Of a stretch of DNA of 42,532 nucleotides, positions 1 through 42,532 are shown in pieces; the first letter of the stretch is position 1, and each line of letters begins with the position of its first letter. The translations under genes were made by a program, and so were the position numbers. The notes under the pieces are model-generated. The model saw only the letters and a program-made list of their open reading frames with translations, made no database searches and was not told the DNA's origin. The DNA is from an uncultured Pseudomonadota bacterium (GTDB taxonomy: Bacteria; Pseudomonadota; Gammaproteobacteria; Methylococcales; Methylomonadaceae): NCBI GenBank assembly GCA_903848905.1, contig CAINHP010000014.1:1-42532 (forward strand). Direction: 5' to 3'.

Positions 1-2099
<2,099 letters not shown>

Positions 2100-2204
2100 T
2101 TAAAAATGAAAGTGAAAAATGAGGTAAATTAATTATTATGTGGTGCGTAACCTATCTAAATTAGCGTTAGAATACCCTACCGCTTTCTAAATCAAAAGTA
2201 TTCT

Positions 2205-2747
2205 ATGCAGATTCAAGACCATTGGTTAAGTGATGTAACACGAATTGTATCCCCAAATTTTAATGATCGCCCTAGTGAAGATGATATTTCGTTAATTGTC
2301 ATTCATTGTATTAGTTTGCCTCCTAATGAGTTTGGCGCAAATTATATCGATGATTTATTTTGTAATCGACTCAATCCCGCGCTACATCCGTATTTTGAAG
2401 CCATTGCAACACTTAAAGTATCCGCGCATGTGCTTATTCGACGTGATGGCACGTGTGTTCAGTATGTGCCATTTCATAAACGAGCGTGGCATGCAGGTGT
2501 TTCAGTTTACGAAGAGCGGGAGAACTGTAATGACTTTTCCATCGGCATTGAACTTGAAGGAACGGAAACAATCGATTACACACAAGCGCAATATGATGTT
2601 TTAAACAATGTTATTCATGCCTTGCTGAATACTTATCCAAATTTGTCAAAACAACGTATCACCGGACATAGCGACATTGCACCTAATCGTAAAACGGATC
2701 CGGGCGATTCGTTTGATTGGGCAAAAATTATCGAAGTTGTTGTGTAA
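2205..2747 (+). CDS. ampD: 1,6-anhydro-N-acetylmuramyl-L-alanine amidase AmpD
   Basis: Cytoplasmic zinc amidase that removes the peptide from 1,6-anhydroMurNAc-peptides during peptidoglycan recycling. In enterobacteria its loss raises AmpC beta-lactamase. It has 180 residues, close to the usual 183, with no signal peptide. Family signatures are VIHCISLPPNEFG with zinc ligand H34, the central SAHVLIRRDG and FSIGIELEGTE, and the C-terminal GHSDIAPNRKTDPG with the other ligands at about H155 and D165. The 3' end overlaps the convergent queG by 20 bp. No ampE or ampR is next to it, so a link to a beta-lactamase cannot be claimed here. Confidence 0.95.
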   Translation: MQIQDHWLSDVTRIVSPNFNDRPSEDDISLIVIHCISLPPNEFGANYIDDLFCNRLNPALHPYFEAIATLKVSAHVLIRRDGTCVQYVPFHKRAWHAGVSVYEERENCNDFSIGIELEGTETIDYTQAQYDVLNNVIHALLNTYPNLSKQRITGHSDIAPNRKTDPGDSFDWAKIIEVVV

Positions 2748-3771
2748 TTGCCCATTGAATATGTTCACGTACCATGTCGGAATCGATGGTCAAGCGTTCC
2801 TTAAGTGCGTTTAAAATTTCAGTGTTTTTTGGCGCATTTCCAAGTGCGACCGCACTATTTCTCAGCCAGCGATCGTATCCGATTCGACGAATGGCAGAGC
2901 CTTCAGTTTTCGTTAAAAATTCACTTTCACTCCATGCAAATACATCCAGTAATTGTTGCGTATTTAAACGCTGACGTGGATGAAAATCCGGTTCTTTAGA
3001 TAAATTGGCAAAACGGTTCCAAGGGCAAATCAGCTGACAATCATCACAGCCATAAATGCGATTGCCAATCAATGGACGCAGTTCAACGGGAATAGCGCCA
3101 TGCAACTCGATGGTTAAATAAGAGACGCAGCGTCTCGCATCCACTTGATAAGGTGCAACAATAGCTTGTGTTGGGCAGATAGTTAAACAGGCGTTGCATT
3201 CACCGCAATGCGCTGTTGCGGGTTTATCAATCGCAAGTGCTAAATCCGTGTAAATTTCACCTAAAAAAAACCATGAACCGGCTTTGCGGTTAATTAAATT
3301 AGAATGTTTACCAATCCAACCTAGGCCGGCTTTTTGTGCAATTGCTTTTTCTAAAACAGGCGCACTATCCACAAAAGCGCGGTAACCAAATTCACCAATC
3401 TCAGCTTGAATTTTATCTGCTAGTTTCTGTAAACGCTGACGCATTAGTTTGTGATAATCACGACCTAGCGCATAGCGCGAAATATAGGCAGATGTAGGTG
3501 AATTAAGTGCTGTATTCATGGCGGTTGAATGTTCTGGCAAATAATCCATGCGCACCGAAATAATACTTTGCGTATTAGGATGAAGAAGTCCAGGACGACT
3601 CCGCTTTAAGCCATGCTTTGCCATGTAATCGAGTTCACCGTGAAATCCTTTATCAAGCCAATGTTGAAGATGGTTTTCAGCATCGTTGAGTTGCGTGTCT
3701 GCAATGCCAACTTGCTGAAAACCGAGTTCCAGACCCCATTGTTTGATTTTTTCAACCAGCGTGTGAGACAT
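2728..3771 (-). CDS. queG: Epoxyqueuosine reductase QueG
   Basis: Catalyses the last step of queuosine synthesis, reducing epoxyqueuosine to queuosine in tRNA using cobalamin and two 4Fe-4S clusters. The protein has 347 residues. The two cluster motifs are clear: CGECNACLTICP in the middle, then CVSYL followed by YGCDDCQLICPWN. The N-terminal part holds the conserved segments RVDYLP-like (here RMDYLPEHS) and YALGRDYHKLMR. A C-terminal HEAT-like tail (RNSAVALGNAP) is present. It follows trmL with only a few bases between, and both products modify the tRNA anticodon loop. Its 3' end overlaps ampD by 20 bp. Confidence 0.96.
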   Translation of the reverse strand: MSHTLVEKIKQWGLELGFQQVGIADTQLNDAENHLQHWLDKGFHGELDYMAKHGLKRSRPGLLHPNTQSIISVRMDYLPEHSTAMNTALNSPTSAYISRYALGRDYHKLMRQRLQKLADKIQAEIGEFGYRAFVDSAPVLEKAIAQKAGLGWIGKHSNLINRKAGSWFFLGEIYTDLALAIDKPATAHCGECNACLTICPTQAIVAPYQVDARRCVSYLTIELHGAIPVELRPLIGNRIYGCDDCQLICPWNRFANLSKEPDFHPRQRLNTQQLLDVFAWSESEFLTKTEGSAIRRIGYDRWLRNSAVALGNAPKNTEILNALKERLTIDSDMVREHIQWAITQQLR

Positions 3772-3774
3772 AAA

Positions 3775-4239
3775 TTAAAGCATTGCACCCGAAAAATCGG
3801 TTTGCCGCCATGCTTCGTAAAGCACAATGGCGACGGTGTTTGAAAGATTAAGGCTGCGGCTCTCTGGTTGCATAGGAAGAAATAAGCAATTCTCGCCAAT
3901 ATTCTCAAGCATTGATGCCGGCAAACCACGAGTTTCAGGGCCGAATAGAAAAACATCACCTTCTTGAAAATGGACGTTGCTATAACTTTTTTTACCTTTT
4001 GTGGTCAGTGCAAAAATACGCTGTGGCTGATTTTTTTCTAAAAAATCAGTATACGAATCGTGTAGTTGCACCGATACCCATTCATGGTAATCTAGGCCAG
4101 CACGCCGCAGTTTTTTATCATCTAAATCAAAACCAAGGGGTTTAATTAAATGCAATTGCATCCCTGCATTGGCACATAAACGAATGATATTGCCCGTATT
4201 TGCCGGAATTTCTGGCTCGAAGAGAACAATTTGAAACAT
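3775..4239 (-). CDS. trmL: tRNA (cytidine(34)-2'-O)-methyltransferase TrmL
   Basis: SPOUT-class methyltransferase that methylates the 2'-O of the wobble nucleotide of certain leucine tRNAs, using S-adenosylmethionine. At 154 residues it is a single-domain trefoil-knot protein of normal family length. Visible signatures are [16 protein letters not shown] near the N-terminus, [10 protein letters not shown] in the knot, and [20 protein letters not shown] at the SAM-binding knot. It lies between glgP (stop only a few bases away) and queG in a tight minus-strand run. An assignment to another SPOUT paralogue is unlikely given the length and the SRSLNLSN motif. Confidence 0.95.
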
Positions 4240-4241
4240 AC

Positions 4242-6749
4242 TTAGAAGTTATTATCGATAGCAACAGGGGTTAATTTCCAAATATCATCGTTATATTCAG
4301 TAATTGTACGATCGGTAGAGAATTTACCACTTGCAGCGCAATTGAGAATGCTCATTTTTGTCCAACGATCTTTGTCTTGATAAGCAATGTCTACGCGACG
4401 CTGCGCATCAACAAAACTCCGAAAATCTGCAAGTGTTTTCCACGGATCATTACTACTTTTGAGTGAATTGATAATGTCGTCAAAAATATGCGGTTCAAAT
4501 TGATTAAAATGCCCACACTCCAGTAAATTTAATGTGCGACGTAAATCTTCATCATGATCAATATAAGATTGTGGATGATAATTATTGTTGAGTGCCTCAA
4601 CTTCTTCTTCGGTTAAACCAAATAAAAAGAAATTTTCATCGCCAACTTCTTCACGAATTTCAATATTTGCCCCATCTAACGTGCCGATTGTTAATGCGCC
4701 ATTCATCATGAATTTCATGTTGCCTGTGCCGGATGCTTCTTTACCTGCAGTCGAAATTTGTTCCGACAAATCCGCGCCAGGGCAGATTTTTTCCATCGCG
4801 GATACACGGTAATTAGGCAAAAAGACAAGTTTTAATTTACCGCCCACGTCGGGATCATTATTAATGACATTCCCCACATTGTTAATAAGCTTAATTATAC
4901 GTTTTGCCATGTAATATCCAGGCGCTGCTTTACCGCCAATTAGGACGCAGCGATCTACCCAGTTTGACGTGTCTCCGCGTTTAATGCGGTCATATAAATG
5001 AATAACGTGGAGTAAATTTAATAATTGGCGTTTATATTCATGGATACGTTTAACCTGTACATCAAAAATAGCATTCACGTTAAATTCAACATCATGCTCA
5101 ATTTTTTTATAGTCGATTAATTTTTGTTTGGCATGTTGTTTTAGTTGATACCAGCGCTCACGAAATGCTTTGTCTTCGGCATAAGGAGCGAGTAATTGCA
5201 ATTGCGATAAATCCGTAACCCAACCCGAGCCAATGGTTTCTGTAATGAGCTCAGCTAATTCGGGGTTACATGCGGCAAGCCAGCGTCGTGGCGTGACACC
5301 GTTCGTTTTATTATTAAACTTTGTCGGCCAGAGCTCATAAAAATCACGGAATAAACCTTGTTGCAATAATTTTGAATGTAGCTCAGCCACGCCATTGACA
5401 GAATAACTGCCAACAATAGCCAAGTAGGCCATTCTCACGTATTGCCCATGTCCTTCTTCGATAATGGACATACGAGAAAGTCTTTCTGATTCCCCGGGCC
5501 AACGAGCGGATACTTGAGCGAGAAAATGGGCATTAATTTCAAAAATAATTTCCATCAAGCGAGGAAGTAATTCTTTAAATAAATCGACACTCCAGCGTTC
5601 AAGGGCCTCAGGGAGCAATGTGTGATTTGTATAAGCCATTGTATGACTAGTGATTTCCCATGCTTCTTTCCATGACAATCCATAAATGTCGATGAGTAAT
5701 CGCATAAGCTCAGCAACAGAAATACTTGGGTGAGTATCATTTAATTGGAAACAGTTGTTTGCGGCAAAATCTTTGAAATTATTTCCATGTCGCCCAACCC
5801 AAGTTGCAATAACATCTTGAAGGCTTGCTGAGGCAAGTAAATATTGTTGTTTTAAACGAAGTGCTTTGCCGTTTTCATTGGCATCATTAGGATAGAGCAC
5901 CATGGTGATATTTTCAGCTGTATTTTTTGATGCAACCGATTCAGCGTAATCACCTGCATTAAATTCTTGTAAGTCAAATTCTTCAGTCGCTGTTGCTCGC
6001 CATAAACGAAGTGTATTTACAGTGCCATTTTGATACCCTGGAATAGGTGTGTCGTAGGGAATGGCGAGAACATCGTGTGTGTCGACCCAGTTGACGCGTT
6101 TATGACCTTTTTCATCAATATGCGTTTGGGTATGACCACCAAACTTTACGCGTTGAACATATTCAGAGCGTTTAATTTCCCATACATTGCCATTACGCAG
6201 CCAATGATCAGGCTTTTCTACTTGCTCACCCTCAATAATAGCTTGCGTAAACATACCGTACTCATAACGCAGGCCATATCCCGTGACAGGTAGTTGCAAA
6301 GTGGCGCAGCTATCAATAAAGCAGGCAGCTAAACGTCCTAAGCCCCCATTTCCAAGACCTGCATCCGCTTCACTATCAACAAGTTCTTCGATATCTAGAC
6401 CTAAGTCGTACATAGCTTTGGCGACAATGTCATCAATGCCCAAATTCAACATGGCATTACTTAACGCGCGACCCATTAAGAATTCCATTGATAAATAATA
6501 AGCACGGCGACATTCTTTTTCTTTGTAGGTTGTATAGGTGCGTTTCCAGCGCTCGACGATACGATCGCTAATTGCTAAAGAGAGAGCCTCGTATGCATAA
6601 TAAGGTGAGCGACAGCTTTCATCACGACCTAAACGGTGACTATAATAGCGCTTGAAATCGGCTTCAATATGTTTTTCATCCATGCCTAAATCAGGCAATG
6701 TGGTGATTGTGGAACAAGGTTTACTGGTTTTGAAAATTCTAAATGACAT
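4242..6749 (-). CDS. glgP: Glycogen/starch/maltodextrin phosphorylase
   Basis: PLP-dependent enzyme of family GT35 that releases glucose-1-phosphate from glycogen or maltodextrin. The open frame can begin at GTG 6758 (838 aa), but ATG at 6749 (835 aa) is preferred because a GGTGA-like ribosome site sits just upstream of it. The [12 protein letters not shown] segment is near the N-terminus. The PLP segment [16 protein letters not shown] carries the Schiff-base lysine at about residue 679, and TLDGANIEI follows. Length matches E. coli GlgP (815). No glgA, glgB or glgC is in the window, but a GT4 enzyme diverges from it, which suggests a polyglucose role for both. GlgP and MalP cannot be separated by eye. 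Confidence 0.95.
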
Positions 6750-6797
6750 GATAATCACCGTTTTGAAGAGAATTAGGAATTCGTATTATTCTAGTCT

Positions 6798-6879
6798 ATA
6801 TCGTATTAGATAAAACGATAAATTCGCAGAATGAAGTAAAACGTCGTTTTATTTAAATGCAATTTTACTCTAACGATAT
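6798..6879. promoter_or_regulatory. Cluster of ACGATA/TAAAACG inverted motifs between glgP and the glycosyltransferase
   Basis: The 204-bp divergent spacer holds a perfect palindrome TAAAACG-T-CGTTTTA at 6837-6851. The TAAAACG half also occurs at 6811-6817. ATATCGT at 6798-6804 is repeated as its complement ACGATAT at 6873-6879, and ACGATA occurs again at 6815-6820. Such clustered related half-sites in a divergent promoter region suggest binding sites for one regulator controlling both genes. No regulator is identified and chance is possible in AT-rich DNA. Confidence 0.4.
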
Positions 6880-6962
6880 TACAAATAACCGCTCCTAACC
6901 GTTACGCATTAAAATTATCATTTGTTGTTTTTAAATTATATACATTTTACTTAGGAAATACC

Positions 6963-8609
6963 GTGTCAAATACCGCTGCTATTCTTTTTGAACCCGATGC
7001 TTATCTATTGTCTGAGCCTAAATTAATGGGTAGACAAGCTGCTGGTAATAGTTTTTTAAGGGCAGCAGTAGCAGGGCGTGGTGAGGAAGCTGTTTATGCT
7101 TATACGCCCAGTCAAAAATCAGCGGCTATTTTTAAGCAAGTTGTGGCCTCGATAGATTCAAATGCCTCTGCGCAATGGGTTCCAGCGGATCGTTTAGATT
7201 TGCTAGAACAAATTGGTGCACTGTATCTTCCTGGGCCTGGGCTTGATGTGGCTGCAAAATTGCGTTTGCGAGCAGGGAATCAAGCGTATTCGCTGGTTGG
7301 TGTCACGCATACTACCGCGTCACATCGTGCAATGGATGCGATAACAGGATTGTTGACAGCGCCTGTTATGCCTTGGGATGCGCTAATTTGTACATCAACA
7401 GCAGTACTCGAGACGGTTAAAATTTTGCTGAATGCTGAGATTGAAGCGTTGCGCTGGCGTTTTGGGTCATCAATTCAGATTACGCTGCCACAGCTGCCAG
7501 TGATACCTTTAGGCGTGCATTGCAGTGATTTTGATTTTACCGTTGATGAGCGACTTCTTGCGCGAAAATCACTCAACATTACCAAAGATGAAATTGTACT
7601 CGTGTTTGTTGGCAGACTCTCTTTTCATGCGAAGGCGCATCCGCATGCGATGTATCTTGCTGCGCAGGAAGTAGCGTTGAAAACGGGTAAGAAAATTACC
7701 TTATTGCAATGTGGATGGTTTGGTAATGATGCGATTAAAGCCAGTTTTATTGAAGGTGCTGCGCAATTTTGCCCTGATGTTCGCGCCCTATTTGTAGATG
7801 GAAGAGAACCCGAATTAGCGCGTCATAGTTGGGCGGGTGCGGATATATTTTTGTCACTTTCAGATAATATTCAGGAAACGTTTGGTATTACACCCATTGA
7901 GGCAATGGCGGCGGGATTGCCGGTTATCGTCAGTGATTGGAATGGCTATAAAGATACGGTACGTGATGGTGTGGATGGTTTTCGTATTCCCACGTGGATG
8001 CCACCACCTGCATTAGGTGAACAATTTGCAAAAGGCCATGAAGCTGGAACATTGAGTTACGATATCTATTGTGGTTTAAGTTGTCAGACGATTTCTATTT
8101 CTATGCACAGATTAATTGAAAAGTTAACGCTCTTAGTTGAAAACGATACACTGCGACAAACAATGGGTCAAGCGGGAAAAGAGCATGCGCAAACTCAATT
8201 CGACTGGCGCATTATTTATCAGCAATATCAATCGCTTTATAACTATTTACATAAACTTCGAAAGTCTACTAGTCCTAAGCAAAAGGCTACATTTCAAGTG
8301 GCGCCAAATCGTCTTGATCCCTTTTTAAGTTTTGGTCATTACCCTTCTACCTTAATTCAACCTAATACTCGAGTGACTGTGTTAAACAATCAAGTATTAC
8401 ATCAATATCGTTGTTTAATTAAAAATCCGCTGTTTAATTATGCTACGCAAGTTTTGCCTAAAGTGGAGCTGGTGGAAAAAATTGACGTTGTATTACAAGT
8501 GCAAGCAGTCACTTTAGAGGATCTTTCGGTGCAAACTCAAACAAATTTGGGAGAAATTGTTTTAGCAGTAGCCGTACTTGCTAAAATGAATTTAGTCCAA
8601 TTAGGGTGA
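6963..8609 (+). CDS. GT4-family (GT-B fold) glycosyltransferase with a C-terminal extension
   Basis: Retaining glycosyltransferase of the GT4/glycogen-synthase-like type. It starts at GTG 6963, with a TAGGAA ribosome site 5-10 bases upstream, and has 548 residues. The donor-binding half begins near residue 205 with LVFVGRLSFHAKAH. The EX7E motif is E305 and E313 in ETFGITPIEAMAAGLPVI, followed by SDWNGYKDTVRDGVDGF. The first about 200 residues are the acceptor domain and include CTSTAVLETVK. Residues from about 430 onward form an extra C-terminal module not typical of GT4 enzymes. No signal peptide is seen. Its position opposite glgP suggests glucan or storage sugar metabolism, but the substrate is unknown. 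Confidence 0.85.
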   Translation: MSNTAAILFEPDAYLLSEPKLMGRQAAGNSFLRAAVAGRGEEAVYAYTPSQKSAAIFKQVVASIDSNASAQWVPADRLDLLEQIGALYLPGPGLDVAAKLRLRAGNQAYSLVGVTHTTASHRAMDAITGLLTAPVMPWDALICTSTAVLETVKILLNAEIEALRWRFGSSIQITLPQLPVIPLGVHCSDFDFTVDERLLARKSLNITKDEIVLVFVGRLSFHAKAHPHAMYLAAQEVALKTGKKITLLQCGWFGNDAIKASFIEGAAQFCPDVRALFVDGREPELARHSWAGADIFLSLSDNIQETFGITPIEAMAAGLPVIVSDWNGYKDTVRDGVDGFRIPTWMPPPALGEQFAKGHEAGTLSYDIYCGLSCQTISISMHRLIEKLTLLVENDTLRQTMGQAGKEHAQTQFDWRIIYQQYQSLYNYLHKLRKSTSPKQKATFQVAPNRLDPFLSFGHYPSTLIQPNTRVTVLNNQVLHQYRCLIKNPLFNYATQVLPKVELVEKIDVVLQVQAVTLEDLSVQTQTNLGEIVLAVAVLAKMNLVQLG

Positions 8610-8800
8610 TACCCTAAAAAAACGGCCAGCTTAATTGTTGTCGTAATACGGATATTTTTTATTTCGTTGCGTTTTTCTTTGCGACTTGTGTTTGTTCAAT
8701 AATCAATAATAGACCTCTTCAACGTGTTTCAGAAACCTTAACTGAAAAATAATACTGTAAAAATTAACCAGGGTTTATGTTTGAATTCTTGTTGATGTGC

Positions 8801-9409
8801 TTATGCTTGAACGTCCCAAATTAAACGTGGATCAAAACTTTTTGCAGCAAACATGGTCAATACGACAACTGCAGCAAACGCAGTGGAGGCAGTTCCAGCA
8901 ATGACTTGTGCAACACCGCCTAAATTGACTACAGATACCAAAATCGAAATCATAAAAATATCCAGCATCGACCATCTGCCAACGAAGGCAATAATTCGAT
9001 AGGTTTTTGTCCAATGCTGAGCTTTCACTTGCCAGCGATAGTGAACACAAAGTAGCAGTAAACTAAGTCCTAATAATTTCATTAACGGCACTAAAATACT
9101 AGCCACTAAAACTAATAAGGCAATGGGCAGCATATCGCCATGAATGAGTGAAATAATACCGCCGATAATATTATGCGGTTCACCCACGCCAAAACGCGTG
9201 TATGTCATGATAGGAAATACATTAGCTGGGATATATAGTGCATAGCTACTTAGCAGCAGGGCAAGTGTGCGCTGCGAGCTTTGTGGTAAACGCGCATGTA
9301 ATTGCTTTCCACAGCGTGAGCACGCAATGAATTCATCGTATATAGGCGCTAATTGTCCACAGTCGTGGCAGCGTATAATACCTTGTGAAAGTGCTGTTTT
9401 TTTAATCAT
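8801..9409 (-). CDS. Paraquat-inducible protein A family, half-size (second of pair)
   Basis: Inner-membrane protein of the PqiA family with 202 residues. It opens with a rubredoxin-like zinc ribbon, CHDCG then CSRCG, followed by about four hydrophobic segments, including the typical LYIPANVFPIM and GDMLPIALLVLVASILVPLMK regions. Canonical PqiA (about 417 aa) is two such units fused. Here they are separate genes with an 8-bp overlap. In E. coli PqiA works with the MCE protein PqiB and lipoprotein PqiC in transport between membranes. No pqiB or pqiC follows, because the next gene downstream is convergent. Confidence 0.88.
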   Translation of the reverse strand: MIKKTALSQGIIRCHDCGQLAPIYDEFIACSRCGKQLHARLPQSSQRTLALLLSSYALYIPANVFPIMTYTRFGVGEPHNIIGGIISLIHGDMLPIALLVLVASILVPLMKLLGLSLLLLCVHYRWQVKAQHWTKTYRIIAFVGRWSMLDIFMISILVSVVNLGGVAQVIAGTASTAFAAVVVLTMFAAKSFDPRLIWDVQA

Positions 9410-10052
9410 TATGATCTGTGAGAGGTCGTTTTTTAGATTTTAGTTGATCAATTTTTTGCCAAAATAATGCGCTATCAAAATGGCTTGATAGCATGATTGA
9501 AACGATAAGCAGTAACACAAATGCGTTTAAACCTAAACCAAATTTTAATTCTGACATAGATGACAGTTTGACGCTGGCGACAATAATTCCTATTAAATAC
9601 ACTTCCAACATGGCCCATTCTTCAATATGATTTAGTACCCGCAAGCTTAGGCTTAAAAGGGGATTGTAGTGATTGAAATATAAGTGAGCACTAATAATTA
9701 ATGATAAAAGAATGCTTAAAATAGGAAAAAGCATACTGGCTAAAAACACCACTATTGCAACGCCCCACATACCTTCATTGAATAGTGTGATGACACCACC
9801 CCATAAAGTGCCAGCTTGCGTATTGCCCAGAACCTTGATGCTCATAATAGGTAAAATATTTGCAGGGACCAAGAGGAAAAGCCCAGTTAACGATAAAACA
9901 AATGTATGCAAAATACTTTCGTTTTTGGGGCAGCGTAGCAAATATTGGCAACGTGGACAATGCGCTGTTTCGCCTTTCTGAAAAATGACTTGACGCAGTA
10001 ATAAATCACATTCAGGGCAAGCAAGATAATTTGAAATATTCATAATCGTCAT
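9402..10052 (-). CDS. Paraquat-inducible protein A family, half-size (first of pair)
   Basis: First of two adjacent PqiA-type membrane proteins, 216 residues. It has CPECD and CPRCQ zinc-ribbon pairs in the first 40 residues, then about four membrane segments with LLVPANILPIMS and GMWGVAIVVFLASMLFPILS, the same pattern as its downstream partner. The two therefore correspond to the N- and C-terminal halves of PqiA/YebS and probably act as a heterodimer in the inner membrane. The tail is basic (LKSKKRP). Its start is ATG 10052. A second ATG at 10043 is possible, and neither has a strong ribosome site. It diverges from pilB. Confidence 0.87.
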   Translation of the reverse strand: MTIMNISNYLACPECDLLLRQVIFQKGETAHCPRCQYLLRCPKNESILHTFVLSLTGLFLLVPANILPIMSIKVLGNTQAGTLWGGVITLFNEGMWGVAIVVFLASMLFPILSILLSLIISAHLYFNHYNPLLSLSLRVLNHIEEWAMLEVYLIGIIVASVKLSSMSELKFGLGLNAFVLLLIVSIMLSSHFDSALFWQKIDQLKSKKRPLTDHND

Positions 10053-10140
10053 TTTAATGCCTTGTGCAACGCAGTGTAGTAATTGATGATAAAATCATAA
10101 AACTTTTTTGCCTACTTTTTTGTTTTTGAATGTGTACTTT

Positions 10141-11850
10141 ATGACGTTAACCTCTGATTTGCAATTTAACCATCTAATTGATGATCTCATTCAATCTCAG
10201 TATCTAACTATGCAAAGTGCCGCCGATTATTATCGTGATGCACAGAATAAAAATAACTCATTTGTCGATTATTTAGTGGTTAAAAGTATTGTTCCGTCGA
10301 TTATTATGGCTTCAAAAATTTCAGTTGCGGTTGGATTGCCTTTATTTGATCTAGATTCGCTGTTATTTGAAAGCTTGCTTAGTGATTTTCTTGAAGATTC
10401 ATTAATTCAAAAATATCGTATTTTACCCGTAAAAGTGCGCGGGAACACCCTGTTTATAGCTATTTCAGACCCGTTTGATTTTCAAGGTTTTGATGAAATA
10501 CGATTTAGTAGTCGTTTAAATCCAGAGCTTATTTTAGTTGAATCGGATAAATTAAATCATCTTATTCATACGCGAATTGAAAACAAAAGCGGATCGCTTG
10601 GTGATTTTTTTGATTTAAATCAAAATGATAATGTAACGCTATTAAATGATGAAGAAAATAATGTACTTGCTAATAATAATGTGGATGATGCGCCTATTGT
10701 TCGCTTTGTGAATAAACTTTTATTAGATGCCATAAAACAAGGTGTTTCGGATATTCATGTGGAATGTTATGAAAAAATGTGTCGTATTCGTTACCGTATT
10801 GATGGTGTTTTAACGCCTGTCATTTCGCCACCTCTCAAAATGGTAAATCAGTTAATTTCTCGTATTAAAGTCATGTCTAAAATGGATATTGCTGAGCGGC
10901 GCTTACCGCAAGATGGGCGTATTGCTATTTTTATAGAAAAAAATCGTTCGATAGATTTTCGAGTTAATACCTGTCCTACATTATTTGGTGAAAAAGTCGT
11001 GTTACGCGTTTTAGATTCTGCTAATGGACAGTGGAATATCGAAAAATTAGGGTTTGAACCATTACAGCAATCGTTGTTTTTAGAGGCTATTGAAAAACCC
11101 TATGGCATGATTTTGGTCACAGGTCCAACAGGAAGTGGTAAAACGGTAACACTTTACTCTGGTTTAGATAGCCTCAATACGCAAGAGCGAAATATTTCAA
11201 CTGTCGAAGATCCTGTTGAAATTACTATTGAAGGCATTAATCAAGTCAATATCAATCCTAAAATAGGTTTAAATTTTGCCGCTGTGTTGCGAACCTTCTT
11301 AAGACAAGATCCTGATGTGATTATGGTCGGGGAAATTCGAGATTTAGAAACAGCAGAAATTGCAATTAAAGCAGCGCAAACAGGGCATTTAGTGTTATCG
11401 ACATTACACACCAATGATGCGCCACAGACGATAAATCGTTTGATGCTAATGGGGGTCCCGCCTTTTAATGTTGTGTCGGCCATTAATTTAATTGTAGCGC
11501 AGCGTTTAGTTCGTCGTTTGTGCGAGGCATGTAAAGCGCCTGTGTATTACCCTAAAAGTCTATTATTAGCTGCTGGCTTTGGAGAGCAGGAAAGTGAACG
11601 TTTACGCTTATTTCAAGCCGTGGGTTGCGGATTGTGTAGCCATGGTTTTAGAGGGCGTGTTGCAATTTATCAAGTGATGCCATTAAGTGAGAAAATGCGT
11701 ATGTTGATTCTGCAAGGCGCTAATGCGCTTGAACTTGCCGAGCAAGCTAGGGCTGAACAGATTGATGATTTACGCGCAAGTGGACTTAATAAAGTACGTT
11801 CGGGCGTGACGAGTATTGAAGAGCTTAATCGTGTGACGTTTGAAAATTAA
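10141..11850 (+). CDS. pilB: Type IV pilus assembly ATPase PilB
   Basis: Hexameric secretion ATPase that powers pilin polymerisation at the inner membrane. The frame is open from TTG 10108, but ATG 10141 gives a normal N-terminus (MTLTSDLQF) and 569 residues, the usual PilB length. An MshEN/PilZ-like N-terminal domain is followed by the ATPase core. Walker A GPTGSGKT is at about residues 328-335, the Asp box and Walker B region includes DPDVIMVGEIRD, and the His box is LSTLHTNDAPQTINRL. A zinc site is formed by C461, C464, C496 and C499. pilC begins 5 bp downstream, so the two are co-transcribed. Confidence 0.96.
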   Translation: MTLTSDLQFNHLIDDLIQSQYLTMQSAADYYRDAQNKNNSFVDYLVVKSIVPSIIMASKISVAVGLPLFDLDSLLFESLLSDFLEDSLIQKYRILPVKVRGNTLFIAISDPFDFQGFDEIRFSSRLNPELILVESDKLNHLIHTRIENKSGSLGDFFDLNQNDNVTLLNDEENNVLANNNVDDAPIVRFVNKLLLDAIKQGVSDIHVECYEKMCRIRYRIDGVLTPVISPPLKMVNQLISRIKVMSKMDIAERRLPQDGRIAIFIEKNRSIDFRVNTCPTLFGEKVVLRVLDSANGQWNIEKLGFEPLQQSLFLEAIEKPYGMILVTGPTGSGKTVTLYSGLDSLNTQERNISTVEDPVEITIEGINQVNINPKIGLNFAAVLRTFLRQDPDVIMVGEIRDLETAEIAIKAAQTGHLVLSTLHTNDAPQTINRLMLMGVPPFNVVSAINLIVAQRLVRRLCEACKAPVYYPKSLLLAAGFGEQESERLRLFQAVGCGLCSHGFRGRVAIYQVMPLSEKMRMLILQGANALELAEQARAEQIDDLRASGLNKVRSGVTSIEELNRVTFEN

Positions 11851-11855
11851 ACAAC

Positions 11856-13088
11856 ATGACAACGACTAAAAAAGAGGCTCAAAAGGAACATGTTTTTGTT
11901 TGGCGTGGCAAAGATCATCAGTTAAAGCCGATTTCGGGTGAGATTTTTGCTGTTGATTTAGACGCTGCGCGAAGTAAATTACGCAAACAAGGTATTAATG
12001 CCAATAGACTGTCAAAGAAAGCGTCTGTTCATTTCGGGCGAAAAAACAAACAGATTACATCATCCGATATTGCGATTTTTGCGCGTCAGTTAGCAACTAT
12101 GTTGAAAGCGGGTATACCGATTGTTCAAGCTATTGATATTATCGGGCGTGGTCATGAAAATAAAAGTATGCGTTTTTTACTTTTAACGCTCAAATATGAT
12201 GTGGAAAATGGCGAAAGTTTGGCGTATGCGTTAAGTAAACATCCGAGTTATTTTGACAGTTTATTTTGTAATTTGATTAAAGCGGGTGAACATGCCGGTG
12301 TTTTGGAATCACTGCTTGATAAAATTGCGACATACAAAGAAAAAAGTGAAGCGATGCAGCAGAAAGTTAAAAAAGCCTTAGTGTATCCCGTTGCCGTGAT
12401 GACAATAGCCTTTATTGTCACCTTAGTTTTGCTTGTCGTGGTGGTGCCGGTATTTGAAGATTTATTCCAAAGTTTTGGCGCAGATTTACCGCCTTTTACA
12501 AAATTAATCATTGCACAGTCTAAATGGATGCAGCATTCTTGGTGGGTTGTTGTTTTGTTTTTAGTTGCCGGATTTTATGGTCTACGATTTTTTAAACGGA
12601 CATATCCTGTAGTTACCATGTTGATTGATAGAACATTATTAACTACGCCTATTGTAGGAAAAATTATTCATCAATCGGAAATTGCACGTTTTACTCGTAC
12701 ACTCTCAACCTTATCAACAGCGGGTGTTCCGTTAGTGGATGCGCTGAAACTGACAAAAGATACGTGTAGTACGCTTGTTTATCGTCATGTTATTTTGAAA
12801 ATTCGAGAAGATGTTGAATCAGGGCAGCGTTTGCACATATCGATGCGCGTTTCCAGTTTGTTTCCGTATTTTGTTGAGCAAATGGTTGCTATTGGGGAAG
12901 AATCCGGTACGTTAGATAATATGCTTTCTAACATTGCCGATGTTTATGAGGAGAAGGTGACTGATTTGATTGATAATTTAAGTAGTTTAATTGAACCCGT
13001 TATTATGAGCGTTGTGGGCATTTTAGTAGGCGGACTCATTGTGGCGATGTATTTACCTGTTTTCAAACTTGGCGGAGCAATTCATTGA
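11856..13088 (+). CDS. pilC: Type IV pilus inner-membrane platform protein PilC
   Basis: Polytopic inner-membrane protein that forms the platform on which PilB acts. It has 410 residues, as usual for PilC. Two T2SSF domains are visible: the first with FARQLATMLKAGIPIVQAIDIIG at about residue 70, the second with FTRTLSTLSTAGVPLVDALKL at about residue 275. Each ends in hydrophobic membrane segments (AVMTIAFIVTLVLLVVVVPVF, and the C-terminal SVVGILVGGLIVAMYLPVF). EEKV and EKSE coiled elements follow GEESGTLD. It sits between pilB and pilD; pilD starts inside its last codons. Confidence 0.96.
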   Translation: MTTTKKEAQKEHVFVWRGKDHQLKPISGEIFAVDLDAARSKLRKQGINANRLSKKASVHFGRKNKQITSSDIAIFARQLATMLKAGIPIVQAIDIIGRGHENKSMRFLLLTLKYDVENGESLAYALSKHPSYFDSLFCNLIKAGEHAGVLESLLDKIATYKEKSEAMQQKVKKALVYPVAVMTIAFIVTLVLLVVVVPVFEDLFQSFGADLPPFTKLIIAQSKWMQHSWWVVVLFLVAGFYGLRFFKRTYPVVTMLIDRTLLTTPIVGKIIHQSEIARFTRTLSTLSTAGVPLVDALKLTKDTCSTLVYRHVILKIREDVESGQRLHISMRVSSLFPYFVEQMVAIGEESGTLDNMLSNIADVYEEKVTDLIDNLSSLIEPVIMSVVGILVGGLIVAMYLPVFKLGGAIH

Positions 13089-13954
13089 TCATATCATTTA
13101 GCGATTGGGCATTTTATACATCCCCGTATTCATTTACACTTTTAGCTGGTGTAGTAGGTTTGCTGATAGGAAGTTTTTTAAATGTGGTTATCTATCGATT
13201 ACCTATTTTAATGCAGCGGCAATGGCGCGAGGAATGTATCGAATTTCTAAAACTTCCCCAAGATAAAAAAGCGGGTGAAATATTCAATTTAGCGTTACCA
13301 GCATCGCATTGTATTCATTGTCAATTGCCTGTTTTAAAAAGACACAATATGCCTGTAATAAGTTATTTATGGCTACGTGGGCGTTGTTTTCATTGTCATG
13401 AAAAAATTTCAGCTCGCTACCCCACCATTGAATTACTGACGGCGTTCACTTCAATGATTGTGGCATGGCACTTTGGTTTTGGTGAGCAAGCGTTAGCGGG
13501 TTTGCTTTTGACGTGGGTGTTAATTGCATTGAGCTTTATTGATTTAGATCATCAATTATTACCCGATATATTGGTGCTGCCGTTTTTGTGGTTAGGATTG
13601 CTGCTGAGTCTCTTCGGCATTTTTGCAGATTGCCAGGCGAGTATTATTGGGGCGACATGCGGATATTTGATTCTATGGTCGGTGTATCACGCTTTCAAAT
13701 TGATAACGCGTAAAGAAGGTATGGGGCAGGGGGATTTTAAATTATTGGCGATGCTTGGCGCATGGTTGGGATGGCAATATTTATCGTTGATTATTTTGCT
13801 TTCTTCTCTTGCTGGCGTTTTTATTGGAATGACTTTAATATCGCTTAATAAACAAAAACGTGAAACACCTATTCCATTTGGCCCTTATTTGGCCATCGCG
13901 GGATGGTTTGCATTGCTTTGGGGGAAAGAGTTAAATTCGTGGTATTTTGGATAG
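13085..13954 (+). CDS. pilD: Prepilin leader peptidase / N-methyltransferase PilD
   Basis: Aspartic membrane protease that cleaves type IV prepilins (and type II pseudopilins) and methylates the new N-terminus. It has 289 residues. The N-terminal cytoplasmic loop holds the two zinc CxxC pairs C76/C79 and C101/C104. Catalytic aspartates are in FIDLDHQLLPD (residues 151-161) and in GMGQGDFKLLAMLGAW. The start is TTG at 13085, overlapping the pilC stop by 4 bp. It is supported by GGAG at 13074-13077, 7 bases upstream, and no in-frame ATG occurs for about 40 codons. No coaE or yacG-like gene follows, unlike many relatives. Confidence 0.95.
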   Translation: MIISFSDWAFYTSPYSFTLLAGVVGLLIGSFLNVVIYRLPILMQRQWREECIEFLKLPQDKKAGEIFNLALPASHCIHCQLPVLKRHNMPVISYLWLRGRCFHCHEKISARYPTIELLTAFTSMIVAWHFGFGEQALAGLLLTWVLIALSFIDLDHQLLPDILVLPFLWLGLLLSLFGIFADCQASIIGATCGYLILWSVYHAFKLITRKEGMGQGDFKLLAMLGAWLGWQYLSLIILLSSLAGVFIGMTLISLNKQKRETPIPFGPYLAIAGWFALLWGKELNSWYFG

Positions 13955-13991
13955 TAAAAAACGCAATCTAAAAAGTGCGTGGTAAATGCGT

Positions 13992-13997
13992 TATAAT
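13992..13997 (+). promoter_or_regulatory. yciO: Candidate -10 element (TATAAT) ahead of yciO
   Basis: A consensus TATAAT lies 36 bp before the yciO start in the 79-bp gap after pilD. The sequence 17 bp further upstream is a poor -35 match. An inverted ACGCA/TGCGT pair just upstream could be a weak hairpin. It would separate yciO from the pil transcript. Confidence 0.4.
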
Positions 13998-14033
13998 CAG
14001 TATTGTTTATTTTTTGATTCAAATTAAAACTTT

Positions 14034-14654
14034 ATGGCTCAGTATCTTGAAATTCATCCCGAAAATCCGCAGCTGCGTTTAATTCATCGTGCGATTGAAA
14101 CTATTCGTAGTGGTGGCGTGATTGTATATCCAACGGACTCTGCGTATGCGATTGCTTGTCAAATTGATAATAAGCAGGCGTTAGAGCGCATTCGTCGTAT
14201 TCGCCAATTAGACGAAAAACATAACTTTACGCTCGTTTGTAAGGATTTAGCGCAAGTGTCGAGCTTTAGTAAAATAGGTAATGATGCTTTTCGTTTAATT
14301 AAATCACTCACACCTGATGCGTTTACGTTTATTTTAGAGGCAACGAAAGAAGTTCCTCGTCGATTGCAACATCCCAAGAAAAAAACGATTGGCATTTGTA
14401 TTCCCAAAAATAGCATTGCCCAAAAATTGCTCGATGAGTTAGGTGAGCCGCTGTTTACGACAACACTCATTTTACCCCCAGATGAGGAGGCGCTTTCACA
14501 GCCGTATGAAATACGGGAGCGCATGGATGATCTAGTCGATTTGATTATCGATGCAGGCGTCATTGAATATCAGCCCACAACGATTATCGATTGTACAGAA
14601 GGGAATTGCGTGATTGTTCGTCAAGGTAAGGGGCTTGCACCCATGCTAAATTAA
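14034..14654 (+). CDS. yciO: YciO, Sua5/YrdC-family protein
   Basis: Member of the YrdC/Sua5 superfamily, whose TsaC and Sua5 members make threonylcarbamoyl-AMP for tRNA t6A. YciO is a paralogue with weak or uncertain activity in that step. At 206 residues it matches E. coli YciO in length and along most of its sequence: IHPENPQLRLIHRAIE, GGVIVYPTDSAYAIAC, RIRRIRQLDEKHNFTLVCKD, FTFILEATKEVPRRL and VDLIIDAG. The P-T-D-S segment contains the substrate pocket. It is followed 21 bp later by a site-2 protease gene. TsaC itself is not in the window. Confidence 0.93.
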   Translation: MAQYLEIHPENPQLRLIHRAIETIRSGGVIVYPTDSAYAIACQIDNKQALERIRRIRQLDEKHNFTLVCKDLAQVSSFSKIGNDAFRLIKSLTPDAFTFILEATKEVPRRLQHPKKKTIGICIPKNSIAQKLLDELGEPLFTTTLILPPDEEALSQPYEIRERMDDLVDLIIDAGVIEYQPTTIIDCTEGNCVIVRQGKGLAPMLN

Positions 14655-14675
14655 TAAAATAAGGAAAAGAAGCCG

Positions 14676-15335
14676 ATGATGAATGAATTAACGTGGATAC
14701 AGCGAATTGTAGTCTGGATTTTACCTGTTGTTTTTGCTATTACGGTTCATGAAGTAGCACATGGATGGGCTGCAAAAAAATATGGCGATAACACGGCGTA
14801 TATTTTAGGCCGCTTAACACTCAATCCTATGAAACACATTGACTGGTTTGGGACAGTGATTTTACCCGGATTACTATTGATGACGGGAACGGGATTTATT
14901 TTTGGTTGGGCAAAGCCTGTGCCTGTGGATGCGCGGTATTTTAAAAGACCACGCCACGACATGGCAATTGTTGCACTTGCAGGGCCAATATCGAATTTAC
15001 TTATGGCGATTGCTTGGGCACTTATTGCACGTCTTGGCGTCACAATTGGTCATGATAATGAAGCGATAGCATTGCCGCTAATCTATACGGGCGTTGCGGG
15101 CATTTCCATTAATTTAGTCCTAATGATTCTCAACATGCTGCCCATTCCTCCGCTTGATGGTAGTCGCGTTTTATCAGGCATGCTGCCAAGTTATTGGGCA
15201 TGGCAATTTAATAAATTAGAGCGTTTTGGTTTTGTTATTTTATTGATTTTGCTCTATACAAAAATATTAAATGTGCTACTTGAATATCCCTTATATATCG
15301 CACAAAAGTGGTTTTTCACGTTAGCTGGATTGTGA
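14676..15335 (+). CDS. Site-2 protease family (M50) membrane metalloprotease
   Basis: Short polytopic zinc metalloprotease of the M50B type, 219 residues, with no PDZ domain. The zinc-binding HEVAH motif is at residues 25-29 in the first membrane segment. The third ligand region is [15 protein letters not shown] near residue 150, and [12 protein letters not shown] marks another core segment. This subfamily (related to Bacillus YwhC/YdeN-like proteins) is widespread in bacteria, but its substrate is generally not known. It sits between yciO and pdxJ, and all three genes run in the same direction with short gaps. Confidence 0.9.
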
Positions 15336-15381
15336 TTTCCTCAATCAAGTCGCCCCTAATCAACTTATCTCTTTAACTTTT

Positions 15382-16125
15382 ATGAATCCCATTCTTTTAG
15401 GCGTCAACATTGATCACATTGCTACATTGCGTCAAGCGCGTGGCACACGCTACCCCGATATTTTGCAGGCAGCCTTAATTGCTGAGCAAGCAGGGGCAGA
15501 CGGTATTACCGCGCATTTGCGTGAAGATCGACGCCATATTCAAGACCGAGATATTGATTTACTCAAAAACCATATTCACACCCGCCTCAATTTAGAAATG
15601 GCGGTCACTGATGAAATGATTGCCATTGCACGTCGCGTAAAACCGTTTGCATGTTGCCTTGTTCCTGAAAAACGCGAAGAATTAACGACAGAAGGCGGCC
15701 TTAATGTGCATGAGAATTTGTTGCGTATAAAATCGGCATGTCATCAATTAGCCGATGCGGGAATTGACGTTTCGTTATTTATTGATGCGGATGAAATACA
15801 AATTGATGCCGCTGTGGCAGCGGGCGCCCCGGTTATTGAATTACATACAGGTCATTATGCTGATGCGGCTACTCGCACTGAGCAATTACAAGAGTTATCA
15901 CGAATTCAGCACGCCGCACAATATGCTCAGGCGGCAGGCTTGCAAGTGAATGCAGGACATGGACTTCATTTTCATAACGTCCAAGATATTTGCGCCATTA
16001 CCGAAATTGTGGAACTCAACATTGGGCATGCCATTATTGCGCAGTCTGTTTTTTCGGGTTTAGAAAAAACGGTTTTCGATTTAAAAAAACTCATGGAAAA
16101 AGCACGTTTGCACGCATCACAGTGA
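15382..16125 (+). CDS. pdxJ: Pyridoxine 5'-phosphate synthase PdxJ
   Basis: Condenses 1-deoxy-D-xylulose 5-phosphate with 3-amino-2-oxopropyl phosphate to make pyridoxine 5'-phosphate, the last ring-forming step of DXP-dependent vitamin B6 synthesis. It has 247 residues and a TIM-barrel fold. Clear motifs are [17 protein letters not shown] at the N-terminus, [20 protein letters not shown], and the phosphate-binding [11 protein letters not shown] and [14 protein letters not shown]. In many gammaproteobacteria pdxJ follows recO. Here it follows a protease gene. Its last 9 bases overlap the convergent sigma-54 activator gene. Confidence 0.96.
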
Positions 16126-17076
16126 GGTAAAAAAACCATGTTTTTGCATGCGATAAAGCAGTTTGTCACGCGAAATACCGAGTAATTTCGCTGATTTGCT
16201 ACGATTGCCTTGTGTTCTGTCTAATGCCTGAAGAATTAAATTTGCTTCAAGTGTTTCTAAATTCACTCCGGAACTAGGGAGTGTAAAATCTTGTGATTCC
16301 ACCTCAGGGATATTACTGCGAAATTCGCTGGGTAAATTTTCAGGCTCAATCGTTTTTTCTGCGTATAAAATACTTAAGCGCTCGCACAAATTACGCAATT
16401 CACGGATGTTTCCTGGCCAATGATATTGTTTTAGCACTTTAAGACTGGCTTTGCTTAATTTGGGGGATTTAATATCATGATCTTTTTCAAATAATTTAAA
16501 AAAGTGTGTGGAGAGCAATTCAATGTCATGATTGCGAGTTGCTAGTGAAGGTAATTCTAATGGCACCACATTGAGGCGATAATATAAATCGGCACGAAAT
16601 TCACCATTTTTAATTTGCGTTGTTAAATTCGAGTTTGTTGCGGCAATAATACGCACATTGACTTTATGGATATGGATATCACCAATCGCTAAATATTCAC
16701 CCGAGTCTAAAAAACGAAGCAGTTTCGCTTGAATAGCAAGGGGGAGTGAATTGATTTCGTCTAAAAAAAGTGTTCCGCCATCTGCGGCTTTAAATAAACC
16801 TTGCGTATTATGGGTTGCGCCAGTAAAAGAACCTTTTTTATGACCAAATAATTCTGACTCGATTAGGCTTTCTGGTAATGCCGCGCAATTGAGTTTTAAA
16901 AAAACTTTTTCCGCACGTTTACTTGCATTTTTAATCGCATGAGCAAAGACTTCTTTACCTGTTCCTGTCTCACCTTTGAGTAAAACGGTGACATCAGTTG
17001 CCGCGACAATTTCTGCGCTACGAATTAGCGCTTCTAATTCAGGGGATTGTCCAATAATCGTTGAAAAATGACTCAT
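16117..17076 (-). CDS. Sigma-54-dependent activator lacking a sensory/receiver domain
   Basis: AAA+ enhancer-binding protein, 319 residues, that should remodel sigma-54 RNA polymerase. The AAA+ domain starts at residue 8 with no receiver, PAS or GAF domain before it. Walker A GETGTGKE is at 35-42. The sigma-54-contacting loop reads GSFTGA at 82-87 instead of GAFTGA. Walker B GGTLFLDE is at 100-107. An arginine-finger region lies around [11 protein letters not shown] Fis-type helix-turn-helix ([20 protein letters not shown]) ends the protein. Like PspF it may be controlled by another protein or be constitutive. It lies 17 bp after the TauE/SafE-like gene, so probably in an operon with pyrF. 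Confidence 0.9.
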
Positions 17077-17093
17077 ATCGAAAAATCGCCTTA

Positions 17094-17825
17094 CTATTGG
17101 TGCATCGAATGTAAATTAGTGATAGCCATGGGATTAAGTGAAGGGAATGCTGCAAAAAAGGCAAGTGTAATCATAACAATGCCCACGACTCGCTTGAATT
17201 GACGCATCGCCGCAAGTTGGGTGAGTACGCTGATCATTACGCCAACACCCATTACAGCAGGTAATGTGCCTAATCCAAATGCTATCATTGTAAGTGCGCC
17301 TTGAAGAATGCTGCCTGTTGCTGCAGTGAGTGCGAGCGCAGCATACACAAGGCCACAAGGCAACCATCCCCAAACCATCCCAAATAAATACGCATGTTTA
17401 CAATTTTTGACGGGAATTAATTTTCGGCCAAATGGCTCAATGCGTTTCCAGAAATGCAGGCCTAGTTTTTCAACATACGCAAAACGCGGAAACCAACCAG
17501 CAATGTATAGACCAGCGCCTGTCATAATGAGTGCTGAAATAATTTGCAAAAGTCGGTGTCCGTGTGCTTGTCCTAGTGGGAGTGAGAAGAGAACTTCAAT
17601 CAAACCAACCGTTGCACCTGCAATCGCGTAACTACTGATGCGTCCCGCGTTATAGCTTAATATAAAAGGAAATAGACGCTTTTTATCTTGGCGAATTTCA
17701 GGACTTAAACTAAATGTCAGTGAACCGATAATCGATCCACACATTCCAATGCAGTGTAAGCTGCTAAATAGGCCCATCAGCAGCGCAACGAAAAACGACG
17801 AAGTAAAATTAGGGTCAAATAACAT
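17094..17825 (-). CDS. TauE/SafE-like (COG2836) membrane protein, putative metal transport
   Basis: Polytopic inner-membrane protein of 243 residues with about six hydrophobic segments, of the COG2836 type often annotated as sulfite exporter TauE/SafE family. Near the N-terminus it has LFSSLHCIGMCGSIIG, a His-Cys-Met-Cys cluster that could bind copper or haem. Relatives are often found beside cbb3 oxidase assembly genes, which suggests a copper or cytochrome maturation role, but no oxidase genes are present here. It is placed 9 bp after pyrF and 17 bp before the sigma-54 activator on the same strand. The actual substrate is unknown. Confidence 0.8.
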   Translation of the reverse strand: MLFDPNFTSSFFVALLMGLFSSLHCIGMCGSIIGSLTFSLSPEIRQDKKRLFPFILSYNAGRISSYAIAGATVGLIEVLFSLPLGQAHGHRLLQIISALIMTGAGLYIAGWFPRFAYVEKLGLHFWKRIEPFGRKLIPVKNCKHAYLFGMVWGWLPCGLVYAALALTAATGSILQGALTMIAFGLGTLPAVMGVGVMISVLTQLAAMRQFKRVVGIVMITLAFFAAFPSLNPMAITNLHSMHQ

Positions 17826-17834
17826 AAATGGAGT

Positions 17835-18566
17835 TTAGTGCGCTAAAAATTGCTGAGCAATTTGGGATTGAATAGTTTGCGCCATTGCTCTGGGATCTTT
17901 TGCATCACGAATGGGGCGACCCACGACAATATAATCAGCCCCATTTTGGAATGCGCTCTCAACGCTGACGACGCGTTTTTGATCGTCTTCCTCGCGGTTA
18001 TCTACAGGGCGAACACCTGGCGTGATAACGAGTAGTTTATGATCTAATGCTTCACGCAACATTTGCACCTCAAGCCCTGAAGAAACAATGCCGTCACAGC
18101 CAATGGCTAGTGCTCTTTTAGCACGAGATAAAACGAGGTCGCGTACATCACAATCAAATCCTAGGTCGTTTAGATCCCCACGATCTAAACTGGTGAGCGC
18201 TGTGACGGCAAGTACTTTTAAATCCCCTTTGTTCGCAGCAGCGGCTTCCATAATGGCATCATTGCCGTGAATAGTGGCTAAATCCACGCCTTTATGGCTA
18301 AGGGCAGCAATTGCACGACCCACGGTGGCAGGAACATCAAAAAATTTTAAATCTACAAAGACTTTTTTACCCTGTTGTTTGAGCCATTCAATAAAGCCAA
18401 AGTAGTCGCCGCACATGAAAATTTCCATGCCTACTTTATAAAAAACAACGCTGTCGCCAAGCGCAATAACAAGTGCTTGTGCCTCCTCAATGCTTGGCAA
18501 ATCAAGTGCCATAATTAAACGTTCGTTAACGGGAATAGGTTTGCTTGAAATAAAAGAGTGTGTCAT
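17835..18566 (-). CDS. pyrF: Orotidine 5'-phosphate decarboxylase
   Basis: Decarboxylates OMP to UMP, the final step of pyrimidine synthesis. It has 243 residues and a TIM barrel of normal family length. The substrate-binding segment LIMALDLPS is near the N-terminus. The catalytic Lys-Asp array is FVDLKFFDVPATVGRA. The phosphate-binding C-terminal part includes ITPGVRPV and DYIVVGRPIRDAKDP. The start at 18566 gives a slightly extended N-terminus (about 17 residues before LIMALD). It leads a minus-strand group with the TauE/SafE-like gene. pyrF is often next to lapB or sui1-type genes in relatives, and neither is present here. Confidence 0.96.
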   Translation of the reverse strand: MTHSFISSKPIPVNERLIMALDLPSIEEAQALVIALGDSVVFYKVGMEIFMCGDYFGFIEWLKQQGKKVFVDLKFFDVPATVGRAIAALSHKGVDLATIHGNDAIMEAAAANKGDLKVLAVTALTSLDRGDLNDLGFDCDVRDLVLSRAKRALAIGCDGIVSSGLEVQMLREALDHKLLVITPGVRPVDNREEDDQKRVVSVESAFQNGADYIVVGRPIRDAKDPRAMAQTIQSQIAQQFLAH

Positions 18567-18627
18567 AACATTAACAAGATAGGATAAAAGTTAAAATGAT
18601 GCGTATCTTACCTCATCAAGCCAAATC

Positions 18628-18643
18628 TTATCTAGTTAGATAA
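18628..18643. promoter_or_regulatory. Perfect 7-2-7 palindrome, candidate operator
   Basis: TTATCTA-GT-TAGATAA is an exact inverted repeat in the divergent spacer between pyrF and the Hsp70 cassette, 70 bp before the ATG at 18713. Its size and position fit a dimeric repressor or activator site. It has no trailing T-run, so it is not a terminator. No regulator is known. Confidence 0.4.
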
Positions 18644-18712
18644 ATGTTATTTATTTTTCGCTAGTTCGCGTAAAATTAGAATGCTACTTTGTTTCACTCT
18701 TGCAGGAATACT

Positions 18713-19093
18713 ATGAAAAAACTATTTTTATTACCTTTAATGCTCTTTTCAGTCACTTTATTTGCCGAGCCAAGTACAAATGATGATTGGGAAAATTCAA
18801 CAATTAGTGATGCGACGATTAAAAAAATTCAAGAATCAAAATACGTCTACAAAAAATGTGTAGCCGATGAAATGCAAAAAGCACCTTATCAAACACAAGA
18901 AAGTCGCAAAGCTACCGAAGCTATCGTTAAACAGTGTGAATCAGTTTTAGCGAAAATGCGTGATGTCTACATTACCGAAAAAGTACCTGAAATAATTGCC
19001 GATAGGCACTTGAAGCAAATGCGTTTGCAAACAACGCGTCTTGTTCTCCAAGATATGATGTTTAATGAAGCAGCACGTTCAACGACAAAATAA
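18713..19093 (+). CDS. Small secreted protein of unknown function
   Basis: Unrecognised protein of 126 residues from ATG 18713, chosen because AGGA (18704-18707) sits properly before it. An open frame back to 18689 lacks a ribosome site. It has a clean signal peptide, MKKLFLLPLMLFSVTLFA, then mature EPSTNDDWE. The mature part is charged and probably helical, with two cysteines (in YKKCVADE and VKQCESVL) that could form a disulfide in the periplasm. The last third is rich in K, R and M. It is followed 34 bp later by the DUF2760 gene, which suggests a shared transcript with the Hsp70 cassette. I know no domain for it. Confidence 0.8.
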   Translation: MKKLFLLPLMLFSVTLFAEPSTNDDWENSTISDATIKKIQESKYVYKKCVADEMQKAPYQTQESRKATEAIVKQCESVLAKMRDVYITEKVPEIIADRHLKQMRLQTTRLVLQDMMFNEAARSTTK

Positions 19094-19127
19094 TAATTAA
19101 AAACAATAAATAATGAGGTCTACACAA

Positions 19128-19829
19128 ATGGATATAACAACTTATGCAATTGATTTAACAATCAAACCAACCACATTCGATTTATGGCATGTTTGTTTAG
19201 CGGGTACAGTCGCTGTTTTGGCGGGATTATTAATTGTTGTCATGTTTATGATGGTGGCGAGTTTATTGCGTCGAAATGAAGTGGCAGCACCAGCGGTTCA
19301 AATTGTTGAAAAAGTGGTACATGCTGAGCCAGTGGTTCAAATTGTTGAAAAAATAGTGGAAGTGCCTGTTGACCGAATTGTTGAAGTTGAAAAAATTGTT
19401 GAAAAAATCGTTCAAGCGCCTGCGCCAGCGCCAATTGTGTTAAAAGAAGCTAGTCCAGACGCTGCTTTGCAATTACTCTATTTGTTACAAAACGATGCCC
19501 GTTTTATTGACTTTATTAAAGAAGATATGACAGAGCATAGTGACGAAGACGTGGGGATGGTTGCACGTGTTATTCATGAAGGCTGCAACAAAGTGCTTGA
19601 TGAACATTTCAGCTTTGCGTCTATTTGTAGAGAAAATGAAGGCGACAAAATTGTATTATCTGAAGGATATGACGCTGCTAAAGTGCGTGTGACGGGTAAT
19701 ATTGTAGGGAATCCTCCGTTTACAGGTACGGTTATTCATAAAGGCTGGCAAATTACGGATGTGCGTTTACCTAGTACAGTACAAGGCTACAATGTAAATA
19801 TCATTGCGCCTGCTGAGGTTGAACTATGA
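19128..19829 (+). CDS. DUF2760 domain protein with membrane anchor and repeat stalk
   Basis: Protein of unknown function, 233 residues from ATG 19128. That start is preferred over ATG 19113 because the GAGG at 19115-19118 is then a ribosome site 9 bases upstream. The layout is a single membrane segment at about 22-47 (LAGLLIVVMFMMVASLL), then a stalk at about 55-102 built of VEKIVE/VQIVEK repeats, then the DUF2760 domain at 110-233 (LLYLLQNDARFIDFIKED, ARVIHEGCNKVLDEHF, GNPPFTGTVIHKGW, ending NIIAPAEVEL). DUF2760 genes commonly sit immediately before an Hsp70 gene, as here (4-bp overlap), so it is probably a dedicated partner. Confidence 0.88.
   Translation: MDITTYAIDLTIKPTTFDLWHVCLAGTVAVLAGLLIVVMFMMVASLLRRNEVAAPAVQIVEKVVHAEPVVQIVEKIVEVPVDRIVEVEKIVEKIVQAPAPAPIVLKEASPDAALQLLYLLQNDARFIDFIKEDMTEHSDEDVGMVARVIHEGCNKVLDEHFSFASICRENEGDKIVLSEGYDAAKVRVTGNIVGNPPFTGTVIHKGWQITDVRLPSTVQGYNVNIIAPAEVEL
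19295..19406 (+). repeat. Intragenic repeats coding the VEKIVE stalk
   Basis: The 19-base unit GGTTCAAATTGTTGAAAAA occurs exactly at 19295-19313 and 19334-19352, a spacing of 39 bp (13 codons). The shorter core AATTGTTGAAAAA recurs at 19394-19406, and AATTGTTGAAG lies near 19376. The repeats stay in frame, giving the QIVEKVV/QIVEKIVE pattern, so length may vary between strains by slippage or recombination. Confidence 0.85.
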
Positions 19830-21877
19830 GTTTTTTTGAGCAAATGAAAAAAAAGGCGGTGGAAACAGCGCCTAATAAAGAAGGTACAAGTTCCACGGAG
19901 CCAATTAAGCAAAAAGTGGCAGAGAGTTTGCCAGTAAAAAATGAGGGGAGTGTTTCCGATAGAGCGCCTGTGAAATCAGACACTGTTTCGGCGTCGTCAA
20001 AGTCTCCGATTGAATCAAAAACACATGACTTGTCAACAAGTGTTATTGACCATTCAGTGGGCAGAAAATATGTTGTAGGTATTGATTTAGGTACGACACA
20101 TTGTGTTATGTCTTATGCTGATATTACCGAAGGTGGCGATGATTTTATGCAGCAAGTGATGGGGATATCGCAATTAACCTCACCAAGCGTCATTGAAGAA
20201 AAATTACAATTACCTTCATTTTTATATCAAGCACACAGTGCAGAATTGCCTGAAAACTCGATTGTTCTGCCGTGGAATGCAAAGCCAGAGTATATCGTGG
20301 GAGAAATTGCGCGAAATTTAGGGAGCAAAACGCCTATTCGTTTAGTTTCGAGTGCAAAAAGTTGGTTGTGTCATGCAGGGGTGGATTGTAAATCCCCTAT
20401 TTTACCTCCTGATGCACCAGAAGATGTTGCGCGTGTATCGCCTTTCCAAGCGACGCAAGCCTATTTAGAACACATGAGTGCTGCATGGTTGCGTCTCCAT
20501 CCTAATGCGCCATTAGGTGATCAGGATGTGGTGATTACGGTGCCAGCGTCATTTGATCCTGCTGCGCGTGAATTAACTGTTGAAGCGGCGCGTTCAGTTG
20601 GATTAGGACAAGCTATTTTGCTCGAGGAACCACAAGCAGCGCTTTATAGTTGGATTGATCAAACTCACGGAGAATGGCGCAAACAAGCCAAAACGGGTGA
20701 TATTATTCTCGTTATTGACGTCGGTGGTGGGACAACGGATTTATCTTTGATTGCCGTTACTGAAAAAGACGGCGTGCTAGATTTGACGCGAATTGCGGTG
20801 GGAAATCATATTTTGCTTGGCGGTGATAATATGGATTTAGCACTTGCCTATACCGTGAAAGCTAAAATTGAAAAAGAGGGTAAACGGTTAGAACCATGGC
20901 AAGTACAAGCTTTAACGCATGGGTGCCGTGATGCAAAAGAGAAACTTTTTTCTAGTCATATGACAAGTGTGCCGATTGTGGTACCTAGTCGAGGATCATC
21001 GCTTATCGATGGCGTTTTACGTAGTGAATTAACAATCGATGAAGTGAGACGGGTGTTAATTGATGGCTTTTTGCCACAAGTTGCAGTGAGTGAGCGTCCT
21101 GTTGCCCAAACGCGAACGGGTCTTCGCGCAACAGGTTTGCCTTACGCGCAAGACGCGGGTATTACGCGTCATCTTGCTGCATTTTTAGCAAAACAGCAAA
21201 ATGCAGCAGATGAGTTTGAATCAATCAATTTACCTGAAAATGCAACATTTTTGCATCCTACTGCGGTACTATTCAATGGCGGTGTATTTAAAGCGCAGGC
21301 ATTGACTGAGCGATTGATGGATGTATTAAATAATTGGTTGCGTGTTGAAAATGCACCAGAAGCGCGTTTGCTTGCCGGTGTGGATTTAGATTTAGCGGTG
21401 GCGCGTGGTGCGGCGTATTATGGGTTTGTGCGTAAAGGAAAGGGTGTGCGCATTAAAGGTGGAACGGCCGCTTCTTATTACGTTGGTATTGAGAGTGCAA
21501 TGCCTGCAGTCCCAGGGATGCCGCCTGAAATTCAAGCTTTGTGTATTGCGCCTTTTGGGATGGAAGAAGGCTCACAAGTTGAATTGCCTGATGAAGAATT
21601 TGGCTTAGTCATTGGTGAGCAGGTAAGGTTTAAATTTTTTGCATCGACAACGCGCAGAGAAGACATCGTTGGTACGCGCTTAGATTATTGGCAAGACGAT
21701 GAATTATCTGAGCTCAATGAAATTGAAGTGGTACTCGATACTGAAGGTCGTCGTGCTGGTGAAATCATTCCCGTGCATTTAGGTTCTGCTGTGACGGAAG
21801 TAGGCACATTGGAATTGCAAGCGATGTCAAACGTGGATAGTAGCCGCTGGAAAATTGAATTTGACGTGCGAAATTAA
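19826..21877 (+). CDS. Hsp70-family chaperone of the DUF2760-associated type
   Basis: DnaK-like ATPase, 683 residues, overlapping the DUF2760 gene by 4 bp (ATGA), so translation is coupled. Residues 1-80 are a polar, probably disordered extension rich in S, K, E and P. The ATPase domain starts at 82 with VVGIDLGTTHC (phosphate loop 1). DVGGGTTD is at about 298-305 and LLGGDNMD near 330. The domain ends near AVARGAAYYG. After it only about 140 residues remain, a shortened substrate-binding beta region, with no helical lid. It is not DnaK or HscA: it has no EEVD-like tail and no dnaJ or grpE neighbour. Its client is unknown. Confidence 0.92.
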   Translation: MSFFEQMKKKAVETAPNKEGTSSTEPIKQKVAESLPVKNEGSVSDRAPVKSDTVSASSKSPIESKTHDLSTSVIDHSVGRKYVVGIDLGTTHCVMSYADITEGGDDFMQQVMGISQLTSPSVIEEKLQLPSFLYQAHSAELPENSIVLPWNAKPEYIVGEIARNLGSKTPIRLVSSAKSWLCHAGVDCKSPILPPDAPEDVARVSPFQATQAYLEHMSAAWLRLHPNAPLGDQDVVITVPASFDPAARELTVEAARSVGLGQAILLEEPQAALYSWIDQTHGEWRKQAKTGDIILVIDVGGGTTDLSLIAVTEKDGVLDLTRIAVGNHILLGGDNMDLALAYTVKAKIEKEGKRLEPWQVQALTHGCRDAKEKLFSSHMTSVPIVVPSRGSSLIDGVLRSELTIDEVRRVLIDGFLPQVAVSERPVAQTRTGLRATGLPYAQDAGITRHLAAFLAKQQNAADEFESINLPENATFLHPTAVLFNGGVFKAQALTERLMDVLNNWLRVENAPEARLLAGVDLDLAVARGAAYYGFVRKGKGVRIKGGTAASYYVGIESAMPAVPGMPPEIQALCIAPFGMEEGSQVELPDEEFGLVIGEQVRFKFFASTTRREDIVGTRLDYWQDDELSELNEIEVVLDTEGRRAGEIIPVHLGSAVTEVGTLELQAMSNVDSSRWKIEFDVRN

Positions 21878-21886
21878 TTAAAAACC

Positions 21887-21923
21887 AGGTGAAAAATCAT
21901 TGGATTTTTCACCTTTTCTGTTT
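21887..21923 (+). terminator. Strong intrinsic terminator after the Hsp70 gene
   Basis: A 12-bp perfect stem AGGTGAAAAATC / GATTTTTCACCT (21887-21898 with 21903-21914) and an ATTG loop are followed by TTTCTGTTT. It begins 10 bp after the Hsp70 stop and ends the cassette transcript. It overlaps the possible TTG start at 21900 of the next frame, which supports the ATG at 21942 for that gene. Confidence 0.92.
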
Positions 21924-21941
21924 AACTTTTACCCTTTAAAA

Positions 21942-22622
21942 ATGACTGAATATATAATTCGAAATAATACCGATCAATATGATGAAGACTACGAATATGA
22001 CGATGAAGGTAATATCGTTTATTACGCAGTGCGACCCAATAAGACGCAAATTAAAAAAGAAATAGCTGTATTTCTCGCTTTAGGCGAAGAAATTGCTTCA
22101 CTGCCGTCTATGCAAATTACAGCATTAGCACTACCTGAAAAGCTGGAAAACTCGATCCGTGAAATTATCAAAATGCCTCATAAAGCGGCACGTAAACGTC
22201 AGTTAAAATTTATCGCACAGCAATTTTATAAAATGGACAATATAGATCCTATTTTAGAAAAAGTCGCTAAGTTTACAAATAAAAGCAGTCATGCTGTGCG
22301 TGAGCATCATATTGTGGAAAGTTGGCGTGAGCGACTACTTGGTGAACATCATGATGACGCGTTAACGGATTTATTGAATGAAAAACCGCTTGCAGATCGT
22401 CAACATTTGCGTCAACTGGTGCGTAACGCGCAAAAAGAAATTGTAGCGAATAAACCAGCCAAATCACCGAAATTACTTTATCGTTATTTAAAAACACTTT
22501 TTGAAGATGACGAATTGGATGATTTGGAGGAGCACACGTTACTGACTGACAATAACGAAGTGGATGACGATTTTGATGAAGATGAAGACGATTTCGAAGA
22601 CGACGATGAATATGATGATTAA
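21942..22622 (+). CDS. darP: DarP/YjgA, 50S ribosomal subunit assembly factor
   Basis: Factor of the DUF615 family that binds late 50S precursors and promotes their maturation. From ATG 21942 it has 226 residues; the frame is open from TTG 21900 but that lies in the terminator. The core RPNKTQIKKEIAVFLALGEEI, KMPHKAARKRQLKFIAQQFYKMD and VESWRERLL, then RQLVRNAQKE, matches the family. It differs from E. coli (183 aa) in an acidic N-terminal segment (DQYDEDYEYDDEG) and a C-terminal tail of about 45 residues that is almost all D and E. It usually neighbours pmbA in gammaproteobacteria, but not here. It converges on the RDD gene with no spacer. Confidence 0.93.
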   Translation: MTEYIIRNNTDQYDEDYEYDDEGNIVYYAVRPNKTQIKKEIAVFLALGEEIASLPSMQITALALPEKLENSIREIIKMPHKAARKRQLKFIAQQFYKMDNIDPILEKVAKFTNKSSHAVREHHIVESWRERLLGEHHDDALTDLLNEKPLADRQHLRQLVRNAQKEIVANKPAKSPKLLYRYLKTLFEDDELDDLEEHTLLTDNNEVDDDFDEDEDDFEDDDEYDD

Positions 22623-23042
22623 TTATTTTTTGGGTTGATGAAACAGTGCGGTTTTAGATAATTTATCATGCCAGCATCGCTTATCGATATCTAAAAAAGA
22701 CCAAAAAAAACCAAGACCCAAGGCGCACCAAGAGAGTATTGCAGTAATAAAACGCAGGAAAGCATGGAACCATGTAATACGTTCACCTTTAATGGTTAAT
22801 ACTTGCATGTTCCAAGCACGTAAACCTAATGTCTGGCCGCCATGTGTCCAAAACCAACCATAGAAAATAAAACTTATAGTGAGTAAATAAAACCAATAAA
22901 AACCCATTTGTGAGTCGCTAATTGCCTGCCCCGCGTTGAAAGGTAAAATTAACGCGGTGGCGACAAAAAGTACGCTGATGAGAAGTAATAAATCATAAAT
23001 AATAGCCGCAAGACGCCGTATTAAATTCGGTGGCGACATCAT
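22623..23042 (-). CDS. RDD family integral membrane protein
   Basis: Small inner-membrane protein of 139 residues with about four hydrophobic segments. The N-terminal PPNLIRRLAAIIYDLLLLISV carries the R-D pattern that names the family (arginine and aspartate in the first membrane segment), and HGGQTLGLRAWNMQV is the other conserved stretch. Proteins of this kind in gammaproteobacteria are usually single genes of unknown role; some RDD proteins have been linked to ion transport. It ends directly against darP, stop to stop. A short membrane protein gene lies 29 bp upstream on the same strand. Confidence 0.88.
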   Translation of the reverse strand: MMSPPNLIRRLAAIIYDLLLLISVLFVATALILPFNAGQAISDSQMGFYWFYLLTISFIFYGWFWTHGGQTLGLRAWNMQVLTIKGERITWFHAFLRFITAILSWCALGLGFFWSFLDIDKRCWHDKLSKTALFHQPKK

Positions 23043-23071
23043 AAATGAGTAAAATAGATCATTGGCAAATA

Positions 23072-23251
23072 TTATAGTTTGAATAAAGCCAATTTTTGGC
23101 CAAAATACATCGTCATCGCAAGCAATGCGCCAAACATGAGCAATGATGCAATTATTGGCGGACGGTGAAATAATAAAACTAACAAGTCGCTAACAAAAAA
23201 ACTGGTTAAAATGGGTTGGTCAATTAAGCTGGTAATAATATTTTTAAACAT
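23072..23251 (-). CDS. Small two-helix membrane protein, unknown
   Basis: An open frame of 59 residues from ATG 23251, which has GGAG 6 bases upstream; the upstream extension to 23278 has no such site. The sequence is almost entirely hydrophobic, with two likely membrane segments (SFFVSDLLVLLF and IIASLLMFGALLAMTMYFG) joined by HRPP. I do not recognise it. It is 29 bp upstream of the RDD gene on the same strand, which suggests joint transcription. A good ribosome site and sensible topology make it likely real, though small. Confidence 0.6.
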   Translation of the reverse strand: MFKNIITSLIDQPILTSFFVSDLLVLLFHRPPIIASLLMFGALLAMTMYFGQKLALFKL

Positions 23252-23459
23252 AACAAACTCCAATTTCTGAATACACATACTTGCGTATGTAAAGAAGTAG
23301 AAAACAGTGATTTAAGCGCAGTAAACATTTATTGTTTATGACTTGCTAAAATCAGTGTGATGATTTTACCCTATTCAAAAGGGCAATGTAAAAGAAAAGA
23401 AGTGTTGATTAACCGTGCATGAATTGCAATGATATAGTCAACATTGTGAATAAAACCAA

Positions 23460-24878
23460 TTGAGTGTGAATGCCATTTTAACCTTCCTAAAAAATATTTT
23501 AAGTTTGGATAACACTGAGTCAGAAGTCTTTGATGTCATTGATATAAAGCATACTGGTGCAGTGGTTATTGCGCGTCCAGATCATTGCGTGTCACGTCAG
23601 CAAGTTAATGAAAATGCATTAAAAGTTTTATATCGTTTGCGCAAAGAAGGCTTTGATTCTTATCTCGTCGGTGGTTGTGTGCGCGACTTATTGCTTGGAC
23701 GTGAACCTAAAGACTTTGATGTGGTGACTAATGCAGAACCTGAGCAAATTGCGCGTATTTTTTCTAATTGTCGTTTAATTGGAAAACGTTTTCGCTTAGC
23801 GCATGTTTGCTATGGTCGTGATGTCATTGAAGTGGCGACATTTCGAAAAGCCATTAGTGATGATAAAACCCAAACGCCACGTTTAAATAAAGACGGTCGA
23901 TTGCTGCAAGATAATATTTACGGCACAATTGAAGAAGATGTATGGCGTCGTGATTTCACGATCAATGCGTTATATTACAATATTCGTGATTTCTCGATTA
24001 TTGATTATGTTGGTGGTATGGAAGACCATAAGGCTGGCTTAATTCGATTAATTGGTGACGCTGGGGAGCGTTTTCGAGAAGATCCCGTTCGGATGCTTCG
24101 TGCGGTTCGTTTTGCCGTAAAATTAGCGTTTAGATTGCACCATGATTGCGAAGAAGCTATTGCACCTAACGCGCATTTACTTGCGGGTATTCCTCCTGCG
24201 AGGCTTTATGATGAAATATCAAAATTATTTTTGACAGGCTATGGTGTCCAAACTTTCGAATTATTAAGACAATATGGTCTGTTTTCAGTATTATTTCCAG
24301 CAACCGATAAAAGCTTAATGTATGAAGAAGCTGATTTTCCGAAAATGATGGTGATTAAAGCCTTAGAAAATTCAGATCAACGTATTGCCGATAATAAACC
24401 AGTTACATTATATTTTTTGATTGCCGCTTTACTATGGGAGCCTATGCTTCGTAGAGCGAAAGAAAAAATAGCGAAGGGGTTACCTGAATCTAATGCTTAT
24501 TATGATGCGGCAAGTGAAACACTAACGCAACAAGTGAGAAGGATTGCTATCCCACGTCATTTGACTATGGCTATTCGTGAAGTATGGAATCTTCAACCTA
24601 AATTCAATGCACGCGTAGGCGCAAAACCCAGTCGATTAATCACGCATCCACGATTTCGAGCGGCGTATGATTTTTTAGTGTTGCGAGCGCAAACGGGTGA
24701 TGTATCACTTGAGGTTGCCCAGTGGTGGGAAACGTATCAAGAAGAAAATGAAAATACGCAACGCAAAATGACGCAACCTCAGGCGAATGATAAAGCCGTT
24801 AATCCTAAACGAACAAGAACGTACCGTAAAAAAACGAAAAGCGCTGCTGTTACTATTTCATTAGATACTCATGACTAA
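23460..24878 (+). CDS. pcnB: Poly(A) polymerase I
   Basis: Adds poly(A) tails to RNA 3' ends and so promotes decay by exonucleases. The full frame from TTG 23460 is 472 residues, close to E. coli (465). The nucleotidyltransferase signature is YLVGGCVRDLLLGREPKDFDVVT with the catalytic D-x-D pair, followed by IEVATFRK and EDVWRRDFTINALYYN, and the RNA-binding part begins at FREDPVRMLRAVRFA. The PcnB-specific C-terminus ends in a basic tail (RTRTYRKKTK). CCA-adding enzymes lack this long basic tail. The start is uncertain: TTG 23460 or GTG 23466, neither with a strong ribosome site. folK overlaps its end by 8 bp. Confidence 0.94.
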   Translation: MSVNAILTFLKNILSLDNTESEVFDVIDIKHTGAVVIARPDHCVSRQQVNENALKVLYRLRKEGFDSYLVGGCVRDLLLGREPKDFDVVTNAEPEQIARIFSNCRLIGKRFRLAHVCYGRDVIEVATFRKAISDDKTQTPRLNKDGRLLQDNIYGTIEEDVWRRDFTINALYYNIRDFSIIDYVGGMEDHKAGLIRLIGDAGERFREDPVRMLRAVRFAVKLAFRLHHDCEEAIAPNAHLLAGIPPARLYDEISKLFLTGYGVQTFELLRQYGLFSVLFPATDKSLMYEEADFPKMMVIKALENSDQRIADNKPVTLYFLIAALLWEPMLRRAKEKIAKGLPESNAYYDAASETLTQQVRRIAIPRHLTMAIREVWNLQPKFNARVGAKPSRLITHPRFRAAYDFLVLRAQTGDVSLEVAQWWETYQEENENTQRKMTQPQANDKAVNPKRTRTYRKKTKSAAVTISLDTHD

Positions 24879-25353
24879 AGTAGTTGCATATCTTGGACTG
24901 GGCTCCAATTTACAAACGCCTATTTTGCAGCTTCAATCTGCTCGCAATGCAATTCAGGAAATGGATGCGATTGAAGAAATTTCGTTTTCAAGTTTATATC
25001 GCAGTCCACCAATGGGACCGCAAGATCAACCAGATTACGTTAATGCTGTTATGGAAATTTATACAACGTTAGAAGCATTGGCGCTCTTATCTGCAATGCA
25101 GCAGATTGAAAATGAACAAGGTCGAGTGCGTTCACAACGGTGGGGAGCGCGCACACTGGATATTGATATATTGCTTTATGGTGATAAGCAAATCCATTTG
25201 GCCGAATTAATTGTGCCTCATATTGGTATAAAAGAGCGTGCTTTTGTACTTTATCCCTTATTTGAAATTGCACCGAATTTGGTAATTGATAATCAAAAAT
25301 TAATAGACATGGTTAATGCTTGTCCTTTGAATGGTGTGGAGCGTATTGCCTAG
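24871..25353 (+). CDS. folK: 2-amino-4-hydroxy-6-hydroxymethyldihydropteridine pyrophosphokinase
   Basis: Transfers pyrophosphate from ATP to the pterin in folate synthesis. It has 160 residues, the usual single-domain size. Motifs are YLGLGSNLQTP at the N-terminus, SSLYRSPPMGPQDQPDYVNAV, and the metal/ATP site RWGARTLDIDILLYGD with the DxD-type aspartates, then VPHIGIKERAFVLYPL. It overlaps pcnB by 8 bp and panB by 1 base, the standard gammaproteobacterial pcnB-folK-panB-panC order. Confidence 0.96.
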   Translation: MTKVVAYLGLGSNLQTPILQLQSARNAIQEMDAIEEISFSSLYRSPPMGPQDQPDYVNAVMEIYTTLEALALLSAMQQIENEQGRVRSQRWGARTLDIDILLYGDKQIHLAELIVPHIGIKERAFVLYPLFEIAPNLVIDNQKLIDMVNACPLNGVERIA

Positions 25354-26171
25354 TGAATACGAGTTATTCTTCGTCGTTAGCGAACAAACCGTTAACGCAT
25401 TTAAATTTGCTTGAAATGAAGCAGCGCGGTGAAAAAATCACTTGTTTAACCGCGTACGATGCCAGTTTTTCTGCGTTAATTGATGAAACAGGAATTGAGG
25501 TGATTTTAGTAGGTGATTCACTCGGCATGGTCGTGCAGGGACACGCAACGACATTGCCGGTCACACTGGATGACATTATTTATCACACACGTTGCGTGAT
25601 GCGTAGTTGTCAGCGTGCACTTGTTATTGCAGACTTGCCTTTTATGACATACAGCACGCCCGAATTAGCTGCGCAATCAGCCGCGCAATTAATCCAATTG
25701 GGTGGTGCACAATTAGTTAAATTTGAAGGTGCAAGAATTGATATTGTGGCGTTTTTAGTTAAACAAGGTATTGCCGTGTGTGGGCATTTAGGTTTATTAC
25801 CACAATTTATTCATCAGATTGGTGGTTATAAAGTACAAGGCAAGGCTTGCGACAGTGCCGATAAATTAATCAATGATGCACTTGCTCTACAAAAGGCAGG
25901 TGTTAGTTTACTTATTTTAGAATGTGTACCAGCTGAGTTGGCGCGGAAAATTAGCGAACAGTTGCATATTCCAGTTATTGGCATAGGTGCTGGTGCAGAT
26001 TGTGATGGGCAGGTTTTAGTGGTTTACGATATGCTTGGAATCAGTACTGGAAAACGACCTAGTTTTTCTAAGAATTTTCTCAGTGAGACGAATTCAATTG
26101 AAGGTGCGTTTAAGATTTATTATAACGCTGTAAAACAAGGCGACTTTCCAACTAGCGCACATAGTTTTTAG
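25353..26171 (+). CDS. panB: 3-methyl-2-oxobutanoate hydroxymethyltransferase
   Basis: First committed enzyme of pantothenate synthesis, making ketopantoate from alpha-ketoisovalerate and methylene-THF. Start GTG 25353 (272 aa) overlaps the folK stop by one base and gives the normal length; the frame is open back to 25320, inside folK, without reason to use it. Motifs are KITCLTAYDASFSALID, the metal-binding VGDSLGMVVQGH (from residue 53), IADLPFMTY, VKFEGA, GHLGLLPQ and IPVIGIGAGADCDGQVLVVYDMLG. panC follows within 25 bp. Confidence 0.96.
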   Translation: MNTSYSSSLANKPLTHLNLLEMKQRGEKITCLTAYDASFSALIDETGIEVILVGDSLGMVVQGHATTLPVTLDDIIYHTRCVMRSCQRALVIADLPFMTYSTPELAAQSAAQLIQLGGAQLVKFEGARIDIVAFLVKQGIAVCGHLGLLPQFIHQIGGYKVQGKACDSADKLINDALALQKAGVSLLILECVPAELARKISEQLHIPVIGIGAGADCDGQVLVVYDMLGISTGKRPSFSKNFLSETNSIEGAFKIYYNAVKQGDFPTSAHSF

Positions 26172-26194
26172 ATGTGCGATTGATAGATTATTCA

Positions 26195-27037
26195 ATGAAA
26201 AATTTTCAGACCATTTCAGAAGTTCGTCAGTGTGTCGACATTTGGCGTAGCAGGGGAGAGCGTATTGCCTTTGTTGCGACCATGGGGAATTTGCATGAAG
26301 GGCATTTGACCTTGGTTCGTGAAGCAAAGCGATGTGCAGATAAAGTGATTGTCAGTATTTTTGTCAATCCTACGCAATTCGGTGTGAATGAAGATTTCTC
26401 CAATTATCCGCGAACAGAAACACAAGATTGTTTAAAACTTGCCGATGAAGGCTGTGATGCCGTTTTTTTGCCCAGTGTGGAAACGCTTTATGATTCAGAG
26501 GCAAAGACGAGTATTCAGGTTGCTGAAATTTCTGATTATTTTTGCGGTGAATCTCGAAGAGGTCATTTTTCGGGTGTGGCGACGGTGGTGTGTAAATTAT
26601 TGAATATTGTTACGCCCCATTGCGCTTTATTTGGATTAAAAGATTTTCAACAATTTTTGGTGATTCAAACTTTAGCGCGTGACTTGAATTTACCTGTTGA
26701 AATTTTAGGGATACCAACTGTTCGTGAAGTAGATGGTTTAGCGATGAGTTCGCGAAATGGTTATTTGACACCTCAAGAAAGAGATGTTGCACCACAGATT
26801 TATAAAATACTTCAAATGGCACGCAATCAGATAATCAATACATCGACTTCATTTACGCAAATTCAAGAACAGTCAATTGCAATCCTGACAGAATGCGGTT
26901 TTGTGGTGGATTATTTTAGTGTGGTACGTCGAGATGACTTAATGCTTGCAAGCAGAAATGATAACAATTTAATTATTTTAGTTGCTGCGCGGCTTGGAAA
27001 AACCCGTTTAATTGATAATTTATGGATAGACAAATAA
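26195..27037 (+). CDS. panC: Pantothenate synthetase
   Basis: Joins pantoate and beta-alanine using ATP. From ATG 26195 it has 280 residues (E. coli 283) with the expected MKNFQTISEVR beginning; the frame is open from GTG 26174 but the extra seven residues are not typical. The HxGH-type ATP site is MGNLHEGHLTL (HEGH at 34-37). Also visible are IFVNPTQFGVNEDFSNYPRT, FGLKDFQQ, and the KMSKS-like MSSRNGYL. panD is not in the window, so the source of beta-alanine is not shown. Confidence 0.96.
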   Translation: MKNFQTISEVRQCVDIWRSRGERIAFVATMGNLHEGHLTLVREAKRCADKVIVSIFVNPTQFGVNEDFSNYPRTETQDCLKLADEGCDAVFLPSVETLYDSEAKTSIQVAEISDYFCGESRRGHFSGVATVVCKLLNIVTPHCALFGLKDFQQFLVIQTLARDLNLPVEILGIPTVREVDGLAMSSRNGYLTPQERDVAPQIYKILQMARNQIINTSTSFTQIQEQSIAILTECGFVVDYFSVVRRDDLMLASRNDNNLIILVAARLGKTRLIDNLWIDK

Positions 27038-27068
27038 TGCTGAAGTGTCAAACCATTAGGACAGTATC

Positions 27069-28568
27069 GTGAATAAAGAACCACCTAGTTTTGTTGCTGC
27101 AGTTGACTTAGGGTCAAACAGTTTTCACATGATTGTTTGCAGTTTAGATAAGGGTAAATTGCAAACGGTTGATCGTTTGAAAGAAATGGTTCGATTGGCT
27201 TCGGGACTTGATCAAAAAAATTACCTTGATGAAACAACGCAATCTCGAGCATTAGCTTGTCTTGAGCGATTTGGGCAGCGTATTCGACATTTTCCACCGG
27301 AAAGTGTGCGTATTGTTGGAACCAGTACGCTGCGTACAGCAAAAAATGCCACGCAATTTTTAGAAAAAGCTGAAATTGCGCTAAATCATCCCATTCATAT
27401 TATTTCAGGAATTGAAGAAGCGCGATTGATTTATCAAGGCGTCGCTAATAGTTTAAGTGGTCAACAGAAATACCGTCTTGTTATGGATATTGGTGGTGGC
27501 AGCACGGAATTCATTATTGGATTAGGTGATGATCCGCGTGACAAAGAAAGCTTGCCGATGGGATGTGTGTCGGTAAGTAATGCCTTTTTTGAAAATGGAA
27601 AATTATCCAAAGCCTTATTTGATCAAGCTGTATTACTTGCTCAATGTCGCTTAGAACCTTTTGAGCAGAAATTTCAAAGCAAAAATTGGGATGAAGCGAT
27701 TGGGGCATCGGGAAGTCTACGTGCTATTGATAAAGTATTACTTGCCAACAATTGGAGTAATAATGGAATTACGTTGGCGGGTTTAGAGCAATTAGTGGCA
27801 CATATTGGAACCTGTTCGCACATTGATAATTTGAATTTACCCGAACTTGATTCTGAGCGTTTACCCGTTTTTGTCGGTGGTGTTGCGATTGTTTATGCGG
27901 CATTTAAAAGTTTAAAAATTACGCAAATGACGGTTTCAGACGGTGCATTACGTGAAGGTTTAATTCATGATTTAGTTGGGCGTATTTATGATCATGATAT
28001 TAGGTCCGCTACCGTGCGAAGCATTGCGCAGCGTTATCATGTTGATTTTTCACATGCTCTACGAATTAAATCAACATTAGATTATTTGTTTGAACAACTA
28101 CCCGCAGATTATTTACACGCTGATTTTGAAGAAGCCCAACATTTTTTGCATTGGGCAGCTGATTTACATGAACTCGGTCACGACATCGCACATAATCAAT
28201 ATCATAAGCACAGTGCGTATGTTATCGAAAATGGTGACTTCGCTGGATTTTCTAGGCAAGATCAAGTGGTGCTTGCAAGTATTGTGAGAGCGCATCGCCG
28301 GAAATTTCCGGTTAAAATTTTTGCCGATTTACCAGCACCCTGGAATGAAGATGCACAAAAATTAGCGATTCTTCTCCGGCTTGCAGTACTTCTTCAACGA
28401 AGTAGACAAGATTATGACATACCCAGATTTAAATTATCGTTTAACAAATTAGGCATAAAATTGCGTTTTCCTGAAGGTTGGTTAGATGGATCACCACTTT
28501 CGCATGCAGATTTATTACACGAAGCTTTTCATTTAAAAGCCGTTGGTTTGCAACTCACTATCAAATAA
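27069..28568 (+). CDS. ppx: Exopolyphosphatase / pppGpp phosphohydrolase
   Basis: Enzyme of the Ppx/GppA family of the actin-like ATPase fold, removing phosphate from polyphosphate or from pppGpp. Start is GTG 27069, with AGGA just upstream, and it has 499 residues (E. coli Ppx 513, GppA 494). N-terminal phosphate loop AAVDLGSNSFHMIVCS, then TSTLRTAKN, the ISGIEEARLIYQG segment, the second loop VMDIGGGSTEFIIG, and a C-terminal HD-like domain (HWAADLHELGHDIAHNQYHKHSAYVIEN). Which substrate dominates cannot be read from sequence alone. It is followed after 3 bp by an unknown anchored protein. Confidence 0.93.
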   Translation: MNKEPPSFVAAVDLGSNSFHMIVCSLDKGKLQTVDRLKEMVRLASGLDQKNYLDETTQSRALACLERFGQRIRHFPPESVRIVGTSTLRTAKNATQFLEKAEIALNHPIHIISGIEEARLIYQGVANSLSGQQKYRLVMDIGGGSTEFIIGLGDDPRDKESLPMGCVSVSNAFFENGKLSKALFDQAVLLAQCRLEPFEQKFQSKNWDEAIGASGSLRAIDKVLLANNWSNNGITLAGLEQLVAHIGTCSHIDNLNLPELDSERLPVFVGGVAIVYAAFKSLKITQMTVSDGALREGLIHDLVGRIYDHDIRSATVRSIAQRYHVDFSHALRIKSTLDYLFEQLPADYLHADFEEAQHFLHWAADLHELGHDIAHNQYHKHSAYVIENGDFAGFSRQDQVVLASIVRAHRRKFPVKIFADLPAPWNEDAQKLAILLRLAVLLQRSRQDYDIPRFKLSFNKLGIKLRFPEGWLDGSPLSHADLLHEAFHLKAVGLQLTIK

Positions 28569-28571
28569 TAC

Positions 28572-29822
28572 ATGTGGCGAGTTAGCGTTTATCGTTTGCT
28601 GTACTTTTTGTCACTTTTTATGGCGAGTGTCTTTTTATTGTGTTTGTTAATTTTGGCGTGTGGTTTGAGTTTTCAAACAAATCAACCCACACCCACAAAA
28701 TTGACACAAGAGCATATCACCCAAGCACGTAAAATTTTGTATGAAGGAACCAAAATAAAGCCAGCTGAACTTGCCAGAATTACGCTCACACAAACCGATT
28801 TAAATTTAGCTGGGAATTATTTGCTCAGTCAATATTTGCAAAGTACTATTCATGTTGAATTAGTGAATCATAAAGTGCGTTGCAAGGTTTCAGTTGTGTT
28901 GCCTACGAAGTCGTGGCCACTTTATTTTAATATGAGTTTTCGATTAGGAAACGAAATAGGCGAGCCACTACCCCGTATTCTCAAATTTAAAATCGGTGAG
29001 TTACTATTGCCAGCAAATGTTGCAGATAAAGTAATTCATACTTTGATTCGATATTCTTTCCTCAATGATTATTTTATTCTCGCCACAAAACCGATTGAAC
29101 GTATTGAAATTGCGGATCAATATTTGACTATATTTTATGATTCGGCACTGCCTAATCATGAATTTAACGAGCAAAGTCGACTTGTTTATCAACAAAAAAT
29201 AGTAGAGATTATATCGAAACATGATCCAAAATGGCGTTTATCATTGGCTGATTTATTAAAACCTGTTTTTGCATTAGTTCATGAAAGCGCAACGATTGAA
29301 ACGGCGATTGAAGAAAATCGGAGCGCTATTTTAGCGATTAATGATTACGTTAATGCTGAAAGTCCACCACTTTATCCTGCATTCTTATACAAACGTTCTG
29401 ATTTAGCTCAGCACTTTATGGGAGCAGCCACATTAACAGCGTCAACAAATAGCCAAGTCGCTAAAGCATTAGGTGAAGTCAAAGAGTTGCGCGATTCTAA
29501 AACGGGTGGCAGTGGATTTAGTTTTGTGGATTTGGCTGCTGATAAGGTGGGTAGTCGTTTTGGCGAAATTGCCGTGTCGTCGCCAGAAAATGCGTATCGT
29601 CTTGCGCAATTAGTGTCGCAAATCAAAGATTATCGTGATGTTATGCCCGATCCCCGTGATTTACCCGAGCACATGAGCGAAGATGTTTTTAAACAAACAT
29701 TTGAATCGACAAAAAGTGATGCCTATTTGGCCTTATCCGCTCAAATTGATACGCGAATGGCTTTAATTCCACTTTATCAATTACCAAAAACTACGCATGA
29801 TGAAAAACACCATGACAAATAA
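28572..29822 (+). CDS. Unknown protein with one N-terminal membrane anchor
   Basis: Unrecognised protein of 416 residues. A hydrophobic segment at about 9-35 (LLYFLSLFMASVFLLCLLILACGL) is either a membrane anchor or an uncleaved signal, so the rest is likely periplasmic. The body is soluble, of mixed helix and strand, with a high proportion of charged residues and no cysteine-rich or catalytic motif I can name. The tail is basic/His-rich (KTTHDEKHHDK). It starts 3 bp after ppx, so they are probably co-translated. An ATG at 29812 overlaps its last codons and begins a decayed gene. Confidence 0.8.
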   Translation: MWRVSVYRLLYFLSLFMASVFLLCLLILACGLSFQTNQPTPTKLTQEHITQARKILYEGTKIKPAELARITLTQTDLNLAGNYLLSQYLQSTIHVELVNHKVRCKVSVVLPTKSWPLYFNMSFRLGNEIGEPLPRILKFKIGELLLPANVADKVIHTLIRYSFLNDYFILATKPIERIEIADQYLTIFYDSALPNHEFNEQSRLVYQQKIVEIISKHDPKWRLSLADLLKPVFALVHESATIETAIEENRSAILAINDYVNAESPPLYPAFLYKRSDLAQHFMGAATLTASTNSQVAKALGEVKELRDSKTGGSGFSFVDLAADKVGSRFGEIAVSSPENAYRLAQLVSQIKDYRDVMPDPRDLPEHMSEDVFKQTFESTKSDAYLALSAQIDTRMALIPLYQLPKTTHDEKHHDK

Positions 29823-30213
29823 TACCATTTCCCAACAGTCCCCATATCTCCCATTATAAAAACCGCTTTATTCATTTCGGTATTTATAAGTGTTTCTGTT
29901 GTTATGGTTATCGAACTGCTACGTACTTGATTAATTGCCCCTTTTTACGGCACAAGTTTATACGTTTGGTCATCCCTGATTTCTGTAACGATGGTTGCTT
30001 TAGCATTAGGGTATTAAATCGGGGGAAGATGGTCTGACTCCGCGAAACGGCCAACAAGCGTGGTTGCAGAATCGATTGTTCCCCATTAACACGCAAGATG
30101 GCCTTATTCTGACGGATAACTTCAATCCGCTCGAACATTTACAAATCGCAAAAGCTGAAAAATACCGTCATTTTCTATTGGATTTGTTTGGTGAAGCGCT
30201 TTTTATTCGTTAA
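29812..30213 (+). pseudogene. Remnant of a membrane-bound spermidine synthase-like gene
   Basis: The 390-bp stretch between the anchored protein and DUF2231 holds no intact gene. From 29859 one frame reads TALFISVFISVSVVMVIELL, then a stop, LIAPFYGTSLYVWSSLISV TMVALALGY, a stop, and IGGRWSD. This is the N-terminal membrane pattern of fused MFS/spermidine synthase-like proteins (APYFGTSLYVWSSLIG, ALGYWLGGR). A +1 shifted frame from about 30052 to 30213 reads DGLILTDNFNPLEHLQ and AEKYRHFLLDLFGEAL, the C-terminal pattern of such enzymes, ending in TAA. The ATG at 29812 is one frame away. The middle (hundreds of codons) is deleted. Two in-frame stops plus frameshifts show it is dead. Confidence 0.8.
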
Positions 30214-30217
30214 AAAT

Positions 30218-30811
30218 TTATTCGTGATGATGTGCTTCTTCAGGTGAAACGCTAACGGCTTGCACTGCAACGCCGTATTTATAAACCATTAAACCGCCTA
30301 AATCGGCGCCAAAAATTATGACACCTAACAAAACCAATGTGAAGGCGTTGTAAACTCCCCATCCTTCAACAGTTCTGCGTAATTTCCATGCTGATAGCGC
30401 TGCTGATAACGCAAGAATTGAGTTGCCTAGTTGTTTGTGGCGTTCCATTATGTCGTGTACATTATGCCCGTGAGGTACTGTATCAGCAGCCATAAATCCC
30501 GCCCATACCGTAAATCCGGCAAAAATAGTGCCTAGGTAAAGTAAGCTGCTTGCAAACTGGCGCCAAGTGGGTTTATGCATTGCCGTGCCCAGCATATCAA
30601 TCACAACAAATAAACTTAAAAGCGCGATTGGGAAATGAACGAGTAGCGGATGAATATTCGCTAATTCTGATAGGCCTATGAATAAACTTGGACCGCTATT
30701 TGACCCATGCGTAGTTGCGCCTTCAAAAAACGCTAAAAAACTGGTCAATACTTCTAATAGTTCGTTATGACCATCAGCATTGCCATGAATATAAAAAGAT
30801 AAGTGGTTCAT
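30218..30811 (-). CDS. DUF2231 family membrane protein
   Basis: Inner-membrane protein of 197 residues from ATG 30811, chosen because GAGG lies just upstream; the frame is open from TTG 30826. About four membrane segments are visible, with the family's IHPLLVHFPIALLSLFVVIDMLG stretch in the first and HGHNVHDIMERHKQLGNS in a loop. These conserved histidines (HPLLVHFP, HKQLG) suggest haem or metal binding, as proposed for DUF2231 proteins. A His-rich C-terminal tail (EEAHHHE) adds to this. It follows truA with a short overlap and ends the lipid A/BAM gene group. Confidence 0.85.
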   Translation of the reverse strand: MNHLSFYIHGNADGHNELLEVLTSFLAFFEGATTHGSNSGPSLFIGLSELANIHPLLVHFPIALLSLFVVIDMLGTAMHKPTWRQFASSLLYLGTIFAGFTVWAGFMAADTVPHGHNVHDIMERHKQLGNSILALSAALSAWKLRRTVEGWGVYNAFTLVLLGVIIFGADLGGLMVYKYGVAVQAVSVSPEEAHHHE

Positions 30812-30818
30812 ATAAGCC

Positions 30819-31622
30819 TCAATCAAAACGCTGTGCGTCTGTGGGTAATTTATTAAAAATAGGATTTTTTATCAAGCCATATTGTTTAGGGTAGTAAACG
30901 CCTGCTAAATGCAAACCATCTGGGGGCGCAGTTACGCCACCTAAACGACGATTTTTAACTTCAAGCAATTCTTGTGTCCACGCAACGGGTTGTTTTCCTG
31001 TCCCAATTGCCATTAAGACACCGGCAATATTGCGTACCATGTGATGCAAAAAGGCATTAGCTGATAAATCAATAATGACTTGTTCACCAAAACGTTCTAC
31101 ATCAATGAAATACATACGTCGGCATGGACTTTTGGATTGACAGCCTTGCGCTCGAAAAGAGGTGAAATCGTGATGGCCGACTAAACTTTGCGCGGCTTCG
31201 TACATTTTTTGTGCATCTAATGGGAGTGCGCACCATGTTGATCTGCCACGCATTAAGGCAGACGGGGTCGTGCGATTGAGAATCGTATAGCGATAATACC
31301 GCGCAATAGCACGATAACGCGCATGAAAATCGCCAATAGCCTCTTGTGCCCAAATTACGCGAACATCGGGTGGTAGATGCGTATTCGTTCCACGATGCCA
31401 AGCTTGCAAATCACGTAGCGCTATAGTATCAAAATGGACAATTTGTTCAAGTGCATGAACGCCCGTATCGGTTCGACCGGCGCATTGCACTGTTATTTTA
31501 TGTTGTGCAATTTTACTCAATGCTTCTTCAAGTGTTTGTTGAATATTGCGATGATGAGTTTGCCATTGCCAACCATAAAATCCACTACCATCATATTCAA
31601 TGCCTAAAACGATACGCATCAT
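30819..31622 (-). CDS. truA: tRNA pseudouridine(38-40) synthase TruA
   Basis: Converts uridines 38-40 of tRNA anticodon arms to pseudouridine. It has 267 residues. The catalytic aspartate is D52 in [14 protein letters not shown], and the other conserved segments are [26 protein letters not shown] and [19 protein letters not shown]. The start overlaps rnhB by 4 bp (ATGA), so translation is coupled. TruA usually neighbours trpF or fimV in gammaproteobacteria; its place at the end of the bamA-rnhB run is unusual. Confidence 0.96.
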
Positions 31623-32191
31623 AGTTGGTTAAGTAAGATAGTTTTTACGGGATTAAAGGATTTGCGATGAATATCTAAAATGCCAAATTGCTCAATTTCA
31701 AGGCAATGTTGCCTTGTGCCGTAGCCTTTATGTTTTTCGAACGAAAATTGCGGGTAGTGTTTTGCGTAACTATCCATTATTTCATCACGAGCCACTTTCG
31801 CTAAAATGGATGCAGCACTAATTTGTGCAACCGTTTTATCGCCTTGCACAATGGTTCTTGCGGGATAGGTAAGTTTAGGTAGTTGATTGCCGTCTATTAA
31901 CACTTCGGTAGGTGAGATATGCAGACCTTCAACAGCTCGTTGCATCGCAAGCAGCGTTGCTTGCAGAATGTTTAGAGCATCAATTTCCTCAACGCTTGCC
32001 TTTGCAATAGACCAGCTAAGGGCGTGTATTTTGATTTGTTCGCTGAGTTGCTCGCGTTTTTTTGCGGTTAATTTTTTTGAATCATCCAATCCCGTGATGG
32101 GGGAATTAGGATCTAAAATCACTGCCGCAGCAAAAACAGCACCAGCCAAAGGTCCACGTCCAGCTTCATCGACACCCGCAATCAATGACAT
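31619..32191 (-). CDS. rnhB: Ribonuclease HII
   Basis: Nuclease that removes ribonucleotides from DNA and RNA from hybrids, using Mg or Mn. It has 190 residues, with the catalytic D8-E9 in [14 protein letters not shown] and the third aspartate in LIDGNQLPK. The region [18 protein letters not shown] and [14 protein letters not shown] complete the signature. In most gammaproteobacteria lpxB lies between lpxA and rnhB, but here the lpxA stop is only a few bases upstream. Confidence 0.96.
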
Positions 32192-32194
32192 AAC

Positions 32195-32965
32195 TTAACG
32201 CAGAATACCGCGCGTGACGTTACGGAGAAAATTGACCATATCGGATAATTCTTTGCTGTCACCCGCTAAATCTTCCATTTGGTCGATAGCATCTTCAAGG
32301 CGCAGATTCATTTTATAAATCATTTTGTACGCTTTGCGAATAAGACGAATATCTTCAGCGGAAATGCCATTACGTTCCATTCCAACGGAATTGATGCCAT
32401 GAGGACGCGTTGGGCGCCCACCTACCATCACAAAAGGGGGAATGTCTTGCGTTATCGCACTGCCCATCGCAGAGAAACTGTATTGTCCAATTTGTGTAAA
32501 CTGATGAACCAGTGTAAAGCCGCCCAAAATGGCATGACTATTTAAGCGTACATGACCAGCAAGTGACGCGCCATTTGCCATTATAACGTGGTTGCCAATG
32601 ATGCAATCATGGGCAACGTGCGTGTAGGCCATGAACAAATTATCATTGCCGATTTTGGTTAGGCTATTGTCTTGCTGGGTACCGCGGTGCATAGAAGTAT
32701 ATTCGCGAATCATATTGCGATCGCCCACTTCAAGCCGTGTCACTTCATTCGCGTATTTTTTATCTTGAGGATCTTCACCAATCGAACAAAATTGATAAAT
32801 ATGATTATCTCGACCTAGTGAGGTATGACCCTTAATAACAACGTGTGGACCAATAGTTGTACCAGCACCAATTTTGACATTGGCGCCAATAATGGAGTAC
32901 GCACCGACTTGCACATCATCAGCAAGTTCAGCGCGTGAATCGACAATGGCTGTAGAGTGTATCAA
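32195..32965 (-). CDS. lpxA: UDP-GlcNAc acyltransferase LpxA
   Basis: Adds the first hydroxyacyl chain to UDP-GlcNAc in lipid A synthesis. It has 256 residues with left-handed parallel beta-helix hexapeptide repeats through the first 190 residues (VQVGAYSIIGANVKIGAGTT and similar), followed by a helical C-terminus. Catalytic His is in AYTHVAHDCIIGNHV, and the family landmarks GRDNHIYQFCSIGEDPQD and GDRNMIREYTSMHRGT are clear. The start is TTG 32965 (no ATG nearby), 3 bp after the fabZ stop. Confidence 0.96.
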   Translation of the reverse strand: MIHSTAIVDSRAELADDVQVGAYSIIGANVKIGAGTTIGPHVVIKGHTSLGRDNHIYQFCSIGEDPQDKKYANEVTRLEVGDRNMIREYTSMHRGTQQDNSLTKIGNDNLFMAYTHVAHDCIIGNHVIMANGASLAGHVRLNSHAILGGFTLVHQFTQIGQYSFSAMGSAITQDIPPFVMVGGRPTRPHGINSVGMERNGISAEDIRLIRKAYKMIYKMNLRLEDAIDQMEDLAGDSKELSDMVNFLRNVTRGILR

Positions 32966-32968
32966 AAC

Positions 32969-33412
32969 TTATTCTACCACTGCCGCGCAACGAATTTCTG
33001 CACTGGCGACGAATTCGCCATCCACCTCAGCGCGACACTCAAAAGCCCAAACATTGCGTTTACTTTTAACAAAACGCGCTTCGAGCATTAACTGATCACC
33101 CGGAACAACAGGGCGTTTAAACTTTGCTTTATCAATGCCTACGAGGTAGTAAATCATGCCTTTGAGTTCATCGCCGGCTGTTTCAGAGGCAAGTAGACCC
33201 GTCGTTTGCGCCATCGCTTCTAAAATCAACACACCCGGCATGACGGGTTTTTGTGGGAAATGCCCTTGAAAAAACGGTTCATTATATGTCACGTTTTTTA
33301 CCCCGAGCAAACTAACGCCTGGTTCACAAGCCACGACTTTATCGACCAATAAAAAAGGATAACGATGCGGAAGAAAGGCTTGGATTTGGAGAATATCTAA
33401 CTTAACAGACAT
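32969..33412 (-). CDS. fabZ: (3R)-hydroxyacyl-ACP dehydratase FabZ
   Basis: Dehydrates beta-hydroxyacyl-ACP in fatty acid elongation and balances the flow to lipid A. It has 147 residues and a hot-dog fold. The active site is H51 in [14 protein letters not shown] with E65 in [11 protein letters not shown]. The leading segment [14 protein letters not shown] is typical of FabZ. In most gammaproteobacteria lpxD precedes it; here 61 bp of noncoding DNA separate it from skp. Confidence 0.96.
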
Positions 33413-33473
33413 GATTTTAATTTCACTTATTTTTTAGAGAACAAAGGAGAGTAGAGCGAATTTTTTAAGGCGC

Positions 33474-33974
33474 TCAGTCTGGCATAGTAGATAATTTTTG
33501 TTGTACTTGCGCGGTTACGTCAATTTGTTCGCTTGCGTAAATAACGCCATCAGTGAGAAGTAAGTCAAAACCTTGATCTTTTGCAATACCACGAATGGCT
33601 TCAACAATGTGACGTTGGAGTTTACCTAGTTCTTCATTGCGACGAACATTAAAATCTTCGCTGAATTCTTGTTGGGTGCGTTTGAAATCACGTTTTTTAT
33701 TTAAAATATCTTTTTCTAAATTACCACGCGCCGCTTCACCCAGAACCGCTGCATCTTTACCTAGGCGATCTTCCATATTTTGAATTTCTTTTTGCTGCGA
33801 AACGAGTTGTTTATCACGTGGTGAAAACTCTTGTTCCAAACGTTTTTTGGCTTTTTCAGCTTGGGGTGCTTTTTCTAAAACAGCAGGTATATTAACAAAA
33901 CCGACTTTTAAATCTGCAGCGTAAATATTTGCTGTAAACATCAAGCCTAAAAATAACGCAATTTTGGTTTTCAT
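33474..33974 (-). CDS. skp: Periplasmic chaperone Skp/OmpH
   Basis: Periplasmic trimeric chaperone that holds unfolded outer-membrane proteins on the way to BAM. It has 166 residues, with a signal peptide cut near NIYA-ADLKVGFVN. The middle is a long coiled coil rich in K, E, Q and R (KRLEQEFSPRDKQLVSQQKEIQ), which forms the jellyfish tentacles. The C-terminal part contains DLLLTDGVIYASEQIDVT, the family body domain. It lies downstream of bamA in the same run, as usual. Confidence 0.94.
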   Translation of the reverse strand: MKTKIALFLGLMFTANIYAADLKVGFVNIPAVLEKAPQAEKAKKRLEQEFSPRDKQLVSQQKEIQNMEDRLGKDAAVLGEAARGNLEKDILNKKRDFKRTQQEFSEDFNVRRNEELGKLQRHIVEAIRGIAKDQGFDLLLTDGVIYASEQIDVTAQVQQKLSTMPD

Positions 33975-34059
33975 AAAGATAGGAATCTCCGAGAGCTTTG
34001 TTGGGAAGAAAAATATTGGTTGAATTATAATTGATAAGGACTACAAACTAAAAATTGTT

Positions 34060-36459
34060 TTAGAAGTTTTGCCCAAAGTTAAATTGGAAAATTTGTTTTT
34101 GGTCACCAGTTGTGGTTCCACCCTTTGACCCTTGAACGAGAGGAGTTGCATTTAATGGTTGTGCGATACTGACAGATAATGCGCCAAAAGGTGACATCCA
34201 TTCACCAGATAACCCTGCTGAATACTTCATGTTATCCACATTGAGGCCGGTACTTATGGAACCTGCATCTAAGAATGTACCTAAACGTACAGATTTAGTT
34301 TCTGCCATAAAAGGCACAGGAAAAAACACTTCTGCGCTTCCAAGTACTTTACTTGATCCACCAATAGTATAATTTTGATATCCACAAACTACCGAATTAT
34401 TAGCGCAACCTACTTCTCGTGTTTCACGGGGGCCGAGAGTATTGTTTTTAAATCCGCGCACAGACCCTGTTCCTCCAGCAAAATAATTTTCAAAGAAGGG
34501 CAGTTCTTTAGTTTTGCCATAACCATCACCGTATGCGGCTTCACCTTGAATTCTAAGTGTGAAGTCTTTAGCTAAAGGAAAGTACATTTGATGTTTATAA
34601 CTCATTTTGTAGTATTCCAAGTCACTTCCAGGAACAGTGGCTAAGGCAGATAAGCGTTGCTGCCCACCTCTATTTGGGAAAATAGCTCTATTTAAGGTAT
34701 CGTGAGTCCAACCAATTGAAGGGGAAAATGTAATGTATTTTCTTTGTTGACCATTAAAACTGGTGTTATCGTTTTTTGTGCAAGGATTGATTGATTCACA
34801 CTCTATAAAGTTTCTAATTTGATCTGACGAGTAATCGGTTGTTTCAAGTGTTGTATGCTTAGCATCTAAATCAAAACGTAGTTGATCAAACTCATTGAGT
34901 GGTAAGCCAAAGTTGATACCGGCATTTAACACAGTGGTATTATAGTTAGAAATGTTGATTTGCCCAGCATTTCGCTTAGTATAGCCTAAGTTATAGCCTT
35001 GACTGACGCCATCCGTAGTGAAATACGGATTATAGAATCCAAATTGATAACTTGTTATATAACTACTGTTATTAAAGGCTAAATTCACGCGTTTTCCAGA
35101 ACCAAAAATATTGTCTTGCGAAATATTGGCATTCAAGACGATCCCTTGAACCTGTGAATATCCAATCCCCGCCATTAAATTACCGGATGCCTTTTCTGTC
35201 ACCGAGTAATTGACATCAATTTCGTCTGAGGTACCTGCAACTGGCGGCGTTTCGACATTAACTTCTTCAAAATAGCCAAGACGCTCTAAACGTGTTTTTG
35301 AGCGCTCAATTTTTGAACTTGATGCCCAGCTGCCTTCCACTTGGCGCATTTCACGACGTAGCACTTCATCACGTGTTTTGCTGTTGCCTTTCATGTTAAT
35401 TCGGCGCACATAAACGCGTTTTGCAGGATCAACGAAAAAGGTCATATTGACTGTTTTATTGGTTTCGTTTATTTCCGGCACCATATTCACGTTGGCAAAC
35501 GCATACCCATCATCGCCTAAACGATCTGACATGGCTTTAGAGGTTTCAGTCGCATTTTTGCGTGAAAATATTTCGCCAGGACCTAATTTCATGAGTTTAA
35601 TGAGTTCTTCAGGCGGGACGACTAAATTGCCCGACAGTTTAACTTTATCAAGCGTGTAAACATCGCCTTCTTTAACATTAATAGTGACATAAATATCTTT
35701 TTTATCTGGCGTAATAGCGACTTGCGTGGATTCAATATTGAAATTGATATAACCGCGATCTAAATAATAAGAACGTAACTTTTCTAAATCAGCGGATAAT
35801 TTTTGTTTAGAATATTGATCGTCTTTGGTGTAAAACGACAATAAATTGGATGTATTAAGTTCAAGTTGTTTGAGCAAAAGAGTTTCCTCAAACGCATTGT
35901 TGCCAATAATGTTAATTTCTTTAATTTTTGCAACGCGACCTTCAGAAATTTTAATTAACACGGCAACACGATTTCGCGTTAAATCGCTTACTTCGGTTTT
36001 AATGGTTAAACCATATTTGCCGTGGCTTAAATATTGACGGTTTAATTCTTGTTCAACTTTATCAAGTAATTGACGATCGAATACTTTGCCTTCGGATAAA
36101 CCAATTTTCTTTAATGCTTTGGTTAAATCATCTTTACTTAAATCTTTATTTCCCTCAAACATAATTTTTGCAATAGAGGGGCGTTCAACGACGTTAAAAA
36201 TCAGTGTCGAGCCTTCACGTTCAACAGAAATGTCTTTGAAAAAACCTGTTTTAAATAAAGATTTAACAGCGGGTGCGGTACGGTCTAGTGAAAATTTTTC
36301 ACCAACGGCCACTGGTAAATAGTTGTATACAGTGCCTTCAGAAATACGCTGTAAGCCTTTGATTTTAATATCATGAACTACAAATTCTTGCGCAGCTTGC
36401 GCGGTTTGCACAGTAAATAAGCACAGTAAAATAGCACGAGAGAGTTTGTTTAATTTCAT
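34060..36459 (-). CDS. bamA: Outer membrane assembly factor BamA
   Basis: Central Omp85 component of the BAM complex that inserts beta-barrel proteins into the outer membrane. It has 799 residues: a signal peptide (ILLCLFTVQTAQA), five POTRA repeats at about 25-420 (starting FVVHDIKIKGLQRISEGTV), then a 16-strand barrel. The conserved L6 motif is visible in GGTGSVRGFKNNTLGPRE, and the barrel ends in the typical aromatic C-terminus QFNFGQNF. The start is ATG 36459. It leads the skp-fabZ-lpxA group. rseP, usually upstream, is absent: a histidine kinase gene lies there instead. Confidence 0.97.
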   Translation of the reverse strand: MKLNKLSRAILLCLFTVQTAQAAQEFVVHDIKIKGLQRISEGTVYNYLPVAVGEKFSLDRTAPAVKSLFKTGFFKDISVEREGSTLIFNVVERPSIAKIMFEGNKDLSKDDLTKALKKIGLSEGKVFDRQLLDKVEQELNRQYLSHGKYGLTIKTEVSDLTRNRVAVLIKISEGRVAKIKEINIIGNNAFEETLLLKQLELNTSNLLSFYTKDDQYSKQKLSADLEKLRSYYLDRGYINFNIESTQVAITPDKKDIYVTINVKEGDVYTLDKVKLSGNLVVPPEELIKLMKLGPGEIFSRKNATETSKAMSDRLGDDGYAFANVNMVPEINETNKTVNMTFFVDPAKRVYVRRINMKGNSKTRDEVLRREMRQVEGSWASSSKIERSKTRLERLGYFEEVNVETPPVAGTSDEIDVNYSVTEKASGNLMAGIGYSQVQGIVLNANISQDNIFGSGKRVNLAFNNSSYITSYQFGFYNPYFTTDGVSQGYNLGYTKRNAGQINISNYNTTVLNAGINFGLPLNEFDQLRFDLDAKHTTLETTDYSSDQIRNFIECESINPCTKNDNTSFNGQQRKYITFSPSIGWTHDTLNRAIFPNRGGQQRLSALATVPGSDLEYYKMSYKHQMYFPLAKDFTLRIQGEAAYGDGYGKTKELPFFENYFAGGTGSVRGFKNNTLGPRETREVGCANNSVVCGYQNYTIGGSSKVLGSAEVFFPVPFMAETKSVRLGTFLDAGSISTGLNVDNMKYSAGLSGEWMSPFGALSVSIAQPLNATPLVQGSKGGTTTGDQKQIFQFNFGQNF

Positions 36460-36568
36460 GAATACACTTAACGATTAAAACGAAAACAAGGCGATGAGAG
36501 TTTAATTAGCACCAATTGTATCATAAGGCACGAATGGCAAGTAATTTAGGATGTAATGTTTGCGAAAA

Positions 36569-38101
36569 TTAACTATTTTTTTGTGGAGGGAGGAGTAATT
36601 GAAATGTCGTGCCTTGATTGAGTATTGAACTGACGATGATATGACCACCGGCTTTATGGATAATCCCGCTGGCAACCGATAAACCAAGTCCAGTGCCTTT
36701 GCCGACTTCTTTGGTGGTAAAAAAAGGATCAAAAATGCGAGAAATTTTTTCTGCTTTCAAGCCACTGCCATTATCAGTCACAGCGATTTCAACAAAGTCG
36801 CCTTGAATAACTTTTTCACAAGCACTGCATCGCTGAGCTGAAACAATATTACTTAAATTCAGTGAAAGCGAAATCTCGCCTTGTGGTTTTTCAATCGCAT
36901 CTCGTGCATTGACGAATAAATTTACGATAATTTGATAAAGTTCAGTTTCATCTAAATTGATAAAAATATCAGGTGACAACGTTGTTTTAATGGCGATGTT
37001 TTTGGGGATTACGCCTCGCATCATGCCATAAATTTTCTCTAAAACGGGTTTTAAATCTAATACAGTTGCGGAGGTTTCCACTTCTTGTCGACAGTACGTT
37101 AGCATTTGATCGATTAATGTCGCCGCACGTTTCGATGCATTTTCTATTTGCATGGCGTTATAAATGAATTCTTCTTTTAGCGCATTTTCGTCTGGAAGGT
37201 CATCTGCGGCTAATTTACTGAGATCATTAAAGCCAATGACGCTCGATAAAATATTATTGAAATCGTGGGCAATTCCTGCAGTTAAACGCCCTAGACTTTC
37301 GAGCTTTTGCAAGTGATGCAACTGCTTGTAGGTATTGTTTTGCTCTATTTCTTTGTGTTTGCGCTCGCTAATATCTCGCATAAGTACAAAGTAGTGTTGG
37401 CTGGGATGGTTGTAGGTTGCAATAATTTCAATAGGTTGAATTTTACCATCTTTATGCTTGAAATCAGTTTCAAACGATTTCAGAATCTTTTTAGCGCCTT
37501 TTGATGTTTTTTGAATTTTCATCCAAATATTTTTTGTTTTATCTGACGAGAGAACTTCCAGGTCAATTAACGTCATTTTGCGCAATTCTTTTTCGCTATA
37601 GCCAGTCATTGTATAAAAAGAATCACCAATATCCAGAAAATGCCCATCTAAATTCAACTTACAAAAACCATTCGTCGTCGCAAGAAAGGAATCGAATTCT
37701 TTATTTCTAAGTTGGAGTTCGCGCTCAATTCGCTTCTTGTCTGTAATATCAAACCCTACCGCCACGTAGCGCATTGTTTTTCCATCATTATTGCTAAATA
37801 TAGGAATAATGGTGTTATTTACCCAATAGAATTCACCATTTTTTTTGCGATTACATATGTCGCCATGCCAATTTTCCTCACGTTTGAGTGTTTCCCACAT
37901 TTGGCTGAAAAATTCTGAAGGATGCATTTCTGAGCGGATAATGCTGTGCGGTTTACCTAAAAGTTCTTTTAAATCAAAACCAGAAATATCACAAAATTTA
38001 TCGTTAATGAATGTAATTTTACCGTTTATATCTGTTTCGCTGATGATTGCTGTTTCATTAATTGCGTCCAGTAAATCATCAATTGAGAGTGATGCTGTCA
38101 T
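36569..38101 (-). CDS. Cytoplasmic PAS-PAS histidine kinase
   Basis: Soluble sensor kinase of 510 residues with no membrane segment or signal peptide. PAS 1 lies at about 10-130 (INDKFCDISGFDLKELLGKPH), PAS 2 at about 135-260 (DSFYTMTGYSEKELRKMT), each followed by a PAC-like stretch. The HisKA H-box is LTAGIAHDFNNILSS with the phosphorylated His near residue 279. The ATPase domain has NLFVNARDAI, DNGSGL and FTTKEVGKGTGLGLS. A CSAC motif lies between the N-box and G1 region. No response regulator is adjacent, so it is an orphan kinase. The signal could be redox or a small ligand. Confidence 0.93.
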   Translation of the reverse strand: MTASLSIDDLLDAINETAIISETDINGKITFINDKFCDISGFDLKELLGKPHSIIRSEMHPSEFFSQMWETLKREENWHGDICNRKKNGEFYWVNNTIIPIFSNNDGKTMRYVAVGFDITDKKRIERELQLRNKEFDSFLATTNGFCKLNLDGHFLDIGDSFYTMTGYSEKELRKMTLIDLEVLSSDKTKNIWMKIQKTSKGAKKILKSFETDFKHKDGKIQPIEIIATYNHPSQHYFVLMRDISERKHKEIEQNNTYKQLHHLQKLESLGRLTAGIAHDFNNILSSVIGFNDLSKLAADDLPDENALKEEFIYNAMQIENASKRAATLIDQMLTYCRQEVETSATVLDLKPVLEKIYGMMRGVIPKNIAIKTTLSPDIFINLDETELYQIIVNLFVNARDAIEKPQGEISLSLNLSNIVSAQRCSACEKVIQGDFVEIAVTDNGSGLKAEKISRIFDPFFTTKEVGKGTGLGLSVASGIIHKAGGHIIVSSILNQGTTFQLLLPPQKNS

Positions 38102-38289
38102 AACAGAGTCCTAAACGTGAAAAATTGAAGAAGATATTCTAGTTGAAGTATAAACGAATTATAGTAAAAACCAATCTTGGCAGTTACTGATGAAATTCAT
38201 GTTTATTTTGATGTAAATTTTGATTAAGCATTAGCGGCAGACTTGCGTTAAAATAAAAGCTTTTTATTGGTTATTTATATTGAATTTTT

Positions 38290-38883
38290 ATGTCTAAAAT
38301 TATTCGTATTGAACGTAAAAGCGGTATCGCACTTCAGCAACACCTTGATGATTTGGCGCGGCTTCGCATCAACGTATTTCGTGATTTCCCTTATTTATAT
38401 GATGGCGATCTTGATTACGAGAAAAAGTATTTGCAAACCTATATTGAATGTGAACAAAGTGTGATTGTACTGGCCTTTGATGGTGAGGAAGTTGTTGGTG
38501 CGTCAACAGCAATCCCGATGCAATACGAAACGATAGAAATTCAACAGCCTTTTATTGACAATGGCTATGATTTAAGCAACGTTTTCTATTGCAGCGAATC
38601 TGTATTGAACAAAAATTATCGCGGCTTTGGGCTTGGTGTCCGTTTTTTTGAAGAACGCGAAGCACATGCAGCGCAACTTGGCGGATTTGAACATATTACA
38701 TTTTGCTGTGTTGATCGACCTTTAGATCACCCAAGACGACCAGCGGATTATGTGCCGCTCGATGCGTTTTGGAATAAGCGAGGTTATGTTAAACATCCTG
38801 AGTTGCATACCAGTTACGTTTGGAAAGATTTAGATGACCAAGATGAAACCGCTAAGCCAATGACTTTCTGGTTGAAAAAATGA
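38290..38883 (+). CDS. GNAT-family N-acetyltransferase
   Basis: Acetyl-CoA-dependent acetyltransferase of the GNAT fold, 197 residues, acceptor unknown. The CoA-pyrophosphate loop is NYRGFGLGVRFFEE (R111-G112-x-G114-x-G116). Motif D with QSVIVLAFDGEEVVGASTAIP and motif B with DAFWNKRGYVKH are also visible. The next gene begins within its last codons (ATGA, 4-bp overlap), so the two products are made together, and related proteins may occur fused to a nitrilase. The start ATG 38290 lacks a strong ribosome site. An AT-rich palindrome lies about 20-40 bases upstream. Confidence 0.9.
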   Translation: MSKIIRIERKSGIALQQHLDDLARLRINVFRDFPYLYDGDLDYEKKYLQTYIECEQSVIVLAFDGEEVVGASTAIPMQYETIEIQQPFIDNGYDLSNVFYCSESVLNKNYRGFGLGVRFFEEREAHAAQLGGFEHITFCCVDRPLDHPRRPADYVPLDAFWNKRGYVKHPELHTSYVWKDLDDQDETAKPMTFWLKK

Positions 38884-39746
38884 ATGTAAAAATCGCAACA
38901 GCACAATATGACATCAGTTTTTTGGAAACTTGGGCTAATTATCAGCAAAAAACGGAGCGCTGGGTAACAGAAGCAGCAGATCAGGGCGCAAAAATCTTGC
39001 TTTTTCCTGAATATAACACCATGGAGTTAGCATCGTTGTTTCCTCAAATCGTGTATTCGTCACTCAGTGAACAGTTAGTTGCGCTGCAGACGCTACATGA
39101 GGCTTTTTTGAATTTATTTCAGGGGCTCGCACAAGAATATCAATGCTACATTCAAGCAGGAACATTTCCCGTTTGTATCGCTGAAAAGATGTATCGTAAT
39201 CGTGCCTATTTATTTATGCCAAATGGGGAATGTGATTTTCAAGATAAAATCATGATGACGCGTTTTGAAAATGAGCAATGGTTTATTAGTGCAGGTAATG
39301 AGCTGAAGTGTTTTGATACAGCGTATGGCCGTATTGCGATCAATGTTTGCTATGACAGTGAATTTCCATTGCTTGCGCGCAAACAAGTGGAAGCAGGGGC
39401 AAATTTGATTTTAGTGCCTAGTTGCACCGACACTGTCGCGGGATTTCATCGCGTGAAAATTGGTTGCCAAGCACGTGCGCTCGAAAATCAATGTTACGTT
39501 GTGCAGGCATGTTTAGTGGGTAATGCGCCTTGGTCAGAGGCCGTTGATGTCAATGTAGGCGCCGCTGGCGTGTACACACCGGTGGATTATGATTTTCCGT
39601 CTAATGGCATTTTAGATAGCGGCGAATTTAATGTTCCTCAATGGGTTTTTAGTACCATTGATTTACAAAATTGCGAGAAAGTACGTGCGCAAGGTCAAGT
39701 ATTTAATTACCGTGACTGGTCACGGCAATTACATTTTGCCGATTAA
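38880..39746 (+). CDS. Carbon-nitrogen hydrolase (nitrilase superfamily)
   Basis: Amidase-type enzyme of 288 residues with the nitrilase-fold catalytic triad E44 (LFPEYNTME), K123 (FQDKIMMTRFENE) and C157 (INVCYDSEFP). It starts 4 bp before the end of the GNAT gene. A conserved R-region follows the Cys (KVGCQARALENQCYV). The family hydrolyses amides or nitriles, or removes omega-amido groups. The substrate is unknown here. The last codons overlap the convergent glnE by 4 bp. Confidence 0.92.
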   Translation: MNVKIATAQYDISFLETWANYQQKTERWVTEAADQGAKILLFPEYNTMELASLFPQIVYSSLSEQLVALQTLHEAFLNLFQGLAQEYQCYIQAGTFPVCIAEKMYRNRAYLFMPNGECDFQDKIMMTRFENEQWFISAGNELKCFDTAYGRIAINVCYDSEFPLLARKQVEAGANLILVPSCTDTVAGFHRVKIGCQARALENQCYVVQACLVGNAPWSEAVDVNVGAAGVYTPVDYDFPSNGILDSGEFNVPQWVFSTIDLQNCEKVRAQGQVFNYRDWSRQLHFAD

Positions 39747-42532
39747 TCAAACAGTGTATGCCAAATTTGCGTGACTTGTTCGCGCAATTGCACGAAGTTT
39801 TCTGCAGCGACAAGTGCTTTGTCGCCTTGCAGAACCCGTTTGTGTCCTGCATCACGATAAGCACAATAGGCACTTTTTAAAATATCGCTCGATTCCTTTG
39901 AAATAAAGCCTTGTGCATGTAAACAATCGATTAAACGAATATTATCCGTGTATTTGGTCATTTTTTCGGGTGCTTGATGTCCCATTGATAGTACGCCAAA
40001 TTGCACGATAAATTCAATATCCACAATGCCGCCCGCACTTTGCTTTAAATCAAAGGTATCGGCTGATTTTGTAGCGAGTGATTCACGCATTTTTTTGCGC
40101 ATGTCGTGAACATCTGTTTTCAATGCACTAAGCTCGCGCGGCAAACTTAAGACGCGTTGGCGAATGATGGAAAATTTTTCGTGGATATTTTTGTCCCCTG
40201 CAATATAGCGACTACGCACAAGGGCTTGCAACTCCCATGTCCACGCTTGCTGCGTTAAATAGGGTTCATACGAACTCAACAGTGTGACAAGTCCACCAGA
40301 ATCCCCATTGGGGCGCAAACGCATATCGACTTCGTATAATTCACCTGCCAGTAATTTTGTATCTAAAATATGGCGAATTTTTTGCCCTAAACGAACATAG
40401 AATTGCGAGCTAGGAATCGGTTTTTCACCATTAGTGAGTGAATTGATGTCGGCGCAATCATACAGAAAGACCATGTCTAAATCTGAGCCATAACCCAGTT
40501 CAATGCCGCCAAATTTACCAAAACCTAGAATAGCAAAGCCGGTGTTTTCATTATTGCATTCAGGTGGGTATCCGTGCTTTTCAACGAGTGTTTTCCATGC
40601 GTGCTTTAAAACAGTTTCAACGATGGTTTCAGCAAGAAACGTTAAATAATCGCTTACCACCATTAACGGTATGACGCCCATAATGTCTGCAGCGGCAATG
40701 CGCAGCACATTGACTTGTTTGAACTGACGCAGCGCAATCATCAATGCTTCAAGATCATCACAGTCAATGCGCTGCAATGTGAAATCGAGCTGCTGAAGTA
40801 AATCTGCTTTGCACAATGGTTCATAAAGTGAATGTGCGTCGATCAGTTCATCAAACAAAATAGGGTAAAGCGCTAAATACTCGCCAATCCAAGGACTTGA
40901 TGAAGAAAGTGTTAAGAGCTGCGCTAACGCAACTGGGTTTTCTGCGAGTAGCGCTAAATACACATTTCTCCCTGCTACGGCTGTAAATAAACCCAGTAAA
41001 CGATGCAGGGTTTCATCTGGATTTGAAACATTTTGCAATGTGGCGATAACTTGCGGCATTAAACGATTGATAACACCGATACCCTTATTACTCAATCGAC
41101 GGATAGTGGGTGTATTTTTGAATCCAATCAATGCCTGCAGACTTTCTGCTGGATGCTTAAAATGATATTGTACTAAATTTGCAAGCAACTGACTTTCATC
41201 ACCCGCACCGAGCCAAATTTCTTGGCTTAACTGCGTAATTTCATCTTGCTTTGATACGGAGAAAACATCATCAAATACAGATTGAACTTGATGACGGACC
41301 GTATTTAAATCGAATAAAAAACTTTCCCAGTTTTGATAATTTAGCGCATACGCCATGACGTCACGCACATCGTCACTCGTCGGTAAGTCATGAGTTTGTT
41401 TGTCTTGGTATTGTTGGATACGATTTTCAACGCGACGAAGAAAACAATAGGAAGCACGAAGTTGTTGTGCGTCTTGCGCGGCGATAAGATTCAATTCTTC
41501 AAGTAGCTGTAAAATATCCAAGATACCGCGAGTTTGCAGACTTTTTTCACTGCCACCGCGTATGAGTTGGAAGGCTTGACCAATAAATTCAATTTCACGA
41601 ATCCCACCGTGCCCTAGTTTGACGTTATCAATACGATCTTTACGTTGCAATTCTTGGGTGATTTGACGTTTCAATGAGCGCAGTTCTTCAAATGCACCGT
41701 AATCTAAATAACGGCGATAAACAAACGCATTGAGTATTGCCATAAGCGTTTTGCCTTGTTCAAAATCACCTGCTACTTGCCTTGCCTTAATCATCGCATA
41801 CCGTTCCCATTCACGTGCATGGGTTTGATAGTATTGCTCCATGCCATCCAACGTCATAATCACGGCGCCGCTGTCCCCATAAGGTCGCAGGCGAATATCG
41901 GTGCGAAAAACAAAGCCATCAATGGTAATGTCATCCAAGGTGCGCACTAAACTTTGGCACAATCGAGTAAAAAATTCACTGTAACTGGTTTCTTTTCTAT
42001 CTGGCAGTGTGCCGTCGTGTGGGTAGGCAAAGATTAAATCAATATCCGATGAATAATTAAGCTCAAATGCGCCTAATTTTCCCATGCCTAAAACAACAAT
42101 TTGCTGAGGTGTTCCGTCTTCAAGAAGAGGTGTGCCGCGACGCTCACAGGCTTTTTTGTATAGAAAATCGAGTGCATATTGTATACACGCATCGGCAAGA
42201 TAAGATAATTCGCGCAATGTTTGGGTTAATTCTTCCCAATCAGCAATATCTCGCCATGCGATACGAATCATTTCACGGCGTCTGAAGTGACGTAGTTGCG
42301 TCATTAACGCTTCGTCAGTATCGGGCGTGAAGTGTGCTAATTTTTCACTATAAGTGGATGGTCTGTATGTCGTAAATAAGTCACCCGAATGAATAAGACC
42401 TAACAAGATATCAGGCGTGCGCTCACAATGCTGCGACACAAATTCACTTGCGGCAAATACTTTGACCATTGACGCACTGAAGTTGTCGGGCAGTGCTATC
42501 CCATGTAAATGCGTTAACCATGGCGTCAGTAA
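39743..42532 (-). CDS. glnE: Glutamine synthetase adenylyltransferase/adenylyl-removase, partial
   Basis: Bifunctional enzyme that adenylylates and de-adenylylates glutamine synthetase in response to PII. The minus-strand frame has no stop from 42532 inward: 21 more codons precede the ATG at 42469, so the true start lies outside the window and the visible part is about 929 residues (E. coli 946). It contains two nucleotidyltransferase domains: the N-terminal adenylyl-removase part with MGKLGAFELNYSSDIDLIF, and the C-terminal adenylyltransferase with GFGKFGGIELGYGSDLDMVF. The helical linker between them is intact. It ends by overlapping the nitrilase gene. Confidence 0.96.
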   Translation of the reverse strand, partial: LLTPWLTHLHGIALPDNFSASMVKVFAASEFVSQHCERTPDILLGLIHSGDLFTTYRPSTYSEKLAHFTPDTDEALMTQLRHFRRREMIRIAWRDIADWEELTQTLRELSYLADACIQYALDFLYKKACERRGTPLLEDGTPQQIVVLGMGKLGAFELNYSSDIDLIFAYPHDGTLPDRKETSYSEFFTRLCQSLVRTLDDITIDGFVFRTDIRLRPYGDSGAVIMTLDGMEQYYQTHAREWERYAMIKARQVAGDFEQGKTLMAILNAFVYRRYLDYGAFEELRSLKRQITQELQRKDRIDNVKLGHGGIREIEFIGQAFQLIRGGSEKSLQTRGILDILQLLEELNLIAAQDAQQLRASYCFLRRVENRIQQYQDKQTHDLPTSDDVRDVMAYALNYQNWESFLFDLNTVRHQVQSVFDDVFSVSKQDEITQLSQEIWLGAGDESQLLANLVQYHFKHPAESLQALIGFKNTPTIRRLSNKGIGVINRLMPQVIATLQNVSNPDETLHRLLGLFTAVAGRNVYLALLAENPVALAQLLTLSSSSPWIGEYLALYPILFDELIDAHSLYEPLCKADLLQQLDFTLQRIDCDDLEALMIALRQFKQVNVLRIAAADIMGVIPLMVVSDYLTFLAETIVETVLKHAWKTLVEKHGYPPECNNENTGFAILGFGKFGGIELGYGSDLDMVFLYDCADINSLTNGEKPIPSSQFYVRLGQKIRHILDTKLLAGELYEVDMRLRPNGDSGGLVTLLSSYEPYLTQQAWTWELQALVRSRYIAGDKNIHEKFSIIRQRVLSLPRELSALKTDVHDMRKKMRESLATKSADTFDLKQSAGGIVDIEFIVQFGVLSMGHQAPEKMTKYTDNIRLIDCLHAQGFISKESSDILKSAYCAYRDAGHKRVLQGDKALVAAENFVQLREQVTQIWHTLFD

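Follow-up and report, generated by a model that had tools for sequence, protein, structure and literature searches.

The window, by which we mean the whole stretch of 42,532 nucleotides that was analysed, carries three genes on the + strand in the order SecP, DUF2760 and Hsp70-A, which are followed by a terminator and then by darP (Table 1). SecP is a name coined in this analysis for the exported 126-aa protein. The Hsp70-A gene overlaps the DUF2760 gene by 4 nt, and the perfect stem of the terminator is followed by a T-rich run, in agreement with the original prediction that a perfect terminator closes the cassette.

Table 1. Positions of genes, protein regions and putative regulatory elements in the window.
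Feature	Position	Strand	Basis or remark
Palindrome TTATCTAGTTAGATAA	18628..18643	.	Lineage-specific, probably without function
TTCGCGTAAAATTA, putative -10-like promoter element directly upstream of SecP	18665..18678	+	Conservation; function inferred
SecP, 126 aa, exported	18713..19093	+	Family alignments, AF2 model
DUF2760 membrane protein, 233 aa	19128..19829	+	PF10816, E 4.3e-49; alternative ATG at 19113
TM helix of the DUF2760 protein, model residues 16-51	19173..19280	+	N-out/C-in inferred
VEK-rich repeat stalk of the DUF2760 protein, residues 53-105	19284..19442	+	Predicted disordered
DUF2760 domain	19455..19823	+	Model resembles GrpE short helical domain and beta-wing (weak match)
Hsp70-A, 683 aa, lidless, variable head (first ~80 residues)	19826..21877	+	PF00012, motif alignment
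Intrinsic terminator between Hsp70-A and darP	21887..21914	+	12-bp stem, -15.1 kcal/mol, z -3.24

The palindrome TTATCTAGTTAGATAA, to which attention had also been drawn, is indeed present, but it is one of 22 palindromes with 7-nt arms and a 0-4 nt spacer in the window and is retained in just two of the 16 genus loci, namely the window's own and that of the near-identical genome G013. It is therefore not a conserved operator, and a role as such was ruled out. The element TTCGCGTAAAATTA, which probably is a -10-like promoter element, is identical in 15 of the 16 genus loci and has a single change in the remaining one; L012 and L016 retain it despite differing DNA farther upstream.

Properties of the three proteins

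The view that SecP is exported, as had been proposed for this reading frame, is well supported by its sequence, which has a likely signal peptide at approximately residues 1-18 (judged by eye). Some relatives appear, likewise by eye, to have lipobox (lipoprotein) versions. The cysteines C49 and C75 are invariant in the family alignments, and the protein is predicted to be all-helical (AF2 mean pLDDT 83.3; ten-residue blocks between residues 41 and 120 score 91-96). Searches with SecP gave nothing above the cut-off among the Pfam and NCBIfam profiles, nor any profile match over the cut-off to described periplasmic families (Spy/CpxP, LprI and others), to which very distant kinship is conceivable; the best E-value against PDB profiles was 0.57, and Foldseek with the model returned nothing above the cut-off (best E 2.5). 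VIA gave a best Z of 8.3, which is within the usual range of the tool for common helical bundles, and its rows are helical bundles (RNF112, designed proteins, BAG and ribosomal proteins). A BAG function for SecP was set aside, the BAG rows being taken as a common bundle with no functional sign.

The second protein belongs to the DUF2760 family, matching PF10816 over residues 110-232 with 165.9 bits against a curated cut-off of 25. A TM helix and the VEK-rich stalk, for which the model has a pLDDT below 50, precede the domain, which is the architecture originally described. In 114 of the 120 distinct DUF2760 proteins that contain a TM-like segment, the K+R content is higher after the span than before it, with means of 0.24 before and 3.4 after in 12 residues; a clear TM segment is absent in 18 of 138 distinct proteins. 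That the protein has a single span and a cytoplasmic domain, the topology assumed at the outset, is thus well supported by the charge distribution.

Hsp70-A belongs to the Hsp70 family (66.5 bits against PF00012, cut-off 20.6), and its phosphate motifs GIDLGTTHCV and IDVGGGTTDLSL align with DnaK. From the last motif of the nucleotide-binding domain (NBD) to the end there are 158 aa in Hsp70-A, versus 264 aa in DnaK of the same genome, and 158-165 aa in 28 of the 35 Hsp70-A family members (those matching the motif pattern), so there is space for a beta-domain and none for a lid. The C-terminal helical lid that follows the beta domain in canonical DnaK-type proteins is accordingly absent, as had been predicted together with the head of about 80 residues. 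Profile alignment did not support a DnaK-type SBD-beta in the Hsp70-A tail, in a comparison of little weight, as 13 of the 14 DnaK tails were truncated. The first NBD motif begins after 7 to 131 residues in the 35 family members, and head length therefore varies and is not conserved. A J-domain was not matched in any of the three proteins by profile search.

A second, larger Hsp70 had been described as missing here. It is absent from the locus, but the genome of the window encodes it on a different contig (G000:C112), where this protein of 928 aa, Hsp70-B, lies behind two dynamin-like GTPases. The identity of Hsp70-B proteins to Hsp70-A is mostly 38-44% over residues ~78-682 of the latter; unlike Hsp70-A, they have about 930 aa and a C-terminal DUF3731 (PF12531). 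Hsp70-B is found downstream of Hsp70-A in six of the 38 named loci of the methanotroph lineage, a set that includes incomplete loci.

Conservation of the gene block

SecP, DUF2760 and Hsp70-A form a conserved gene block in Methylococcales: of 61 genomes, the same 51 contain each of the three, the other 10 lack SecP and DUF2760 jointly, and the presence/absence of these two is identical across all 61. SecP adjoins DUF2760 in 49 of the 51 genomes having both, and in G046 it is located about 1.8 Mb away. Co-occurrence of the secreted gene with the other two in relatives, one of the two points on which the original prediction was to be judged, was therefore found. Seven of the 10 joint absences fall in two families, implying few independent losses, and in G014 and G006 pyrF is missing too, so that the absence of the trio there may be an assembly gap and does not represent a clean deletion.

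The picture outside the order is different for SecP. Of 73 loci, 22 (L098-L113 and L115-L120), in which the HMM detected no DUF2760 domain, were excluded from the counts. SecP lies at most 520 nt upstream of DUF2760 in all 38 named methanotroph-lineage loci, of which 35 bear methanotroph titles and three that of 'uncultured proteobacterium', and was not found in any of the 13 named DUF2760-Hsp70 loci outside the methanotrophs (12 from Photobacterium/Vibrio and one deltaproteobacterial). Among 321 sampled Gammaproteobacteria, SecP-like and DUF2760 matches outside Methylococcales occupy different genomes: no SecP match was obtained in the nine DUF2760 genomes with DUF2760-Hsp70 pairs, and no DUF2760 match in the 11 genomes with SecP-like matches, in at least seven of which the SecP-like gene lies beside rppH. 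The pairing of DUF2760 with an Hsp70, often neighbours according to the original prediction, is far more general. Among 164 DUF2760 records, some of which share a genome, a same-strand Hsp70 ORF is located downstream in all 156 whose DNA extends at least 700 nt beyond the gene, a length available for 136 of the 139 distinct sequences; this tally also counts Hsp70s reading GTSN. The core of the system is thus the DUF2760-Hsp70 pair, and SecP is an add-on: its place in the trio holds within Methylococcales, but not for the system in general.

In all six genomes of one Methylococcaceae genus, SecP and DUF2760 lie within a single open frame, a candidate fusion whose orientation matches that predicted from the topology. 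In most pairs pN is close to pS in the linker, and the frame retains a ribosome-binding site and an ATG for DUF2760; separate translation is therefore possible.

A possible exchange factor or anchor

When the DUF2760 model (pTM 0.46) was aligned with 376 PDB chains by VIA, the top five rows were all GrpE, with weak Z values of 3.8-4.6 (9bls and 9blt, 4.6; 1dkg and 4ani, 4.2; 8gb3, 3.8). These alignments cover 94-99 residues with an rmsd of 5.7-6.8 Å, except for 8gb3 (133 residues at 16.7 Å). A sixth GrpE, 3a6m, is in row 10 with Z 2.8, making six among the 23 rows listed; GrpE is absent from the 40 Foldseek matches at E<=10. The model thus weakly resembles the short helical domain and beta-wing of GrpE, and a passage of PMC12987570 describes this helices-then-beta-domain part as the one that wedges Hsp70 open. 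The likeness suggests that the domain may do more than anchor or recruit the Hsp70, namely that it may promote nucleotide exchange.

No test by sequence supported homology to GrpE. With hhalign against GrpE (PF01025), in local and global mode, the probability was 0.1, no better than for 10 control families. Our own profile-profile test gave z 1.25, matched or beaten by 16 of 150 column shuffles and seven of 60 control windows. The best E-value in BLAST of DUF2760 against GrpE, 0.008, was beaten by six of 20 shuffled sets. Weak matches at E<=10 were more numerous with the real set (470) than with any shuffled set (268-398) or the reversed one (275), but the best of them do not align wing to wing. 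Pfam listings for 38 DUF2760 members name 25 families, and GrpE is not one of them. A GrpE-style peptide pattern, devised after viewing both families and hence without test weight, occurs in 38 of 59 GrpE, one of 141 DUF2760 and none of 6032 other ORFs, and a relaxed pattern, likewise post hoc and without weight, in 97 of 141 DUF2760, 38 of 59 GrpE and none of the 6032.

Compared with GrpE-DnaK (GrpEL1-mortalin), the DUF2760-Hsp70-A pair is similar in the modelled helical domain with a C-terminal beta domain (weak VIA matches, Z 2.8-4.6 for the six GrpE entries) and in its genetic coupling to an Hsp70. It differs in having a TM anchor and a flexible stalk in place of the long dimer helix of GrpE, a divergent lidless Hsp70 as partner, and no sequence similarity to GrpE that could be found. 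Snl1 of yeast is an exchange factor. It is likewise a membrane-anchored Hsp70 regulator, as a passage of PMC3962485 puts it, but is eukaryotic, ER-anchored and built on a BAG domain. According to PMC8215388, HscC of Escherichia coli is a specialised Hsp70 thought to be active at the plasma membrane, where its partner, the tail-anchored DjlB or DjlC, is held in the membrane too; these partners, however, are J-domain proteins.

A possible chaperone device at the envelope

Together, the trio could constitute a chaperone device of the cell envelope that has received little study. The reading that we tentatively prefer, at slightly under an even chance, is that of a GrpE-like exchange factor tethered to the membrane, paired with a lidless Hsp70 of its own and accompanied by a periplasmic helical protein, SecP. 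The DUF2760 protein would tether the Hsp70 module at the inner membrane with its domain in the cytoplasm, where this domain would open the nucleotide cleft of Hsp70-A; the lidless Hsp70-A would hold clients loosely and exchange ADP for ATP beside the membrane. More speculatively, SecP in Methylococcales might bind the periplasmic end of the anchor and sense or receive a client on the far side.

It is possible, although we doubt it, that DUF2760 simply anchors Hsp70-A at the membrane or serves as its client adaptor, without exchange activity, the GrpE likeness being a chance of the helix-plus-beta layout. The sequence tests against GrpE, all negative, the weak VIA Z and the Foldseek result favour it, as does the statement in PMC8215388 that HscA and HscC need no exchange factor; the five leading GrpE rows, obtained with DUF2760 alone as query, and the invariable downstream Hsp70 argue against it. 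SecP might also be an independent envelope protein that has a promoter but no mechanism in common with DUF2760-Hsp70-A, a reading we consider conceivable without thinking it probable: the rppH-linked SecP-like genes, the SecP-free DUF2760-Hsp70 pairs of the class sample and of Photobacterium/Vibrio, and the distant SecP of G046 agree with it, but adjacency across the order, identical presence/absence and the shared open frame do not. A role for SecP as a Spy/CpxP-like holdase, or as a sensor reporting periplasmic stress to Hsp70-A via the anchor, is improbable; export, the all-helical prediction, the two invariant cysteines and the lipoprotein versions fit such a role, but SecP lacks a Pfam match over the cut-off, a close PDB profile and a clear fold match.

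A review names GrpE as the sole known type of bacterial Hsp70 exchange factor (PMC4753570), and another names three prokaryotic Hsp70 types, DnaK, HscA and HscC (PMC8215388). In the literature collection searched, no paper on DUF2760, DUF3731 or PF10816 turned up, nor any title on the trio. With chances that lean against it, DUF2760 may be a second kind of Hsp70 exchange factor in bacteria, one that is anchored in the membrane, distantly related to GrpE and devoted to a lidless Hsp70; in methanotrophs a periplasmic subunit with two cysteines would extend it across the membrane, coupling Hsp70 cycling to events on the far side. The exchange-factor reading makes DUF2760, a family of unknown function, open to a simple biochemical test. 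If true, it would mean that chaperone power can be brought to the envelope in a new way, through an exchange factor that is fixed in the membrane and reserved for its own lidless Hsp70.

Layout and conservation of the trio

The genes for SecP (the exported 126-aa protein), the DUF2760 (PF10816) membrane protein and the lidless Hsp70-A are flanked by pyrF, on the opposite strand, and darP, in a source genome of 2.49 Mb in 278 contigs with a completeness of 96.47%. Among the 16 loci of the genus, 15 carry an exact copy of the element TTCGCGTAAAATTA, located 5' of SecP, and the remaining locus has it with one change. The palindrome that the original prediction had placed before the cassette is not conserved across the genus, being present in the window and in one near-identical genome among these 16 loci only, while the perfect terminator proposed to close the cassette was confirmed. 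We infer that the three genes form a single transcript, from promoter through terminator.

Coordinates of the features discussed (positions in the window unless a locus is named)
Feature	Location	Strand	Remark
SecP gene	18713-19093	+	exported protein
DUF2760 protein gene	19128-19829	+	
Hsp70-A gene	19826-21877	+	4-nt overlap with DUF2760 gene
Intrinsic terminator	21887-21914		perfect 12-bp hairpin
Two GTPases and larger DUF3731 Hsp70	L035 1245-7402 (G000:C112)		window's own genome
Small ORF between DUF2760 and Hsp70-A	L245 1955-2368		one phylum-sample genome

The expected co-occurrence of the secreted protein with the other two holds among relatives but not everywhere. In a set of 61 genomes, made up of that of the window plus 60 relatives, matches to SecP and to DUF2760 occurred in an identical set of 51 and both were absent from the same 10; Hsp70-A was present in those same 51, in a match list that ended below the Hsp70-A scores. 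Relatives for which a name was available belong to the methanotrophs of the Methylococcales, among them Methylovulum, Methylomonas, Methylotuvimicrobium and Crenothrix. According to positions read from the match tables, 49 of the 51 genomes have SecP and DUF2760 next to each other on one contig; the two are split over two contigs in G009, and separated by ~1.8 Mb in G046. The joint absences are clumped, with seven of the 10 falling within two families, and two of the remaining three genomes (G006 and G014) also lack pyrF, so that an assembly gap may explain their missing trio. SecP lies upstream of DUF2760, at a distance of at most 520 nt, in all 38 named methanotroph-lineage loci (35 titled as such and three titled "uncultured proteobacterium"). 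It was not found in the 12 Photobacterium/Vibrio loci or in one deltaproteobacterial locus, all 13 of which have the Hsp70; the search patterns for named loci were typical of methanotrophs, so other groups are unevenly sampled. One assembly, G045, contains the SecP-DUF2760-Hsp70-A block twice, at separate places (L041 and L042), each time followed by the larger Hsp70 and with broken frames in the L041 copy; this assembly has 4% contamination and may be a mixed bin.

The DUF2760-Hsp70 core and the wider SecP family

An Hsp70 ORF is located downstream on the same strand in all 156 DUF2760 records having at least 700 nt of downstream DNA (164 records in total, several sharing a genome; 136 of the 139 distinct sequences have this length). 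The distribution of DUF2760 itself is patchy: the class sample has it in 12 of 321 genomes, the phylum sample in 28 of 398. The small ORF of L245 encodes a product that, by reading, resembles a retropepsin-type aspartic protease.

SecP has a signal peptide, or else, judged by eye, a lipobox (Methyloprofundus and some other lineages), and two cysteines that are invariant in a 20-member alignment. Its model is confidently predicted to be all-helical, and structure comparisons found no clear structural relative. SecP-like genes are present in 14 of the 321 class-sample genomes, three of them Methylococcales, and the other 11 have no genome in common with the nine non-Methylococcales genomes carrying DUF2760. 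In seven of the 11 (L147, L149-L153 and L155) the gene adjoins rppH, near mdh and gltA (names read from translations), as it probably also adjoins rppH in L156; these rppH-linked small exported proteins share the two-cysteine pattern, and no DUF2760 match was found in the Gammaproteobacteria genomes carrying them. Beside rppH, this unnamed family thus has another conserved gene context. SecP is therefore a member of a wider family, which seems to have been recruited to the DUF2760 operon in the Methylococcales.

Hsp70-A and the larger Hsp70

Hsp70-A retains the ATPase motifs. In the 28 members, out of 35, that showed the motif pattern, 158-165 residues follow the last motif of the nucleotide-binding domain, compared with 264 in the genome's own DnaK; there is therefore no room for a lid, as had been predicted. 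Between 7 and 131 residues precede the first motif. The second, larger Hsp70 described as missing is indeed outside the trio's locus, but it is present in the same genome as Hsp70-B, which contains DUF3731 and is encoded downstream of two GTPases that gave dynamin-like matches; G014 (L047) has this gene order as well. The larger Hsp70 follows Hsp70-A in six of the 38 named methanotroph-lineage loci, several others of which end too early to show whether it does. A PF00012 search of the window's genome matched DnaK, Hsp70-A, Hsp70-B and MreB, and found no HscA.

The DUF2760 protein as a putative membrane anchor and exchange factor

In the predicted model of the DUF2760 protein, a transmembrane helix is followed by a VEK stalk, which is disordered, and then by the C-terminal domain. 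A transmembrane-like segment is present in 120 of 138 distinct DUF2760 proteins; in other lineages the N-terminus is instead short and less hydrophobic, or the protein has several spans. Basic residues within the 12 flanking residues average 0.24 before the segment versus 3.4 after it, and are more numerous after it in 114 of the 120 proteins; because of this bias, the positive-inside rule places the DUF2760 domain in the cytoplasm. All six genomes from a single genus of Methylococcaceae have SecP and DUF2760 in one shared open frame (362-385 aa) that encodes first the signal peptide, then SecP, the span and DUF2760; this arrangement agrees with an N-out/C-in topology and lends mild support to a link between SecP and the anchor. 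A cell of this genus may still produce DUF2760 alone, because pN is about equal to pS in the linker in most of 15 pairs, the remaining two reading frames are likewise stop-poor, and DUF2760 is preceded by a ribosome-binding site (GAAGGGAAA in five genomes, AGGGGAAA in the sixth) with its ATG kept. A long SecP frame also occurs in a seventh genome, G386, but there the two genes are separate.

When the DUF2760 model was aligned to 376 PDB chains with VIA-align 2, GrpE entries took all of the first five rows: human GrpEL1 (9bls and 9blt, Z 4.6), E. coli (1dkg, Z 4.2), Geobacillus (4ani, Z 4.2) and M. tuberculosis (8gb3, Z 3.8, where the rmsd is poor at 16.7 A); the GrpE of Thermus was in row 10 (Z 2.8). 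The alignments cover parts of model residues 111-233, that of 8gb3 spanning 15-233. In GrpE, it is the short helical domain together with the beta-wing that opens the nucleotide cleft of Hsp70 (PMC12987570). The match is of more than passing interest, because DUF2760 was the only query and, in the records covered here, its gene always lies beside an Hsp70 gene. It is still weak, with Z below 5 and a model pTM of 0.46; Foldseek returned no GrpE among matches at E<=10, and sequence comparison of DUF2760 with GrpE, using a shallow DUF2760 alignment (Neff 1.8-1.9), gave no support. We consider the chance that DUF2760 is a nucleotide-exchange factor for Hsp70-A to fall just short of even. A second, divergent GrpE exists besides the canonical one in 11 of 41 Methylococcales genomes (E ~2e-17 to 3e-25; for example G021:C119, G023:C92 and G052:C12).

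A literature search for DUF2760, DUF3731 and PF10816 turned up no paper in the collection searched. GrpE is described as the sole known bacterial type of exchange factor in one review (PMC4753570), and the prokaryotic Hsp70 types named in another (PMC8215388) are DnaK, HscA and HscC. Functionally, the nearest parallel to DUF2760 and Hsp70-A is the pairing of HscC with J-proteins anchored in the membrane. The analysis shows the linkage of the genes, the topology signals and the missing space for a lid, whereas the exchange activity, the direct contacts and the part played by SecP are inferred. Most likely, the DUF2760 protein would tether Hsp70-A to the inner membrane through direct contact and reset its nucleotide, and the lidless Hsp70-A would bind clients briefly at that membrane. 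On the periplasmic side, the SecP of Methylococcales would meet the DUF2760 anchor or its client.
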